A stretch of DNA of 60,650 nt from Ruania rhizosphaerae (GTDB lineage Bacteria > Actinomycetota > Actinomycetes > Actinomycetales > Beutenbergiaceae): NCBI RefSeq assembly GCF_009805705.1, contig NZ_VSMB01000020.1, positions 1-60,650 on the forward strand. Reading direction: 5' to 3'. Both the position numbers and the translations under genes were made by a program. The first letter of the stretch is position 1; each line of letters opens with the position of its first letter. Shown here one piece after another: positions 1 through 60,650 of this stretch. Under the pieces are notes generated by a model. That model worked only from the letters and a program-made list of their open reading frames with translations, was not told the DNA's origin and did no database searches.

Positions 1-788
1 CGCAGCACCTCCGAGCCGCGCGACTTGCCAGCGTTGCCCGGGGTGTAGGCAGTCAATCCGGCCAGCACGGGGTTCCGCAGCAGATCCTCGACGGTCGTGT
101 ATCGCCAGCCTCCGCGCTTACGGTTCGTCTGCGACGCCCGGGGGAGTGGCGCGTTCTCTTCGTCGAGCCACTGCACCACGCTGTAAATCGAGCCGCCAGC
201 CAGAACGCGGTCCACCATGCCGCGCACGTACCCGACCCGCTCCGGGTCCTGCGCTAGCACCTTGCCGTGCCCGTCCGGGTTCGGCACGTTGCGCCAGCCA
301 TACGGCACTGTTCCGCCCACCACGCGCCCAGCCCGCAGTAGGTGGTCTCGGGCAGCCCTCACGCGGGCGCTGATGCTGGCAGCCTCCATCCGGGCGAACG
401 CCGCAAGGATCGTCGCGAACAACTCACCCTGGGCAGTGGTCATGTCGATGGGATCTTCCACGCCGACGATGCCCGCCTTGCGGTCGCGCAGGCTCTCGTG
501 CGCCGTGAGGAAGTCCAGCGTGGACCTGGCCAGGCGGTCGATCTTCCAGATGATGACGGCGTCGTACTGGCTGGGGCTGGCCAGCAGAGCCCGCCAGCCC
601 TCGCGGTCCTGCGGGCGGTTGCGGGTCGCGCTCACGCCGTCGTCTATGAAGACCTCCACCACCTGCCACCCCCGAGCGGCGGCGTACTGCTCGGCAGCCT
701 GCACCTGCCGCTCGATACTGACGGACTCCTCACTGGTGATGCTGATCCGGGCGTACACCACGCAGCGGCGGGCGGTGCTCGGGCTCAT
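1..788 (-). CDS. Large serine integrase, C-terminus beyond window edge
   Basis: Site-specific recombinase of the large serine family, which integrates and excises phages and conjugative elements through a Ser-DNA intermediate. The 262 residues in the window start at ATG 788. The resolvase fold is at about residues 9-150: YARIS with the likely catalytic Ser16, a downstream ESVSIERQ stretch, WKIDRLARS and ARMEAASISARV. The 'recombinase' domain then begins (GGTVPYGW, about residue 165; RNPVLAGLTAY near the edge). The coiled-coil/zinc-ribbon part expected in a full protein of about 450-550 residues lies left of position 1. The start overlaps the stop of the small upstream gene (ATGA), so translation is coupled. 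The gene sits about 500 bp from the junction with tadA and reads away from it, as usual for an integrase at one end of its element. Confidence 0.93.
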   Translation of the reverse strand, partial: MSPSTARRCVVYARISITSEESVSIERQVQAAEQYAAARGWQVVEVFIDDGVSATRNRPQDREGWRALLASPSQYDAVIIWKIDRLARSTLDFLTAHESLRDRKAGIVGVEDPIDMTTAQGELFATILAAFARMEAASISARVRAARDHLLRAGRVVGGTVPYGWRNVPNPDGHGKVLAQDPERVGYVRGMVDRVLAGGSIYSVVQWLDEENAPLPRASQTNRKRGGWRYTTVEDLLRNPVLAGLTAYTPGNAGKSRGSEVL

Positions 789-982
789 GCCTCGCTCCTT
801 GCGTCGAGGTCCGCCTCGATGGTGTCCACGAGGCGCCGTCGCTCGGCGGCGGTGAGGTCCGCGTCGCGTGCTATCGCCATGGTCACCCCGAGAGCGTAGT
901 TCGTCAGCTCGCTGTAGGTGCGGGCAGCAGCGGCGAGCGAGCGCCAGTTGGCCTCCATCGCTGGAGTGCTGGTGGCGGTCAT
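785..982 (-). CDS. Small element-encoded protein upstream of integrase
   Basis: A 65-residue protein, largely helical and rich in Ala, Arg and Asp/Glu, with motifs such as RRRLVDTIEADLDARSEA. I do not recognise a family. The gene overlaps both neighbours by 4 bp (ATGA at 979-982 and 785-788), so it is the middle cistron of a three-gene operon ending in the integrase. Small proteins next to serine integrases are sometimes recombination directionality factors or element regulators, but nothing in the sequence shows that here. Tight coupling and element-like context make it a likely real gene. Confidence 0.65.
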   Translation of the reverse strand: MTATSTPAMEANWRSLAAAARTYSELTNYALGVTMAIARDADLTAAERRRLVDTIEADLDARSEA

Positions 983-1239
983 CGTGCCACCGTCCAGGCT
1001 GCACGCGGCGCGTAGGGGTGGCCCGGGTGATCACCATCGACCAGGTACACCACCGGCTCCGCGCACTCGTCACAGTTGTAGTCGTGGTGCTCGTCGCACT
1101 CGGTCTCGCCGGCGATGTCCTCGCCGGAGGCCACGCCGCCTACCTGGAACTGGAGCGGCCAGTTCGGCTGATGCGCCAGCAGTACCTCGGCGCCCGGGTC
1201 GCACTCCTGCAGCTTCTCGATGAGTTCTTCAACGGTCAT
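979..1239 (-). CDS. Phage-type small acidic protein, first gene of integrase operon
   Basis: An 86-residue protein starting at ATG 1239 behind a good ribosome binding site (AAGGAG on the minus strand, about 1247-1252). The N-terminus MTVEELIEKLQECDPGAEV is a pattern common in small phage and mobile-element proteins of unknown function. The middle has several Cys and His residues (CDEHHDYNCDEC, about residues 48-59) that could bind a metal; this is only suggestive. It overlaps the next gene by 4 bp and is the first gene of the integrase operon, transcribed away from the tadA junction. The promoter must lie in the roughly 55 bp between this start and the junction or beyond it. Confidence 0.7.
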   Translation of the reverse strand: MTVEELIEKLQECDPGAEVLLAHQPNWPLQFQVGGVASGEDIAGETECDEHHDYNCDECAEPVVYLVDGDHPGHPYAPRAAWTVAR

Positions 1240-1269
1240 GGTGCCCTCTCCTTAGGACGGTGGGGTTGG

Positions 1270-1300
1270 CGGCGCTCAATGTACTTGGAACCTTCAGGGC
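1270..1300. other. Junction of integrated element with tadA (att site)
   Basis: From about 1295 rightwards the + strand reads in frame as tadA starting with QGNTGAGKTT, the Walker A loop. To the left that frame has a stop at 1253-1255 and no TadA-like sequence, and the integrase operon begins at 1239. The attachment site of the element therefore lies within about 1270-1300, at the P-loop codons. The other attachment half and the N-terminal part of tadA should lie beyond the left edge, on the far side of the element. The exact crossover dinucleotide cannot be placed from one end. Confidence 0.75.
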
Positions 1301-1890
1301 AACACCGGTGCGGGTAAGACCACGCTGGTGGCGAGCGCACTCTCCCTGGTAGCGCCCGGCGAGCGGATCATCTGCATCGAGGAGGCGGCTGAACTCGTCC
1401 CCACCCACCCGCATGTGGTCCATCTGCAGGTACGCCGCCCCAATGTGCAGGGGGCAGGTGAGGTGACACTGCCGGACCTGGTGCGTACGGCGATGCGGAT
1501 GCGCCCTGATCGGATCGTGCTCGGTGAGTGCCGCGGTGCGGAGGTGCGGGACGTGCTCGGGGCGTTGAACACCGGCCACGACGGCGGGTGGGCCACGATC
1601 CATGCCAACACCGCTCGCGATGTGCCGGCGCGCCTCATCGCGTTGGGCGCATTGGCGGGTATGCCTCCCGGGGCCGTTGCCGTGCAGGCCAGGAGTGCCA
1701 TCCACGCTGTCTTGCACCTGGTGCGACGCCAGGGGCGGCGCATGCTCGCCGAGGTGGCGGTGCTGCGCCCGGACGGCGCCGAGGACTTCGCCTGCGATCT
1801 TGCGCTCACGCTCGGCCCGGACGGCGATCTCATCGAGGCCGGTGCCTGGCCTGGGCTCGCCCGCACGCTGGACTCGGGCGAGCCGCGCTG

Positions 1891-1891
<1 letters not shown>
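1295..1891 (+). pseudogene. tadA: tadA/cpaF ATPase, 5' part cut off by the integrated element
   Basis: C-terminal half of the Tad/Flp pilus secretion ATPase (actinobacterial 'helicase/secretion neighborhood ATPase'). Visible are Walker A GNTGAGKTT (1298-1324), an Asp-box-like ICIEEAAEL, Walker B DRIVLGECRGAE and the His box GGWATIHANT. The N-terminal domain that normally precedes the P-loop (about 150-200 residues) is missing, because the frame runs into element DNA with a stop at 1253. A GTG at 1328 could start a 187-residue product, but it would lack Walker A and should not hydrolyse ATP. The stop overlaps tadB by one base (TGATG), so the old operon is intact downstream. Excision of the element would probably restore the gene. 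Confidence 0.88.
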
Positions 1892-2655
<764 letters not shown>

Positions 2656-2659
2656 TCTC

Positions 2660-3259
2660 GTGGATGCGCTGGTCCTGGTCCTGGTCGCCACGTCGTTGCT
2701 GCCCTGGGCACTGACCCGTCCGGTCACCGGGCGCCCGGCCGGACGCCCGATCGCGGCCCGGTGGCGCCGACGCCGCGCACACCCGGGGCACGTCGATCCA
2801 GCCGTACAACTGGACCTGGTGCGCAGTGCCCTCGCCGCCGGCGCATCGGTCCCCGCCGCGCTCGATGCACTCGGCGACGCGCTGGGCCGGGATGCCGGCG
2901 CCCAGCTGCGCCGTGTCGTGGCCGCACTTCGGCTGGGAGCCGACTGGGACGAGGCCTGGGACCTCATGGGGCCACCGGAGACGACGGCGTCGACCCGATC
3001 AGCGCTCCAGACCTCCGATTCCAGCCGGATCCGCGACTGCCTGGCACCGGCATGGCGGGACGGCGTGGACCCGGACCCGCTGCTGCGACAAGCGGCCGCG
3101 ACGATTCGCAGCGGCCGTAGCGCTCGAGCGCGGGAGGCGGCGGCACGGCTCGGAGTGCGGTTGGTGCTGCCGCTCGGCTGCTGCCTGCTCCCGGCGTTCG
3201 TGCTGCTCGGTCTCGTCCCGGTGCTGCTCTCCACCGGTGCCAACCTCTTCCAGCCCTGA
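2660..3259 (+). CDS. tadC: Tad pilus membrane protein TadC-like
   Basis: A 199-residue second platform protein of the Tad system. Translation probably starts at GTG 2660, 5 bp after the tadB stop, giving an immediately hydrophobic N-terminus (DALVLVLVATSLLPWAL). The middle carries the type II secretion F-like helical signature (VQLDLVRSALAAGASVPAALDALG; REAAARLGVRLVLPLGCCLLPAFVLLG), and a C-terminal membrane helix covers residues about 165-192. It is shorter than classical TadC, as is normal for the actinobacterial cluster. It lies between tadB and the pilin gene, with a 156-bp gap before the latter. Confidence 0.8.
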   Translation: MDALVLVLVATSLLPWALTRPVTGRPAGRPIAARWRRRRAHPGHVDPAVQLDLVRSALAAGASVPAALDALGDALGRDAGAQLRRVVAALRLGADWDEAWDLMGPPETTASTRSALQTSDSSRIRDCLAPAWRDGVDPDPLLRQAAATIRSGRSARAREAAARLGVRLVLPLGCCLLPAFVLLGLVPVLLSTGANLFQP

Positions 3260-3415
3260 TCGCCGTGACCGTGCTGATGACACTGCTGATGACCGTGGTG
3301 GCGAGCGGATGCTGATGTGTCCACAGCCCGCCCACTCCGGTCAGCGGCGCTGGCCGGGTGCGGCGCAGCCTGGTGACTCCCGGGGTCGACCGACCCCCGA
3401 ACGAAGGAGAACACC

Positions 3416-3652
3416 ATGACATCGACCACCATTCGGCCGGCTCATGTGGGCCGACCCGTGGCACGCACTCTCGCCCGGCGATGGGCCCGGCTATGCCGCC
3501 GGTCCGAGGCAGGGATGGCCACCGCCGAGTACGCGATCGCAACCCTCGCCGCTGTCGCCTTCGCGGGGCTGCTGCTGACGATCATGGGCAGCGACCAGGT
3601 GCGCGGCATGCTGCTGCAGATCATCCAGCAGGCCCTCTCGATCGGTTCCTGA
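3416..3652 (+). CDS. Flp-like pilin, DUF4244 family
   Basis: A 78-residue small membrane protein matching the DUF4244 pattern of actinobacterial Tad clusters. A basic N-terminus is followed by EAGMATAEYAIATLAAVAFAGLLL, resembling the processing and hydrophobic region of Flp pilins. The likely prepilin cleavage is around the Gly-Met before ATAEY, and the Glu of AEY corresponds to the conserved pilin Glu. A strong ribosome binding site (GAAGGAGA, about 3403-3410) precedes the ATG. The 156-bp gap upstream suggests it may have its own promoter and higher expression than the platform genes. Its stop overlaps the start of the TadE gene. Confidence 0.85.
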   Translation: MTSTTIRPAHVGRPVARTLARRWARLCRRSEAGMATAEYAIATLAAVAFAGLLLTIMGSDQVRGMLLQIIQQALSIGS

Positions 3653-4023
3653 TGACCGGCGTCCGCGCACCGCACGATCGCGGTTCGGTGACCGCCGAAC
3701 TGGCGATCCTGTTGCCCGCCGTGGTGCTGATGCTGGTGGCCGTTCTGACTGCGGCGGCAGCCGGGGTCGCTCAGGTGCGGTGCGCGGACGCCGCCCGTGC
3801 GGGTGCACGCGCCGCCGCACTGGGGGAGAGCACCGGACAGGTGGTGGCCGTCGCCGAGCACGTCGCCGGGGCGGACGTCGAGGTGGGCGTCTCCCGCGAC
3901 GGTGAGTGGGTCACGGTCGGGGTTCGCACGGGCCTCCCGCTGGGGCCGCTCGGCCGGCTGATCGAGGTCTCCGCCGACGCGTCCACCCCCGTGGAGCCGG
4001 GATGGGCGGAGGGCGCGCCATGA
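3652..4023 (+). CDS. TadE-family pseudopilin-like protein
   Basis: A 123-residue protein with the TadE-type N-terminus: a short cytoplasmic tail, RGSVTAELAILLPAVVLMLVAVLTAAAAG as the single membrane helix with the conserved Glu, then an outward domain rich in Val and Ala. TadE-like proteins are minor pilins of the Tad pilus. ATG 3652 overlaps the pilin stop (TGATG), and the stop overlaps the next gene by 4 bp (ATGA), so pilin, TadE and the next protein are translationally coupled. Confidence 0.82.
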   Translation: MTGVRAPHDRGSVTAELAILLPAVVLMLVAVLTAAAAGVAQVRCADAARAGARAAALGESTGQVVAVAEHVAGADVEVGVSRDGEWVTVGVRTGLPLGPLGRLIEVSADASTPVEPGWAEGAP

Positions 4024-4391
4024 TCCGCCGCACCCGCGATCGCCGTGATCGTGGCTCGGCCACCGTTCTGGTGCTCGCCGTCGTGGCAACCGGCCTCGTC
4101 GCCCTTGTTCTCCTCGGTGGCCTGGTCCACGCCAGCCTCGCTCGCGGTACCGCCCAGGCGGCAGCCGATCTGGCGGCCATCGCGGCCGCACGCGATGCTA
4201 CGCGAGGTGCACCGGACCCGTGCCGGATCGCCGCCGAGGTGGCCGAACGCAACGGCTCTGATCTGACCTCGTGCGTGGTCGCCGATGGCGCACTGGTGGA
4301 CGTCCGGGTCGATGTCCCGGCCGAGCCGCTACCGGGATGGTCACAGGCCGCCGCGGCCGAGGCCCGCGCCGGCCCGGTCGGGATGGGATGA
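4020..4391 (+). CDS. Helicase/secretion-neighborhood TadE-like protein
   Basis: A 123-residue protein with an N-terminal RDRGSATVLVLAVVATGLVALVLLGG membrane helix, typical of the TadE/TadG-like protein that precedes the DEAH helicase in many Actinobacteria (the Rv3655c-type gene). Two Cys (DPCRIA and SCVV) could form a disulfide outside the membrane. It overlaps the TadE gene by 4 bp and is separated from the helicase by 81 bp holding a short direct repeat. Confidence 0.78.
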   Translation: MIRRTRDRRDRGSATVLVLAVVATGLVALVLLGGLVHASLARGTAQAAADLAAIAAARDATRGAPDPCRIAAEVAERNGSDLTSCVVADGALVDVRVDVPAEPLPGWSQAAAAEARAGPVGMG

Positions 4392-4438
4392 CGATGCGCA
4401 CGGGATGGCGGTGGCCCCGCCCTCTTCTGCCCGCCTGT

Positions 4439-4467
4439 CTTGAGACACTGCCCGCCTTGAGACACTG
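4439..4467 (+). repeat. Short direct repeat before the helicase gene
   Basis: The 12-mer CTTGAGACACTG occurs at 4439-4450 and 4456-4467, each preceded by a CCCGCC-type segment, just upstream of the helicase GTG start. It may be a local duplication; no function is evident. Confidence 0.8.
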
Positions 4468-4472
4468 ATGGA

Positions 4473-6947
4473 GTGACCCACCCGGACCCCCTGACGGCGC
4501 TGCTCACCCCACGGCGGCAGCAGGCCGGTCTCGTGCACGTGGAGACCGTGCCGGCCCGTGCGGGTCGCCACGCACCGTGGCCGTCGTGGGCAGACGCCGA
4601 CCTCGTCGCCGGCTACGCCGCGCGCGGGGTGCAGCGCCCGTGGGAGCACCAGGTTGCGGCAGCCGAGGCCGCCTGGGCAGGCCGCCACGTGGTGCTGGCC
4701 ACCGCCACCGGGTCGGGCAAGTCGCTGGCCGCGTGGCTGCCCGCCATCACTGCCGTGCGCGAAGCGTCCCGGAACCTCGGGACCAGTATCGCCGCACTCA
4801 ACCGGCGCCCCACCACCCTGTACCTGAGTCCTACGAAGGCGCTCGCGGCCGATCAGCTGCACGGGCTGGAGACGCTCCTGCGCAGCGCGCAGATGCGGGA
4901 CGTGCGCGCCGCCACCTGCGACGGTGACACCGCCCTCAGCGAACGCGACTGGGTGCGAGACCACGCCGACCTGGTGCTCACCAACCCCGACTTCGTGCAT
5001 TTCTCACTCCTGCCACGCCACCAGCGGTGGCAACGTCTGCTGCGCGGGCTGCGCTACGTCGTCGTGGATGAATGCCACGCCTACCGTGGCGTGCTCGGCG
5101 CGCACGTGGCCGTGGTGCTCCGCCGCCTCCTGCGGCTCGCCGCTCATTACGGTGCTCGTCCGACGGCGATCCTCGCCTCTGCCACCACCGGAGACCCGGC
5201 CGCGTCGGCTGCCCGGCTGCTGGGCGTCGATGCCGACGCATTGGTCGCCGTGACCGACGACGCCGCGCCGGCTGGTCGCCGGACCGTCGCCCTCTGGCAA
5301 CCGCCGGTGCTCGACGACGGTGTTCCGGTCGAAGAGATCGGTGAGGGGGAGGACGGTGTGACCGCGTGGCGGCCCACGGGTGCCCCGGCGGACGGCCCCC
5401 GGCGCTCCACCCTCGCCGAGACCTCGGAGCTGCTCGCCGATCTGGTGCGTAGCGATAGGCGGGCACTGGCCTTCGTGCGTTCCCGGGTGGGGGCCGAGGC
5501 GATCGCCGATCAGACCCGGTCGATGCTGCGGGACCGGCCCGGCGCTCTGGACAGAACCGCGACGAAACCGGCCGACACAGTCGCCGCCTACCGCGGCGGC
5601 TACCTGCCCGAGGAACGCCGCGAACTCGAACGCGCACTCCGCACCGGCGACCTGCGGGCGCTGGCCACCACCAACGCCCTCGAACTCGGCGTGGACATCT
5701 CCGGACTGGACGCCGTGCTCATCGCGGGCTGGCCCGGCACCCGCGTCTCCTTCTGGCAGCAGGTCGGCCGCTCCGGCCGGGCCGGCGCCGAAGGGCTCGC
5801 TGTGCTCATCGCCAGCGACAACCCCCTCGATGCCTACCTGGTGCACCACCCCGAGACGATCTTCTCCACCCCGATCGAGGCGACCGCCTTCGATCCCGGC
5901 AACCCGTACGTCCTCGCCCCGCACCTGTGCGCAGCGGCCGCCGAAGTCCCCTTGACCGAACAGGACCTGGAGGTCTTCGGGCCCACGGCTGCCGACCTGG
6001 TAGGTGAGCTGGTCGCACGAGGCATGCTCCGCCGTCGCCGGAACGCCTGGTACTGGAACTACTCCCGGCCGGAGGATCCGGCCGCCCTGACCGACCTGCG
6101 CGGCGGGGGAGGGCCACCGGTGCAGGTGGTCGAAGAAGGCACCGGGAGGGTGCTGGGGACCGTGGACGCCGGCCGAGCCGACGCCACAGTGCACACCGGA
6201 GCGATCTATGTGCACCAGGGCAGGACCTTCCTGGTCCGGGACTACGCCGACGACGTCGCGATCGTCACCGAGGCGCAGGTCGGCTACCGCACGCGCAGTC
6301 GCAGCGAGAAGCAGATCAGTGTGCTCGAGACCCGGGCGGAGCAGCAGTGGGGGCCGGTGCGCTGGTGCTACGGCGCACTCGAAGTCACCGACCGGGTGGT
6401 GGGTTACGACAGGCGACGTCTGCCCTCGCTCGAGCTCATCGGCTCCTACCCGCTGGACCTGCCCGAGCACACACTGCGCACCACCGGCTGCTGGTGGACC
6501 GCAGCGCCGGAGGTGTTCGACGACCTCGGCCTCGCACCGGCGGACCTACCCGGGGCGTTGCACGCTGCCGAGCACGCCGCGATCGGGCTGCTCGGGCTGG
6601 TCGCCACTTGTGACCGCTGGGACATCGGAGGCCTGTCTACCGCAGTGCATGCCGACACCTACCAGCCCACCGTCTTCGTCTACGACGGCTACCCCGGCGG
6701 GGCAGGATTCGCCGAGCGAGGATTTGCCGTGGCGAAGCAGTGGATCACTGCCACCCGGGACGCCGTCGCCGGCTGCTCCTGCGAGACCGGCTGCCCAGCG
6801 TGCATCCAGTCACCCAAGTGCGGGAACAACAACTCCCCGCTGGACAAGGCGGGGGCGCTCGCGGTGCTGGGGTTGCTGGTGGAGCTGGCACCCGGGGACG
6901 AGCGACCGGCCGGCTCGCGACCTGTCTCAACGACCATTGGCGAGTGA
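4473..6947 (+). CDS. DEAH-box helicase with DUF1998 C-terminal domain
   Basis: An 824-residue superfamily 2 helicase of the 'helicase/secretion neighborhood' type (Rv3649-like). Walker A TATGSGKS is near residue 76 and the DECH box (VVVDECHAYRG) near residue 195. Domain 2 ends with LGVDISGLDAVLIAGWPG and the motif VI stretch QQVGRSGRAG. The DUF1998/MZB region ends in a Cys cluster CSCETGCPACIQSPKC (about residues 767-782), probably binding metal, followed by NNNSPLDK. Relatives of this group (MrfA/YprA-like) act in DNA repair, for example after mitomycin damage. The linkage to Tad genes is conserved in Actinobacteria but unexplained. GTG 4473 is used because no other start gives the full N-terminus. 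Confidence 0.9.
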   Translation: MTHPDPLTALLTPRRQQAGLVHVETVPARAGRHAPWPSWADADLVAGYAARGVQRPWEHQVAAAEAAWAGRHVVLATATGSGKSLAAWLPAITAVREASRNLGTSIAALNRRPTTLYLSPTKALAADQLHGLETLLRSAQMRDVRAATCDGDTALSERDWVRDHADLVLTNPDFVHFSLLPRHQRWQRLLRGLRYVVVDECHAYRGVLGAHVAVVLRRLLRLAAHYGARPTAILASATTGDPAASAARLLGVDADALVAVTDDAAPAGRRTVALWQPPVLDDGVPVEEIGEGEDGVTAWRPTGAPADGPRRSTLAETSELLADLVRSDRRALAFVRSRVGAEAIADQTRSMLRDRPGALDRTATKPADTVAAYRGGYLPEERRELERALRTGDLRALATTNALELGVDISGLDAVLIAGWPGTRVSFWQQVGRSGRAGAEGLAVLIASDNPLDAYLVHHPETIFSTPIEATAFDPGNPYVLAPHLCAAAAEVPLTEQDLEVFGPTAADLVGELVARGMLRRRRNAWYWNYSRPEDPAALTDLRGGGGPPVQVVEEGTGRVLGTVDAGRADATVHTGAIYVHQGRTFLVRDYADDVAIVTEAQVGYRTRSRSEKQISVLETRAEQQWGPVRWCYGALEVTDRVVGYDRRRLPSLELIGSYPLDLPEHTLRTTGCWWTAAPEVFDDLGLAPADLPGALHAAEHAAIGLLGLVATCDRWDIGGLSTAVHADTYQPTVFVYDGYPGGAGFAERGFAVAKQWITATRDAVAGCSCETGCPACIQSPKCGNNNSPLDKAGALAVLGLLVELAPGDERPAGSRPVSTTIGE

Positions 6948-7058
6948 TTCAAGCGCCCGAACCCGGCACGTGGTGAGGCAGGTCACTTTTCCTGGTTAGA
7001 CTCACCGGACACCCGCACCACCTGAGCGGGTCTTTGGTCTGTTCGTCGAGGAGGACGG

Positions 7059-9362
7059 ATGCTGCAGCTCGGAACATCGAGCCTCGTGATCGTGTCGGTG
7101 ATCGCTGTCGTGGCGGTCGTGGCCCTGGTGCTCGCCGTGGTCCTGCGACGGCAAGTACTGGCGGCCGGCGACGGAACCCCGGCGATGCAGTCGATCGCCA
7201 CCGCGATCCAGGAGGGAGCCCAGGCCTACCTGAACCGGCAGTTCCGCACCTTGGCGATCTTCGCCGTCGTGGTGTTCGCCCTCCTGTTCCTGCTCCCGGG
7301 CGACGGTGGCGTGAAGCTCGGCCGCTCGATCGCCTTCCTCTTCGGCGCAGCGTTCTCCGCCGCGATCGGCTACCTCGGCATGTGGCTCGCCACCCGCGCG
7401 AACCTCCGCGTGGCGGCAGCGGCCACGGGCCCGAACGGACGCCAGGAGGGCGCACGAATCGCCTTCCGCACCGGCGGCGCCGTCGGGATGAGCGTCGTCG
7501 GTCTCGGCCTGGTGGGTGCCGCGGCGGTGGTGCTCGTCTACCGCGGTGACGCCCCCGCCGTCCTGGAGGGTTTCGGTTTCGGCGCCGCACTGCTGGCGAT
7601 GTTCATGCGCGTCGGCGGCGGCATCTTCACCAAGGCTGCCGATGTCGGCGCCGATCTGGTCGGCAAGGTCGAGCAGGGGATCCCCGAGGATGACCCACGC
7701 AACGCCGCCACCATCGCCGACAACGTGGGCGACAACGTCGGTGACTGTGCCGGTATGGCCGCCGACCTGTTCGAGTCCTATGCGGTCACCCTGGTCGCCG
7801 CGCTGATCCTCGGCAAGGCCACCATGGGTGAGGCCGGCCTGGTGTTCCCGCTGATCGTCACCGCCATCGGGGCGCTGGTGGCGGTGCTCGGTGTGTTCAT
7901 CACCAAGGTGCGCGGCAGCGAATCCGGACTACGCGCCATCTACCGCGGCTTCTACGTCTCCGCCCTCATCGGCGCTGCGCTGGCGGCCGTGGCGGCCTTC
8001 GTCTACCTGCCCTCCTCCTTCGCCGACCTCACCGGTGTCGGGGAAGCCCTCGCGGACCATGACGGCGACCCCCGCCTGGTCTCGGCCGTCGCCGTGCTCA
8101 TCGGCGTGGTGCTGGCAGGCGTGATCCTTGGCATCACCGGCTACTTCACCGGCACGACGGCGAAGCCCACCCGGACCGTGGCCGCCGCCTCCCGTACGGG
8201 TGCGGCGACCGTTGTCCTCTCCGGTATCGGCGTCGGGTTCGAATCGGCCGTCTGGACCGCGGGCATCATCGCCGCCGCGTTGTGCGGGCTGTTCCTGATT
8301 GCCGGTGGCTCGATCTGGTTGGCGCTCTTCCTCATCGCCCTGGCCGGTTGTGGTCTGCTGACCACGGTCGGGGTGATCGTCGCGATGGACACCTTCGGCC
8401 CGGTCAGCGACAACGCGCAGGGCATCGCGGAGATGTCCGGCGAGGTTGACGAGGAGGGTGCGCAGATCCTCACGGATCTGGACGCCGTCGGGAACACCAC
8501 GAAGGCGATCACCAAGGGCATCGCGATCGCGACCGCGGTGCTGGCGGCAACAGCCCTGTTTGGTTCCTACGGCGACGCCGTCAGCATGGCGCTGGCCGAG
8601 CTCGGCGCGCAGGTCACCACGGACGGCACGGTCGCGGCCATGCTCAGCTACGAGATCATCAACCCCATCACGCTGGTGGGGGTGATCCTCGGTGGGGCGA
8701 CCGTGTTCCTGTTCTCCGGGTTGGCGATCGATGCGGTCACTCGGGCCGCCGGTGCGATCGTGTTCGAGGTTCGCCGGCAGTTCCGTGACCACCCCGGCAT
8801 CATGACCGGTGAGACCCGGCCGGAGTACGGCAAGGTCGTCGACATCTGCACCAAGGATTCCCTGCGTGAGCTTGCGACCCCGGGCCTGCTGGCGGCGTTC
8901 GCGCCGATCGCGGTCGGTTTCGGGCTCGGCGTGGGCCCGCTGGCCGGTTTTCTCGGTGGTGCGATCGGGGCCGGGGTGCTGATGGCGGTGTTCCTTGCCA
9001 ACTCCGGTGGTGCCTGGGACAACGCGAAGAAGATCGTCGAAGACGGTCACTTCGGCGGAAAGAACTCCGAGGCACATGCAGCGACAGTGATCGGTGACAC
9101 GGTCGGCGACCCGTTCAAGGACACCGCCGGTCCTGCGATCAACCCGCTGCTGAAGGTCATGAACCTGGTCTCGGTGCTGATCGCGCCGGCCGTGGTGATG
9201 CTCAGCGTGCCCGAGGATGCCAACCACACGCTGCGGATCGGGATCGCGCTCGGCGCCGCCCTGATCGCGTTCGGAGCGATCGTGGCTGCGAAGGTGCGTG
9301 CGGGCAAGATCGACATCACTGACGGCATCGATGAGAAGGAGACGGTCAGCACCGGTTCCTGA
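7059..9362 (+). CDS. hppA: Membrane-bound proton-pumping pyrophosphatase, K+-independent type
   Basis: A 767-residue integral membrane enzyme coupling PPi hydrolysis to ion translocation. The signature DVGADLVGKVEQGIPEDDP (about residues 193-211) and NVGDNVGDCAGMAADLFE bind Mg-PPi, and a second acidic cluster (DNAKK; GDTVGDPFKDTAGP) lies near the C-terminus. The residue distinguishing potassium dependence is Lys482 in GNTTKAITKG; Lys at this place marks the K+-independent H+ pump, where K+-dependent enzymes have Ala. About 16 hydrophobic segments are visible. A soluble pyrophosphatase is also present in this window at 57827-58342. The 111-bp upstream gap separates it from the helicase, so it is probably its own transcription unit. 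Confidence 0.95.
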   Translation: MLQLGTSSLVIVSVIAVVAVVALVLAVVLRRQVLAAGDGTPAMQSIATAIQEGAQAYLNRQFRTLAIFAVVVFALLFLLPGDGGVKLGRSIAFLFGAAFSAAIGYLGMWLATRANLRVAAAATGPNGRQEGARIAFRTGGAVGMSVVGLGLVGAAAVVLVYRGDAPAVLEGFGFGAALLAMFMRVGGGIFTKAADVGADLVGKVEQGIPEDDPRNAATIADNVGDNVGDCAGMAADLFESYAVTLVAALILGKATMGEAGLVFPLIVTAIGALVAVLGVFITKVRGSESGLRAIYRGFYVSALIGAALAAVAAFVYLPSSFADLTGVGEALADHDGDPRLVSAVAVLIGVVLAGVILGITGYFTGTTAKPTRTVAAASRTGAATVVLSGIGVGFESAVWTAGIIAAALCGLFLIAGGSIWLALFLIALAGCGLLTTVGVIVAMDTFGPVSDNAQGIAEMSGEVDEEGAQILTDLDAVGNTTKAITKGIAIATAVLAATALFGSYGDAVSMALAELGAQVTTDGTVAAMLSYEIINPITLVGVILGGATVFLFSGLAIDAVTRAAGAIVFEVRRQFRDHPGIMTGETRPEYGKVVDICTKDSLRELATPGLLAAFAPIAVGFGLGVGPLAGFLGGAIGAGVLMAVFLANSGGAWDNAKKIVEDGHFGGKNSEAHAATVIGDTVGDPFKDTAGPAINPLLKVMNLVSVLIAPAVVMLSVPEDANHTLRIGIALGAALIAFGAIVAAKVRAGKIDITDGIDEKETVSTGS

Positions 9363-9376
9363 GCCTCAGTCTGACG

Positions 9377-9441
9377 GCAACGACACGGACGCGCACATCT
9401 GCGGCTGCCTGAGCCTGCAGACCACGTATCCGTGTCGTTGC
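9377..9441. terminator. Inverted repeat after hppA, possible terminator
   Basis: 13-bp perfect arms at 9377-9389 (GCAACGACACGGA) and 9429-9441, separated by 39 bp, begin 15 bp after the hppA stop. The loop is long and there is no T-run, so termination is only a guess; it could also be a remnant repeat. Confidence 0.4.
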
Positions 9442-9491
9442 GGTCACGGACTCCACTCGTCGACCGATGCGGCGAGGCTTAGCATCAGGTC

Positions 9492-10319
9492 ATGGCTACC
9501 GCCCGCACGTACCCCGGCCCTGCCCGCACCGCCCTCATCACCGGCGCCTCCCGCGGGATCGGACGCCACCTCGCCGTCGGTCTCGCCGATGCTGGCCTGG
9601 ACGTCGCCCTCCTCGCCCGGGACTCGGGTCGGCTGCAGGAGGTCGCCCACGAGATCTCCTCCCACGGGCGCAAGGCGCTCGTCCTGACGGCGGACGTCAC
9701 CGATACCGACGCCGTCACCCGGGCGGTGGCCACCGCCGAGCAGGAGCTGGGCTCGGTGGACCTGCTCATCAACAACGCCGGGGTGATCGATGCGGAGGTG
9801 CCGCTCTGGGAGGCCGACCCGCAGGAGGTGCGGCAGGTACTGGACGTCAATGTCTACGGTGCGTTCCTGGTAGCCCGGGCGACGGTGCCGGGGATGCTCC
9901 TGCGCGGCGGGGGCCGGGTGGTTGACCTCAGCTCCGGCGCGGGCGTGCGGGACATGGACGTCATGGCCGGCTACAACATCGCCAAGACTGCGCTCTTCCG
10001 CATCGGCGGCGGGTTGCACGAGGCCGGGTACGAGCGTGGCCTACGCGCCTTCGAGGTGGCACCCGGGGTGGTCGCCACCGAGATGACGGCCGGCATGATC
10101 GCTCACGCGGACCGCACCGACTGGACGCCGCCGGAGGCCGTGACCGCGATCATCCGCGCGATCGCGACCGGCGAGCTGGATCATCTCTCCGGCTGCTACC
10201 TGCGGGCCGGGACCGACACGGTCGAGGATCTACGGGCGCGTGCTGCAGCCGCGACTGACGGGCAGCCCACTGGACGCCGCCTGACTGTCACGGATTGGGA
10301 GAGTCCTCTGGGGCAATGA
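9492..10319 (+). CDS. Short-chain dehydrogenase/reductase
   Basis: A 275-residue classical SDR, NAD(P)-dependent. The cofactor loop is TGASRGIGRHLA (about residues 17-28), NNAGV lies near residue 95, and the catalytic Ser-Tyr-Lys is in DLSSGAG followed by Tyr161-x-x-x-Lys165 (GYNIAK). After the Rossmann core comes a region with PPEAV and GCYLRAGTDTVEDL, as in SDRs that act on small alcohols or sugars; the substrate cannot be told. It stands alone between the pyrophosphatase and the accessory island, and appears to be the last core gene before that island. Confidence 0.88.
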   Translation: MATARTYPGPARTALITGASRGIGRHLAVGLADAGLDVALLARDSGRLQEVAHEISSHGRKALVLTADVTDTDAVTRAVATAEQELGSVDLLINNAGVIDAEVPLWEADPQEVRQVLDVNVYGAFLVARATVPGMLLRGGGRVVDLSSGAGVRDMDVMAGYNIAKTALFRIGGGLHEAGYERGLRAFEVAPGVVATEMTAGMIAHADRTDWTPPEAVTAIIRAIATGELDHLSGCYLRAGTDTVEDLRARAAAATDGQPTGRRLTVTDWESPLGQ

Positions 10320-10377
10320 CCGGTGCGCGCGGCTACTCGCCACCTCTCGTGCCTGGCACCGTCTCGACATGAGCGGT

Positions 10378-11447
10378 TCAGCGGGTGGCCTGGCTCGTGA
10401 CAGGTGTCCACAGCCGGTCGAGGGGCATGACGTGGAGGCGGTCGGCATAGGTGTAGGAGCGAGTCCCGGTGGTGAAGACGACTCCGCCCGCGAACCGTGG
10501 ACCAAGGAGATCGCGCAACTGGGCCAGACCGCGAAAGTCGGAGCCGGGTGCGCGTTCGTTGGCCTTGACCTCGAACGCGAGGACGGTTCCGTCATCGTAC
10601 TCGACCACCACGTCGACCTCGGCGCCATCGCTGGTTCGCCAGTGACCGACGGTCACCGCCTCATCGAGCCAGGACAGTTGCTTGCGGATCTCTCCGACGA
10701 TGAAGGTTTCCAGCAGGTGCCCGAAGTCGGTCAGTGATGCCGGGTCAAGTCCTGCGAGCTTGTCGGGTGTGAGCCGCAGGAGTCGGGCGGCCAGGCCGGA
10801 GTCGACGACGTGGACCTTGGGTTTGGCGCTCACTCGCGAGCGCAGTGTCTTGCCCCAAGCTGGCAGTCGTACGACGAGGAAGAGGTCCTCGAGCAGCCTG
10901 AGGTGACTGTCGGCGGTGGCCCGGCTGACGCCTAGCTTGTCCGCAGTGGCGGAGGTGTTCACGAGTTGCCCGGTCTGCGCAGCGAGCAGGCCCAGCAGGT
11001 CCGTCATTGCTTGTCGTTCACGGATCCGGCTCAGTTCGAGAGCGTCTCGTTCGACCGATGCCCGTACGAAGTCGTCGAACCAGCGCGCTCGAGCCGAGCC
11101 GGAACGCCGCACTGCCAGGGGTAGCCCCGGCGCAGACGCGTTCCACGTAGTCCTGGCGGACGGTCTCGGAGGTCGGGATCTGCCCGACCGCGCCGTCAGG
11201 GTCGGCCCTGAGCGCCTCGAGCAGGTTCTCCCGGACTCCGGCGACCGCCGCCAGGTTCCCGACGACCGCCTCACGCACCTCGACGTCGTCCAGGTCGAGA
11301 ACCGACCCTCGGGGGTCGGCTGCGAATCTACGCAGCACCGTGGATTCACCCACCGAGCGGGCCGTGCAATGCGATCACCGGTTCCACGGCGACCAGATCA
11401 GCCAGGCGCTCGCTGAGTCTGCGTGGCACGAGCGATTCCAGAACCAT
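10378..11447 (-). pseudogene. Degraded AAA ATPase with DUF4143 domain
   Basis: Remains of an ATPase of the AAA_14/DUF4143 type found in accessory regions. The reading starts at ATG 11447 with SLVPRRLSERLADLV and ends at HGP, just before the P-loop. A 2-base loss near 11357 then shifts the frame; GESTVLRRFAADPRG continues in another frame. The segment expected to carry Walker B (IDEYQH type) is absent: the sequence jumps from VVGNLAAV to AGVRENLLEALRADP. A second frameshift near 11121-11131 moves into the intact C-terminal part (ARWFDDFVRASVERDALELSRI to the end), which holds the HTH-like SRATADSHLRLLEDLFLV and the nuclease-fold-like EVDVVVEYDDGTVLAFEVKA. Two frameshifts and a lost catalytic region make it a pseudogene. 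Confidence 0.85.
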
Positions 11448-11808
11448 GGCACGAACTCAGCAGACATGAAGCCCACTACCTAGCAAATGTGAGTCACCGT
11501 ACTGAGCAAACGTGAGCCGTTGAACGAAGCAACTATGCGAGCAGCTCGCCTTGCGACGTGGAGCAGGGGTGCCGACGCGCCAATGGCACGGGGGCAACGC
11601 CGCGTAGGAATACGGAGCCCTGCTCGACATCGACGCGGGTTGAGCGCGACGGTCCGGCTCGTGCGGCATAGCGCTTCCACACGAACAGGCGAGAATCCGG
11701 CCAGGGAATTTGTGGAGGGGTCGGTCGCTCCGGGCCGCCGGATGAGGATCCCCGTTCGGACCGACACGCAGATCAACACATCGTTTGATCGACCTCTACT
11801 GTCGTGTC
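11448..11808. other. Intergenic region at the island's left side
   Basis: No convincing gene. Two near-identical 12-mers AGCAAA(T/C)GTGAG lie at 11482-11493 and 11505-11516, 23 bp apart. The last 60 bases probably hold the promoter of the gene at 11809. Open frames here lack ribosome binding sites and recognisable motifs. Confidence 0.6.
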
Positions 11809-12255
11809 ATGTTGAGCGACTTCCTCATCGGAGCGGGCGCCTCCGCGTTGACGGGCCTCGGCCTGTGGGCCTTCCTGCCGCGAGGAGTCGCGCTCACACG
11901 CCGATACGGAAACGAGCCTGAGACGTGGATTCTCCAAAACATCTCGCCTGTGCCTGTGCGGATAATCTCGGTCGAGTGGCAGGGAGTCGACACGATGACA
12001 GGCGACCGGATCTTGTGGCAAGCGGTCCCCGTCGGTGCGCAACACGACGCTGCCGTGAGGATCGTTCCGGCCGAGGACGACCGCTTCTACGCGCTGACCC
12101 TCGAGCACGAACGGTGGTCTGGCTTCGTAGTGCGGCCAGGCGACAGTCTCCACGCGAGGGTTCTATCGAACCGCACGGTACGGATTCGATACCGCCGGGA
12201 AGGATGGACTGGCCTCTTCGAGCGGCGTGAGATCCGGATCGACGGCGGCACGTGA
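11809..12255 (+). CDS. Membrane-anchored protein of unknown function, coupled to nuclease-like gene
   Basis: A 148-residue protein starting at ATG 11809. A single N-terminal membrane helix (about residues 4-23, FLIGAGASALTGLGLWAF) is followed by a cytoplasmic or outward beta-rich domain (ETWILQNISPVPVRIISVEW; AVRIVPAEDDRFYALTLEHERW; RTVRIRYRREGW). No family is recognised. An upstream TTG at 11785 in the same frame is possible but would put the hydrophobic helix further in. The gene ends in a GTGA overlap with the nuclease-like gene, so the two are co-translated and probably work together. Most likely part of an accessory module. Confidence 0.65.
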   Translation: MLSDFLIGAGASALTGLGLWAFLPRGVALTRRYGNEPETWILQNISPVPVRIISVEWQGVDTMTGDRILWQAVPVGAQHDAAVRIVPAEDDRFYALTLEHERWSGFVVRPGDSLHARVLSNRTVRIRYRREGWTGLFERREIRIDGGT

Positions 12256-13805
12256 GCATCGGCACCAACCGGGATACTCGACACGTGGCCAAGTCTGAGA
12301 AGAAGACCAAGAAGGCGAAGGCGGCCCCAAGGTGGGAAGCCGACCCCGCCGGCGTCTTCTTCAGCGACCGGTTCAACGTCAACCCGGCGGTCCTCGACAA
12401 GTACGGGGCGTTCGACATCTCTGTAGTCTCCGACCTCCCGGTCTTCATCGACCCCTTCTTGCTGTTCAACAGCAGCAACAGGAAGTACGCGGCGCTCCAC
12501 CACCAGATCCTTGACTACCTGCGGTTCTTGCGCGACCAGGCCTCCGACGACCTCGACCCTGGCCTCATCAAGAGCTGGTACACGTTTCGAGAGGTCAGGC
12601 AGAACTGGCTCGGCTTCACCGTCGGTGGCAACGACGGGCGCGGCCTCGGTCCCAAGTTCGCCAAGGCTCTGCACGCGGCGCTCGGCGAGATTCTTAAGAA
12701 CTTCGGCGACGAGACCATCACCAGCTCTAGCCACCTGGAGAAGCTCGCACTCATCCGGCCCGGTGTCGGCCGGGACAGCATCTCCGACTTCGCGACCAAC
12801 CTCATCAAGCACTTCCTGCTCGACTACACCGAGCAGTTCGCGAGGAAGCACTTAGCCGAGAGCGATGTCAAGCAGGTGACGGTCGAGCGCGCCGCGTTCA
12901 ACTACGGCACCGAGACGTGGATGTCCCGCACCTACGCCCTCCCGTGGACCGAGGGTGACTTCGTCATCCTCACCCCGACTGACCTGCTTACCAGGGACGA
13001 GACCTGGATCAACCGCGCCGACATGCTCAGGAGCTTCGACCGCCTGCCCGGCGTCGTCGACAACGACCAACTCCGGGCTGACGTCAACCGGTACTTCAAG
13101 TCCATACTCACTCGAAAGCCCACCCAACTTGAGCGCGACCGTGCCCGCACAGCCACGATCACCGCCTTCCCTGAGCTAATCGACTGCTACATCAAGCTCA
13201 AGGAAGACACTGGCGACCAAGCTGTCGCCACCAGCAAGGAGAAGGTCGGCAGTACCCTGCGCCTGGTGCGGCAGGTGCAAGTCGCTGCACGCGACATCAC
13301 CGATAAGACCGACCTGTTCGAGAAGCCGTGGACGTCCTTCGACGAGGCCCTGGCCGCTGTGCACATCTTCAAGGACTACGTTGAGAACCAGGACGGGTAC
13401 CGGATCATCAACCGCGGCGACGGGAAACCGTTTGCGAGCGAAGCTGAGGTGCAGGCATTCTTCGGCCTCCTGCTCCAGGCCAGCCGGTTCGACGTCAACC
13501 GCGAACCGAACAACGGCCGCGGTCCCGTGGACTTCAAGCTCTCGATGGGCTTGGACAAAAGTCTCATCGAGTTCAAGCTCGCGAAGAGCAGCAGCCTCGA
13601 ACGGAACCTGTCCAACCAGGTCGACATCTACGAGACGGCGAACAAGACGAAGAAATCGGTGTTCGTCGTCATCTGCTACACCGCAGCCGACAAGACCAAG
13701 GTCAACCGCGTCATCAAGAGGCTGAAACTCGACCAGCCCGACGCCCGCCCGCTCGTGGTCGTCGACGCGCGCGCCGGCAACAAGCCGTCCGCCTCCAAGG
13801 CCTGA
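12252..13805 (+). CDS. PD-(D/E)XK nuclease-like protein of unknown family
   Basis: A 517-residue protein. The N-terminal 20-35 residues are Lys-rich. The large middle part has no fold I can name (FSDRFNVNPAVLDKYGAFDIS; VFIDPFLLFNSSNRKY). The C-terminal part carries a PD-(D/E)XK-type pattern: Glu399 in SEAEVQAFF, Asp427 in GPVDFK, Glu440-x-Lys442 in LIEFKLAKSS, then NQVDIYETANK and a beta strand SVFVVICY. I infer a nuclease or nuclease-derived domain. It is coupled by a 4-bp overlap (GTGA) to the membrane-anchored protein upstream, which fits an antiviral effector with a membrane partner, but that role is unproven. A GTG at 12285 is an alternative start. Confidence 0.7.
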   Translation: MSIGTNRDTRHVAKSEKKTKKAKAAPRWEADPAGVFFSDRFNVNPAVLDKYGAFDISVVSDLPVFIDPFLLFNSSNRKYAALHHQILDYLRFLRDQASDDLDPGLIKSWYTFREVRQNWLGFTVGGNDGRGLGPKFAKALHAALGEILKNFGDETITSSSHLEKLALIRPGVGRDSISDFATNLIKHFLLDYTEQFARKHLAESDVKQVTVERAAFNYGTETWMSRTYALPWTEGDFVILTPTDLLTRDETWINRADMLRSFDRLPGVVDNDQLRADVNRYFKSILTRKPTQLERDRARTATITAFPELIDCYIKLKEDTGDQAVATSKEKVGSTLRLVRQVQVAARDITDKTDLFEKPWTSFDEALAAVHIFKDYVENQDGYRIINRGDGKPFASEAEVQAFFGLLLQASRFDVNREPNNGRGPVDFKLSMGLDKSLIEFKLAKSSSLERNLSNQVDIYETANKTKKSVFVVICYTAADKTKVNRVIKRLKLDQPDARPLVVVDARAGNKPSASKA

Positions 13806-14339
13806 CTCCGGACCAATTCTGGCCGCGAGGTTCGAATCACGTTACTGAGTTACCCCGGCCACCCGGCGTCCTGCCCCGATGTAGGGGTGCAGTGCGTCAA
13901 TCTGGGCGGCATGCAGCGGTACTCGCGCCGCATGTGTCATTCCGACCCGCAAGCCGAACCTGCCGGGGCGGAGTCGGCTCAGGTCGGTCAGTGCGTCGGT
14001 CAGGGGATCCCTGAACACTGCCAGCCGTGTCCACCGGCGGCGAGAAGAACGTGGGCTGGTCGATCGACCTACCGGTGCGGGCGTCGCGTATCGAACGCCT
14101 CCTTCCGAGTGCGCTCTTGCTCGGCGCACCGCTTCCGCCGATCTAGCTAGTCGGACCCTCGGGACTGGACCGGCTGAAGTCCGAGCTTGCCAGTACCGTT
14201 GTCCACTGGCAGAGCAACGCACGACGTGTGCGTGTCGATCCTTTGCCACAGACGGCCCCTCGGTACGCTGAACCGAGCGGATTGATGAGTGGCCGCGCTC
14301 ATACCCGCGATACCTGTGTGCGTCCAGCCGGGAGTGCTC
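13806..14339. other. 534-bp gap within the island
   Basis: No confident gene. The minus strand between about 13851 and 14040 reads as a plausible but unrecognised coding fragment ending at 13842 (RRRWTRLAVFRDPLTDALTD; AAQIDALHPYIGAGRRVAG), without a convincing start; it may be the 3' remnant of a deleted gene. The last 100 bases should hold the promoter for the operon starting at 14340. Confidence 0.5.
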
Positions 14340-15290
14340 GTGGCGATATGCGTTGAGGAAGACACGCTAGACGACGTCATGCGCCAAGCTATCGGACAGT
14401 TGCTGGAGGCCGGTGAGAGACCGGACGTGAGTCAAACTCGGGGCGGGAACATCGAATCCCTCGGTGCGCGTCTTCAATTGAACAACCCGAGGGCCCGCCT
14501 GAGCAGAACTGAGTCACGCCGCAAGGTTCCGACCGCGATCGCTGAGCTCGCCTGGTACCTGAGTGGATCTGATAGTGCAGCAGCGATCGCGCCGTGGATC
14601 GGCGTGTACACCCAAGAGGCTGAACCAGACGGACGAGTTCACGGCGCGTACGGGCCCCGACTGTTCGGAGCCGAAAGCGGCGCACAGTTCGAGCGGGTTG
14701 TCCAGATGCTCAGAGAGTCCCCCGGCACGCGACGCGCGGTGATCGCCATCTTCGACCGGAACGACAACTACGGAGACCGCAAGGAGAACGTGCCCTGCAC
14801 GTGCACGCTGCAGTTCCTCTGCCGAAACAATCGTCTGCACATGGTGACGAGCATGCGTTCGAACGATGCGGTGCTCGGGCTCCCACATGACGTGTTCGCG
14901 TTCACGATGTTGCAGGAGGTAGCGGCCCGCGAGCTCGACCTGGACCTCGGCGTGTATATTCACCAAGCAGCGAGCTTTCACCTCTACGACAATCACGTTT
15001 CGATGGCGGAGGCATTCCTCGCCGAAGGTTGGCAAGCAACGACGGAGATGCCACCGATACCCCGGGGCTCACAGGCGGCGTCGCTAGGGGGCTTGGTGGC
15101 GGCCGAGCAGCAGATCCGCGAGGGGGTGCGGTTCGAGATGTTGACCATGCCGGCTGAGCCGTACTGGGCTGATCTTGTGCGTATCCTTGCCTGGGAGACG
15201 GCACGTAAGGAGCGCGACATTGCAGCAATGCAAGCGATAGCTGTCACCCTTGTAAACGACGAACTGAGGGAGTTCGCACTGCTAACCTAA
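14340..15290 (+). CDS. Thymidylate synthase-family enzyme, probably acting on dCMP
   Basis: A 316-residue protein of the thymidylate synthase / deoxynucleotide hydroxymethylase fold. Key parts: RGGNIESLGARLQLNNPRA near the N-terminus; VHGAYGPRLFG; the nucleophile region NVPCTCTLQF with Cys153; the phosphate-binding R173-S in MRSND; GLPHD; and FHLYDNH near residue 224. In thymidylate synthase the base-reading residue after GLPF is Asn; here the matching residue is Asp184 (GLPHD), as in dCMP hydroxymethylase. That suggests a cytosine nucleotide substrate and methylation or hydroxymethylation at C5. The nucleophile is followed by Thr rather than His. GTG 14340 follows GGGAG (14330-14334); the frame extends up to GTG 14289. 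It is the first gene of a three-gene operon, 23 bp before the next. Confidence 0.82.
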   Translation: MAICVEEDTLDDVMRQAIGQLLEAGERPDVSQTRGGNIESLGARLQLNNPRARLSRTESRRKVPTAIAELAWYLSGSDSAAAIAPWIGVYTQEAEPDGRVHGAYGPRLFGAESGAQFERVVQMLRESPGTRRAVIAIFDRNDNYGDRKENVPCTCTLQFLCRNNRLHMVTSMRSNDAVLGLPHDVFAFTMLQEVAARELDLDLGVYIHQAASFHLYDNHVSMAEAFLAEGWQATTEMPPIPRGSQAASLGGLVAAEQQIREGVRFEMLTMPAEPYWADLVRILAWETARKERDIAAMQAIAVTLVNDELREFALLT

Positions 15291-15313
15291 CGCATGCCGC
15301 CCATGCTCTTAGA

Positions 15314-16192
15314 GTGAGAACTGAAATTCATCCTGTCAACCTCGACCCGAATAGGCACCCGCCGATGTATTCGTCTATGGCCCGCTTGCTCGAGCTGCTC
15401 GTCACGCAGACTCGCGAATCCACGGTGATCAGCTGGGCTGGTCCCGTGCCGTTTTTTGGCGATTTAAGTTCGGCCAAGGTAGCCACAGTGGGCATCAACC
15501 CGAGCAATCTTGAGTTCGTGACGAATGATGGCGTAGAATTGGACCAAGAAGCACGGCGACTCCACACGTTAAGATCATTGGGAATCTCGAGTTGGGATGC
15601 AGCCGACGGCACTCATGTTCGTGCGCTAGTCCGGACGTGCGAGAGGTATTTCACTCGCAATCCTTATCGACGATGGTTCGATGTGCTTGAGCGATCGATG
15701 GCTCCGTCAGGTTACTCATACTACCCCCTTGGTGAGCGTCGCATGTGTCACCTGGACCTTGTGCCGTTCGCCACGTCAGAAAAGTGGGCCTACTTGCCTC
15801 CGGCAAACAGACGTGCACTCGTCGATCAGGGACGGGAGGCGATGGCGGAGTTGATTCGCGACTCGCCTCTGGAGTTCCTAATACTGAACGGCCGCTCGGT
15901 CGTCACCGAGTTCGAGACATTCGCTGGGGTTCGTCTGGATGCGCACCTGAGGGACGACTGGTCGCTGCCGCGACGCGACGGCAGCCAGGTCGAAGGTATG
16001 CTGTACACAGGTCAGATCGACAGGCTCGGCTCAATCGAGTTCGAACGGTCCGTACAGGTGATCGGATACAATCATAATTTGCAAAGCAGTTTCGGTGTGA
16101 CGTCGACTGCGATGCGAGCTATCGGCGAATATGTGGGTGATCAAATTGCCAGTGCGACCAATAGTAAGGCCTGCAGACCGACCCCTGTATGA
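15314..16192 (+). CDS. Unknown protein with weak uracil-DNA-glycosylase-like motifs
   Basis: A 292-residue protein starting at GTG 15314. The strand-loop VATVGINPSNLEF (Gly60-Ile-Asn-Pro-Ser64), a polar CHLDLVPFAT segment (His146, Asp148), LEFLILNGRSVV, and a late VIGYNHNLQSS motif (Gly251, His254) are arranged like the motifs of the uracil-DNA-glycosylase superfamily, but the match is weak and from memory. The region has clearly lower GC than its neighbours (runs such as TTTTTT and ATCATAATTT), a sign of transfer. It lies between the thymidylate-synthase-like gene and the aGPT-Pplase-like gene and overlaps the latter by 40-60 bp, so it is co-translated with it. A role in recognising or processing a modified base is inferred from context only. 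Confidence 0.6.
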   Translation: MRTEIHPVNLDPNRHPPMYSSMARLLELLVTQTRESTVISWAGPVPFFGDLSSAKVATVGINPSNLEFVTNDGVELDQEARRLHTLRSLGISSWDAADGTHVRALVRTCERYFTRNPYRRWFDVLERSMAPSGYSYYPLGERRMCHLDLVPFATSEKWAYLPPANRRALVDQGREAMAELIRDSPLEFLILNGRSVVTEFETFAGVRLDAHLRDDWSLPRRDGSQVEGMLYTGQIDRLGSIEFERSVQVIGYNHNLQSSFGVTSTAMRAIGEYVGDQIASATNSKACRPTPV

Positions 16193-17096
16193 AAAAATAC
16201 TGGCCGTCTTGGAGACGTTCGATCCTTCGATCGAGGCGCTCCCAGGTATCGCAGATCGGGATTCCCGAGAGTGCCTGACGGCGCAGTTGATCGAGAGCAT
16301 GAGGCGCCGGCGATTCGTAGTCGAATACTTGCGCAGCGCCAAACTCAGCGACTCGTGCCTAGTCCCCGCGACCGGAAAGTTCGACCCGATCCGTGGTGCA
16401 ATCCTAAAGTCCAGGGACGGCGAACTCGACGAGGCGTGCTGGCTGGTTTTCCTGTCGGTCCAGTTCGGCTACCATCGTAAACGCGGTTGGGATCTTGTGT
16501 CAGCATTCTATGGCCGCGATGGCGGGACCAAGCTGTGGACTTGGGAAGAGGCGAGTAGAGATCTGCCTGGCGTTCGCGCATGGCTGGATGCGAACCGAGC
16601 GCAACTCAGCGCATCGGGACTCGCGTTCGGCAACCACCGCAAGTACGAGAGCCTGTCTGGATCCTCGGGACCGGGCACCGGTTCGGTAGTCTCCAGCTAC
16701 GTCGGCTGGGTCGCGTCGGCTGGCCATGCCGGGGGCAGGCCTGAGGCGGTGTCAGCAGCCAACGGCGAAGAACAGTTCCGGCTCGTGTTCAAGGCCATGA
16801 AGAAGGTCCATCGGTTCGGTCGGATTGCGCGGTTCGACTATTTGACGATGCTTGGCAAGACGGGCGTGTTCCCGGCTCTGGTGCCGGACTCAACGTACTT
16901 AGCGAACGTGAGCGGGCCAAGGGCGGGGGCTTCCCTATTGCTGGATGGCGGCTTGAAATCGCAACACAGTCCGCGTCAACTCGAGAGACGACTGGTCCCG
17001 ATCCGTGAGGCGATTAATGTAACGAACGATGTGTTGGAGGATGCTCTCTGCAACTGGCAGAAGAGCCCTACTGCGTTCGTGCCTTTTCGAGGGTAG
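16131..17096 (+). CDS. Alpha-glutamyl/putrescinyl thymine pyrophosphorylase clade 3-like protein
   Basis: A protein of up to 321 residues. I recognise the pattern of the aGPT-Pplase clade 3 family: LPGIADRDSRECLTAQLIES near residue 38, CWLVFLSVQFGYHRKRGWDL, the hallmark FGNHRKYESL (about residue 166), FGRIARFDYLTMLG, and the C-terminal DALCNWQKSP. The family name comes from enzymes predicted in phages that carry alpha-putrescinyl- or glutamyl-thymine; clade 3 members in bacteria have, to my knowledge, no tested function. The start is uncertain: ATG 16131, GTG 16137 or GTG 16152 all lie inside the preceding gene, and none has a strong ribosome binding site, so coupling is likely. The 3' end overlaps the convergent XRE-ImmA gene by 29 bp. 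Confidence 0.8.
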   Translation: MWVIKLPVRPIVRPADRPLYEKILAVLETFDPSIEALPGIADRDSRECLTAQLIESMRRRRFVVEYLRSAKLSDSCLVPATGKFDPIRGAILKSRDGELDEACWLVFLSVQFGYHRKRGWDLVSAFYGRDGGTKLWTWEEASRDLPGVRAWLDANRAQLSASGLAFGNHRKYESLSGSSGPGTGSVVSSYVGWVASAGHAGGRPEAVSAANGEEQFRLVFKAMKKVHRFGRIARFDYLTMLGKTGVFPALVPDSTYLANVSGPRAGASLLLDGGLKSQHSPRQLERRLVPIREAINVTNDVLEDALCNWQKSPTAFVPFRG

Positions 17097-18162
17097 TGCC
17101 GTTCCAAGCGAACCATCGTTTCAGGCTGTTGTGCTCATTCCTGCCCAAGATTCCGCTGTTCTGAAGTTGCCCCACCACGATACCAGGTGAGATCCCGGCG
17201 ATCTGAGCGATTTTAATGATTTGGCGGTAAGACTGGGGCCGCGAGTCAAGGTCCGCTCCGCCGAGTAGTAGATGGGCGACGAGCCGATTCGCTTCGTACT
17301 CTAAATGGTTATCCTGGGTAGCGTCCTCGGCGTCGTCGGAATCGATGAACGGCCCGGTGAGGTCGTGCATCAGCGCATGCGCCGCCTCGTGGTAAAAGGT
17401 GAACCAGAAATGGTCGTCCGATAGGTGGCGCGCACTCAGTGAGATGAGCGGGGCTCCCTTGTACAGCCGAGTAGCTCCACTTGCGGTGCATCCCTTTGGC
17501 GTGCGGACTACCACGAGTCGAACGCCAGCGGAGGCGCAGGCTTCGACAAGTGCTGGCACAAATCTGGTCGGGTTTGACTGTCGGGTCAAAGCCCGGACTT
17601 CAGTTAGTGCCCGCTCGAAGCCTTTTGGTGTGAATGCGCTTTGGATAGTTACTCGGTTGGCTTGGAGCTCACAGGCTCTAAACCACACGGCTGTCGCGTT
17701 GGTCTGGTGTTCGTGTGCACGCGAGGTTCGGAAGAGGGCGTTGTCAACTTGGGCAGCGTAGGTGGCGTCCCATTCTGCGACGGTGTGGACGTCGAAGTAG
17801 TCCAGGCAGGCTGCTATACGTTGCTTCCAGGTCGTGGGCTGGGCGATCCAGCCCCATTCAGACATCTGCTTGAGTGGGAGCGCCCTGGACCAGGCATCCG
17901 CATGTACGCGATCGAGGTCATCGCGGTATTGAGCTTCTCGGGTGAGCCAGAAAGCGGCGGTTGCGCCAAGGTGATCCGAAAGTGCACGTGCCGTCGAGAG
18001 ATTGATGCCCAAGTCGCCAGAAAGTAAGCGTTCGAAGTCTAACGTCGTGAGGCCGGTTGCGTCGGCGACACGTTTGGGCGTTAAATGACGGTCACGCATT
18101 ACAGCCTGGATTGTTTCGCCAGGTGGGGAAGCCCACCGTGTCGAAATTCCACCATTGCTCAT
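17068..18162 (-). CDS. XRE-family regulator fused to ImmA/IrrE metallopeptidase (antitoxin type)
   Basis: A 364-residue two-domain protein. The N-terminal helix-turn-helix is of HigA type (LTPKRVADATGLTTLDFERLLSG; ALSDHLGATAAFWLTREAQY, residues about 25-80). The C-terminal ImmA/IrrE-like zinc peptidase has the HExxH motif His258-Glu-Ala-Ala-His262 in FYHEAAHALMH, with LEYEANRLVAHLLL downstream supplying the third ligand region. The start overlaps the stop of the upstream HigB-like toxin gene by 4 bp (ATGA). This domain pair is known from toxin-antitoxin loci and from SOS/phage regulators. It is convergent with and overlaps the aGPT-Pplase-like gene, so the two operons sit tail to tail. Confidence 0.85.
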   Translation of the reverse strand: MSNGGISTRWASPPGETIQAVMRDRHLTPKRVADATGLTTLDFERLLSGDLGINLSTARALSDHLGATAAFWLTREAQYRDDLDRVHADAWSRALPLKQMSEWGWIAQPTTWKQRIAACLDYFDVHTVAEWDATYAAQVDNALFRTSRAHEHQTNATAVWFRACELQANRVTIQSAFTPKGFERALTEVRALTRQSNPTRFVPALVEACASAGVRLVVVRTPKGCTASGATRLYKGAPLISLSARHLSDDHFWFTFYHEAAHALMHDLTGPFIDSDDAEDATQDNHLEYEANRLVAHLLLGGADLDSRPQSYRQIIKIAQIAGISPGIVVGQLQNSGILGRNEHNSLKRWFAWNGTTLEKARTQ

Positions 18163-18482
18163 GACGGCCTTCCAATCTGAGTCAGGCGAATTCGACGGAC
18201 CTGTGGCCAGTCGACGCTGCCGGTGTCGGTGATTCGTGGCCGTTTATGGTTCGACTCGAACGTCATGACGACTTCATCGGCGAGTTCAACTTCGAGCAAG
18301 TCGCACTCCTGTCCCCTTCGCGTCGTTCGACCGACGGGCATGTCGTCGATGCAGTCGACGGCTCGGAGGTCCGCGAGCCGGAGTCGTAGGACGCCTGCGA
18401 CGTCCTCGCCCAGCTGCGACGTGGCGACATCGGGGTCCTCACATATCGTCCGAAGCTCCTCGGTTTCAAAGGAAAGTATCAT
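18159..18482 (-). CDS. HigB-like RelE/ParE-superfamily toxin
   Basis: A 107-residue protein of the HigB-like (killer protein) branch of the RelE/ParE superfamily: MILSFETEELRTICEDP, then LRLRLADLRAVDCIDDMPVG, LLEVELADEVVMTFESNHKRP and the C-terminal VDWPQVRRIRLTQIG. Such toxins cleave mRNA on the ribosome. ATG 18482 is preferred over the upstream in-frame start at 18551, because the family begins with this strand and AGGA lies 10 bases upstream. Coupled by ATGA overlap to the XRE-ImmA gene, giving the toxin-first order of higBA operons. Confidence 0.75.
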   Translation of the reverse strand: MILSFETEELRTICEDPDVATSQLGEDVAGVLRLRLADLRAVDCIDDMPVGRTTRRGQECDLLEVELADEVVMTFESNHKRPRITDTGSVDWPQVRRIRLTQIGRPS

Positions 18483-18581
18483 CGGGTCGCCGTCCTGAAC
18501 TTGGTCCAGTCTCAAACCTACCCTCTCTGGTGGAGCAGACGAACGCGGCACGCGGTGTGCTTCTCCTTCCGCTAGCGCGGA

Positions 18582-18860
18582 TCACCGACCCGGCTCGCCC
18601 GGGTGCGGCGATGCCCCGTCCAGACGTCCCCCGGCGTAGACGACGAGGTCTGAGACGGTCACGAGGCTCTTGATGTCTTCATCGGGAATAGGAATCGACA
18701 GACGGTCTTCAATCGCCACCACGATCTCTGCGATGGCAAGCGAGTCGAGATCGAGGTCGTCGGTCAAAGACTTGCTGAGCGCGAGATCTTCAAGGGGGAT
18801 GCCTGTCACATCATTGATCACGTTGCGCAGGGCTGCGAGTACCTCTTCGTTGGTCGCCAC
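18582..18860 (-). CDS. Acyl carrier protein, orphan
   Basis: A 92-residue acyl carrier protein. The phosphopantetheine attachment site is Ser40 in DDLDLDSLAIAEIVVAIED, followed by IPIPDEDIKSLVTVSDLVVY, which is close to the AcpP pattern. GTG 18860 is preceded by GGAAGGAGACC. A longer frame to 18905 has no ribosome binding site. In Actinobacteria the main acpP normally lies with fabD, fabH and fabF; here it stands alone, next to the accessory island. It could be a second ACP for another pathway or the housekeeping one relocated; the sequence alone does not decide. The extra C-terminal tail (ASPHPGEPGR) is unusual. Confidence 0.85.
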   Translation of the reverse strand: MATNEEVLAALRNVINDVTGIPLEDLALSKSLTDDLDLDSLAIAEIVVAIEDRLSIPIPDEDIKSLVTVSDLVVYAGGRLDGASPHPGEPGR

Positions 18861-19259
18861 CCTGTGGTCTCCTTCCAATGTGCCGCCCCTGGGACGGCGG
18901 TGCACCGAGTGCCACGTTTGCGCCCGGACTCACCGCCACCTTACGGGCCGCGCGACGAGTGAGCCTACGCTTGTGGTGCGAATGACCTCAACGCGGAACC
19001 GTCCGCGCGGAAATTGGGGGTCCTCGTCTGCTCACGTCATCCTGGTGGAATACAGCGATCGCACCCCACGCTGGCTGAACCGTCCCGTAAGCCGAACCAC
19101 AACCGGCAAAATCCCGGGCCAGAAGGTCATGCAGACCCGACCACCCGGCTGACGTCCCGTAGCGGCCGTCCGGGCTTCATTACCGGGACCGGGAGGTCTT
19201 CTGACATCCGGACATGACAGCCCCGAACCCGCCACCAGACGTGGCCGAGCGACCCGGCT
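18861..19259. other. 399-bp gap between ACP and MFS genes
   Basis: Holds the ACP ribosome binding site and promoter at its left end. The rest has no recognisable gene; short frames on both strands lack motifs and ribosome binding sites. It separates the ACP start from the stop of the MFS gene, both on the minus strand. Confidence 0.55.
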
Positions 19260-20669
19260 TCAGGAGTCGCTGGTCGGCCCGCTCGGCCGACCCGTCTCGT
19301 GCGGTTCGGCGTCCACTGCAGCCTCGCCCAACGCCGACTCCGCGTGATCGTGCGGCTTCACGGGCCACAGCAACCCCAGCCCGACCACCAGCACCAACAC
19401 GATCCCGAGGATGCCCCAGTACTGGGCCTCGTCGGACGTCGCGGCGTCCGTGGTGGCGATTCCGACCGAGATCGCCACCGAGAACATCGCGGGGGCCAGG
19501 AAGCTCACGGCCCGCCCGGTGGTCGCGTACAGGCCGAACACCTCGCCCTCCCGCCCGGCAGGGATGAGCCGGGCGAGGAACGTACGCGAGGCCGACTGCG
19601 CGGGCCCGACGAAAGCAGCCAGGACCAGGCCGCACGTCCAGAACACGGTACGGCCGCCGTCGTGCAGGAAGAAGATCAACAGGCCCATGACCACCATCGA
19701 GATCAGGGCGGCCATGATCACCCGCTTCGGGCCGATCGCATCGTCTAGCCGGCCTGCGAGGATCGTGGCGATCCCGGCGACGACGTTCGCGACCACGCCG
19801 AAGATGATCACGTCGCCGGGGGAGAAGCCGAACACGCCGGCGGCGATCACCCCGCCGAAGGTGAACACCCCGGCGAGCCCGTCGCGGAAGACCGCGGAGG
19901 CGAGCAGGAAGTAGACCGTGTTGTGGTCGCGGTTCCACAGGTCGACCACCGTGCGCCACAGCAGTTTGTAGGAGCCGATGAGCCCGACCCGGGCCGTCGT
20001 CGGATCGCTGCGCCGCCGCCGGTCTCGCACCGTCAGCAGCACCGGGATGGAGAACGCCAGCGTCCACACCGCGCACAGCAGCATGCTGATCCGCACGTCG
20101 AGACCGTCCTCGGCGGTCACCCCGAACAGGCCGACGTCGGGCTCGATGAAGCCGAGGTAAACCACCAGTAGCAGTACGATCCCGCCCAGATACCCCATAC
20201 CCCAGCCCAGGCCGGAGACGCGGCCCACGTTCCGGGGCGTGGAGACATCGGCGAGCATCGCGTTGTAGTTCACGCCGGCGAACTCGAACGCGATGTTCCC
20301 GCCCGCGAGGAGCGCCAACCCCAGCCACAGGTACTCGGGGGCGGGCAGCACGAAGAACAAGCCCGCCGACGCAAGGATCACCAGGACCGTGTTGACCGCC
20401 AGCCACAGCGTGCGACGCCCCGCCCGGTCCGCCCGCTGACCCGTGACGGGGGCGAACAGCGCAATCAGGAACCCCGCGCCTGCGAGCACCCAGCCGAGTG
20501 TGCGCTCGGCCTCCGGGCCGAACGGGTCGGAGGTGAGATACACGGTGAACACGAAGGTGGTGATCACCGCGTTGAAAGCTGCCGACCCCCAGTCCCACAA
20601 CGACCAGGCGATCACCGGCCAGGTGAGGGTCCGATCCTTCGATGCCCACGGCAGAGGCGTGCTCGTCAT
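19260..20669 (-). CDS. MFS transporter, UMF1 (Atg22-like) family
   Basis: A 469-residue integral membrane protein with about 12 hydrophobic helices. The start MTSTPLPWASKDRTLTWPVIAWSLWDWGSAAFNAVI is characteristic of the UMF1/Atg22-like family (the WSLWDWGSAAFNAVI box). The RADRAGRRTLWL loop between helices 2 and 3 is the MFS signature. ATG 20669 is chosen because the family begins here; the open frame extends to 20843 but that stretch encodes intergenic repeats. Substrate unknown. Divergent from the methyltransferase gene, sharing a 230-bp intergenic region that holds four copies of a 20-bp element. Confidence 0.85.
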   Translation of the reverse strand: MTSTPLPWASKDRTLTWPVIAWSLWDWGSAAFNAVITTFVFTVYLTSDPFGPEAERTLGWVLAGAGFLIALFAPVTGQRADRAGRRTLWLAVNTVLVILASAGLFFVLPAPEYLWLGLALLAGGNIAFEFAGVNYNAMLADVSTPRNVGRVSGLGWGMGYLGGIVLLLVVYLGFIEPDVGLFGVTAEDGLDVRISMLLCAVWTLAFSIPVLLTVRDRRRRSDPTTARVGLIGSYKLLWRTVVDLWNRDHNTVYFLLASAVFRDGLAGVFTFGGVIAAGVFGFSPGDVIIFGVVANVVAGIATILAGRLDDAIGPKRVIMAALISMVVMGLLIFFLHDGGRTVFWTCGLVLAAFVGPAQSASRTFLARLIPAGREGEVFGLYATTGRAVSFLAPAMFSVAISVGIATTDAATSDEAQYWGILGIVLVLVVGLGLLWPVKPHDHAESALGEAAVDAEPHETGRPSGPTSDS

Positions 20670-20716
20670 GGACACACTGTGGCACTCGCGGGTGGCCAGC
20701 GGGTGTCCATCGCGCA

Positions 20717-20874
20717 AATCACACGTCGAATTGGCTACCCACGAACCCCACCCGCAGGAATCGCACGTCAATCTGGCGGTCGATCGCAGGTCCAGCAGCC
20801 AGATCGACGTCCGATTCCTGGCTATTCTGACGGGCGCCGTCACCCCTGGCTACGCTCGAACAACCAGATCGACG
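20717..20874. repeat. Four copies of a ~20-bp element between divergent genes
   Basis: GGAATCGCACGTCAATCTGG at 20757-20776 and its near inverted copy CCAGATCGACGTCCGATTCC at 20799-20818 (18 of 20 pairs) form a stem with a 22-base loop. A weaker direct copy lies at 20717-20734 and a weaker inverted copy at 20861-20876. They fill the region between the MFS and methyltransferase genes. They could be operator sites or a small dispersed repeat. Confidence 0.75.
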
Positions 20875-20899
20875 ATTGATTTCATGGAGGGGGAGGCGG

Positions 20900-22438
20900 A
20901 TGGTTGAGCCGGACGTCCAGGCAGTGCGGGCATTGCGCGCAGACTTCACCGACGCCGGCTACTCGGTGGATCGGCTGACCGAGCTTCTCGGCCCCGTCCC
21001 GATGGCGGCCCTGGGCCGCGAGCAGGTGCTGCCCGCGGTTCAGTCAGCTCGTGCCGCCGGCTCTGAGCCCACCGCACTGCTCGCCCGCCTGTTCCTCCTC
21101 GGCGACATCCTCACACCGGCCGAGGCGGAAGCTGCCCTCCCACGTCTCGGCGCCGAGCAGGCGCAACGGGCCGGGCTCCTCAGCGCCGACGTCCACGGGC
21201 TGCGCGGCGCCATCGACCTGCGCCCCATCGATACGCCCGACGGCGCGTTCTACCTGGCCGCCGATCTCGGGGAAGCCACCACCGGACGTGCCGTCGAACG
21301 CGACCACGTGCTCGGCGTCGGCGGAGCCTCGCGGACTCTCGCGGAGCTGACGGTCCGGCGCCCGGTCCACCGCGCACTCGACCTCGGCACAGGCTCCGGG
21401 GTGCAGGCACTCAACATCGCTCCGTTCGCCGACCAGGTCGTGGCCACCGATCTCGCGGCCCGGGCGCTCACGTTCGCCCGCTTCAACGCGGCCCTGAACG
21501 GTGTCGAACTCGATCTGCGCGAGGGCTCGATGCTGGAGCCGGTGGCTGGTGAGCGGTTCGACCTCGTCGTCTCCAACCCGCCGTTCGTGATCACGCCGCG
21601 CGAGTCGGGGCTGACCGAGTACACCTACCGGGACGGCGGCCGGCGCGGCGATGACCTGGTCCGTGACCTGATCACCGGGGTGGCGGACGTGCTCGCCCCG
21701 GCTGGCATCGCCCAGCTCCTCGGCAACTGGGAGGTGCACGAGGGGGAGGGGCCCTTCGATCGGATCCAGCAGTGGCTGGCCGACTCCGGCCTCGACGGCT
21801 GGGTGATCCAGCGTGAGAGCGCCGATCCGGCCGAGTACGCCGAGACCTGGTTGCGCGACGGCGGCATCACCCCCGACCGCGACCGCGCCGCCTGGGAGCG
21901 TGGGTACGCCGCGTGGCTGGCGGACTTTGAGGCCCGTGGCGTGACCGCCGTCGGGTTCGGGTACGTCACCCTGCACAAGCCCAATATCCCCGACGGCGCA
22001 GCGTCGCCTCCGCAGCCGTGGCACCGTGTGGAGGAGGTCACCGGCACGCTGCCCGGTGCCCACACCGGCGGTCTGTGGCCGGCAGTCGAGGCCACGCTGA
22101 CGGCGAAGGACGCACTCGTGCGGCTCACCGACACCGAGCTCGCTGACCATGCGCTCACGGTGTCCCCAGACGTGACCGAGGAGCGCCACTACCGGCCCGG
22201 ATCTGCGGACCCGGAGGTGATCGTGCTGCGGCAAGGGGGAGGCTTCGGGCGCACGGTCCGTGCCGACACGGCGCTCGCGGCCGTGGTGGGCACCTGCGAC
22301 GGCGACCTGACCGTGGCGCAGATCGCCGCGGGTGTCGCAGCGCTCACCGGCCTGGAGCGGGACGCGGTGCTCGACTCCGTGCTCCCCGACGTCCGGGGAC
22401 TGGTGACCGACGGGTTGCTGAGACTGCCTCGGCGCTGA
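20900..22438 (+). CDS. Class I SAM-dependent methyltransferase with N- and C-terminal extensions
   Basis: A 512-residue protein. An N-terminal helical domain (residues 1-90) precedes a Rossmann methyltransferase: the SAM loop ALDLGTGSGVQAL (about residue 163), VATDLAARALTFARFNA and the NPPF tetrapeptide in DLVVSNPPFVITPRESG (about residue 226), which marks N-methyltransferases acting on amide or base nitrogens (HemK/RlmG-like). A winged-helix-like C-terminal domain follows (residues about 430-512). The architecture matches a conserved actinobacterial family with DUF7059-type N-terminus; the target is not known. ATG 20900 is preceded by GGAGGGGGAGG. Directly after the stop is a strong hairpin. 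Confidence 0.85.
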   Translation: MVEPDVQAVRALRADFTDAGYSVDRLTELLGPVPMAALGREQVLPAVQSARAAGSEPTALLARLFLLGDILTPAEAEAALPRLGAEQAQRAGLLSADVHGLRGAIDLRPIDTPDGAFYLAADLGEATTGRAVERDHVLGVGGASRTLAELTVRRPVHRALDLGTGSGVQALNIAPFADQVVATDLAARALTFARFNAALNGVELDLREGSMLEPVAGERFDLVVSNPPFVITPRESGLTEYTYRDGGRRGDDLVRDLITGVADVLAPAGIAQLLGNWEVHEGEGPFDRIQQWLADSGLDGWVIQRESADPAEYAETWLRDGGITPDRDRAAWERGYAAWLADFEARGVTAVGFGYVTLHKPNIPDGAASPPQPWHRVEEVTGTLPGAHTGGLWPAVEATLTAKDALVRLTDTELADHALTVSPDVTEERHYRPGSADPEVIVLRQGGGFGRTVRADTALAAVVGTCDGDLTVAQIAAGVAALTGLERDAVLDSVLPDVRGLVTDGLLRLPRR

Positions 22439-22439
22439 C

Positions 22440-22484
22440 TGTGCGGTGGATTTCAGTCACTGTATGACTGCGGTCCACCGCACA
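22440..22484. terminator. Strong nested hairpin after the methyltransferase gene
   Basis: Outer arms TGTGCGGTGGA (22440-22450) and TCCACCGCACA (22474-22484) pair perfectly, and inner arms CAGTCA (22454-22459) and TGACTG (22465-22470) extend the stem around a 5-base loop. It starts two bases after the stop codon, so it most likely ends transcription or protects the mRNA 3' end, although no U-run follows. Confidence 0.75.
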
Positions 22485-22554
22485 GCACCGGAACCCATCC
22501 GCCCGGCGTGGTCTCCCAGTGATCTCCCAGCATCGGTGCTTATCGTGCAGCATC

Positions 22555-23475
22555 ATGGCCACGATGACTCCCGCGCGACCGCCTGGTGCGATGCCCTCGG
22601 CACCGCAGCCGGGGCGCGCTCGTCTGCGCGGGGCCGTGCCTCCGCTGCTGGGCGCGGTGGCCTGCGCGGTGGCGGTGATCGTGCTGTGGCGCATCTTCGT
22701 CACCACCGCCCGCGGGCAGCAGCTCGACGATGCCGCCGCTCTGGGCGCCTCCTTCGGGCGGGACACACTCGATCCGGTGCTGAACCCGGTGCTGACCGTC
22801 GTCTCCGAGCCGTTCGTCGCGGCCGCACTGCTCGCCGCGGTCATCGGTGCAGTGATCCAGCGCCGGCCCGCGATCGCGCTCGGTGCCGTGGCCATTCTCG
22901 GTGGTGCCAACCTCACCACGCAGGTACTCAAGGACCTGCTGGCACGGCCGGACCTGGGCGTCACCTACGTCCTGGAGAACTCGCTGCCTTCCGGGCACAC
23001 GACCGTGGCGGCGTCGGTGGCGGCCACGGCCCTGCTGATCGCGCCACGCCGCTGGCGGGGAACGGTCGCGGTCGCCGGTGTGGCCTACAGCGCACTTACC
23101 GGTCTCGGCACCCTGGTCGGAGGCTGGCACCGCCCCTCGGACGTGGTCAGCGCCTTCCTCGTGGTCGCGGTCTGGTACTTCCTGGTGGAGGCGGCGCGCC
23201 AACTCCCCGCCCGGGCGGCTCTCCCGCGCGGATACCGGCCCGCCCCACCGGTGAACGCGGCCACCGTACTGGTCGCTCTCGGAGCCCTGACAGGGCTGCT
23301 GTCGCTGGGGATCGGGGCCTGGGTGCTCAGCGCTCTTCCGCCGGTGGGCACAGTGATGGCCGCCACGGGCGGCTTGACCACCGCCGCCTATGTCGGGGGT
23401 AGTCTCGCGGTGGCAGCCGTCGCCTGCCTGACGACGGCTGGCATGCTGGTGATGCGGCCCTACCGCCGGGACTGA
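22555..23475 (+). CDS. PAP2-family membrane phosphatase
   Basis: A 306-residue membrane protein of the PAP2 (phosphatidic acid phosphatase type 2 / undecaprenyl-diphosphatase-like) superfamily. The three-part active site is visible: KDLLARPDLG (motif 1), NSLPSGHTTVAASVA with the catalytic His (motif 2) and GTLVGGWHRPSDVVSA (motif 3). There are about six to eight hydrophobic helices, plus an unusual hydrophobic C-terminal extension after the PAP2 core (residues about 225-300) without motifs. Start ATG 22555 is inferred from the basic N-terminus; a second ATG lies three codons on. Probable role: dephosphorylation of a lipid or prenyl phosphate at the outer face of the membrane. Confidence 0.85.
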   Translation: MATMTPARPPGAMPSAPQPGRARLRGAVPPLLGAVACAVAVIVLWRIFVTTARGQQLDDAAALGASFGRDTLDPVLNPVLTVVSEPFVAAALLAAVIGAVIQRRPAIALGAVAILGGANLTTQVLKDLLARPDLGVTYVLENSLPSGHTTVAASVAATALLIAPRRWRGTVAVAGVAYSALTGLGTLVGGWHRPSDVVSAFLVVAVWYFLVEAARQLPARAALPRGYRPAPPVNAATVLVALGALTGLLSLGIGAWVLSALPPVGTVMAATGGLTTAAYVGGSLAVAAVACLTTAGMLVMRPYRRD

Positions 23476-23519
23476 GCTGGCTCGTCCGGGTGGTGAGGCC
23501 GGCACCAGGTACTGTGCGC

Positions 23520-23558
23520 GGTGCGACGAGACGGCCCGGCACGTTGTACCGTCGCACC
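23520..23558. repeat. Inverted repeat in the topA leader
   Basis: Arms GGTGCGACG (23520-23528) and CGTCGCACC (23550-23558) pair perfectly around 21 bases, 49 bp before the topA start. It could be a leader hairpin or an operator. Confidence 0.6.
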
Positions 23559-23606
23559 TCGAGAGCACTGTGCGTAGCTGCGCACCCCGAACGAAGGAAG
23601 GTCCGC

Positions 23607-26309
23607 GTGACCGCAACGGCCCGCAAGCTTGTGATCGTGGAGTCCCCGGCGAAGGCACGCACGATTGCTGGCTATCTGGGGTCCGGTTTCGATGTCGAGG
23701 CCAGCGTCGGGCACATCCGTGACCTTGCCCAGCCCTCCGAGTTGCCGGCGGAGATGAAGAAGGGGCCGTACAAGAAGTTCGCGATCGACGTCGAGAACGG
23801 CTTCGACCCCTACTACGTGGTGGACGCGGACAAGAAGAAGAAGGTCACCGAGCTCAAGAAGCTCCTCAAGGATGCCGACGAGCTCTACCTCGCCACAGAT
23901 GAGGACCGCGAGGGCGAGGCCATCGCCTGGCACCTGCTCGAAGTGCTCAAGCCGAAGGTGCCGGTCAAGCGGATGGTCTTCCACGAGATCACGCGAGAGG
24001 CGATCCAGCGGGCCCTGGCCGAGCCACGCGATCTGGACACCCGGCTCGTCGATGCCCAGGAGACCCGCCGCCTGCTGGACCGCCTCTACGGGTACGAGGT
24101 CTCCCCGGTGCTGTGGCGCAAGGTGCGTCAGGGCTTGAGCGCCGGACGTGTGCAGTCGGTGGCCACCCGGATGGTGGTCGACCGCGAACGTGAGCGGATG
24201 GCGTTCCGCGCAGCCGAGTACTGGGACGTCAAGGGCTCCTTCACCGGCGGCCGGGGTGCGACGGCCGGCACCACCTTTGGTGCACGCCTGGTGGCCGTCG
24301 ACGGTGCGAAGGTCGCCACGGGTAAGGACTTCCGCGACGACGCCACGCTCAAGAACCAGAAGACGCTGCACCTGGACGAGGCGACCGCCACCGGGCTGGT
24401 CTCGGCGCTCGAGGGTGCCGACGTCACGGTGAGCTCGGTCGAGGAGAAGCCCTACACCCGCCGTCCGGCGGCGCCGTTCACCACCTCCACGCTGCAGCAG
24501 GAGGCCTCCCGTAAGCTGCGGATGAACTCCCGCGCGGCGATGCGCACCGCCCAGACGCTGTACGAGAACGGTTACATCACGTACATGCGTACCGACTCGG
24601 TGGCGCTGTCGGGTCAGGCGATCGACGCTGCCCGCCGGCAGGCCACGGAGCTGTACGGGGCGGATTTCATTCCTCAGAAGCCGCGCTTCTATGCCTCCAA
24701 GTCGAAGGGTGCGCAGGAGGCGCACGAGGCGATCCGCCCGGCGGGGGACTCCTTCCGCACCCCGGCGCAGGTCTCCGGCGCACTGAGCGGAGACGAGTTC
24801 CGCCTGTATGAGTTGATCTGGAAGCGCACCGTCGCCTCGCAGATGGCCGATGCGAAGGGCTCGACGGCGTCCGTGCGGTTGCAGGGCACGGCGTCCGATG
24901 GTCGTGTGGCCGAGTTCGCGGCCTCCGGCACCGTCATCACCTTCCGCGGCTTCCTCGCTGCGTATGAAGAAGGTCGCGACGTCGAGCGCTACTCCGACGG
25001 CGAGAATGCAAGCGGCAAGGACGCCCGCTTGCCGGACCTGCAGACCGGTGACGGCGTGGCGACCGATGCGCTGGTGGCTGAGGGGCACGAGACCTCCCCA
25101 CCACCGCGCTACACCGAGGCCAGCCTGGTCAAGGCGTTGGAGGAGCGCGGCATCGGCCGTCCCTCGACGTATGCGGCCACGATCTCGGTCATTACCGACC
25201 GCGGCTACGTGCTGCGGCGCGGCCAGGCACTGGTGCCCAGCTGGGTGGCGTTCTCGGTGATCCGGCTGCTGGAGGAGCACTTCCCGAAGCTCATCGACTA
25301 CGACTTCACCGCCGAGATGGAGTCCGACCTGGACCGGATCGCGGCTGGGGAGGCCGACCGGGTGGACTGGCTCGCCGGCTTCTACTTCGGCCGCGACGGC
25401 GCCGAAGGTCTGCAGAACCTGGTGGAGGACCTCGGCGAGATCGACGCCCGGGAGATCAACTCGATCACGATCGCGGACGGGATCACCCTGCGGGTGGGGC
25501 GGTATGGGCCGTACCTGGAGGGAACGCCGTCGGAGGAGGGCGGGCAGGCGCGACGCGCCTCGGTGCCGGACGACATCGCCCCCGACGAGCTGACAGCCCA
25601 GAAGGCGGAGGAGTTGTTCGCCGCCAGCGCCGACGACGGCCGCGAGCTGGGTGTGGACCCGGCGACCGGGCACACGATCATCGCCAAGAACGGCCGCTTC
25701 GGACCGTATGTGACCGAGGTGCTGCCCGAGCCGGAGGCACCGGCCAAGGGAAAGAAGAAGCCCGCCAAGCCGAAGCCGCGTACGGGCTCGCTGTTCAAGG
25801 ACATGGATCTGGCGACCGTCGACCTCGAGGCCGCCCTCAAGCTGCTGTCCCTGCCGCGCGTGGTGGGCAAGGACCCGGAGTCCGGCGATGAGATCACCGC
25901 TCAGAACGGTCGGTACGGGCCGTACTTGAAAAAGGGCACGGACTCCCGTTCGCTGACCTCCGAGGACCAGATCTTCGACATCACGCTGGACGAGGCGCTG
26001 GAGATCTACTCCCAGCCCAAGCGCGGCCGGGGAGCCACGGCCGCCAAGCCGCTGAAGGAACTCGGCGAGGACCCCTCGAGCGGGAAGCCGGTGGTCGTCA
26101 AGGACGGCCGGTTCGGCCCCTATGTGACCGACGGCACCACGAATGCCACGCTGCGTGCCGCCGACTCGGTGGAGACGATCGCCGCGGACCGTGCATACGA
26201 GCTGCTCGCAGAGAAGCGTGCCAAGGGCCCGGCGAAGAAGAAGGCCCCGGCGCGTAAGCCTGCGGCTAAGAAGGCACCGGCGAAGAAGGCTGCTACGAAG
26301 AAGTCCTGA
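23607..26309 (+). CDS. topA: DNA topoisomerase I
   Basis: A 900-residue type IA topoisomerase that relaxes negative supercoils. The Toprim domain has the N-terminal VIVESPAKARTI and the acidic ATDEDREGEAIAW; the catalytic Tyr is Tyr326 in GYITYMRTDS. The gate domain ends with ERGIGRPSTYA. The C-terminal part has several repeats of the actinobacterial type (each with a G-R-[FY]-G-P-Y core, e.g. VGRYGPYLEG, NGRFGPYVTE, NGRYGPYLKK, DGRFGPYVTD) instead of zinc ribbons. It ends in a Lys/Ala-rich tail (residues about 870-900, AKKAPAKKAATKKS) that in mycobacteria helps DNA binding and processivity. GTG 23607 follows GAAGGAAGG. Essential in most Actinobacteria. Confidence 0.97.
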   Translation: MTATARKLVIVESPAKARTIAGYLGSGFDVEASVGHIRDLAQPSELPAEMKKGPYKKFAIDVENGFDPYYVVDADKKKKVTELKKLLKDADELYLATDEDREGEAIAWHLLEVLKPKVPVKRMVFHEITREAIQRALAEPRDLDTRLVDAQETRRLLDRLYGYEVSPVLWRKVRQGLSAGRVQSVATRMVVDRERERMAFRAAEYWDVKGSFTGGRGATAGTTFGARLVAVDGAKVATGKDFRDDATLKNQKTLHLDEATATGLVSALEGADVTVSSVEEKPYTRRPAAPFTTSTLQQEASRKLRMNSRAAMRTAQTLYENGYITYMRTDSVALSGQAIDAARRQATELYGADFIPQKPRFYASKSKGAQEAHEAIRPAGDSFRTPAQVSGALSGDEFRLYELIWKRTVASQMADAKGSTASVRLQGTASDGRVAEFAASGTVITFRGFLAAYEEGRDVERYSDGENASGKDARLPDLQTGDGVATDALVAEGHETSPPPRYTEASLVKALEERGIGRPSTYAATISVITDRGYVLRRGQALVPSWVAFSVIRLLEEHFPKLIDYDFTAEMESDLDRIAAGEADRVDWLAGFYFGRDGAEGLQNLVEDLGEIDAREINSITIADGITLRVGRYGPYLEGTPSEEGGQARRASVPDDIAPDELTAQKAEELFAASADDGRELGVDPATGHTIIAKNGRFGPYVTEVLPEPEAPAKGKKKPAKPKPRTGSLFKDMDLATVDLEAALKLLSLPRVVGKDPESGDEITAQNGRYGPYLKKGTDSRSLTSEDQIFDITLDEALEIYSQPKRGRGATAAKPLKELGEDPSSGKPVVVKDGRFGPYVTDGTTNATLRAADSVETIAADRAYELLAEKRAKGPAKKKAPARKPAAKKAPAKKAATKKS

Positions 26310-26343
26310 TTGGGCTCGCTCTCCGTGCGCCTAGGGTGAACCC

Positions 26344-27366
26344 ATGACGATCCACGATCCCACCTACGGTCCCGACCCTGCCGACGCCCCGCCGCTGCGC
26401 TGGGGGATCCTCGCTGCCGGCGGGATCGCGGCCAAGTTTGCCGCTGACGTGCCTGCACACTCCTCCGGCACGGTGGTCGCCGTGGGATCGCGCAGCCTGG
26501 AACGGGCCCAGGCTTTCGCCTCCACACACCAGATCCCGACGGCGCACGGCAGCTATGCGGACCTCGTCGCCGACGAGCAGGTCGAGGCGGTCTACGTGGC
26601 CTCGCCGCACTCGGAGCATCTCGAGCACGCGATGCTCGCGATCGAGGCGGGAAAGCCGGTGCTGATCGAGAAGTCCCTGACCCGTAACGCTGCCGAGGCG
26701 CGGGAACTCTTCGCGGCGGCGAAGGCACGCGGGGTGTTCGTGATGGAGGCCATGTGGAGCCGGTTCCTGCCGCACATGGTCGCGATGCGACAGGTCATCG
26801 CCTCCGGTGAGATCGGCGACGTGCACATGCTCACTGCCGAACACGGTCAGGGGCTGGACCACCTCGAGGACGAGCACCGGCTGAAGAACCCGGACCTGGC
26901 CGGTGGTGCGGTGCTCGACCTGGGTGTCTACCCGATCTCGTTCGCCCAGGCAGTGCTGGGGGCCCCGGATCAGATCACTGCCGTGGGCACGATGACCACC
27001 ACCGGGGTGGACGAGAGTGAGGCGATCACCCTGCGGTACGGCAACCGGGCGCTAGCACTGCTCGGCGCCAGCCTCAAGGGTGCCACCCGCAACGCGGCGA
27101 CGATCACGGGCACCAAGGGCCGGATCGAGATCGAGCCGACGTTCTATGCCCCGACCTCGATGACCGTGCGCCCCCGTGAGGGCGATCCGCGCACGATTGC
27201 CCCGTCCGTCGGTGGCGGATTCGAATACCAGGCGGCCGAGGTGGCCCGCTGCGTCGCAGGGGGCCACCTGGAGTCCGACGTGCACACCTGGGCCCACACC
27301 CTCGCCGTCATGGAGACCATGGACGAGGTGCGCCGGCAGCTCGGGGTCGTGCTGCCGGGGGAGTGA
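26344..27366 (+). CDS. Gfo/Idh/MocA-family oxidoreductase
   Basis: A 340-residue NAD(P)-dependent dehydrogenase of sugars or cyclitols. The Rossmann start RWGILAAGGIAAKFAADV is at residues 20-37. VYVASPHSEHLEHAMLAIEAGKPVLIEKSL holds the conserved EK(P/S) motif with the catalytic Lys. GGAVLDLGVYPISFAQAVLG follows in the C-terminal substrate domain. It resembles the trans-1,2-dihydrobenzene-1,2-diol/1,5-anhydro-fructose group rather than inositol dehydrogenase, but the substrate is not predictable. A paralogue with the same architecture lies at 52424-53422. The next gene starts at a GTG 2 bases after its stop. Confidence 0.9.
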   Translation: MTIHDPTYGPDPADAPPLRWGILAAGGIAAKFAADVPAHSSGTVVAVGSRSLERAQAFASTHQIPTAHGSYADLVADEQVEAVYVASPHSEHLEHAMLAIEAGKPVLIEKSLTRNAAEARELFAAAKARGVFVMEAMWSRFLPHMVAMRQVIASGEIGDVHMLTAEHGQGLDHLEDEHRLKNPDLAGGAVLDLGVYPISFAQAVLGAPDQITAVGTMTTTGVDESEAITLRYGNRALALLGASLKGATRNAATITGTKGRIEIEPTFYAPTSMTVRPREGDPRTIAPSVGGGFEYQAAEVARCVAGGHLESDVHTWAHTLAVMETMDEVRRQLGVVLPGE

Positions 27367-27367
27367 G

Positions 27368-27904
27368 GTGCACGCCGGCCCGAGCAGCACGGCACAGGCT
27401 CTCTCCGGGCTGAGCCTGACCGGAGGAGAGGGCTGGACGGCGGCCCTTGCCGTTCGTGATGCCCTCCGTCTGCCGTGGTCACCGGAGATTCCCGCGCTCG
27501 AGCCTGCTGTCCCGCCGCGCTCCGGCGGCGCTGCGGACGTCTCCGAGCGCGACTGGTTCGCGTGGCTACGGCAGGTGGCCGACGCGCCGCGATCGAGACC
27601 CGTCCCGCACCACAGCGCGCCGCTTCGGGAGGCTCAGCGTCAGGTGCGACCGAGCCTGCAGGAGCACGAGGAGATCTGGGACCGCCAGATAGCCGACCTG
27701 GCCGACGCACTCCGGGACGTGCTCCGTGGGGCCATCGCGGGTGGTGGTCGTATCACCTACCTCATTCAGATCGTCCCGGTGGCCGGGGCGTGGAGCCTCG
27801 ATGTCAGCGCGGCCCACCTGCTCGCCAGTCCCGCGGCGCTCGCGACCCCCGATGCCCGGCGGGAACTGCTCGGGCCGCGGCTCCGCCGTGCTGTCACCGG
27901 CTGA
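27368..27904 (+). CDS. Hypothetical protein
   Basis: A 178-residue protein starting at GTG 27368, two bases after the oxidoreductase stop, so probably in one operon. No family is recognised. The N-terminal half is low in structure (Ser/Ala/Pro-rich). The C-terminal half looks folded: a helical stretch (HEEIWDRQIADLADALRDVLRGAIAGGG) and strands (RITYLIQIVPVAGAWSLDVS). The 3' end overlaps the convergent ABC permease gene by 11 bp. Codon use in the third position is strongly GC, in keeping with a real gene. Confidence 0.65.
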   Translation: MHAGPSSTAQALSGLSLTGGEGWTAALAVRDALRLPWSPEIPALEPAVPPRSGGAADVSERDWFAWLRQVADAPRSRPVPHHSAPLREAQRQVRPSLQEHEEIWDRQIADLADALRDVLRGAIAGGGRITYLIQIVPVAGAWSLDVSAAHLLASPAALATPDARRELLGPRLRRAVTG

Positions 27905-28751
27905 GGTTCTGGAACTGCCGCACTGCCAGCGGTACGAAGACGACCAGCAGCAGGACGGGCCAGATCAAGGCTCCCGCGATCGCGTGCCCCTCGATCCAGT
28001 AGGTGCTGGTGGCCAGATCAACCCCCGGCGTCTGGAAGAGCTCGCGGATCGCTGACGCTGTCGAGGAGACCGGGTTCCAGGCTGCGACGGTTCCCAGCCA
28101 GCCGGGCATCATCTGCGGTGGTGCGAAGACCGAGGAGATGAAGCCGAGCGGGAAGGCGATGGCGAACAGGTTCCCGGCGCCCTCGGTGTTCTTGACCCGC
28201 AGGCCGATCCAGATCCCGACGAAGATCAGGGCGAACCGCAGCCACAGCAGCAGACCGAACGCCGCAAGCGTGTCCGTGACCGGACCGGCCGGGCGCCAGC
28301 CGATCGCCAGCGCGATGCCGACGATGACGGCGAGGTCTACCGCCGCCTGGATGATGTCGGCCACGCCCCGGCCCGTCACCACGGCGGAGGAGGACATCGG
28401 CATCGACCGGAAGCGGTCCATGAACCCCTTCTCCTTGTTGAACGCCACCGGGAACGCGGTGTTCATGAACCCGAAGGCGATCGTCATGGCGAACATCCCG
28501 GGCATGGCGTAGTCGATGTACCCGACGCCCGCACCCATCCCGGTCACGTCCATCGCGCTGCCGAAGACGTAGACGAACATCAGCACCATGACCACGGGCA
28601 TCCCGAGCTGCCAGGCGAACGTGGACGGCTGGCGCAGCAGGTGCATGAATTCCTGCATCACGATCGTCCAGGTGTCCTTGAACACCCACAGCAGGCGGCT
28701 GCCGGGAGTCTCGTCGGGTGCGGCGAGCGGCTGGGTCGATGTGGTGCTCAT
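27894..28751 (-). CDS. ABC-2 type (DrrB-like) transporter permease
   Basis: A 285-residue membrane subunit of a multidrug or antibiotic-type ABC exporter. About six helices; the ABC-2 signature region is KEKGFMDRFRSMPMSSSAVVTGRGVADI (the EKE-R-R loop and G-R box) followed by WNPVSSTASAIRELF near the C-terminus. ATG 28751 overlaps the stop of the ATPase gene by 4 bp (ATGA), so the pair is translated together. With the divergent TetR gene this forms a self-regulated exporter locus. Substrate unknown. Confidence 0.92.
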   Translation of the reverse strand: MSTTSTQPLAAPDETPGSRLLWVFKDTWTIVMQEFMHLLRQPSTFAWQLGMPVVMVLMFVYVFGSAMDVTGMGAGVGYIDYAMPGMFAMTIAFGFMNTAFPVAFNKEKGFMDRFRSMPMSSSAVVTGRGVADIIQAAVDLAVIVGIALAIGWRPAGPVTDTLAAFGLLLWLRFALIFVGIWIGLRVKNTEGAGNLFAIAFPLGFISSVFAPPQMMPGWLGTVAAWNPVSSTASAIRELFQTPGVDLATSTYWIEGHAIAGALIWPVLLLVVFVPLAVRQFQNLSR

Positions 28752-29725
28752 GAGGTCTCCTCAGTCGGTCCGGTCAGCACGGCCTGGTCGCCCGTCAGCT
28801 GGAGGAAGGCTTCGTCGAGGGTCGGGCGGCGGAGCGCGATGTCGGCCAGGTCGAGGCCGGCCGCCCGGATCTCGGAGGCCACGTCGGTCAGGGCGCGGAC
28901 GCCGTCGGGCACCGGCACGCTGAGGGTGCTGCTGCCGGGTGTCGTGTCCGCCACGAGCTCGGTGGCACGCTGCACGAGCTCCACCGCCTGGTCGAGATCG
29001 CCGAGGTCGGCAACGGTGAGTTCGAGCCGCTCATCGCCGATGCGGCGCTTGAGTCCGGCCGGTGTGTCCTCGACGAGATTGCGTCCGTGGTCGACCACGC
29101 TGATCCGGTCGCAGAGCTGGTCGGCCTCGTCGAGGTAATGCGTGGTCAGCAGCACCGTGGTGCCCTGGGCCGCAAGCTGACGGATCGCGTGCCACACCTC
29201 GCGGCGCCCCGCCGGGTCCAGCCCGGTGGTCGGTTCGTCGAGGAACAGCACCTGCGGGGCGAGGATCATCGAGGCCGCCAGATCGAGGCGGCGGCGCATC
29301 CCGCCGGAGAACTTCTTCGGCGCCCGGTTCGCGGCGTCGGTGAGGCTGAACTGTTCAAGCAGCTCATCCGCGCGTCGTGCGGCCGATCGCTTGTCGAGCC
29401 GGAACAGGCGCCCGAACATGGTGAGGTTCTGCCGGGCGGTCAGCAGATCGTCGACTGCTGTCTGCTGGCCTGTCAGGCCGATGGCACGCCGGACCAGACG
29501 TGCTGAGGTCTTGACGTCGTGACCAGCCACTGTGGCCCGGCCCTCGTCCAGGCGGGTCAGCGTGGTCAGGATGCGCACGGTCGTGGTCTTCCCCGCGCCG
29601 TTCGGGCCGAGCAGCCCGTGCACGGTGCCGCGCGGGACGGCGAGATCGACGCCGTCGAGAGCGACGGTAGGGCCGTAGCGCTTGGTCAGGCCTCGCGCTT
29701 CGACCGCCAGGTCGGTTGGTGGCAT
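28748..29725 (-). CDS. ABC transporter ATPase (DrrA/DrrA-like)
   Basis: A 325-residue ATPase of the drug-resistance DrrA family. Walker A GPNGAGKTTT is near residue 38 and the Q-loop lies in GLTGQQTAVDDLL. The ABC signature appears as FSGGMRRRLDLAAS, with Walker B VLFLDEPTTGLDP and the switch His in LLTTHYLDEA. The C-terminal domain (about 215-325), including RPTLDEAFLQLTG, is typical of DrrA. ATG 29725 follows AAGGAGGGGAC; an upstream in-frame start at 29755 would overlap the operator region and is rejected. Partner of the permease downstream; probably repressed by the TetR protein encoded divergently. Confidence 0.94.
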   Translation of the reverse strand: MPPTDLAVEARGLTKRYGPTVALDGVDLAVPRGTVHGLLGPNGAGKTTTVRILTTLTRLDEGRATVAGHDVKTSARLVRRAIGLTGQQTAVDDLLTARQNLTMFGRLFRLDKRSAARRADELLEQFSLTDAANRAPKKFSGGMRRRLDLAASMILAPQVLFLDEPTTGLDPAGRREVWHAIRQLAAQGTTVLLTTHYLDEADQLCDRISVVDHGRNLVEDTPAGLKRRIGDERLELTVADLGDLDQAVELVQRATELVADTTPGSSTLSVPVPDGVRALTDVASEIRAAGLDLADIALRRPTLDEAFLQLTGDQAVLTGPTEETS

Positions 29726-29740
29726 GTCCCCTCCTTCTGG

Positions 29741-29800
29741 GTGCGGTGTACGCACAAACTACTGCGTACGATGCACCCGGTCAAACTGCGTACGATGCAC
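29741..29800. promoter_or_regulatory. Operator region between exporter and TetR genes
   Basis: CTGCGTACGATGCAC occurs twice in direct orientation (29762-29776 and 29786-29800, 24 bp apart), and TGTACGCA (29747-29754) is its partial inverted copy, giving an imperfect palindrome with the first repeat. Position between divergent genes and the GTAC-centred symmetry suggest binding sites for the TetR regulator; both promoters must overlap them. Confidence 0.7.
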
Positions 29801-29827
29801 GCGGAAAGATTGTTACAGTAGGAGACC

Positions 29828-30589
29828 ATGGCCACCACCACATCCGAGTCGCACCGGAGCCAAGCGCACGCGGAGCTCGTCCGTGCTCTCGAACTGCTCT
29901 GGCACGGCCACACGCCGACCGGACGCGGCCCCAAACCGGGGCTGACCGTCGCGGCGATCGTCGACGCGGCTATCGATGTCGCCGATGCCGACGGGGTCGA
30001 GGCGCTCTCGATGCGCCGTATCGCCCGGGAGCTGGGGGTGGGCACCATGACCCTGTACCGCTATGTGCCCGACAAGAACGTGCTGCTCGCCTTGCTCCTT
30101 GACCGGTTCTCGGCGCCGAGCGAGGAGCAGCCGCTCCTGCCGCGCACCTGGCGGGACACCCTCGAGTTCGATGCGCACTCAGGGCGGGCCCTGTACCTGC
30201 GCCACCCCTGGCTGCTTCAGGTGAACATGGCCAGGCCCGCGCTGGGGCCTGGGAGTGTGGCCGGGCTGGAGCGGACGATGTCCGGACTGACCGATCTTGC
30301 GATGAGTGACCAGGACAAGCTCAACGTCATCACTGCCCTCGACGGCTACGTCACCGGCGCCGTGCGCCAGCAGATCTTCTACGAGCAGATCTCCGAGGAG
30401 TCCGGGCTCGACGACGAGGCGTTCTGGGGGGGCCAGCTGCCGTTCATGGAGGCGGCGATGGCATCCGGTACCTACCCGACGATGGCCTCGCTGAGCAGCG
30501 ACACGTTCGAGGGAACCTGGGAGGAGACCTTCGATCTGGGACTGAGCTGCTTCCTCGACGGGCTGGAACTGCGGGTCCGGCGAGGATAG
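29828..30589 (+). CDS. TetR-family transcriptional regulator
   Basis: A 253-residue repressor. The helix-turn-helix is at about residues 38-85: LTVAAIVDAAIDVADADGVEALSMRRIARELGVGTMTLYRYVPDKN. The C-terminal ligand-binding part (VNMARPALGPGSVAGLERTMSGL; ITALDGYVTGAVRQQ) fits the TetR_C_1 group that senses drugs. An N-terminal extension of about 35 residues is normal in this group. It is divergent from the DrrAB-type exporter with repeated operator-like sequences in between, so autoregulation and exporter control are likely. AGGAGACC precedes ATG 29828. Confidence 0.92.
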   Translation: MATTTSESHRSQAHAELVRALELLWHGHTPTGRGPKPGLTVAAIVDAAIDVADADGVEALSMRRIARELGVGTMTLYRYVPDKNVLLALLLDRFSAPSEEQPLLPRTWRDTLEFDAHSGRALYLRHPWLLQVNMARPALGPGSVAGLERTMSGLTDLAMSDQDKLNVITALDGYVTGAVRQQIFYEQISEESGLDDEAFWGGQLPFMEAAMASGTYPTMASLSSDTFEGTWEETFDLGLSCFLDGLELRVRRG

Positions 30590-30615
30590 TCGGCGGGCGC
30601 CGATACGCTGCACCC

Positions 30616-31239
30616 GTGACCCCCGGACTGTTCATCTCTTTCGAAGGCGGCGACGGCGCCGGCAAGACCACCCAGCTGAACCGGCTCGCCGACTGGATCG
30701 CGGAGACGACCGCGCGTGAGGTGGTGTGTACCCGCGAACCGGGAGGGACCGCCGTCGGGAAGACGTTGCGCGAGGTGCTGCTGCACGGGGTCGACCTCGA
30801 CCCGCGCACGGAGGCGCTGCTGTTCGCTGCCGACCGTGCGTACCACGTGGCCTCCCTGGTCCGGCCCGCCCTGGAACGCGGTGCCGTGGTTCTCACCGAC
30901 CGCTACCTCGATTCCTCGGTGGCCTACCAGTCGGGTGGCCGTGCCCTTCCGCCCGAGGAGGTCGAGCAACTCTCCCTCTGGGCCACCGAGACTCTGCTTC
31001 CCGATCTCACCGTGCTGCTGGACCTGGACCCGGTGCACCTGGCTGAACGAATCGGCGACCACCCCGACCGGCTCGAACGGGCGGGCAGCGAGTTCCACCG
31101 CCGCACCCGCCAGGCATTCCTCGACCGCGCCGCCGCCGATCCTGGCCGGTGGCTCGTGGTCGACTCCTCGCGGCCGAAGGGCGAGGTGGCCGAGCAGATC
31201 CGCAGCCGGGTCCAGACGCTGCTGGAGGACATGCCGTGA
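30616..31239 (+). CDS. tmk: Thymidylate kinase
   Basis: A 207-residue dTMP kinase making dTDP for DNA synthesis. P-loop FEGGDGAGKTTQ (residues about 7-18), CTREPGGT as the DR(E)-type nucleotide loop, and TDRYLDSSVAYQSGGR as the dTMP-binding and catalytic segment. The lid LAERIGDHPDRLERAG carries the Arg residues. GTG 30616. The stop overlaps the holB start by 4 bp (GTGA), the standard tmk-holB arrangement of Actinobacteria. Confidence 0.97.
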   Translation: MTPGLFISFEGGDGAGKTTQLNRLADWIAETTAREVVCTREPGGTAVGKTLREVLLHGVDLDPRTEALLFAADRAYHVASLVRPALERGAVVLTDRYLDSSVAYQSGGRALPPEEVEQLSLWATETLLPDLTVLLDLDPVHLAERIGDHPDRLERAGSEFHRRTRQAFLDRAAADPGRWLVVDSSRPKGEVAEQIRSRVQTLLEDMP

Positions 31240-32372
31240 GCGTGTGGACCGAGCTCGTCGGGCAGGACCGCGCCGTCGAGGTGCTCTCTGCCGCAGCATC
31301 CGAACCCGCCGCGATGACGCACGCATGGCTCATCACCGGACCACCGGGCTCCGGAAGGTCCGTGGCTGCGCGCGCCTTCGCCGCCGCCCTGCAAGACCCT
31401 CACGACAGCGATGGCACCGGCCACGAGGTCCGCACGGCGCTCGCGGGCACGCACGCCGATGTCACCGTCTTCGCCACCGAGAAGGTCCAGATCAGCATCG
31501 CCGAGGCCCGCGAGCTCGTCGGGCTCGCCCAGCGTTCCCCCTCCCAGGGGCGCTGGCGGGTGATCATCGTCGAGGATGCCGACCGCATGACCGAGCGCAC
31601 CGCGAACGTGCTGCTCAAGGCCATCGAGGAGCCGCCGCCGCGGACCGTGTGGATCCTGTGCGCCCCGAGCCCCATGGACGTGCTCGTCACGATCCGCTCC
31701 CGCTGCCGGCCCGTGAACCTGCGGGTTCCTCCGGCCGAGGCGGTCGCCGACCTGCTCGTGCGGCGTGATGGCATCGACCCCGAGTTGGCCCTCACCTGCG
31801 CCCGTGCGGCACAGAGCCACATCGGGATGGCGCGCCGCCTCGCCACCCATCCGGATGCCCGCGCCTACCGGGAGAAGGTCCTCGCGGTCCCCACGTCCAT
31901 CAGGGGTGTCGGGGACGCGGTGCTCGCCGCGCAGACCCTCGTCGAGGACGCCACCGAGCAGTCCAAGCTTGCGACCACCGAACGTGACGCCGCCGAGAAG
32001 GCCGAGCTGCTGCGCACACTCGGGGCCGAGGAAGGAGCGCGGATCCCGCCCGCACTGCGTGCACAGATCCGCCAGCTGGAGGAGGAGCAGAAGCGCCGAG
32101 CCCGCCGCTCCCTGATCGACCTGCTCGACCGGGCGATGATCGATCTGCTCTCCTTCTACCGGGACGTGCTCCTCACCCAGCTGGGCAGCGACATCCCGCT
32201 CATCAATCAAGCTCAGACCCAGCAGGTGCAGGCGATGGCCGGCGCGACCGCCCCGGAGCAGTCCGTGCACCGGATGCAGGCGGTGGGACTCGCGCGCACC
32301 CGCATCGCCGCCGGAGCGGCGCCGTTGCTCGCCGTCGAGGCCCTCACGATCGCGTTGCGCCCGCAGGGATGA
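31236..32372 (+). CDS. holB: DNA polymerase III delta' subunit
   Basis: A 378-residue clamp-loader subunit. The AAA+ fold starts with VWTELVGQDRAVEVL. The P-loop reads GPPGSGRS, with Arg in place of the Walker A Lys, as in delta' subunits that do not hydrolyse ATP. WRVIIVEDADRMTERTANVLLKAIEEPPPRTVWIL and the sensor-1-type RSRCRPVNL follow. The usual zinc-module Cys cluster is not obvious in the N-terminal part. GTG 31236 overlaps the tmk stop, which decides the start over upstream in-frame codons. Confidence 0.93.
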   Translation: MSVWTELVGQDRAVEVLSAAASEPAAMTHAWLITGPPGSGRSVAARAFAAALQDPHDSDGTGHEVRTALAGTHADVTVFATEKVQISIAEARELVGLAQRSPSQGRWRVIIVEDADRMTERTANVLLKAIEEPPPRTVWILCAPSPMDVLVTIRSRCRPVNLRVPPAEAVADLLVRRDGIDPELALTCARAAQSHIGMARRLATHPDARAYREKVLAVPTSIRGVGDAVLAAQTLVEDATEQSKLATTERDAAEKAELLRTLGAEEGARIPPALRAQIRQLEEEQKRRARRSLIDLLDRAMIDLLSFYRDVLLTQLGSDIPLINQAQTQQVQAMAGATAPEQSVHRMQAVGLARTRIAAGAAPLLAVEALTIALRPQG

Positions 32373-32410
32373 CGGCGGAACTGCGCATCCCCCACACGTA
32401 GACTGCCGTC

Positions 32411-33913
32411 GTGGTCTTCTCCCGCGCACGCCTCGCTGCCTCCGCTGTCGGCCTCGCACTCCTCACGGGGTGCACGAGTGCAGCGCCGATGGTGCAGCCC
32501 ACCGCCACCAGCGCACCGGTCCCGGACGAACTGGAGCAGTACTACACGCAAGAACTCGACTGGTCCGAGTGCGGGACCAACTTCGACTGTGCCGATGTGA
32601 CAGTGCCCATGGACTACGACGAACCTGACGGGGAGACGATCACGATCGCCGTCAAGACCTTCCGCGCCGCCGACACGGCTCAGGGGGCGCTGTTCGTCAA
32701 CCCCGGTGGTCCCGGCGGCTCCGGCATCGAGATGGTCGAGAACATCAGCTCCTACTTCGGCTCGGAGCTGCTGCGCAACTTCGACATCGTCGGTTTCGAC
32801 CCGCGCGGAGTGGGGGAGTCCTCTGCGGTGCGCTGCTACGACAGCGCCGAGCTCGAGGAGTACTACTCCCTGGAGTTCGACCTCGAGACCGACCAGGGGT
32901 GGGACGACTACGTCCAGGCGCTCACCGACTATGGCGACGCATGCGAGGCCAACACCGGCGAGCTGATCGGCCACGTCGACACCATCAGCGCCGCCCGTGA
33001 CCTCGACGTGTTGCGCGCCGTCATGGGCGAGTCGACCCTGACCTACCTGGGCTACTCCTACGGAACCCTTCTCGGCGCCACCTACGCCGACCTGTTCGGC
33101 GACAACGTCGGCCGGCTCGTCCTCGATGGAGCGATCGATCCCTCGTTGAACTTCACCGAGGTCAGCACGGGCCAGGTCCGCGGCTTCGAACGGGCCTACC
33201 GCTCCTATCTCGAAGACTGCCTCGCCGGTGCCGACTGCCCGTTCTCCGGGACGGTCGACGAGGCCATGCAGCAGACGATCGATCTCGTCGAGCAGACACG
33301 CGACACCCCAGTCGAGACCAGCGATCCGGACCGGCCCGTCGACGACGCGTCTCTGTTCAACGCGATCACCGTCACCATGTACAGCCCGGCGTCCTGGCCG
33401 TCACTGACCAGCGCTATCGACGCGCTGCTCGCCGATGACGGTTCCCAGGTGCAGTTCCTCTCCGACTACGCGCTCGAACGCGAGGACGACGGCACCTACC
33501 CCGAGGACCAGGGTGCCTTCCGGGCAATCGACTGCCTCGACTACCCGGTCGAGCTGGACCGGCAGACCAGTACGGCGAACGCTGAGGCGAACGAGGAGCT
33601 CTCCGAGTTGTTCGGTGAGGCGTTCAGCTACGGGGAGCCCGGGTGCGCCACCATGCCCGTCGCCTCCGACGCCGTCCGGGAGGAGATCGCCGCCCCCGGT
33701 ACACCGCCGATCGTCGTCATCGGCACCACCCGCGATCCGGCCACACCGTACGAGTGGGCCGAGGCGCTCGCCGAGCAGCTCGAGTCAGGCGTCTTCATCG
33801 GCTACGACGGTGACGGTCACACCGCCTATGGCGCGGGCAGCGCGTGCGTGGACGAGGCCGTCGAGGCCTTCCTGCTGGAGGGCCTCGTGCCGGAAGACGG
33901 CCTCGCCTGCTGA
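32411..33913 (+). CDS. Secreted alpha/beta-hydrolase, tripeptidyl-aminopeptidase type lipoprotein
   Basis: A 500-residue exported peptidase of the S33-like group (SlpD/SlpE-like with TAP C-terminal domain). Signal peptide at residues 1-21 ends in the lipobox LLTGC (Cys21). The oxyanion region is VNPGGPGGSGI. The nucleophile lies in YLGYSYGTLLGA, the acid in IGTTRDPATPYEWA and the His in GDGHTAYG. Four further Cys in the mature part (CGTNFDC, CLAGADC, CLDY, CATM) are probably paired. It likely degrades short peptides at the cell surface. Starts at GTG 32411, 38 bp after holB, and is followed by a terminator-like hairpin. Confidence 0.9.
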   Translation: MVFSRARLAASAVGLALLTGCTSAAPMVQPTATSAPVPDELEQYYTQELDWSECGTNFDCADVTVPMDYDEPDGETITIAVKTFRAADTAQGALFVNPGGPGGSGIEMVENISSYFGSELLRNFDIVGFDPRGVGESSAVRCYDSAELEEYYSLEFDLETDQGWDDYVQALTDYGDACEANTGELIGHVDTISAARDLDVLRAVMGESTLTYLGYSYGTLLGATYADLFGDNVGRLVLDGAIDPSLNFTEVSTGQVRGFERAYRSYLEDCLAGADCPFSGTVDEAMQQTIDLVEQTRDTPVETSDPDRPVDDASLFNAITVTMYSPASWPSLTSAIDALLADDGSQVQFLSDYALEREDDGTYPEDQGAFRAIDCLDYPVELDRQTSTANAEANEELSELFGEAFSYGEPGCATMPVASDAVREEIAAPGTPPIVVIGTTRDPATPYEWAEALAEQLESGVFIGYDGDGHTAYGAGSACVDEAVEAFLLEGLVPEDGLAC

Positions 33914-33939
33914 AGCTGCGCCGTCGGGAATGAACGTGA

Positions 33940-33966
33940 AGCCCACCACAGGAGGGCTCTCGTTTT
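33940..33966 (+). terminator. Terminator-like hairpin after the peptidase gene
   Basis: AGCCC (33940-33944) and GGGCT (33954-33958) form a short stem followed by CTCGTTTT. A longer inverted repeat (GCGCCGTCGGG near 33918 and CCCGACGGCGC near 33974) encloses it. Confidence 0.65.
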
Positions 33967-34021
33967 GGTGCAGCCCGACGGCGCCCGGTACAGTGGGTGC
34001 CGCCTCATCACTGATGAGCGC

Positions 34022-34094
34022 GCCGCCTTAGCTCAGTCGGCAGAGCGATTCACTCGTAATGAATAGGTCATCGGTTCGATTCCGATAGGCGGCT
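34022..34094 (+). tRNA. tRNA-Thr (anticodon CGU)
   Basis: 73 bases fold as a cloverleaf: acceptor GCCGCCT with AGGCGGC, D arm GCTC/GAGC, anticodon stem ATTCA/TGAAT with loop CTCGTAA (anticodon CGT at 34055-34057), T arm ATCGG/CCGAT with TTCGATT loop, discriminator T. CCA is not encoded. A hairpin terminator follows at 34106. Genes of accessory type follow downstream, in keeping with tRNA genes as insertion points, but no repeat of the tRNA 3' end was found nearby. Confidence 0.97.
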
Positions 34095-34105
34095 CAGGAG
34101 CACAG

Positions 34106-34142
34106 TCGGCCCGGTTCCAACGATTCGTCGGAACCGGGCCGA
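34106..34142 (+). terminator. Terminator hairpin of tRNA-Thr
   Basis: 13-bp perfect arms TCGGCCCGGTTCC (34106-34118) and GGAACCGGGCCGA (34130-34142) with an 11-base loop, starting 12 bases after the tRNA. Confidence 0.8.
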
Positions 34143-34409
34143 TCTGCGTCTCGGGTCCAACCCGGCCTCACGATCGCCGTTCGTTAGCCACTTTCGATCC
34201 GCTCCACATCCTCGACCCCAACCCACACCCCGATGGTCCTGCTTCGGTCGTCGAGGATCCGCACGAGCACGCCGGGTCGGCTGGGCGGGATGCTATGTAG
34301 GGGTGGAGGGTGAGGCAACTCGCAAACTCAGTAGCACACCGGTAGCTTCACGCTGCGTTACGCTGCTCTACATCAAGCAACGCATGACATCGCAATCGGG
34401 GAGGATGGG
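34143..34409. other. Region between tRNA terminator and small-protein gene
   Basis: 267 bp. On the minus strand, 34184-34290 reads like the 3' end of a gene (VLVRILDDRSRTIGVW, ending VERIESG and a stop), but no start is visible; it may be a remnant. The right end must hold the promoter of the 34410 gene. Confidence 0.45.
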
Positions 34410-34598
34410 ATGGCGTCCGCAACGCTGGGCAGCAACTACGTAGTCTCCAACGAGGGAGCCTCAACGCTCGCCCGTCTTGCCGAGCACCCATCTCGAGTGC
34501 CGTCGGAGGGTTTCGTTTCGCGTCGCGCCGACTCTGCTCGTCTCGGAGCATTGAGTGATGCTGTGAAGCGGAGTTCGACGCCCAGCAAGGAACGTTGA
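34410..34598 (+). CDS. Small protein upstream of GNAT gene, putative antitoxin
   Basis: A 62-residue basic protein (MASATLGSNYVVSNEGASTLARLAEHP, then SRRADSARLGALSDAVKRS) with a good ribosome binding site (GGGGAGGAT, about 34398-34406). No known family. Its stop overlaps the TTG start of the GNAT-like gene (TTGA), so the two are co-translated. Small DNA-binding protein followed by a GNAT enzyme is the order of TacAT/AtaRT-type toxin-antitoxin loci, but no ribbon-helix-helix pattern is evident here. A function as antitoxin is inferred from context only. Confidence 0.55.
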   Translation: MASATLGSNYVVSNEGASTLARLAEHPSRVPSEGFVSRRADSARLGALSDAVKRSSTPSKER

Positions 34599-35188
34599 CT
34601 TCAGCTGAGCCGATCCCCTATGACGTCGCGTCGCTGGAGGATTTGAAGGCTTACCCTGACCTGCTCGCCCATGTGGAGAGAAGGCTCAGCACCTTCCCGT
34701 GCAGCCGATCTGAGCACTTGGAGCGGTTCGCCCAGGGCGGATATCGCGGTTACGAGAAGCACGGGCACTCGCGGACCTATGTCCTGCTGACGCCCTCTAC
34801 CGCCCATGAGATCGACGTGCCAGCGATCTTCAGCGTCGGGCAGACGTCGGTTGACTTCAGCCAGGCGAGCAGCTCACTCCGCAAAAGGTTGATGGGCAAC
34901 TACTCGCAAGACCGAACAGGCGCGTACCTCATCGCGGAGTTGGCCCGGTCTGACGACTATGGGTCGGCTGACCTTCCCGGCCGGCTTCTTCTCGAAGAGG
35001 CCATGGCGGCAATTGGGGCGGCCAGGCAGCATGTCGGCGGGAGGTATGTGCTTGTGGACTCTCAGACCGGCGTGTTCGAGCACCTGTACGAGCCCTACGG
35101 GTTCCGGCGACTCGGCCTCTGCGACCCGCCACGGGGCATGGAGGGCAAGGAGTTCATGACGAGCGTGATGGTCCTCAAGGGGCGGTAG
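34595..35188 (+). CDS. GNAT-like N-acetyltransferase, possible toxin
   Basis: A 197-residue protein with a GNAT-like core. TGAYLIAELARSDDYGSADLPGRLLLEEAM corresponds to the strand-4/acetyl-CoA-binding region, although the Q/RxxGxG/A loop is weak. GGRYVLVDSQTGVFEHLYEPYGFRRLGL matches the strand-5 to C-terminal pattern with the common Tyr-x-x-x-GF ending. The N-terminal 45 residues look like an extra segment. Starts at TTG 34595 inside the small upstream gene. Location right after a tRNA gene, coupling to a small protein and lower GC than neighbours favour a recently acquired toxin-antitoxin or resistance module. Confidence 0.68.
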   Translation: MTSAEPIPYDVASLEDLKAYPDLLAHVERRLSTFPCSRSEHLERFAQGGYRGYEKHGHSRTYVLLTPSTAHEIDVPAIFSVGQTSVDFSQASSSLRKRLMGNYSQDRTGAYLIAELARSDDYGSADLPGRLLLEEAMAAIGAARQHVGGRYVLVDSQTGVFEHLYEPYGFRRLGLCDPPRGMEGKEFMTSVMVLKGR

Positions 35189-35247
35189 CAGCACGAGAGC
35201 GCCAGACGACGGCATTGGTCTCTTTGGTCGTGAATTCCCCACAGGGC

Positions 35248-35272
35248 CGGGAGCACTTGGGGTGTGCTCCCG
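35248..35272. terminator. Bidirectional terminator hairpin
   Basis: CGGGAGCAC (35248-35256) and GTGCTCCCG (35264-35272) form a perfect 9-bp stem with a 7-base loop, between the convergent GNAT-like and phosphoketolase genes. Confidence 0.75.
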
Positions 35273-35315
35273 ACGTATCTGGCGCGTCAATCCGGCACCA
35301 TAAGCATCCGGTGCG

Positions 35316-37694
35316 TCAGCCCGGCCACACCCAGTCCGCCACCTCCGGGATGTCCTGCCCATGATCGCGGGTGTACTGGCGTGCCCGTAGCCGCGCGTCC
35401 GCCATCTGCTGACGCAGCCCCGCCGCTCGCGCACCGAGCGAGGGCACCCGGTCGATCACGTCCATCACCAGGTGGTACCGGTCGAGGTCGTTGAGCATCA
35501 CCATGTCGAAAGGCGTGGTGGTGGTGCCCTCCTCCTTGTAGCCGCGCACGTGGATGTTCGGATGCCCGGTCCGGCGGTAGGTGAGCCGGTGGATGAGCCA
35601 GGGGTAGCCGTGGAAGGCGAAGATGACCGGCGCATCAGTGGTGAACACCTGGTCGAACTCGCGATCGGTCAAGCCGTGGGGATGCTCCGCGGCGTCCTGC
35701 AGCCGCATCAGGTCCACCACGTTCACCACCCGCACCCGGAGCTCGGGCAGGTGCTGGCGCAACAGGTCGGCCGCGGCGAGTGTCTCCAGCGTCGGCACGT
35801 CCCCGGCGCAGGCCAGCACCACGTCCGGACCTGCCCCGGCGACCTCGGTACCGGCCCATTCCCAGATGCCCAGCCCGCGCGCACAGTGCGCCTGTGCCTC
35901 CTCCAACGGCAGGAACTGCGGCCCGGGCTGCTTGCCGGCCACGACGACGTTCACGAGCTGCCGCGAACGCAAGCAATGGTCGTAGGTGCACAACAGGGTG
36001 TTCGCATCCGGTGGCAGGTACACCCGCACGAGCTCGGCCTTCTTGTTCATCACGACGTCGAGGAAGCCCGGATCCTGATGGGTGAAGCCGTTGTGGTCCT
36101 GACGCCACACGTGGCTGGAGAGCAGGTAGTTCAGGCTCGCGATCGGTCGCCGCCACGGGATCTGGTTCGTGGTCTCCAGCCACTTGGCGTGCTGGTTGAA
36201 CATCGAGTCCACGATGTGCACGAATGCTTCGTAGCTGGTGAAGATGCCGTGCCGGCCGGTGAGCAGGTAGCCCTCGAGCCATCCCTGGCACTGGTGCTCG
36301 GAGAGCATCTCCATCACCCGCCCGGCGCGAGCGAGGTGATCGTCCACCTCCGGGCGCAGATACTCGGCGTTCCACTGCTTGCCGGTCACCTCGTAGACCG
36401 CCTGCAGCCGGTTCGAGGCCACCTCGTCCGGCCCGAAGAGGCGGAATGTCTCCGGGTTGAGGCGGATCACCTCCCGCAGATACTCCCCGAGGGTGGCGGT
36501 AGCCGCACCGTGTGTGGCGCCCGGATCGGGGACGTCCACGGCGTGGTCGGCGACATCCGGCAGCACCAGGTCACGTAGCAGCAGGCCACCGTTGGCGTAG
36601 GGGGTGTCGCTCATGCGCATCGACCCTTGTGGAGCGAGCGCGGTGATGTCCTCGGCTACCCGGCCGTCGTCGTCGAACAGGTCCTCGGGCCGGTAGGAGT
36701 GCAGCCACTCCTGCAGCAGCTCCAGGTGCTCGGGATTGTCCTGAGGCGCGGAGATCGGCACCTGGTGCGAACGCCACGAGTCCTCGGCGACCTTCCCGTC
36801 GATCGTGGCCGGGCAGGTCCAGCCCTTGGGCGTACGCAGCACGATCATCGGCCACGCGGGTCGCACGGTGGAGCCGGACTCCGCCTCGGACTTGATCCGG
36901 GCGATGTGGTCGAGCACCTCGTCGAGCAGAGCCGCGAACCGCTCGTGAGTGCGCTCCGGGTCCTCGTCGTCGAACCCGCCGGTGAACACATACGGGGTGT
37001 GCCCGTATCCGCGCAACAGCGCCGTCAGCTCCTCCTCCGGGATCCGGGCGAGCACCGTCGGGTTGGCGATCTTGTAGCCGTTGAGGTGAAGGATCGGCAG
37101 CACGACGCCGTCAGTGTGCGGGTTGAGGAACTTGTTGGAGTGCCAGCTGGTCGCGAGCGCACCGGTCTCGGCCTCCCCATCACCGATCACGGCCGCCACG
37201 AGCAGGTCCGGGTTGTCGAACGCGGCGCCGTAGGCGTGCGAGAGGGCGTACCCGAGTTCCCCGCCCTCGTGGATCGACCCCGGGGTCTCGGGCGCCGCAT
37301 GGCTGGGGATACCGCCGGGGAAGGAGAACTGGCGCATCAACCGGCGCAGACCGTCCTCGTCACCGGTGATGTGGGAGTAGATCTGCGAGTAGGTGCCATC
37401 CAGATAGGCGTTCGCCACCATCCCCGGGCCGCCATGACCAGGGCCGGTGATGTACAGCGCCGGCTGCTGCCGCTCACCGATCACCCGGTTCAGGTGTGCG
37501 TAGAGGAAATTCAGACCCGGCGTGGTGCCCCAGTGGCCCAGGAGCCGCGGTTTGATGTGCTCCGGTGCCAGCGGCCGCCGCAGCAGTGGGTTGTCGAGCA
37601 GGTAGATCTGGCCCAGGGAGAGGTAGTTCGCTGCGCGCCACCACCGGTCGACCTGTCGCAGCCTGGCGTTGTCTGGGCCCATGTTCGTGCTCAT
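35316..37694 (-). CDS. xfp: Xylulose-5-phosphate/fructose-6-phosphate phosphoketolase
   Basis: A 792-residue thiamine-diphosphate enzyme splitting xylulose-5-P (and often fructose-6-P) into acetyl-phosphate plus a shorter sugar phosphate. Full family length. The N-terminal [19 protein letters not shown] and [18 protein letters not shown] hold the active-site His. The diphosphate-binding segment is [25 protein letters not shown] with [13 protein letters not shown]. The middle domain has [15 protein letters not shown] and [12 protein letters not shown], and the C-terminal domain NVVDLMRL and GYPWLIH. ATG 37694 follows AAGGAGGACG. It is divergent from the ferredoxin-reductase-like gene across 175 bp. 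No acetate kinase gene is adjacent in the window. Confidence 0.97.
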
Positions 37695-37869
37695 CTGCCT
37701 GCGTCCTCCTTCGAGAACTGCCGGCCGCAGCCGACGTGGACACGTCCACTCCTATCCAAACCCACGCGGCCGGTGTCTGCCTCTCGGGGGGCCGGCCGGA
37801 TGGCGAGTCGCCGGAGCATGCGGCACAGTGACGCACAGGATCCGACTCGTCACGAAGAGGAGCGTCGCG

Positions 37870-39066
37870 ATGCCCGGACTGGTGTTCATCGGAGCAGGAC
37901 TCGCCACCGCCACCGCCGTCACAGCATTGCGGGAGGCTGGTGACACCCGGCCGCTGACCATCGTCGGCGATGAAGGAGAGCTGCCCTACGAACGCCCCGG
38001 GCTGTCGAAGGGCGTCCTCCTCGGCGACGATCCGGTGGACTCGCTCTACGTGCACGACGCCGACTGGTACGCCGAGCACGAGGTGCGCACGATCCTCGAC
38101 GACGCCGCCGTATCCCTCGACACGACGGCCCGCACGGTCCGGCTCACCTCCGGCGAGATGCTCGACTACGACGACGTCGTCCTCGCCACCGGTGCGGCGG
38201 CGCGCCGGCCCACGATCCCGGGTGTCGACCTTCCCGGTGTGCTCACCTTGCGGCGCATCCCCGAATCGGCGGCGCTGCGTGCGGCATTCACGCCGGATCG
38301 GTCGGTGGTGATCGTCGGGGCCGGATGGATCGGCCTCGAGGTCGCCGCAGCCGCCCGGACAGCTGGCGCCTCCGTGACCCTCCTGGAGTCCGCCGACGTC
38401 CCGCTGCGAGCCGCACTCGGCCCTGAGCTCGGCGCCCACTTCGCCCAGCTGCACCGCGATCACGGTGTCGATCTGCGCACAGGAGCCACCGTTCACGCCA
38501 TCGAAGGAGAGGAGACCGTCGCCGGCGTCGACGTCGACGGGCAGACGATCCCGGCAGACCTGGTGGTGCTCGGTGTCGGCGCCACCCCGAACGTCGAGCT
38601 GGCTCAGGCGGCGGGACTGAAGGTCGAGAACGGTGTCGTCGTGGACGAGCAGCTGCGAGCGGCTGGGCACGTCTACGCGATCGGCGACGTGGCCGCCGCC
38701 AGGAATGCCGCCATGGGCACCACGCTCCGGGTGGAGCACTGGGACAACGCCAAGCGTCAGGGGGCCCTCCTCGCCGAGGTGCTCACCGGCTCCGGCGCCC
38801 GCTATGACTGGGCTCCCTACTTCTTCACCGACCAGTACGACCTCGGGATGGAGTACGTCGGCCACAGTGCTCCCGATGACGAGGTGGTGCTGCGTGGTGC
38901 CCCGGAATCGGGGGAGTTCCTCGCGTTCTGGACTCGCGACGGCGCACTCACCGCGGCCATGAACGTCAACATCTGGGACGTCTCGGACGATCTGCGGGCG
39001 CTGCTCGGTCGCTCGATCGCCCCGGCCCGCCTGGTCGACGAGTCGATCCCGCTCACCGAGCTGTGA
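37870..39066 (+). CDS. FAD-dependent NAD(P)H:ferredoxin-type reductase
   Basis: A 398-residue pyridine-nucleotide-disulfide-type reductase without redox Cys, as in ferredoxin or rubredoxin reductases. FAD motif MPGLVFIGAGLATATAVTALREAG at the N-terminus. NAD motif VVIVGAGWIGLEVAAAARTAGASVTLLE near residue 148. Second FAD motif VYAIGDVAAARN near residue 270. C-terminal 'reductase C' domain with YFFTDQYDLGMEYVGH and a Trp-rich end. ATG 37870 follows GAAGAGGAGCG; upstream codons in the frame overlap the divergent promoter. The electron acceptor is not encoded nearby. Confidence 0.92.
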   Translation: MPGLVFIGAGLATATAVTALREAGDTRPLTIVGDEGELPYERPGLSKGVLLGDDPVDSLYVHDADWYAEHEVRTILDDAAVSLDTTARTVRLTSGEMLDYDDVVLATGAAARRPTIPGVDLPGVLTLRRIPESAALRAAFTPDRSVVIVGAGWIGLEVAAAARTAGASVTLLESADVPLRAALGPELGAHFAQLHRDHGVDLRTGATVHAIEGEETVAGVDVDGQTIPADLVVLGVGATPNVELAQAAGLKVENGVVVDEQLRAAGHVYAIGDVAAARNAAMGTTLRVEHWDNAKRQGALLAEVLTGSGARYDWAPYFFTDQYDLGMEYVGHSAPDDEVVLRGAPESGEFLAFWTRDGALTAAMNVNIWDVSDDLRALLGRSIAPARLVDESIPLTEL

Positions 39067-39163
39067 TCTCCCGGCGCGGCCGGACTTTCCGGCTGCGTGC
39101 AACGATGGGCTCGCTGGTGACACAGAACCTCTGACAGTGGCGTGCCGGCACCAGGAGAGGTCG

Positions 39164-39658
39164 ATGACGAGCAATGACGAGACGTGGTTCGAGGACCAGT
39201 TCACCGCCCACGTCGACGCGGTCCACCGCTTCCTGCTGCGACGGGGCGCCGGCACCGACGCCGAGGACCTCTGCGCCGACGTCTTCGCCACCGCCTGGCG
39301 CCGTCGGGACGACGTGCCGGCCGGGCACGAACTCCCGTGGCTCTACCGCACCGCGGGTTTCATCCTCGCCAACCACCGGCGCAAGCACCGCCCTGTCCCC
39401 GTGGCTGAGGTCCCCGAGGATCACGACGGCGCCCCCTCCGACCCCGCCGACCTCGCCCTGGCGGATGTCGAGCTCACGGAGATCCTGACGGCGTTGAGCG
39501 CCAAGGACCGTCACGTTCTGCTGCTGCATGCATGGGAGGGCTTGGACGGCGTCGCGCTGGGTCACGCCCTCGGCATCAGCCGTGGTGGAGCGGCGGCCGC
39601 TCTCTCCCGTGCCCGGTCTCGCTTACGGGAGGTGTGGCAGGAACGCGTTGGGGCGTGA
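39164..39658 (+). CDS. ECF-type RNA polymerase sigma factor
   Basis: A 164-residue sigma-70 family protein with region 2 (FTAHVDAVHRFLLRRGAGTDAEDLCADVFATAWRR, residues about 12-47; WLYRTAGFILANHRRKHR) and region 4 (LTALSAKDRHVLLLHAWEGLDGVALGHALGISRGGAAAALSRARSRLRE). ATG 39164 lies behind CAGGAGAGG. The following gene encodes a membrane protein probably acting as its anti-sigma partner, 87 bp downstream in the same direction. The stress or signal it answers to is not evident from the sequence. Confidence 0.92.
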   Translation: MTSNDETWFEDQFTAHVDAVHRFLLRRGAGTDAEDLCADVFATAWRRRDDVPAGHELPWLYRTAGFILANHRRKHRPVPVAEVPEDHDGAPSDPADLALADVELTEILTALSAKDRHVLLLHAWEGLDGVALGHALGISRGGAAAALSRARSRLREVWQERVGA

Positions 39659-39745
39659 TGTCCGCCCACGATGCGCAGCATCTGCAACGTCTGACCTGGT
39701 CACCACACAGGCACGGTAACGACCACCCCGAGACCGGGAGATCCG

Positions 39746-41098
39746 ATGACTGATCACGACCGCGAGGAACCGCTCGACCGGCTTCGCGCCAGCGACCCCG
39801 CCGCCGAAGCGCCGGCTGTGGACCGCGCCCGCGTACGCGCGGCCGTCGATGCCCGGCTGGCGGGTGACCACTCTGTCGGCGAGGCACCGGCAGATCAGCT
39901 GGCCGCGCGCCGTCGCCGGAGGTGGCCCCAGTACGCGGCCGCAGCCGCTGTGGCGCTCCTCATCGGCGTCGGCGGATACTCGCTCGGTGCCACCGGCGCA
40001 GGAGGCGCTGACACAGCCGCGCAGGAGGCGGCCGCGGGAGACGACTCGGGATCGGAGATGGCGGAGCAGGACTCCGCGACCTCCGACATGGCGGCACCGG
40101 GCCCCGGATCGTCGGAGGAGGCCGACGGCGCCAGCGAACTGTCCATCGGCCCGTACTCCCCGCGCACGGTGTTCACCGCGTCGGGGCTGAGCACCGAAGC
40201 GGGCTCAGCGCCCGTGTACGGCCTGGATGCCTCCGGCGTGGCGACCGCCGAACGCGCCCGCCAGATCGCCGACGCGCTCGGACTCGAGCCCGAGCCGGTC
40301 GAGCAGGACGGCGCCTGGAGCATCGGTTCCTACAACACCGGCGAGCCTGTGCTGCGGCTCCACGCCGACGGCACGGTCGAGTACTCCGACCCGGCCCGCG
40401 ATCCGTGGCAGTGCGGTGAGGCCACCGTGCGCGACGACGCTGATGATGTTGACGACGCCCCGGGCACCGAGGAGGGCGGCAGTGAGCCTGCCTCACCGGG
40501 ATGCGCTGATCCGCAGGGTGAGGCACCCACCGCCGAGGAGGCCGAGGCGATATTCGCCGAACTGCTCACCTCCCTCGGTGTGGACCCGGCCGACTACGCC
40601 GTCACCGCCGACCGGGGTACGGAGGGCCCGGTCGCCTACGTGAACGCCGACCTGCTCGTCGAGGGCGAGACGACCGGCGTCACCCTCGGTGGTGGGGTGA
40701 CCCCCGACGGCGTCACCCACGTGTGGGGATCGCTGGCCACTCCGTATGACCTGGGAAGCTACGACGTCATCTCCGCACAGGAGGCCGTGGAGCGGCTCAT
40801 GGACCCCCGGTTCGGTGGGTCGAGCAGCGACGTGATGCCCTATGCGCTCGAGGACTCCGCGGCCGAGGGTCCGCCGCCCGCCTCCGAGCCCGAGTCCATC
40901 GAACCGGGAGCGTCCATCCCGTGGCCGGTCCGGCAGGTCACCATCACCGGTGCCGAGCTCGGGCTGCAGACCCTGTACACCGACGCCGGCCACGTGTTGC
41001 TCGTGCCCACCTACACCCTCACCGGTAGCGATGCGGGTGGTGACGCAGGCACCTGGACCGTGATGGCGGTGTCCGAGAGCGGTCTCGACCTCGGCTGA
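39746..41098 (+). CDS. Membrane-anchored protein, putative anti-sigma factor partner
   Basis: A 450-residue protein with a cytoplasmic N-terminus of about 65 residues (LDRLRASDPAAEAPAVDRARVRAAVDARLAG), one membrane helix (YAAAAAVALLIGVGGYSLGA, about residues 70-90), then an acidic, Ala/Ser/Asp-rich linker and a large extracytoplasmic domain. The order sigma gene then membrane protein is typical of ECF sigma/anti-sigma pairs, but no ZAS zinc motif is visible, so the assignment rests on context. Its outside domain has Cys in WQCGEA and GCADPQ and repeated strands (TGVTLGGGVTPDGVTHVWGS), with no named family. ATG 39746 behind GGGAGATC. Confidence 0.75.
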   Translation: MTDHDREEPLDRLRASDPAAEAPAVDRARVRAAVDARLAGDHSVGEAPADQLAARRRRRWPQYAAAAAVALLIGVGGYSLGATGAGGADTAAQEAAAGDDSGSEMAEQDSATSDMAAPGPGSSEEADGASELSIGPYSPRTVFTASGLSTEAGSAPVYGLDASGVATAERARQIADALGLEPEPVEQDGAWSIGSYNTGEPVLRLHADGTVEYSDPARDPWQCGEATVRDDADDVDDAPGTEEGGSEPASPGCADPQGEAPTAEEAEAIFAELLTSLGVDPADYAVTADRGTEGPVAYVNADLLVEGETTGVTLGGGVTPDGVTHVWGSLATPYDLGSYDVISAQEAVERLMDPRFGGSSSDVMPYALEDSAAEGPPPASEPESIEPGASIPWPVRQVTITGAELGLQTLYTDAGHVLLVPTYTLTGSDAGGDAGTWTVMAVSESGLDLG

Positions 41099-41122
41099 GC
41101 CCACCCGTGGCAGACTGGCGAG

Positions 41123-44023
41123 GTGTCGAACGCGAGCATCCAGACCACCACCGATCCGGGCGTCGCCGGCCTGGTGACCGCCCTGAGTGCGGAGATCTCC
41201 GGTGACGTGGACGCCAGCACGCGCCGCCGCGCCGAGTACAGCACGGATGCCTCCAACTACCGGGTCCTCCCGCAGGTGGTGGTGTTCCCGCGCAGCACCG
41301 AGGACGTGCTCGCCACCCTTCGCGTGGCCCGGGAGCGCGGGGTGCCGATCACCGCCCGTGGCGCCGGAACCTCGATCGCCGGCAACTCCGTGGGTACCGG
41401 TGTGGTCATCGACTTCTCGCGGTACCTGAACCAAGTGCTCGAGATCGACCCGGAGGCCCGCACCGCCCGCGTGCAACCCGGGGTCATCATGTCGGACCTG
41501 CAGAAGGCTGCCGCACCATACGGGCTCCGGTTCGGGCCCGACCCGTCCACGCAGTCGCGCGCCACCCTCGCCGGCATGATCGGCAACAACGCCTGCGGAC
41601 CGCACGCCGTGGCCTGGGGGCGGACCGCCGACAACACCATATCCCTCGACGTGGTGGACGGAGCCGGGCGGCGGTTCACTGCGGGTGCCGGTGACCTCAG
41701 CGCCGTTCCCGGCCTGGAGGAACTCGTCCGCGAGAACCTCGCCACCATCCGCACCGAGTTCGGCCGCTTCGGCCGGCAGGTGTCGGGTTACTCGCTCGAG
41801 CACCTGCTTCCCGAGAACGGGGCCGACCTCGCGAAGTTCCTCGTCGGCAGCGAGGGAACCCTGGTCACCGTGCTGGAAGCGACCGTGCGACTCGTGCCCA
41901 TCCCGGCCGCGCCGGTCCTGCTGGCCGCTGGCTACCCGGACATGCCCAGTGCCGCCGACGCCGTGCCGGCGATGCTCGCCCACGGTCCCCTCGCCGTCGA
42001 GGGCCTCGACGCCGAACTGGTGGAGATGGTGCGCCGCCACAAGGGTGACCACGCCATCCCCGACCTGCCTGAAGGCGCAGGCTGGCTCCTCATCGAGGTG
42101 GGCGGCGAGACCGAGGCCGAAGCCCTCGCCAAGGCTCGTGAGATCGCTGCCGACGCCGGCACCGAGGCCGTACAGATCGTGCCCGCCGGCCCGGAGGCGA
42201 CGGCTCTCTGGCAGATCCGCGCCGACGGCGCCGGCCTGGCCAGCCGCACCCTCGACGGTGCGCAGGGCTGGCCCGGATGGGAGGACGCTGCCGTCCCGCC
42301 CGAGAAGCTCGGGGCCTACCTGCGCGACTTCCAGGCACTCATGGCCGACCATGGCGTCTCGGGGTTGCCGTACGGGCACTTCGGAGACGGCTGCATCCAC
42401 ATCCGCATCGACTTCCCCCTCGACCCCGAGGACGGCCCGGAGGGTGTGGCCGTGTTCCGCCGGTTCATGGTCGCGGCCGCCGAGCTGGTCGCCTCCCACG
42501 GGGGATCGCTCTCCGGCGAGCACGGTGACGGCCGGGCGCGCAGCGAGCTGCTGCCGTTGATGTACTCCCCGGAGGCGATCGCGGCCTTCGAGGCGGTCAA
42601 GGCCATCTTCGACTCCGGTGACGTGCTCAACCCCGGCGTCGTGGTCCGCCCGCGCGCCATGGACGACGATCTGCGCCGTCCGTACGTGCGCGCCTTGCCG
42701 ATGCTCTCAGGTTCGGGTTTCTCCTTCTCCCATGACGGCGGCGACATGGCCATGGCGGTACACCGCTGCACCGGAGTGGGCAAGTGCCGCGCCGACCTGC
42801 CGAGTTCGTTCATGTGCCCCTCGTACTTGGCCACCAAGGATGAGAAGGACTCCACACGCGGCCGGGCGCGGGTGCTGCAGGAGATGGCCAACGGCTCCCT
42901 GGTGCAGGGCTGGGAGGCTCCCGAGGTTCACGAGTCCCTCGATCTGTGCCTGTCCTGCAAGGCGTGCTCCTCGGACTGCCCCACCGGGATCGACATGGCG
43001 CAGTACAAGTCCGAGGTGCTGCACCGCACCCACCGCGGAAAGATCCGCCCGGTCGCTCACTACGCGCTCGGCTGGCTGCCGCGCTGGGCCCGCGCCATCA
43101 CCAGCGCGGGAGTGCTCGCGAAGGTGACCAACGCCGTCCTCGGGGTGCGCCCGATCGCTCGCCTCGTCCTGCGCCTCGGTGGCATGGATTCCCGGCGCAG
43201 CATGGTCACCTTCGCCGAGGAGCCGCTGCGCCGCTGGTGGCACAGGCGCCCGACGGCGCAGGTCCAGCAGGTGGAACAGTCACCGTTGCGGGAGGTGCTG
43301 GTGTGGGCGGACTCGTTCTCCACGTATCTCGACACGGCCGGTGGCCGGGCGATGGTCGAGCTGCTCGAGCAGGCCGGCTACACCGTGCGGATGCCGGAGG
43401 CGAGCGCCTGCTGCGGCCTGACCTGGATCTCCACCGGTCAGCTCGACGGTGCCCGCACGCGGCTGCGCCAGACGATGGACGTGCTCGCCCCCTACGCCAA
43501 GGCCGGGATCCCCATCGTCGGGATCGAGCCCTCCTGCACTGCAGTGCTGCGGTCGGACCTGCCGGACCTGTTCCCGGATGATCCCCGCGCCCGCCTGCTC
43601 GCGGAGAACACCCTCACTCTCGCCGAGCTCCTCACGGGTGATCATCGGCCCGCCGGCTGGACCCCACCGGACCTGACCGGCACCACGGTGATCGCTCAGC
43701 CGCACTGCCACCAGCACGCCGTGATGGGCTACACCCACGATCTGGACCTGCTGCGCCAGGCCGGCGCGGAGGTCACCACGCTCACCACCTGCTGTGGCCT
43801 CGCCGGTAATTTCGGGATGGAGGCCGGTCACTACGACGTCTCCGTGGCCGTGGCGGAGCAGTCGATGCTTCCCGCGCTGCGAGAGGCCCCCGACGGTGCG
43901 GTCTTCCTCGCCGACGGGTTCTCCTGCCGGACCCAGGCCGAGCATCTTGCCGGGGTTCGCGGCGTACACTTGGCCCAGTTGCTCACGACCCCTGGGGGCA
44001 GGGCGGATCGCGAGCAACCGTGA
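41123..44023 (+). CDS. FAD-linked oxidase fused to Fe-S (GlpC-like) domain, D-lactate/glycolate dehydrogenase type
   Basis: A 966-residue fusion. N-terminal FAD_binding_4 domain: VVVFPRSTEDVLATLRVARERGVPITARGAGTSIAGNS (about residues 52-90) and LEHLLPENGADLAKFLVGSEGTLVT, then the C-terminal half of the oxidase with GHFGDGCIHIRIDF and SGEHGDGRARSELL. The Fe-S part has CTGVGKCRADLPSSFMCPSY and CLSCKACSSDCPTGID for 4Fe-4S clusters, and CCG-domain motifs (ASACCGLTW; TTCCGLAGNFG). Members oxidise D-lactate, glycolate or similar 2-hydroxyacids and pass electrons to the quinone pool. GTG 41123 lies 24 bp after the preceding gene. It probably forms its own unit with the next gene 40 bp on. Confidence 0.93.
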   Translation: MSNASIQTTTDPGVAGLVTALSAEISGDVDASTRRRAEYSTDASNYRVLPQVVVFPRSTEDVLATLRVARERGVPITARGAGTSIAGNSVGTGVVIDFSRYLNQVLEIDPEARTARVQPGVIMSDLQKAAAPYGLRFGPDPSTQSRATLAGMIGNNACGPHAVAWGRTADNTISLDVVDGAGRRFTAGAGDLSAVPGLEELVRENLATIRTEFGRFGRQVSGYSLEHLLPENGADLAKFLVGSEGTLVTVLEATVRLVPIPAAPVLLAAGYPDMPSAADAVPAMLAHGPLAVEGLDAELVEMVRRHKGDHAIPDLPEGAGWLLIEVGGETEAEALAKAREIAADAGTEAVQIVPAGPEATALWQIRADGAGLASRTLDGAQGWPGWEDAAVPPEKLGAYLRDFQALMADHGVSGLPYGHFGDGCIHIRIDFPLDPEDGPEGVAVFRRFMVAAAELVASHGGSLSGEHGDGRARSELLPLMYSPEAIAAFEAVKAIFDSGDVLNPGVVVRPRAMDDDLRRPYVRALPMLSGSGFSFSHDGGDMAMAVHRCTGVGKCRADLPSSFMCPSYLATKDEKDSTRGRARVLQEMANGSLVQGWEAPEVHESLDLCLSCKACSSDCPTGIDMAQYKSEVLHRTHRGKIRPVAHYALGWLPRWARAITSAGVLAKVTNAVLGVRPIARLVLRLGGMDSRRSMVTFAEEPLRRWWHRRPTAQVQQVEQSPLREVLVWADSFSTYLDTAGGRAMVELLEQAGYTVRMPEASACCGLTWISTGQLDGARTRLRQTMDVLAPYAKAGIPIVGIEPSCTAVLRSDLPDLFPDDPRARLLAENTLTLAELLTGDHRPAGWTPPDLTGTTVIAQPHCHQHAVMGYTHDLDLLRQAGAEVTTLTTCCGLAGNFGMEAGHYDVSVAVAEQSMLPALREAPDGAVFLADGFSCRTQAEHLAGVRGVHLAQLLTTPGGRADREQP

Positions 44024-44063
44024 ACCCCGCCTATCATCCATCGAGAACGGTCGCCTCAACGCC

Positions 44064-45077
44064 ATGCCGTCCTTCGCCTTCGATTCCGGTCTTCTCGTCC
44101 CCACTGTGCTCGGCCGACGAACGAGCACGCCACTGACTCCTGAGCTGAGACGGGCGTTGCGGCAGTACCTGCTCGACGTCGTCGATGTGGACCTGCTGCC
44201 GATCTCCTGGTCGGACGAGGCCGAGCCGGTGCTGACGGCGATGGACCCTGCCGGTCAGGCCGTCACCGCCATCGTGGTCGACTCGATCGACGGCGTGGGG
44301 CTGGTGCGGGCTCTGGCTCGTGCCGGGGAGACTGCTGCCTCCTCGTGGCTGGCGATCGCCTCCCGGCACCCCGGCGGGGTGGACGAGTTCCGCCGGGCCT
44401 GGGCGGCGTTCCGGGAGACGCGCCCCGCAGGTGCCCAACCGGGACCGCAGTTGATCGTGCTCGCGGGGGCGGTCGATCCGGAGGTGCTGGCGGCGACCCG
44501 GGTGATGCACGGGGTGCTCGTGTACTCGGTCGATGCGCGGGAAGGATCGAACGGCGAAGAGCTCGTCGATGTCTCGGCCGTGCACCGGCCCACGGTGCGA
44601 GTGCTCGACCACGACGTGGTGCACGAACCTGAGCAACTCGCGCTCCTTGCCGACGGCGCAGCTCCGGGTGCACTCGTCGCCCTCGCGCCGCCCGCGGTGG
44701 CCGGGGACGAGGCTCCTCCGATCGAGGATACGGCGGTCATCCCACCGGTGGTGCCCGACGACGCTGGCGACGAGCCGAGCATCGACCCGCAGCTGGTGGC
44801 GGTGGCCTCGCTCGTGGGTGCGCCGATAGGTATCGAGGCACAGCTGGATGGTCAGGTGCGGACAGGGTCGTTGCAGGCGGACGGAGCCGTCCTGGTGGAC
44901 GGTGCGGCTCACCCCACCTTGGAGAGCGCGGCGGCGCGCATCGGCGGCGACCCGGCCCGTGCCTGGTCGTTGTGGCAGATCGCCGGGTTCCCCATGGCAG
45001 ACGCGCGCGACGAGGCCGCGCGGGCAGCGGAGGAAGAGCCGGCGGTCGAGACGCGCTCGCGGCGTCGACGCCACTGA
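44064..45077 (+). CDS. Protein with RAMA-like C-terminal domain
   Basis: A 337-residue protein of unknown function. The N-terminal 240 residues include a possible nuclease-like or PIN-like fold without a clear motif (ALRQYLLDVVDVDLLPISW; SWLAIASRHPGGVDEFRRAW) and a poorly ordered acidic stretch. The C-terminus (about residues 255-310) reads IGIEAQLDGQVRTGSL, then DGAVLVDGAAHPTLESAAARIGG and AWSLWQI, which resembles the RAMA domain: strands, a 'SPSxAA' helix and a terminal Trp-x-x-Trp. RAMA domains are thought to read modified DNA in restriction-type systems. Basic tail RSRRRRH. Convergent with the LacI gene with 4 bp between the stops. Confidence 0.7.
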   Translation: MPSFAFDSGLLVPTVLGRRTSTPLTPELRRALRQYLLDVVDVDLLPISWSDEAEPVLTAMDPAGQAVTAIVVDSIDGVGLVRALARAGETAASSWLAIASRHPGGVDEFRRAWAAFRETRPAGAQPGPQLIVLAGAVDPEVLAATRVMHGVLVYSVDAREGSNGEELVDVSAVHRPTVRVLDHDVVHEPEQLALLADGAAPGALVALAPPAVAGDEAPPIEDTAVIPPVVPDDAGDEPSIDPQLVAVASLVGAPIGIEAQLDGQVRTGSLQADGAVLVDGAAHPTLESAAARIGGDPARAWSLWQIAGFPMADARDEAARAAEEEPAVETRSRRRRH

Positions 45078-45081
45078 GTGT

Positions 45082-46107
45082 TCAGAGGGACGGCGGGGGT
45101 GCCGTGCTCTCCCGGACGACGAGCTCGGTGGCCAGATCCACCCGCAGTGCCGACGGTTGCTCCCCACGGGCGAGTGTGAGCACCATCTGCGTCGCGGTCG
45201 CGGCCATCTGCCGGAGCGGCTGGTGCACTGTCGTGAGCGTGGGGGAGTACCAGGACGCGATCGGCAGGTCGTCGTAGCCGACCACGGAGAGATCTTCGGG
45301 GATGCGTAGGCCCAGCTCTCGGGCAGCATGGATCAGTCCCACCGCCTGCATGTCGGACCCGGCGAAGATGGCGGTCGGGCGGTCGGGCCGGCTGAGAAGC
45401 TCGCGGGCGTGGCGCTCACCGCCGGGAATGTAGAAGTCTCCCCACCGGATCATCGACGGGTCGTAGGCGATGCCCGCCTGGTCGTGCGCACTGCGGAACC
45501 CGTCCACCCGGGCGCGTGAGCACAGCACGTCCGGCGGTCCGGAGATCACGGCGATGCGTCGGTGCCCGAGTTCGATCAGGTGCCGTGTCGCTGCTAATCC
45601 GCCATCCCAGTTCGTGGATCCGACCGCCGGGATCCCGGGGCGGGGCTCGCCGTCGGTGTCCACGACGACCGAGGGGATCCCGCGGGAGGTGAGTTGGTCG
45701 TGCTGGGCGTCGGTCAGGCGGGCGAGCACGAGGATGACCCCGAGGGGACGGCGGGCGAGCACATAGTCGAGCCACTCTTCAGCGGGCCGATGTCGTCCGC
45801 CCAGTTCGGAGAGAACCATGCCCGCTCCAGCAGCCCCGGCGGTCTTCTCCACAGCTCGGATGATCTCCATCGACCATTCGTTGGTCATCTCGTGAAAGAC
45901 CAGGTCGATGATGGGGGGACCGGTGCGGACGGGGCCGCGGTTGCGTCGGCGGTACCCGTGCTTGGCAACGATGTCCTCCACGCGAGCGCGCGTCGCAGGT
46001 GCCACGTCGGAGCGGCCGTTGAGCACCTTGGAGACGGTCGGCACCGAGACACCGGCTTCTGCCGCGATCGACGAGATCGTCGATGAGGTTCGCTCTGTGC
46101 CGACCAT
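45082..46107 (-). CDS. LacI-family transcriptional regulator
   Basis: A 341-residue repressor: HTH STISSIAAEAGVSVPTVSKVLNGRSDVAPATRARV (residues about 8-42) and a periplasmic-binding-like sensor (PIIDLVFHEMTNEWSMEIIRAVE; TIFAGSDMQAVGLIHAARELGLRIPEDLSVVGYDDLPIASWYSPTLTTVHQP as fragments of the standard C-terminal pattern). ATG 46107 lies behind GGAGAGGTA; the GTG one codon upstream is possible. Divergent from the sugar ABC importer and GH3 operon, with operator-like palindromes between. It presumably represses that operon and senses the imported sugar. Confidence 0.94.
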   Translation of the reverse strand: MVGTERTSSTISSIAAEAGVSVPTVSKVLNGRSDVAPATRARVEDIVAKHGYRRRNRGPVRTGPPIIDLVFHEMTNEWSMEIIRAVEKTAGAAGAGMVLSELGGRHRPAEEWLDYVLARRPLGVILVLARLTDAQHDQLTSRGIPSVVVDTDGEPRPGIPAVGSTNWDGGLAATRHLIELGHRRIAVISGPPDVLCSRARVDGFRSAHDQAGIAYDPSMIRWGDFYIPGGERHARELLSRPDRPTAIFAGSDMQAVGLIHAARELGLRIPEDLSVVGYDDLPIASWYSPTLTTVHQPLRQMAATATQMVLTLARGEQPSALRVDLATELVVRESTAPPPSL

Positions 46108-46126
46108 CACTACCTCTCCGTCCGCA

Positions 46127-46235
46127 ACTATCGGAGAGACGCTACCACCCCTCTGTGTTCGTAGCGGGCTTGACGTCGGCGATCGGGTCTCTTAGCCTCT
46201 CCGTACTATCGACAAGAAAACCGATAGTTTCGAAA
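46127..46235. promoter_or_regulatory. Operator region of the sugar operon
   Basis: ACTATCG (46205-46211) and CGATAGT (46222-46228) form an inverted repeat; ACTATCG recurs at 46128-46134. TTTCGAAA at 46228-46235 is a CG-centred palindrome of the kind LacI proteins bind. All lie between the LacI gene and the binding-protein gene. Confidence 0.6.
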
Positions 46236-46276
46236 TGCATTCGGCGTGCAACTGCTCGCGAAGACGAAGGAGTCTG

Positions 46277-47614
46277 ATGATGTCTCACATCGACATTGGG
46301 AAGATCTGCGAGGGGACGGCGTCCCGGCGAAGTTTCCTGGGGATCTCTGCTGCCTCGGCCCTCACCCTCGGCCTGACTGCATGCGAAGGGGGCACGCAAC
46401 CGGGTGAAGATCCCGACGGGGCCGGCTCGGCGAACGTGTGGATCCTCACCGGCGGGATGTGGCCGGTGATCAGCGACTCCGTGAGCCGGTGGAACGAGGA
46501 GAACCCGGATCAGGCGATCTCGGTCGAGGAGTTCGAGAACGATGCCTACAAGGAGCGGATCCGCACGGCCGTCGGCGCCGGTCAAGCTCCGACGCTCGTG
46601 CTCAGCTGGGGTGGGGGCACCCTCGCCGACTATGCCAACAACGACCAGATCATCGACCTCTCCGGTGCGACGGGGGATCTCGAGGAGCGGCTCCTGCCGT
46701 CGGTCGCGCTGAACGGGCAGGTGAACGGCACCACGTACGCCGTTCCGGTCAACGATGTGCAGCCGGTGGTCCTGTTCTACAACCGTGACCTGTTCGCCGA
46801 ACACGGGCTCGAGGTACCCGAGACGTATGAGGACATGCTCGCGGTCAGCGACGAGTTCCAGCGGCATGACGTGCTCCCGTTCGCGCTGGCAGGCGCGAGC
46901 GTCTGGCCCGAGCTCAAGTGGATTCAGTACCTCACCGACCGCATCGGCGGGCCTGAGGCATTCCAAGCCGTCCTCGACGGCGAACCCGACGCCTGGTCCC
47001 ACCCAGCCTTCATGGCAGCCACCACGCGCATCCAGGAACTGGTCGAGGCGGGCGCATTCGGTGACAACTATGCCTCCGTTGCCGCAGATCAGAACGCTGA
47101 CCTCGCGCTCGTTCACACCGGACGTGCTGCCATGGTGCTCTGGCTCAGCTCCGCCTACGCCACGTTCCGCAACGATGCTCCCGAGTTCACCGAGACATCG
47201 CTGGGCTGGACCACGTTCCCGACGGTCGATGGCGGCGAAGGCGATGCGGGCAATATCGTCGGGAACCCGGCCAATGTCTTCTCCGTCTCGGCCGCGGCAT
47301 CCGAGCGCGAGCAGAATGCCGCACTCGGGTGGATCGGTGAGCGCCTCTATGACGACACGCAGATCGAGGAGATGATCGCCGCCGGCGCGGTGCCACCGGT
47401 CCAGGGCATCGCTGATCGGCTCGCGGAGAGCGAGAACGGCGAGTTCCTCAGCTACTCCTACGACCTGGCCAGCGCCGCACCGCACTTCCAGCTCTCCTGG
47501 GACCAGGCGCTTGCACCGGGCCCTGCACAGGAGCTGCTGACCAACCTGAGCCAGGTGTTCCTCATGCAGATCACGCCGGAGCAGTTCGTCGACAACATGA
47601 ACGCCACGCTCTGA
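46277..47614 (+). CDS. Sugar ABC transporter substrate-binding lipoprotein
   Basis: A 445-residue family 1 extracellular binding protein for an oligosaccharide importer. The N-terminus has a Tat-type signal (SRRSFLGISAASALTLGLTAC) ending in a lipobox whose Cys (about residue 36) should be lipidated. The mature part starts with a short Gly/Asp linker. WILTGGMWPVISDSVSRWNEENPDQ is the first strand-helix unit, and later YAVPVNDVQPVVLFYNRDLFAEHGLEVPETYED matches the family hinge. ATG 46277 behind GAAGG is chosen (a second ATG follows directly). First gene of the operon with two permeases and a GH3 enzyme; the sugar could be a beta-linked oligosaccharide. Confidence 0.93.
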   Translation: MMSHIDIGKICEGTASRRSFLGISAASALTLGLTACEGGTQPGEDPDGAGSANVWILTGGMWPVISDSVSRWNEENPDQAISVEEFENDAYKERIRTAVGAGQAPTLVLSWGGGTLADYANNDQIIDLSGATGDLEERLLPSVALNGQVNGTTYAVPVNDVQPVVLFYNRDLFAEHGLEVPETYEDMLAVSDEFQRHDVLPFALAGASVWPELKWIQYLTDRIGGPEAFQAVLDGEPDAWSHPAFMAATTRIQELVEAGAFGDNYASVAADQNADLALVHTGRAAMVLWLSSAYATFRNDAPEFTETSLGWTTFPTVDGGEGDAGNIVGNPANVFSVSAAASEREQNAALGWIGERLYDDTQIEEMIAAGAVPPVQGIADRLAESENGEFLSYSYDLASAAPHFQLSWDQALAPGPAQELLTNLSQVFLMQITPEQFVDNMNATL

Positions 47615-47615
47615 C

Positions 47616-48521
47616 ATGGCGCGTGCGACTCAGCGATCGGAGGTCAGCGGGCGTACCGCCGGTCCACCATTCGTGATGGCAGTCCCGGCGCTCGTCTTCT
47701 TCGCCGTGTTCGCACTGGTCCCGCTCGGGGGTGTGGTGGTCCTGTCCTTCATGGAGTGGGACGGCCTGGCCTCGCCCCAGTGGGCAGGACTGGCGAAGTG
47801 GGAGCAGACGCTCGCGGACCCGGTGACGCGGCGCGCCATGTGGCTTACGTTCGTCTTCACCACTGTCTCGTATCTCTTTCAGGCGCCGGTCGCTCTGCTG
47901 CTGGGCGTGTTCATGGCGGGGAGTCAGCGCTACCGCGCGCTGCTGTCGGTCCTGTACTTCCTTCCCCTCATCTTCTCGGCGGCGGCCGTCGGCATCACCT
48001 TTCAGTCACTGCTGGACCCGAACTTCGGGCTGTCCCGGGCGTTCAATTCCGACCTGCTGGGGCAGAACTGGCTCGGCAATCCGGACCTGGCGCTGTTCGT
48101 CGTGGTCTTCGTGGTGGCGTGGTGCTTCGTGCCACTCCACTCGCTGCTCTACCAGGCCGGGGTGCGCCAGATTCCCGCCGCACTGTATGAGGCAGCCACC
48201 CTCGACGGCGCCGGGCGGCTCGCCCAATTCGCCCACATCACCCTGCCACAGCTGCGGTACACGATCATCACCTCCTCCACGTTGATGCTGGTCGGCTCCC
48301 TGACCTATTTCGACCTGATCTTCGTGCTCACCGGAGGAGGCCCCGGTGGTGCTACGCGCATCCTCCCGCTGGACATGTATCTCAACGGATTCCGCAGCTA
48401 CGACATGGGCCAGGCGAGCGCCGTCGCCGTGATCCTCGTCGTCGTCGGGCTGGCGCTGGGCCTGATGCTCAACCGGCTTTCCGGTGCCAGCAAGATGGAA
48501 AGTCAGCAGGAGGGCCTGTGA
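47616..48521 (+). CDS. Sugar ABC transporter permease, MalF type
   Basis: A 301-residue membrane subunit with six helices. The EAA loop that contacts the ATPase is EAATLDGAGRLAQFAHITLPQLR (about residue 190), the MalF/UgpA-like pattern. It starts one base after the binding-protein stop and overlaps the next permease by 4 bp (GTGA). It forms the translocation pore with the MalG-type partner. No ATPase gene is present, so a shared MsiK-type ATPase encoded elsewhere must power the importer. Confidence 0.95.
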   Translation: MARATQRSEVSGRTAGPPFVMAVPALVFFAVFALVPLGGVVVLSFMEWDGLASPQWAGLAKWEQTLADPVTRRAMWLTFVFTTVSYLFQAPVALLLGVFMAGSQRYRALLSVLYFLPLIFSAAAVGITFQSLLDPNFGLSRAFNSDLLGQNWLGNPDLALFVVVFVVAWCFVPLHSLLYQAGVRQIPAALYEAATLDGAGRLAQFAHITLPQLRYTIITSSTLMLVGSLTYFDLIFVLTGGGPGGATRILPLDMYLNGFRSYDMGQASAVAVILVVVGLALGLMLNRLSGASKMESQQEGL

Positions 48522-49342
48522 AAGAGCAGAAGCGTCCGAACGTCCTGGGCGGCCTCGCCGGATGGCTCTGGCTACTCGTCGTGATCGTACCGATCTACTA
48601 CATCGTTGTGACCAGCCTGCGCCCGCAGCAGGACTACTACGACGAGAATCCTCTCTCGCTGCCTGGCAACCCCACCCTCGACGCCTATCAGATCGTGCTC
48701 GAGAACGAGTTCGTCCGATACCTGACCAATAGTGTGCTGGTCACTGTGGGCGCCGTTGCCGTCATCCTCGCGGTCTCCTTGATGGCCTCCTACTACGTGG
48801 TCCGGTCGGCCACTCGCCTGGCGAAGCGGACCCTGGAGCTGATCCTGCTCGGCATCGCGATTCCGCTCCAGGCAACGATCATCCCCGTCTACTACCTGAT
48901 CGTGCAGATCGGGCTCTATGACACGTTGTGGGCGCTGATCCTGCCCAGCATCGCCTTCGGCGTGCCGATCAGCGTACTGATCATCAGCAACTTCGTCCGT
49001 GACATTCCCGGTGAGCTGTTCGAGTCGATGCGTGTCGACGGCGCGGGGGAGTGGCGGATCCTGCCCACGTTGGTGCTGCCGCTCTCCCGTCCAGCGCTGA
49101 TGACTGTGGGCATCTATCAGGCACTTCAGGTGTGGAACGGGTTCCTGTTCCCGCTGGTTCTCACGCAAAGTTCCGGGGTGCGGGTGCTGCCACTGTCCCT
49201 GTGGTCGTATCAGGGGGAGTTCTCGACGAACGTCCCCGCCGTGCTTGCGGCCGTCACACTCTCGGTCCTCCCGATCCTGGCCGCCTACGTGATCGGACGC
49301 CGGCAGCTGGTCAGTGGTTTGACCGCCGGCTTCGGCAAGTAG
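48518..49342 (+). CDS. Sugar ABC transporter permease, MalG type
   Basis: A 274-residue inner-membrane subunit with six helices and the EAA loop ESMRVDGAGEWRILPTLVLPLSRPALMT (about residue 170). GTG 48518 overlaps the MalF-type stop. A 77-bp gap with AAGGAGTCCG separates it from the GH3 gene, which still belongs to the same operon by direction and spacing. Pairs with the MalF-type protein in the importer. Confidence 0.95.
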   Translation: MKEQKRPNVLGGLAGWLWLLVVIVPIYYIVVTSLRPQQDYYDENPLSLPGNPTLDAYQIVLENEFVRYLTNSVLVTVGAVAVILAVSLMASYYVVRSATRLAKRTLELILLGIAIPLQATIIPVYYLIVQIGLYDTLWALILPSIAFGVPISVLIISNFVRDIPGELFESMRVDGAGEWRILPTLVLPLSRPALMTVGIYQALQVWNGFLFPLVLTQSSGVRVLPLSLWSYQGEFSTNVPAVLAAVTLSVLPILAAYVIGRRQLVSGLTAGFGK

Positions 49343-49419
49343 TGGGGAGATCACCTGCATGACTTCTTGACCCCACTGACCGACCATCAGCATCGTCCGA
49401 CACACATCGAAGGAGTCCG

Positions 49420-51723
49420 ATGGCGCAGCACGCCGCCCCCGACGCCCACTGGCAAGACACCGCCCTCCCGATCACTGAGCGTGTCCAGGCACTGCTCGAG
49501 GCGCTCACGCTCGAGGAGAAGGTGGCCCAACTCGTCGGCCTGTGGGTCGGGGCCAATCCGGAGACCGGTGACGTCGCTCCGCAGCAGTCAGAGATGGCCA
49601 CCGAGCCGGTCTCCTGGGAGCGGGCGATCCAGCACGGCCTCGGCCAGCTCACGCGGCCCTTCGGCACCACCCCGGTCGATCCCGACGCCGGTGCACGCGG
49701 CCTGGCCGCCTCGCAGCGGGAGATCATGGCTGCCCAACGCCAGGGCATCCCGGCACTCGTGCACGAGGAGTGCCTGGCTGGGTTCGCCGCCTGGAAGGCC
49801 ACCGCGTACCCGGTACCACCGAGCTGGGGGGCGACCTTCGATCCCGAGCTGGTCACGCAGATGGCGGCCCGGATCGGTGCCACCATGCGGGCGGCCGGGG
49901 TGCACCAGGGGCTCGCCCCGGTGGTCGACGTCACCCGCGACTACCGATGGGGTCGCGTCGAGGAGACCATCTCCGAGGACCCCTACCTCGTCAGCGCCGT
50001 CGGTGCTGCGTACGTCCGCGGACTGGAGTCGGCTGGCGTCATCGCCACTCTCAAACACTTCCCGGGCTACTCCGCCTCCCGCGCCGGCCGCAACCTCGCA
50101 CCCGTGTCGATGGGTCCGCGGGAACTGGCCGACGTGATCCTGCCCCCGTTCGAGGCGGCGCTGCGCGCCGGCGCCCGCTCGGTGATGCACTCCTACACCG
50201 AGATCGACGGCGTCCCCACCGCCGCGGATCCGCGTCTCCTGACCGATCTGCTGCGCGGGGAGTGGGGATTCGACGGCACCGTGGTGGCCGACTACTTCGG
50301 CGTGCGGTTCCTGCAGACTCTGCACGGCGTGGCCGGTGATGCCGCCGCTGCCGCCGTGCTGGCGCTCGAGGCGGGTGTCGATGTCGAGCTACCCTCCGCC
50401 GATGCCTATCCGGAGTTGGTGGCGGCGGTCCGCTCCGGGGAGATCTCCGAGACCCTGGTCGATCGTGCCTTGCGCCGGGTGCTCGCACAGAAGGTCGAAC
50501 TCGGCCTGCTCGACGTGGGTTACGAACCCGAACCCGCCGGCCCGGTGGTCCTCGACGACGCCGAGGGCCGGCAACTCGCGCTCCGCCTGGCCCGCGAGGC
50601 CCTGGTGCTCGTTGCCAACGACGGCGTCCTCCCCTTACCACCGAAGCGCCGGCTGGCCGTCGTGGGGCCCCTGGCCGACGACCCCTACGCCATGCTCGGC
50701 TGCTACTCCTTCCCGGCCCATGTCGGCGTCCGCCACCCTGAGCACGGGATGGGTATCGACATCCCCACCGTGCTGGCCGAGTTGCGGACCCGTGCCCAGG
50801 TCGAGCACGCCCGCGGCGTCGACGTCACCGATCCGGACGTCAGCGGGATCGAGGCAGCCGTCGCTTCCGCCCGGGACGCCGACGTGTGTGTCGCCGTCGT
50901 CGGCGACCGGTCCGGGCTCTTCGGTCGTGGAACTTCCGGTGAGGGGTGCGACGCGGCCGACCTGCGCCTTCCGGGAAAGCAGCAGGAGCTGCTGGAGGCG
51001 CTACTCGCCACCGGAACCCCCGTCGTCGTGGTGGTGCTCAGTGGCCGGCCCTATGCCCTGGGCGAGCTGGCCGAGCGGGCGAGTGCCGTCGTCTGGGGGT
51101 TCTTCCCCGGGCAGCGCGGCGGGCAAGCGCTCGCGGAGATCCTCACCGGCGAGACGTCCCCCTCGGGGCGCCTGCCGCTGAGCATCCCAGCCGAGCCCGG
51201 CAGTGGGCCCGGCACCTACCTGGCTCCGCCACTGGGACGCCCCAGCTCGGTCACCACCATCGACACCACACCCGCGTACTGGTTCGGGCACGGCCTGACC
51301 TACACCACCTTCGAGTGGACGCAGGTGCAGGTGGCGGACCCGGTGTGGGACGTCGCAGGCACCGCGACGGTCACGATGCAGGTGCGCAACACCGGCCACC
51401 GAGCCGGCACCGAGGTGGTGCAGCTCTACCTGCACGACCCGGTGGCCCAGGTCACTCGGCCCGTGGTGCGCCTGGTCGGGTTCGCCCGGCTCGACCTCGA
51501 CCCGGGGCAGTGTGCGACCGTGACCTTCGAGGTGCCCGCCGACGTCACTGCGTTCACCGGTCGCAACCTGCAGCGGATCGTCGAGCCGGGGCGGATGGAA
51601 CTGCGGCTGGCGCGTTCGGCAGGGGACGTCCGCGCCGTCCTCGCGCTCGACATGGTCGGCGAGGTCCGCACGGTCGGTCACGACCGGGAACTGTTCTCGA
51701 CCGTCCGCTCAGAGTATCGGTAG
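49420..51723 (+). CDS. Glycoside hydrolase family 3 beta-glycosidase
   Basis: A 767-residue cytoplasmic GH3 enzyme without signal peptide. TIM-barrel domain: ALTLEEKVAQLVGLWVG, HEECLAGF, KHFPGYSASRAGRNLAPVSMGPRELADVILPPFEAAL and VVADYFGV with the nucleophile Asp291. The second domain holds AVVGPLADDPYAMLGCYSFP and VVVLSGRPYALGEL, followed by the C-terminal fibronectin-III-like domain (VTMQVRNTGHRAGTEVVQLYLHDPVAQVTRP). KHFxGYSxSRAGRNLAPV is the group containing beta-xylosidases and beta-glucosidases, so the imported substrate is likely a beta-linked oligosaccharide. Hydrolyses it inside the cell after import. The 3' end overlaps the convergent DinB-like gene by 15 bp. Confidence 0.93.
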   Translation: MAQHAAPDAHWQDTALPITERVQALLEALTLEEKVAQLVGLWVGANPETGDVAPQQSEMATEPVSWERAIQHGLGQLTRPFGTTPVDPDAGARGLAASQREIMAAQRQGIPALVHEECLAGFAAWKATAYPVPPSWGATFDPELVTQMAARIGATMRAAGVHQGLAPVVDVTRDYRWGRVEETISEDPYLVSAVGAAYVRGLESAGVIATLKHFPGYSASRAGRNLAPVSMGPRELADVILPPFEAALRAGARSVMHSYTEIDGVPTAADPRLLTDLLRGEWGFDGTVVADYFGVRFLQTLHGVAGDAAAAAVLALEAGVDVELPSADAYPELVAAVRSGEISETLVDRALRRVLAQKVELGLLDVGYEPEPAGPVVLDDAEGRQLALRLAREALVLVANDGVLPLPPKRRLAVVGPLADDPYAMLGCYSFPAHVGVRHPEHGMGIDIPTVLAELRTRAQVEHARGVDVTDPDVSGIEAAVASARDADVCVAVVGDRSGLFGRGTSGEGCDAADLRLPGKQQELLEALLATGTPVVVVVLSGRPYALGELAERASAVVWGFFPGQRGGQALAEILTGETSPSGRLPLSIPAEPGSGPGTYLAPPLGRPSSVTTIDTTPAYWFGHGLTYTTFEWTQVQVADPVWDVAGTATVTMQVRNTGHRAGTEVVQLYLHDPVAQVTRPVVRLVGFARLDLDPGQCATVTFEVPADVTAFTGRNLQRIVEPGRMELRLARSAGDVRAVLALDMVGEVRTVGHDRELFSTVRSEYR

Positions 51724-52404
51724 GAGGTCGCGCAGGTCGGTCAGGCCGTCGCTGAGGAACTCGGGGCGCAGGGCCTGACTTGTGGTCACCTCGTCCCAGG
51801 TGCCCCGCCCGGCGGCCACCCGGATCCACACGGCGGCGTCGTCCACCAGCACCGTGACGCCGGTGCGATCGGCGACCACCTGCGCGAACGCCTGCGCCAC
51901 CAGCTGGCGTGCCCCGGCATCCACCGGTGCCGGGGCGGCCAGTGCCGGTGCCAGGTCGTATCCGTGCACCACCAGTTCGATCAGCCGGGTGAGGACGAAG
52001 TCGGAGAGTCTGATGGCTCCGCGGCGCCCCCGGACCACCACATCGCCCTGCTGGGCGAGCGTGCCGAGATGGGCGAAGGCCCGCTCGGCCACCGCGTCGA
52101 GCCCGCCGAGCGGATCGTCGGCGATCTGCTGGGCCATCTCCCGGGTGACGCGGTCGATCCGATCGGCATCGGCGGCATAGGAGGAGAGGTAGTCGGCCAC
52201 GCCCATCGGCTCCGCGGACGGGTCCGGTTCGCAGGCGGTGATGGCGTCCAGCGCACGGCCCAGGTGTGCGATCAGGTCCCCGACGGTCCAGCCGGGCAGG
52301 GAACTCGGGGTGGCGAGCACGTCACTGCCGAGGTCGTCCAGGCGCTCGCGCAGGAGATCCCACTGGTCGCGCAGCTCGTCGCAGTATCGCGTCAACGTCA
52401 CCAT
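51709..52404 (-). CDS. Mycothiol-dependent maleylpyruvate-isomerase/DinB-like protein
   Basis: A 231-residue protein of the MDMPI_N/DinB-2 group common in Actinobacteria. The N-terminal four-helix unit (LTRYCDELRDQWDLLRERLDDL; SLPGWTVGDLIAHLGRALDAI) supplies the metal-binding His of DLIAHLG, and RLIELVVHGYDLAPAL a second His. The C-terminal domain (VADRTGVTVLVDDAAVWIRVAAGRGTW) fits the SCP2-like tail. Reaction unknown; family members use mycothiol as cofactor. ATG 52404 is chosen because the family begins at MVTLTRYC; the frame extends upstream to 52605 but that overlaps the divergent oxidoreductase gene. Confidence 0.82.
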   Translation of the reverse strand: MVTLTRYCDELRDQWDLLRERLDDLGSDVLATPSSLPGWTVGDLIAHLGRALDAITACEPDPSAEPMGVADYLSSYAADADRIDRVTREMAQQIADDPLGGLDAVAERAFAHLGTLAQQGDVVVRGRRGAIRLSDFVLTRLIELVVHGYDLAPALAAPAPVDAGARQLVAQAFAQVVADRTGVTVLVDDAAVWIRVAAGRGTWDEVTTSQALRPEFLSDGLTDLRDLLPIL

Positions 52405-52423
52405 GGGCGATAGCGTCTCAGAC

Positions 52424-53422
52424 ATGGATGCACAGACGCGATGGGGATTCCTCGGCCCGGGCCGGATCGCCGAGAAGGTGGCGGCCGACTTCGAGCACGT
52501 GCGGGCAGGTGCCCTGGTGGCGGTGGGCTCGCGCTCGGCCGAGCGGGCCGAGGCGTTCGCGGCCACGCATGCGCAGCGCTCGGGCCACGAGGTGCGTGCA
52601 CACACCGGCTATGACGCGCTGCTTTCCGATCCCGAGGTGGATGCCGTCTACATCGCCACCCCGCACACTGACCATGCGAGCCAGGCCATCGCTGCCATCG
52701 AGGCCGGGAAGGCGGTGCTGGTGGAGAAGTCCTTCACCGCCACCCTCGACGGCGCCCGCCGGGTTGTCGAGTCAGCCCGCCATCACCAGGTGTTCGCGAT
52801 GGAGGCGATGTGGACCCGCTTCCAACCCGCGGTCCGGGCCGCGAAGAGCCTGATCGCCGACGGCGTGATCGGCGAGGTCCGTGCCGTCCAGGCCGACCTC
52901 GGGGTGCGGCGGGAGTTCGACCCTGACGACCGGATGTTCGCACTCGAGCTCGGCGGTGGCACCCTGCTGGACCTGGGCGTGTACGTCGTCTCCTTCGCCC
53001 AGCACATCATGGGCACCCCGGACCGCGTGGTCGCGACCGGGTCGGTGCTGCAGACCGGGGTGGACGGCGAGGCAGGAATCCTGCTCGGCTACGACGACGG
53101 TCGCAGCGCCACGCTGCAGACGTCCTTCCACCTCCCGCTGCCGGGGCAGGCTCGCATCTACGGCACCCACGGCTGGATCGACATCCCGCCCCGGTTCCAC
53201 CACCCCGTCTCGCTGGTGCTGCACCGCCAGGGTGAGGATCCGTTGCACGAGCAGCTGCCGCCGTCGGGAGCCGGCTACGCCGAGGAGTTCATCGAGGTGG
53301 GACGTTGTCTCGCCGAGGGGAGGACCGAGAGCGAGGTGATGCCGCTCGCGGACACGCTCGCCGTGCAGGCGGTGTTGCAGGAAGCGGCCGACCAGCTCGG
53401 GGTGCAGTTCACCGAGCGGTGA
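52424..53422 (+). CDS. Gfo/Idh/MocA-family oxidoreductase
   Basis: A 332-residue dehydrogenase closely similar in layout to the protein at 26344-27366: RWGFLGPGRIAEKVAADFEHV, VYIATPHTDHASQAIAAIEAGKAVLVEKSFTA with the EK motif, FAMEAMWTRFQPAVRAAKSLI and GGTLLDLGVYVVSFAQHIMG. The AMW(S/T)RF box is shared and marks the dihydrodiol-dehydrogenase-like subgroup. Divergent from the DinB-like gene with only 19 bp between the starts, so the promoters overlap. Convergent with metX and overlapping it by 14 bp. Substrate unknown. Confidence 0.9.
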   Translation: MDAQTRWGFLGPGRIAEKVAADFEHVRAGALVAVGSRSAERAEAFAATHAQRSGHEVRAHTGYDALLSDPEVDAVYIATPHTDHASQAIAAIEAGKAVLVEKSFTATLDGARRVVESARHHQVFAMEAMWTRFQPAVRAAKSLIADGVIGEVRAVQADLGVRREFDPDDRMFALELGGGTLLDLGVYVVSFAQHIMGTPDRVVATGSVLQTGVDGEAGILLGYDDGRSATLQTSFHLPLPGQARIYGTHGWIDIPPRFHHPVSLVLHRQGEDPLHEQLPPSGAGYAEEFIEVGRCLAEGRTESEVMPLADTLAVQAVLQEAADQLGVQFTER

Positions 53423-54671
53423 GCAGCTCGGACAGGATCGGTGTGAGCTGGTCGTCCTCGATGAGGAAGCCGTCGTGGCCGAAGGGGGAGTCCAGTTCGC
53501 GGTAGAACCCGCGGGGCGCTCCGCGGGCGATCCGTTCTGACTGCGAGGGCGGGAACAGCCGGTCCGAACGCACCGCCAGCGCGAGCGTGGGCATGTCGAG
53601 CGTGGCCAGGGCTGCTTCCACGCCGCCACGGTCACGTCCGATGTCGTGGGTGAGCATCGACTCGGTCAGCACCACGTAGCTGTTCGCATCGAATCGACGC
53701 GCCAGCTTGTCCGCGTGGTGGTCGAGGTAGGACTGGACCGCGAACCGTCCGCCACCACCCAGCGGGTTCTCCCCGCCCTGTGGCAGCCGGCCGAAGCGTT
53801 CGTCCAACTCCTCCGCACTGCGGTAGGTGGTGTGCGCGATCTGCCGCGCGATGCCCAGGCCCGTGTGCGGTCCGTCCCCGTCGGCGGCGTCGTAGTAGTC
53901 CCCGCCGCGGTAGCGCGGATCAGCCCGGATCGCACCGATCTGGGCGTGAGCCCAGGCGATCTGGTCGGCCGAGGTCTGCGCACAGGTGGCGATCGCCGCC
54001 AGCGCCGCCACCCGCTCGGGCGCGATCAGGCCCCATTCGAGCACCCGGTGGCCACCCATCGAGGCGCCGATCACCAGCTTCCATCGGCCGATTCCGAGCC
54101 GGTCGGCCAACTCGACCTCGGCCGCGACCTGGTCCCGCACCGTCACGTACGGGAACCTGCTGCCCCACGGGGTGCCGTTCGGGGCGTCGGAGGCCGGGCC
54201 GGTGCTGCCCTGGCACCCGCCGAGCACATTGGGTGCCACCACGAAGAAGCGATCGGTGTCGATCGTCTTCCCGGGGCCCACCGTGGACGACCACCAGCCC
54301 GGAGAGCGGTGCCCCGGACCCGTCTCACCGGTGACGTGCGCATCTCCGGTGAGTGCGTGCAGCACCAGGATCGCGTTGTCCCCGGCGGCGTTCAGCTCGC
54401 CCCAGGTCTGGTACGCGAGACGCACGTGCGGCAGGCGCCCACCGGCTTCCAGGTGCAGTGGACCCAGATCGGCGAACTGACGTTCCCCGGCCGGATCGCC
54501 ATCACGCCATGCCCCGGACGCGGGGATGGGCGTCTGCGGGGCGCGACGACGCCCGGGGGAGCGCCGAGCGGGCGCGCCGGGCACAGCGCGCTCGGGTGCG
54601 TTCTGCTCCCGGGCGCTCTGCTCGCCCTTCTCGATGGTCACGGGGTCCACGGTAATTGCTCTGCGGTTCAC
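53409..54671 (-). CDS. metX: Homoserine O-acetyltransferase
   Basis: A 420-residue alpha/beta-hydrolase-fold enzyme acetylating homoserine in methionine synthesis. VLHALTGDAHVTGE (oxyanion loop), the nucleophile elbow GASMGGHRVLEW, LALAVRSDRLFPPSQ with the acid, and SPFGHDGFL with the His complete the triad. RLAYQTWGEL is the N-terminal hallmark. About 60 N-terminal residues rich in Arg, Ala and Pro look like an untranslated or disordered extension; the true start may be further in. It lies 14 bp downstream of metY and is transcribed with it. Confidence 0.94.
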   Translation of the reverse strand: MNRRAITVDPVTIEKGEQSAREQNAPERAVPGAPARRSPGRRRAPQTPIPASGAWRDGDPAGERQFADLGPLHLEAGGRLPHVRLAYQTWGELNAAGDNAILVLHALTGDAHVTGETGPGHRSPGWWSSTVGPGKTIDTDRFFVVAPNVLGGCQGSTGPASDAPNGTPWGSRFPYVTVRDQVAAEVELADRLGIGRWKLVIGASMGGHRVLEWGLIAPERVAALAAIATCAQTSADQIAWAHAQIGAIRADPRYRGGDYYDAADGDGPHTGLGIARQIAHTTYRSAEELDERFGRLPQGGENPLGGGGRFAVQSYLDHHADKLARRFDANSYVVLTESMLTHDIGRDRGGVEAALATLDMPTLALAVRSDRLFPPSQSERIARGAPRGFYRELDSPFGHDGFLIEDDQLTPILSELLTAR

Positions 54672-54685
54672 ACGCGCGCAGTGGC

Positions 54686-56032
54686 TCAGGCGCTCGCAGT
54701 CGCCGCGGCACCGGAACGCACCGCGGCAGCCGCCTCGAACCCGCGCTCGAGGTCGGCCAGGATGTCGTCGAGGTGCTCCAGTCCCACCGACAAGCGCACC
54801 AGACCGGGGGTGACGGCGCTCGCGGACTGTTCGTCCGCCGTCAACTGGCTGTGTGTGGTGGAGGCCGGGTGGATCACCAGCGAGCGCACGTCACCGATAT
54901 TGGCCACCAGCGAGTGCAGTTCGAGTGCATCCACGAACGCCTTTCCCGCCTCGAGGCCACCCTCGATCTCGAAGGCGAGCACCGCACCGGGGCCCTTCGG
55001 TGCGTACTTCTGGGCGAGGGCGTAGTACGGGCTGGACGCGAGTCCGGCGTAGTTCACCGACAGCACGTCGGCGCGCGCCTCGAGGAACTCGGCCACCTTC
55101 TGGGCGCTGCCCACGTGCCGGTCCATCCGCAGCGAGAGCGTCTCGATGCCCTGGAGCAACAGGAAGGCGTTGAACGGTGAGATCGCCGGTCCGAGGTCGC
55201 GCAGCAACTGCACGCGCGCCTTCAGAATGAAGGACATGTTGACCCCGAATGCGCCACCCTCGCCCAGATCGCGGGCGTAGACGAGGCCGTGGTAGCTCGG
55301 GTCCGGGGTGTTGTAGTTGGGGAACTTCTCCGGGTTGTCGGCGTAGTTGAACGATCCGGCGTCCACGATGACGCCGCCGATCGAAGTGCCGTGACCGCCG
55401 AGGTACTTCGTGGCCGAGTGCACGACGACGTCCGCTCCGTGCTCGAACGGGCGCACCAGGTAGGGGGTCGCCACGGTGTTGTCGACGATGAGGGGCACAC
55501 CGACCTCGTGCGCGACGGCGGCCACGGCGGCGATGTCGAGCACGTCACCCTTGGGGTTGGGGATGGTCTCGCCGAAGAACACCTTGGTGTTCTCCTGCGC
55601 AGCAGCGCGCCACGCGTCCGGGTTGTCCGGATCGTTGACGAAGCTCACTGTGATTCCCAGCTTCGGCAGCGTGTAGTGGAGCAGGTTGTAGGTGCCGCCG
55701 TACAGGGACGAACTGGCGACGACGTGGTCGCCGGCCTCGGCCACGTTGAGGATGGCGAGCGTCTCGGCTGCCTGGCCGGAGGCGACCAGCAGGGCGCCGA
55801 CGCCACCTTCGAGGGAGGCGATCCGGTCCTCGACCACGGCCGTGGTCGGGTTGTTGAGCCGGGTGTAGATCGGGCCGAGCTCGGCCAGGGCGAACCGGTT
55901 AGCCGCCTGATCGGTGTTCTCGAACACGAACGAGGTGGACTGGTAGATCGGGACGGCGCGTGCCCCGTGATCGGAGTCGGCTGTCTGCCCAGCGTGGATC
56001 TGACGGGTCTCGAAGTGCCAGTTGGCGGTCAT
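54686..56032 (-). CDS. metY: O-acetylhomoserine sulfhydrylase
   Basis: A 448-residue PLP enzyme making homocysteine from O-acetylhomoserine and sulfide. RQIHAGQTADSDHGARAVPIYQSTSFVFEN at the N-terminus, LVASGQAAETLAILN, then the PLP-Lys in VVVHSATKYLGGHGTSIGGV. The C-terminal half has VNYAGLASSPYYALAQKYAPKGPGAVLAFE and the ending VRLSVGLEHLDDILADLERG. ATG 56032 lies behind GAAGGAGACCC. First gene of the metY-metX operon. I looked for a SAM riboswitch in its leader and found none, so regulation is not evident. Confidence 0.96.
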   Translation of the reverse strand: MTANWHFETRQIHAGQTADSDHGARAVPIYQSTSFVFENTDQAANRFALAELGPIYTRLNNPTTAVVEDRIASLEGGVGALLVASGQAAETLAILNVAEAGDHVVASSSLYGGTYNLLHYTLPKLGITVSFVNDPDNPDAWRAAAQENTKVFFGETIPNPKGDVLDIAAVAAVAHEVGVPLIVDNTVATPYLVRPFEHGADVVVHSATKYLGGHGTSIGGVIVDAGSFNYADNPEKFPNYNTPDPSYHGLVYARDLGEGGAFGVNMSFILKARVQLLRDLGPAISPFNAFLLLQGIETLSLRMDRHVGSAQKVAEFLEARADVLSVNYAGLASSPYYALAQKYAPKGPGAVLAFEIEGGLEAGKAFVDALELHSLVANIGDVRSLVIHPASTTHSQLTADEQSASAVTPGLVRLSVGLEHLDDILADLERGFEAAAAVRSGAAATASA

Positions 56033-56413
56033 CGCGGGTCTCCTTCATCGGGGGCCGGGATGAGCGGGCTCGACATCTCCAAGCCCTCGAACCCAGCGTG
56101 ATCGGGCTGAGCGTGCGCGTCAGCGCGGCGCTCGGCGGTCCATGTCGTCACAGTACGGTCCGGCGGCAGTGATCTCATCTGGCTGACGGCAACGTCTCAC
56201 ATCGCGGATTCTTCCGGTGTGAGCACAGGGCGTGATGATCGATGACTGTGGCAGATGTGACTACTGTGACTATTGCGCCTGGTGTTCACATTCGGTGCTA
56301 CATCGACTACCTTGGGGAGCGGTCACGGCAGCAGCGTCAACACGACACGCCGAGTGGGTGTCGGTTCGTCGGCGTTTCGTGGCTGGTGACTATCCCTGAT
56401 CGAGGAGACGTTG
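56033..56413. other. 381-bp region between metY and NlpC/P60 genes
   Basis: Divergent promoter region. Left part: metY ribosome binding site and leader. CTCACA (56196-56201) and TGTGAG (56218-56223) form an inverted repeat. The long stretch 56240-56413 is the leader of the cell-wall hydrolase gene; I tested it by eye for the ydaO (c-di-AMP) riboswitch found before such genes and could not fit the conserved parts. Confidence 0.5.
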
Positions 56414-57820
56414 GTGCGAGTACAGAAGGCCTGGCGACCAGCCGCCGCCGCGCTGGGTGCTGTCGCGCTCTCCCTCGGCCTGTTGGCCTCCCCTGCCTCG
56501 GCCGATGTGCCGAGCGTCGAGGACATCGAGGATGTGCAGGATGCTGCCGACGACACGGCCGCCCAGATCGCGGCGCTGGAAGTGCGCCTGGCCGAGAACG
56601 CCGCGGCCCGCGACGAGTCGCAGATGGCGGCGGCGATCGCGGCTGAGAAGTACAACCAGGCCGCCGTCGAGCGCGACCAGGCTCGCGCGGACGCTGATGC
56701 CGCAGCCGATGCAGCGGCCCAGGCCGATGACGACGTAGCCGCGGCCAGCCGGGATGTCGCCCGGATCGCGAACGCCGCCTATCGCAACGGTGGAGAGCTG
56801 CAGCAGATCGGCATCTTCCTCTCTGCCGACGGACTCGACGATGCGATCGAGAGCGCCACGACCTTCCGGATGCTCGGTGGGGACGCGGACGACGCCTATC
56901 AGCGGCTCGATGCCGCCGAGCGGGTCGCCGATGTCATGCAGGCTCGAGCGGATCAGGCGCTCGCCGATGCCGAAGCGGCAGCAGCCGACCTCGAGGAGGC
57001 ATCCCGGGAGGCCGACGCGGCAGCACTGACGGCTGAGAACGTCGTGGCCGACAACGAGGCGGAGCGAGACTCGCTCATCGCCGAGCTTGCGGCGCTGCGC
57101 AACACCACGTCCGAACTCGAGGCGGAGCGCCAAGATGCGCTCGACGCCGAGCGCCGTGAACGGGAGAACGCCGCAGCGGCCGCAGCGATCGGCGCACCCG
57201 CCACAGAGCGTGAGGACGATCAGGACGAGTCCGGTTCGGGCCAGTCTGACTCAGGTCGGTCTGAGTCCGATCAGAGCGCTTCGCCGGATCCTGCTCCCAG
57301 TCCGGACCCTCGACCCAGTCCCGAACCGCAGCCAGAGCCCGAGCCGGAACCCAGCCCGGAACCGGAACCCAGTCCCGAACCGCAGCCCGAGCCGGAGCCC
57401 GAGCCCGAGCCGGAGCCAGAACCGGAGCCTCAGCCCGATCCACCATCCACGCCCGCCAGCGCCGGCCAGGGTGCGGTGAACTGGGCGATGACGCAGGTCG
57501 GCGACCGGTACCTGCTTGGCGCGAACGGGCCTGATGCCTGGGACTGCTCCTCCCTGACGCAGGCGGCCTATCGGTCCGTTGGGATCACACTGCCGCGTAC
57601 GTCTCAGGCTCAGTACCGGGCGACCGCGAATGTGCCGATCGACCAGATCCGCCCGGGCGACCTGATCTTCTATTCCAGCAACAACCAGGCCAGCGGCGTC
57701 TACCACGTGGCCATCTACGCTGGCAACGGGATGCGGGTGCACGCCGGCAACCCCTCCACCGGCGTGCAATACACCTCGATGTGGTGGGCGAATGTGCTCC
57801 CGATGGCCGGGCGGCCCTGA
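56414..57820 (+). CDS. Secreted NlpC/P60 peptidoglycan endopeptidase with coiled coil
   Basis: A 468-residue cell-wall hydrolase. A signal peptide (residues about 1-31, ending ASPASA) leads to a long Ala/Glu/Asp-rich coiled coil (residues about 35-265), as in RipA-like proteins. A Pro/Glu repeat linker (about 292-345) leads to the C-terminal NlpC/P60 domain with Cys378 in [11 protein letters not shown] and His431 in [10 protein letters not shown], followed by HAGNPS. It cleaves D-Glu/meso-DAP-type cross-links, probably during cell separation; the coiled coil and linker would keep it folded away or span the wall. GTG 56414 follows GAGGAGACG; TTG 56411 one codon upstream is an alternative. Confidence 0.92.
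57290..57445 (+). repeat. Pro/Glu low-complexity repeat in the NlpC/P60 gene
   Basis: About 50 codons of the type (S/E/Q/D)-P, dominated by CCCGAGCC(G/A)GA(G/A)-like units, encode a rigid spacer. Repeats of this type change length easily. Confidence 0.85.
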
Positions 57821-57826
57821 GTCGCG

Positions 57827-58342
57827 TCAGTGTCCGATGTGCGGCTGCGGGTGGGTGTACCCGGTCTCCTCGGCGCGGGTGAAGGAGTTACGGATCTCCT
57901 CTTCTGCGGCCTCACGGCCGACCCAGTGGGCCCCCTCGACGGACTTGCCGGGCTCGAGGTCCTTGTAGACCTCGAAGAAGTGCTGGATCTCCAGCCGGTG
58001 GAACTCGGAGACGTCGTCGATGTCGCTGCGCCAGCTCGCGCGCTGGTCCCCGACGGGCACGCACAGCACCTTGTCGTCACCGCCCGCTTCGTCGCGCATG
58101 CGGAACATGCCCAGTGCGCGGCACCGGATCAGGCAGCCCGGAAAGGTCGGCTCCTCCAGTAGCACCAAGGCGTCCAGCGGGTCGCCGTCTTCGCCGAGCG
58201 TGCCGTCGATGTAGCCATAGTCGTCCGGATAGCGGGTGGAGGTGAAGAGCATCCGGTCGAGCCGGATGCGCCCGGTCTCGTGGTCCACCTCGTACTTGTT
58301 CCGCTGCCCCTTGGGGATCTCGATGGTGACGTCGAATTCCAC
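57827..58342 (-). CDS. ppa: Inorganic pyrophosphatase
   Basis: A 171-residue soluble family I pyrophosphatase. [23 protein letters not shown] at the N-terminus, [24 protein letters not shown] with the Mg-binding acidic residues (motif DGDPLD), and [13 protein letters not shown] near the C-terminus. GTG 58342 is taken because the family begins with [12 protein letters not shown]; the longer frame from 58411 adds an unrelated basic stretch. A membrane-bound pyrophosphatase is encoded at 7059. Convergent with the NlpC/P60 gene (6 bp between stops) and divergent from the DD-peptidase gene. Confidence 0.96.
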
Positions 58343-58472
58343 GGCCTGTCTCTTCCGCTCGCTGGGTGTGCTACCTCTAGTGTGGCCTACGCTGGCGCCC
58401 TTCGTGGACACGACGCGGGGTGAGAACCACGCTTGTCACGAGGGAAGATCGACGTCGCCGGAGGGAGGGACA

Positions 58473-60020
58473 GTGTCCCAGCAGGGCTCGCCGCGACCAG
58501 TTCGCACGACGGCGTCCGGTCGCCCGCCCGCGCCACGCCGCCGCCCCTCGTCCCGGGCGGCGTCCCCGGGTGCGCGCGAGGCCGCTCGGGCAGCGGCGCG
58601 CCGCCGCCTCTACCGGCGCCGCCGGATGACCGTGCTCGCTGCACTGCTCGTCCTCCTGCTGGGGGGCTACGCGACCCTGGACGCCAACGACGTGGTTCCC
58701 GGCGTGCTGACCCGGACGCCCCCATGGCCCGACGCTGAGCCCTTCCCCGAGGTTGCCGTGGCAGAACTGACAGCGGCGCCGGACCGTGTCCCCTCCATGT
58801 CGGGGGAGGCGCCCGTGCCCAGCACTGAGGAACTCGCTGCGCTCGCTTCATCGCTGGTCTCCAGCGGTGCGGTTGGACCGGCGCCGGGCGTGCTGGTCAC
58901 CGACGTCCTCACGGGTGAGGATCTCTACGGCGCGCGTGCCGCTGAGTCGTACGTGCCGGCCTCGAGTCTGAAGCTCCTGACCGGACTGGCAGTGCTGGCC
59001 AGCTACGGCGACCAGCACCGGTTCGTCACCTCGGTGGTCGACGGCGGGAACGGCGACGGTGGCGACGTCGTCACCCTGGTCGCCGGGGGAGATCTCACCC
59101 TGGCGGCGGAGGAGGGAGACCCGAGCTCCGTCGTCGGGCATGCGGGCCTGGGGGACCTGGCGGCGGAGGTGGCCACCGAGCTCGCCGCCCAGGGGCGCAC
59201 CGAGGTGCAGGTGACCTTGGACGACACGCTGTTCACCGGGCCGGAACTGGCGCCGCGGTGGGGTCCGGTGGATCTCTCGGGTGGCTGGGCGATGCCGATG
59301 GCGCCGATCGCCGTGGACATCGGACGGCGGGACGGCACATCGGTGCGGTCCTCGGATGCGGCGTTGGACGCGGCGGAGGCCTTCGCTGATGCTCTCGCGG
59401 GCGAGGGCATCAGTGTGCGCGGGGATGTGCAGCGGGCGGCCGCACCGGACGGGGCGAGTGAACTCGGTGCCGTGGAGTCCGCGCCGTTGCGCGACCTGGT
59501 GGCGTTCACGTTGCAGCAGTCCGAGAACGTGCTCTCCGAGGCGCTGGGGCGCATGACGGCGGTGGCGACCGGGCATGAGTCGAGTTTCGCCGGCGCGGGG
59601 GAGGCCGTGCTCGCAGTGCTGGCAGATCTCGGGCTGGACACATCGGGAAACTCGCTGTCGGACACCTCCGGGTTGAGTTCCGAGAGTGTCGTGACGCCGC
59701 GGCTGCTCACCGATGCCGTGCGATTGGCCGCCGATGGATCCCATCCGGAGTTGACATCGTTGCTCGCGGCCGTGCCCGTGGCCGGACTCGAGGGAACTCT
59801 GAACAGCAGGCTGACCGACACTGCGGCGACGGGCGTGGTGCGAGCCAAGACGGGAACCCTGCCGCAGGTCGTGGCGCTTACTGGGATGGTCACCACGGAG
59901 GACGGGCGTCTGCTCGCCTTCACCGTGCTGGCCAACGATTTCGATCGCGGCTCTGCTTACTTGGCGCGGATTGCCGTGGACGAGTGGATCTCCTCGGTGG
60001 CGGAGTGTGGGTGTAGCTGA
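58473..60020 (+). CDS. dacB: D-Ala-D-Ala carboxypeptidase/endopeptidase, PBP4 type
   Basis: A 515-residue penicillin-binding protein of class C (DacB). A basic cytoplasmic N-terminus (residues 1-51, many Arg) precedes one membrane helix (MTVLAALLVLLLGGYATL, about 52-70). The active site is S164-S-L-K167 (PASSLKLLTG), S350-E-N352 (QSENVLSE) and K459-T-G (RAKTGTLP). Between the first two motifs lies the inserted domain typical of this class. GTG 58473 lies behind GAGGGAGGGA. Trims stem peptides outside the membrane. Upstream of tilS-hpt genes in many Actinobacteria; those are not seen here because other DNA follows. Confidence 0.93.
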   Translation: MSQQGSPRPVRTTASGRPPAPRRRPSSRAASPGAREAARAAARRRLYRRRRMTVLAALLVLLLGGYATLDANDVVPGVLTRTPPWPDAEPFPEVAVAELTAAPDRVPSMSGEAPVPSTEELAALASSLVSSGAVGPAPGVLVTDVLTGEDLYGARAAESYVPASSLKLLTGLAVLASYGDQHRFVTSVVDGGNGDGGDVVTLVAGGDLTLAAEEGDPSSVVGHAGLGDLAAEVATELAAQGRTEVQVTLDDTLFTGPELAPRWGPVDLSGGWAMPMAPIAVDIGRRDGTSVRSSDAALDAAEAFADALAGEGISVRGDVQRAAAPDGASELGAVESAPLRDLVAFTLQQSENVLSEALGRMTAVATGHESSFAGAGEAVLAVLADLGLDTSGNSLSDTSGLSSESVVTPRLLTDAVRLAADGSHPELTSLLAAVPVAGLEGTLNSRLTDTAATGVVRAKTGTLPQVVALTGMVTTEDGRLLAFTVLANDFDRGSAYLARIAVDEWISSVAECGCS

Positions 60021-60284
60021 GTGTCGGGCGTGGCTGCTGTCGACAGGCTTGTGTTGCGGATCGGCAGTTCCGCGTTGAATTGGCGAGATCGGCCTGCCCA
60101 CGGCTGAAGAGTCAGGAGCCCGCACTCATCGGCTGCTCCACGCTCCTGAACAGTTGCTCCACGCTTCCGAACCAGGGCGCCGCTCGCTCGGATGCCGAGC
60201 GCGTGGGTGACCACCCGGTGCGTGAGGGATCACCAGGTGTTCCGGTCGGTGGTTCGGCCTGCCACGGACCCGCTCACAGGTTCA
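60021..60284. other. Gap after dacB with a short tandem repeat
   Basis: TGCTCCACGCTCCTGAACAGT (60134) is repeated with changes at 60155 (21-bp period, first 11 bases identical). No gene is visible. The region ends where the duplicated DUF222 leader begins. Confidence 0.55.
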
Positions 60285-60433
60285 ATGTCGGTGGTGGGTG
60301 GGAGGCTCGGTTCATGGCGTCGACAGGTGCGGGTGTTCGGTTCTCGGTTCCGGCCGGGACGGGGCTGTTGGGTGCTGTGCGGGCGAACCGGATACTGGCG
60401 TGGGTGTGGCCCCTGACCTGGGCGAACGGGGCG
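60285..60433 (+). repeat. Partial duplicate of the DUF222/HNH gene start
   Basis: The 21-base leader from 60285 to 60305 recurs at 60434-60454, exactly 149 bp later. After each, a start codon follows (ATG 60314 and ATG 60463) with matching protein starts: MASTGAGVRFSVPAGTGLLG and MTSTAARDSFSVPAGRGLLA, then AVRAN in both. The first copy loses similarity after AVRANR and runs on into the second leader without a DUF222 body, so it is a truncated duplicate. Confidence 0.8.
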
Positions 60434-60462
60434 ATGTCGGTGGTGGGTGGGAGGGTGTTTTC

Positions 60463-60650
60463 ATGACCTCGACAGCTGCTCGCGACTCGTTCTCGGTTCC
60501 GGCCGGGCGGGGGTTGTTGGCTGCTGTGCGGGCCAATGGGGTGGCCGCTCGGGCGGTGGAGGTCGAACGGGCTGAGCTGGTGGTGGCGTGGGTGTGTCAG
60601 GCCGCGATCGACCCCGATGACCCGGCGGCCGGGAACGGCGTGTTCGACCC
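60463..60650 (+). CDS. DUF222/HNH endonuclease-type protein, 5' end only
   Basis: The first 62 residues of a protein cut off by the window edge. MTSTAARDSFSVPAGRGLLAAVRANG and then AVEVERAELVVAWVCQAAIDPDDP resemble the N-terminus of actinobacterial DUF222 proteins, which usually carry an HNH nuclease domain at the C-terminus and occur in many copies per genome. Strong ribosome binding site GGGAGG at 60450-60455. The preceding 150 bp hold a truncated copy of the same start, so this locus has undergone a tandem duplication. Assignment rests on the N-terminus and gene family habits only. Confidence 0.65.
   Translation, partial: MTSTAARDSFSVPAGRGLLAAVRANGVAARAVEVERAELVVAWVCQAAIDPDDPAAGNGVFD

Follow-up and report, generated by a model that had tools for sequence, protein, structure and literature searches.

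What does a run of enzyme genes related to those of base modification and base recognition do in a bacterial genome, and where does the unit to which it belongs end? The question arises in the window, the whole 60,650-nucleotide stretch of Ruania rhizosphaerae DNA analysed here, in which a preliminary description had recognised three plus-strand genes and closed the unit at position 17096. The unit extends further: it is made up of five genes, the three on the plus strand and a convergent pair at 17068-18482 that the earlier description had missed, and a low-GC insert holds all five:

14340..15290, plus strand: thymidylate synthase (TS)-family enzyme, predicted dCMP 5-hydroxymethylase or dCMP methylase (PF00303; active-site residues)
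15314..16192, plus strand: UDG-superfamily protein, optional member (AlphaFold model and Foldseek)
16131..17096, plus strand: aGPT-Pplase clade 3 protein (aGPT3), predicted to act as a transferase at a 5-(hydroxy)methyl pyrimidine (PF18746, PF18724)
17068..18162, minus strand: HigA-type HTH fused to an ImmA/IrrE metallopeptidase (HTH-ImmA), PD-lambda-2_B-like (PF06114, PADLOC)
18159..18482, minus strand: small RelE/HigB-like protein (annotation of relatives; ATG at 18482 picked by comparison with relatives)
11751..19093, strand not applicable: low-GC insert (bounds from comparison with the congener G017)

Layout, recurrence and mobility of the gene set

The shared strand of the first three genes and the 23-nt gap between the TS-like and UDG-like genes were given correctly in the preliminary description; the overlap of the UDG-like and aGPT genes, put there at 40-60 bp, measures 62 nt in the ORF coordinates. 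GTG at 14289 is another possible start of the TS-like gene. The 3' end of the convergent HTH-ImmA gene reaches 29 nt into the aGPT gene, and the RelE-like and HTH-ImmA genes overlap by 4 nt.

Related loci were defined as the best 80 of 200 aGPT relatives in genome contigs. The recurrence in other genomes that had been anticipated is found for the TS and aGPT core, and all four core genes (TS, aGPT, HTH-ImmA and RelE-like) occur together in 74 of the 80 loci. The TS-like gene is missing from one locus (L071), and in another (L057) TS and aGPT are joined in a single ORF. The RelE-like gene is matched in 75/80 loci, invariably on the strand of HTH-ImmA (75/75); four of the five loci in which it was not found lie at contig ends and one (L052) does not, and it was not found in two of the seven plasmid loci. 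The UDG-like gene, previously taken as a fixed member of a triplet, is an optional part of the set, being present in 37 of the 80 loci and absent from 43. The gene set is spread over at least eight bacterial phyla, and tens of distant genomes keep its order, which is more than chance would give; both the linkage of these genes and their enzyme classes are well supported.

The lower GC content noted earlier is borne out: the insert has a GC fraction of 0.609 against 0.693 for the rest of the window, the five genes themselves (14340-18482) have 0.592, and 155 other overlapping 7.3-kb segments range from 0.674 to 0.718. At the insert site, G017 carries a different 11.2-kb stretch that includes an AbiTii gene, while two further congeners (G019 and G020), in which the matches to the flanks are separated by 138 and 103 bp, are without a longer stretch of approximately 10.2-19.3 kb that includes the insert. 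The gene set is mobile, and it also occurs on plasmids, on a phage-plasmid and on IMG/VR contigs. Defence genes are present among the locus neighbours by PADLOC, as raw presence without a background rate.

Enzymes of the plus-strand module and the predicted base

The first gene product was assigned earlier to the thymidylate synthase family, and the Pfam match to PF00303 (E=1.9e-24, 86.7 bits, cut-off 24.3) agrees. The catalytic Cys is kept in all 87 aligned family members. At the columns of ThyA Asn177 and His147 (E. coli numbering), the family has Asp in 86/87 and Thr in 87/87 members, respectively, whereas the ThyA of the same genome keeps Asn and His; judged by these replacements, the enzyme is not a ThyA-type dTMP synthase. 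At the discriminating active-site columns, the TS-like protein shares Cys, Arg, Ser, Asp and Thr with T4 gp42, including Asp at 177 and, in the deoxyribose pocket, the Ser and Arg typical of the T4 enzyme, residues whose functions have been described (PMC5175136, PMC8670742). On the strength of these residues, the enzyme is predicted probably to act on dCMP rather than dUMP. It differs from gp42 in being bacterial and longer, and no counterpart of the beta-glucosyltransferase gene that adjoins T4 gp42 was recognised at the gene set.

The top PDB relative in a profile search is the CMP hydroxymethylase MilA (8.5e-71), and no T4 entry is named, both among the matches listed (best 60 of 126). The CMP preference of MilA is set by Lys133 and Ala176 (PMC5175136). 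In the TS-like family, the Lys133 column holds Arg in 85 of 87 members and Lys in two, and the Ala176 column holds Ser in all 87, so a MilA-type CMP hydroxymethylase was rejected.

The third gene product was named an aGPT-Pplase clade 3 protein in the preliminary description, for which failure of this match was one of two findings that would refute its reading; it matches PF18746 strongly (E=1.1e-80, 271.5 bits, cut-off 25) and also PF18724 ADDT (2.1e-53). Phage cassettes for thymine hypermodification (ViI, M6, phiW-14, PaMx11) likewise combine a TS-family gene with an aGPT or amino-acid:DNA transferase gene, and the phage aGPT routes employ a 5hmdU DNA kinase. The gene set differs from them in having a toxin-antitoxin-like pair and no recurrent kinase that we could see, and PaMx11 gp51, the single phage-cassette TS compared, is of the Asn type, unlike the Asp-type TS-like protein. 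The cytosine-type active site makes a cytosine derivative the likelier base of the module, ahead of putrescinyl- or glutamyl-thymine; the idea of a C5-modified pyrimidine product is retained as a working idea, and the thymine base with which it was first coupled has been dropped as the leading one.

Aligned with PaMx11 gp46 by hhalign, aGPT3 gives 15 columns at a probability of 2.5%, and a tblastn search of 50,697 phage records at 0.01 did not turn it up. Its structural model (pLDDT 93) has no significant PDB match by Foldseek; the match to 8z2m is weak (E=3.2, TM 0.37/0.40), and 7olb (TM 0.32/0.38, E=3.9) gives no more than a hint of a helix-hairpin-helix glycosylase-like fold.

For the middle protein, searches of Pfam, PADLOC, PHROGs and NCBIfam gave nothing at E<=1. 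The structural comparison proposed earlier for its UDG-like motifs was made, and by the fold of its AlphaFold model (pLDDT 90.8) it belongs to the UDG superfamily: all 50 Foldseek matches listed from the PDB (best 50 of 543 at E<=10) are members, with a top E of 4.1e-5 and modest TM-scores of 0.31-0.43 by query length. Asn62, within a GxNPS motif, is invariant in a 37-row alignment of the family; we take it to resemble the catalytic Asn of TDG and SMUG1 types, and excision activity is putative.

The convergent pair and its proposed coupling to the operon

The HTH-ImmA protein matches PF06114 (1.2e-10) in Pfam and PD-Lambda-2_B (5.4e-26) in PADLOC, the latter model being matched by all 31 family members scanned, and HExxH is conserved across loci. 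The small protein is called RelE/HigB-like, in the sense of resembling these toxins, from inspection by eye and from the annotation of homologues in pairs without the plus-strand module (RelE/ParE toxin, 'killer suppression protein'). Among 41 members, Pfam gave no credible match, with two single-member matches to unrelated families (0.003-0.008), and PADLOC gave no PD-lambda-2, HigB or RelE model, with three single-member unrelated matches (0.01-0.035); the PDB gave no credible match, with one at 0.058, and hhalign against one HigB-type protein was weak (24.5%). The pair resembles PD-lambda-2 of E. coli (HigB-like A, Xre-peptidase B, and C) in the match to the B model and in the RelE/HigB-like gene directly upstream on the same strand; the convergent TS/(UDG)/aGPT module is the gene set's own addition.

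The reading we favour, and to which we give a little better than an even chance, is that of one mobile system built from two coupled modules, a C5-modified-deoxycytidine pathway and a PD-lambda-2-type toxin-antitoxin-like switch, that probably acts against phages. Four observations argue for the coupling. First, the core genes co-occur in 74/80 loci. Second, of the 77 loci scored, 73 have a convergent HTH-ImmA gene whose distance from the aGPT stop is at most 200 nt. Third, protein distances co-vary across the strands (aGPT versus HTH-ImmA, Mantel r 0.69; TS versus aGPT, 0.60; 0/2000 permutations). Fourth, the aGPT-linked HTH-ImmA proteins (84 rows) fall on one side of a branch with an SH-aLRT of 99 in a quick tree search, with seven from loci without the plus-strand module on the other. 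The favoured reading also draws on the cytosine-type active site, on the joined TS and aGPT ORF of L057 and on NUDIX genes that neighbour 5/80 loci (four upstream of TS, one past the pair), with a pyrimidine (deoxy)NTP diphosphatase as the best NCBIfam match in four of the five, all under the cut-off. The HTH-ImmA tree groups by phylum, with 12 label changes against a shuffled mean of 31.5. Shared host descent may explain part of the distance co-variation.

HTH-ImmA was also considered as a repressor of the TS operon acting through a shared operator. The best 18-nt matches averaged 13.5/18 against 13.45 in GC-matched swaps, no operator common to both operon promoters was found in the 72 loci, and this candidate gained no support. 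Besides this result, points against the favoured reading are the HTH-ImmA and RelE-like pairs that occur without the plus-strand module, the loci in which the RelE-like or TS gene was not found, and the lack of a kinase-like cluster among the neighbour clusters, named by eye, that at least three loci have in common, a kinase being part of the phage aGPT routes.

Proposed mechanism and alternatives

In the two-module system, the data show the enzyme families, the active-site residues, the conserved layout, the co-inheritance and the mobility, and it is the reactions, their order, the trigger and the defensive role itself that we infer. The TS-like enzyme would convert dCMP to 5-hydroxymethyl-dCMP (or 5-methyl-dCMP), and aGPT3 would attach a group to the C5-modified carbon, or exchange it, on a nucleotide or on DNA. 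Where present, the UDG-like protein may bind the modified base in DNA or excise it. The HTH-ImmA/IrrE and RelE/HigB-like switch would detect infection or a change in the first module and arrest the cell. A more specific version, offered tentatively, assigns the sensing or arming of the toxin-antitoxin switch to a host hypermodified-dC pathway (dCMP hydroxymethylase and aGPT3, in some loci joined by a glycosylase reader), such that an infection-linked change in a rare dC derivative would release the HTH-ImmA/RelE-like pair. Anti-phage defence on mobile elements, kept as a candidate role from the preliminary description, is most likely the biological role, given the plasmids, phage-plasmid and IMG/VR contigs, the PADLOC neighbours and the AbiTii gene at the same site.

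In the open-access literature searched, we found no paper describing the gene set and no published mechanism. The preliminary description knew of no described system with these genes; this must be qualified, as the 2026 DefensePredictor paper (PMC13092281) lists aGPT-Pplase as an uncharacterised domain of a system predicted to be defensive. Its Fig. 6 legend lists HTH and UDG too, and TS and 5hmU-kinase domains appear there as newly validated in defence. The predicted system may be this gene set or another one, and the TS domain may belong to a different system.

A possible though doubtful alternative is restriction by a poisoned nucleotide or marked DNA: modified dC would enter new phage DNA, from which the UDG-like protein would excise it, with the pair as a back-up or addiction element. 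Brig1 (PMC11078745), a UDG-superfamily member, acts as a defence effector against modified-C phage DNA, excising alpha-glucosyl-hmC; it shares its superfamily with the UDG-like protein, and its immunity comes from one gene, unlike the multi-gene set. NudG-like NUDIX neighbours could cleanse the host nucleotide pool, yet they occur in just 5/80 loci. Because the UDG-like gene is absent in 43/80 loci and its presence has to switch 12 times along the HTH-ImmA tree, excision by this protein cannot be the general mechanism.

Somewhat less probable is self-marking, in which the plus-strand module would modify cytosine in the DNA of the element or host, giving it an identity mark akin to that of restriction-modification, and the pair would kill cells that lose the mark. 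Occurrence on plasmids and islands is in its favour, and addiction suits a toxin-antitoxin-like pair such as PD-lambda-2 (PMC9519451); against it, no methylase, nuclease, polymerase or kinase-like cluster was seen among the neighbour clusters common to at least three loci, which were named by eye.

It is improbable that two independent units, an operon for nucleotide metabolism and a toxin-antitoxin pair, merely share one mobile insert. HTH-ImmA and RelE-like pairs do occur elsewhere without the plus-strand module, which implies that the pair can work alone, and the operons are convergent without a shared operator, but the joint retention, the single branch side and the distance co-variation described above speak against two unrelated units. 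A secondary-metabolite or salvage operon for free 5-hydroxymethylcytosine compounds, comparable to early mildiomycin or bacimethrin steps, is very improbable, as MilA, though the nearest solved relative among the matches listed, has its Lys133 and Ala176 replaced here and no biosynthetic cluster recurs among neighbours common to at least three loci.

DNA hypermodification is known chiefly as a means by which phages shield themselves. The gene set shows enzyme families from that shield retained by bacteria, nearly always beside a toxin-antitoxin-like pair. The aGPT-Pplase clade 3, until now little beyond a name, gains defined partners and a predicted base, cytosine and not thymine. If the genes act jointly, bacteria and their mobile elements would make modified cytosine for their own use, and base chemistry would be wired straight to abortive infection.

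Five convergent genes in a variable insertion site

Three same-strand genes at 14340-17096 had been described as a possible operon for a modified nucleobase. These open reading frames are present, all on the + strand, and the first and third belong to the families proposed for them; the unit does not end there, as two convergent genes at 17068-18482 had been missed. The set reads as follows:

14340-15290, +, TS-like ORF (PF00303 thymidylate synthase, Pfam E=1.9e-24)
15314-16192, +, UDG-like middle ORF, assigned by fold prediction and Foldseek
16131-17096, +, aGPT ORF of aGPT-Pplase clade 3 (Pfam aGPT-Pplase3, 1.1e-80; ADDT, 2.1e-53)
17068-18162, -, HTH-ImmA/IrrE gene (PADLOC PD-Lambda-2_B, 5.4e-26), converging on aGPT with a 29-nt overlap
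18159-18482, -, small RelE-like gene, its ATG picked by comparison with relatives, overlapping the HTH-ImmA start by 4 nt

The TS-like and UDG-like genes are separated by 23 nt, and the UDG-like gene overlaps aGPT by 62 nt. A separate ThyA-like gene of the same genome (at C6) scores 411.6 bits to PF00303; therefore, the TS-like gene of the window is not the housekeeping enzyme.

UDG-like protein: the middle protein has no match in the four libraries searched. Its AlphaFold model (pLDDT 90.8) agrees with the UDG-like motifs proposed earlier: all 50 Foldseek matches listed are UDG-superfamily entries, every one SMUG1, family 4 UDG or similar, TDG, or UdgX, the best at 4.1e-5 and with modest TM-scores. 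In a 37-row alignment, GxNPS is invariant and the NHNxQSS stretch is invariant or above 90%. In genome G136 a homologue stands alone, with none of the four partner genes in the surrounding 14 kb. A second UDG-like protein with an LNPGE-type motif, seen by eye, lies ~5 kb from a solitary middle-protein homologue (L166:725-1567, - strand).

aGPT and HTH-ImmA proteins: the aGPT C-terminal motif ED..CNWQK.P is invariant save for the Gln (>90%). The aGPT profile has no match in the PDB at E<=1, and comparison of the predicted fold gave no significant match; by TM-score, the hits that we consider meaningful are two, the phage glycinyltransferase 8z2m and the HhH-type glycosylase 7olb. HigA antitoxins match the N-terminus of the HTH-ImmA family profile, and the C-terminus has weak PDB matches to CapP (0.0046) and an IrrE orthologue (0.0074).

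Positions ~10237-19325 of the window form a variable insertion site. In two congeners (G019 and G020), matches to the left flank (to ~10.23 kb) and right flank (from ~19.33 kb) lie 138 and 103 bp apart, and in a third (G017), matches run to 11750 and from 19094 around its own 11.2-kb stretch, the cargo of which encodes KAP NTPase, AbiTii and SEC-C proteins. PF18746 is absent from 23 other family genomes and occurs in 7 of 396 phylum genomes, the window's own counted, strongly only in the latter and G248. The insert of the window also encodes a 517-aa protein (12252-13805, +), a separate defence candidate that matches the PADLOC candidate PDC-M36A as well as PHROGs 30194 and 27295; it has no match in the 7 other genus genomes searched.

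Linkage and mobility of the set

A tblastn search of 72,556 plasmids with the aGPT protein found 8 records, of which seven loci were examined. The TS gene lies directly upstream of aGPT in all seven, with a UDG-like gene inserted between them in Leptospira, and a convergent HTH-ImmA gene lies downstream in all seven; RelE-like matches occur in five and a UDG-like match in one. The aGPT gene of the Leptospira plasmid (L007:5980-6913) is annotated as two CDS and is possibly broken. The copy on a Pantoea plasmid, which we take to be P1-like, is surrounded by phage-type genes (head processing protein and ddrA by annotation; by PHROGs an endolysin, a DdrA-like anti-restriction protein and a protein that the phage releases upon infection) and adjoins a gene annotated as a restriction endonuclease.

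An aGPT-alignment scan of one genome per species (84,980 species) confirmed 200 relatives, and the best 80, a sample leaning to closer relatives, were scored with HMMs of the five proteins. Among these best 80 of 200 loci, aGPT is present in 80, TS in 79 (absent from L071), HTH-ImmA in 78 (L050 and L082 stop at a contig end), and RelE-like in 75 (L036, L050, L076 and L082 miss it at contig ends, and L052 misses it away from a contig end); the four core genes occur together in 74. TS and aGPT recur together, a check that the preliminary description had set. The UDG-like gene is found in 37, and in 35 cases it separates TS from aGPT. HTH-ImmA converges on aGPT and lies no more than 200 nt from its stop at 73 of 77 scorable loci; the four exceptions are taken to be a gene in two ORF pieces (L016), inserted genes (L028 and L070), and a pair on the + strand further downstream (L067). 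RelE-like and HTH-ImmA share a strand in 75/75 loci. At one of the 80 loci (L057:5445-7364), TS and aGPT form a single 640-aa ORF, possibly through sequencing error.

In IMG/VR, 26 matching loci on 25 contigs contain TS (25/26), HTH-ImmA (25/26), RelE-like (23/26) and UDG-like (4/26) genes. The 118-kb viral contig IMGVR_UViG_3300025711_000239 has the system near both ends (L148 and L150), perhaps because the assembly is terminally redundant. A tblastn search of 50,697 phage records at 0.01 gave no hit to the aGPT protein or to the UDG-like one; the TS-like protein has 3223 matches there, all below 60% identity.

Distance matrices, compared after removal of nine loci whose hits were broken, truncated or short, co-vary for the eight gene pairs below (0/2000 permutations each), which fits shared mobility as well as shared host descent:

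Correlation of distances (Mantel r) between gene pairs
TS-aGPT: 0.60 (n=78)
aGPT-HTH-ImmA: 0.69 (n=78)
TS-HTH-ImmA: 0.63 (n=77)
aGPT-RelE-like: 0.57 (n=75)
HTH-ImmA-RelE-like: 0.63 (n=75)
TS-UDG-like: 0.68 (n=32)
aGPT-UDG-like: 0.63 (n=33)
UDG-like-HTH-ImmA: 0.72 (n=32)

Pairs of HTH-ImmA and RelE-like genes without the TS and aGPT module are real. Among 11 phylum genomes (of 296) that match HTH-ImmA at 1e-10, nine have neither TS nor aGPT in the stretch retrieved, and eight of the nine have a RelE-like match alongside. HTH-ImmA matches on plasmids comprise 25 records: the 8 aGPT plasmids and 17 others, of which the three examined all have the pair with no TS or aGPT. In a quick-search tree of 91 HTH-ImmA rows (truncated L016 and L076 excluded; L115, an eighth locus without the module, not included), a branch with SH-aLRT 99 parts 84 aGPT-linked proteins from 7 without the module, one of which (L116) sits on a very long branch. 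Presence of the UDG-like gene requires 12 changes on this tree. Some of these pairs (L110-L117) adjoin genes that by eye resemble HerA/Mre11-type genes (L110), a CD-NTase-like gene with a SLATT-like one (L116), and a RES/Xre pair (L113).

The neighbour scan covered 113 of the 155 nearest ORFs, the remainder being mostly short. Clusters named by eye as integrase-like and recombinase-like occur at 9 and 5 loci, and Pfam assigns two of the 113 to Phage_integrase and one to Resolvase. Among the PADLOC matches listed (25 of 188 families) are models for type III and II methylases, SIR2, type I REase, SduA, SoFic and PD-T4-6, which describe the surroundings and are no measure of enrichment. Recurrent accessory neighbours are DUF4031 (8 loci) and NUDIX (5 loci); four of the five NUDIX proteins score highest in NCBIfam with a pyrimidine (deoxy)NTP diphosphatase model, all under its cut-off. 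DUF4031, a possible sixth member of the set, adjoins TS or UDG-like genes in L027, L039, L045, L054, L063, L064, L066 and L070.

Predicted substrate of the TS-like enzyme

In the PDB, the TS-like alignment comes closest to the CMP 5-hydroxymethylase MilA (8.5e-71); the best entry named thymidylate synthase stands at 9e-27. We predict dCMP as the substrate, with a hydroxymethyl or methyl product, because of three features of the active site, counted in 87 proteins (79 genome loci from the best 80 of 200 relatives, 7 plasmids and the window). First: Asp186 is reported as common to the cytosine-using MilA, BcmA and T4 CH, with Asn in TS and the SPO1 dUMP enzyme (PMC5175136); the Asp is present in 86/87, the exception being a broken ORF (L032). 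Second: ribose preference is attributed to Lys133 and Ala176, and deoxy-preferring enzymes have Arg and Ser (PMC5175136); here Arg is found in 85/87 and Ser in 87/87, along with the catalytic Cys in 87/87. Third: a metagenome study describes positions 147 and 177 (E. coli ThyA numbering) as the top two separating modified contigs from others, the modified ones having Asp177 (PMC8670742); position 147 is Thr in 87/87 and in T4 gp42, and His in the genome's own ThyA. T4 gp42 is the same as the family at the Asp, Arg, Ser and Cys columns, and the own ThyA departs at Asp. Asn occupies the Asp column in PaMx11 gp51, annotated as thymidylate synthase; PaMx11 is presumably a carrier of hypermodified T, a reading that leans in part on how PDB entry 8z2m is titled ('gp46/PUGT from ... 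phage PaMx').

Proposed joint function and the activation step

In phages M6, ViI and phiW-14, 5hmdU in DNA is reported to be phosphorylated by a 5hmdU DNA kinase and then further modified (PMC6449724). No kinase of this sort is among the recurrent neighbours of the loci, which is the main gap in a one-system reading; given this, a host kinase may serve the activation step, or aGPT3 would act on unactivated 5hmC or another substrate. The component genes are in place, tightly linked and mobile, and we infer that the five act as one defence system. Such a role would be in line with PD-lambda-2, in which the B protein is described as toxic and rescued by A (PMC9519451), with glycosylase defence described against modified C (PMC11078745), and with the published prediction that an aGPT-Pplase system is defensive (PMC13092281).
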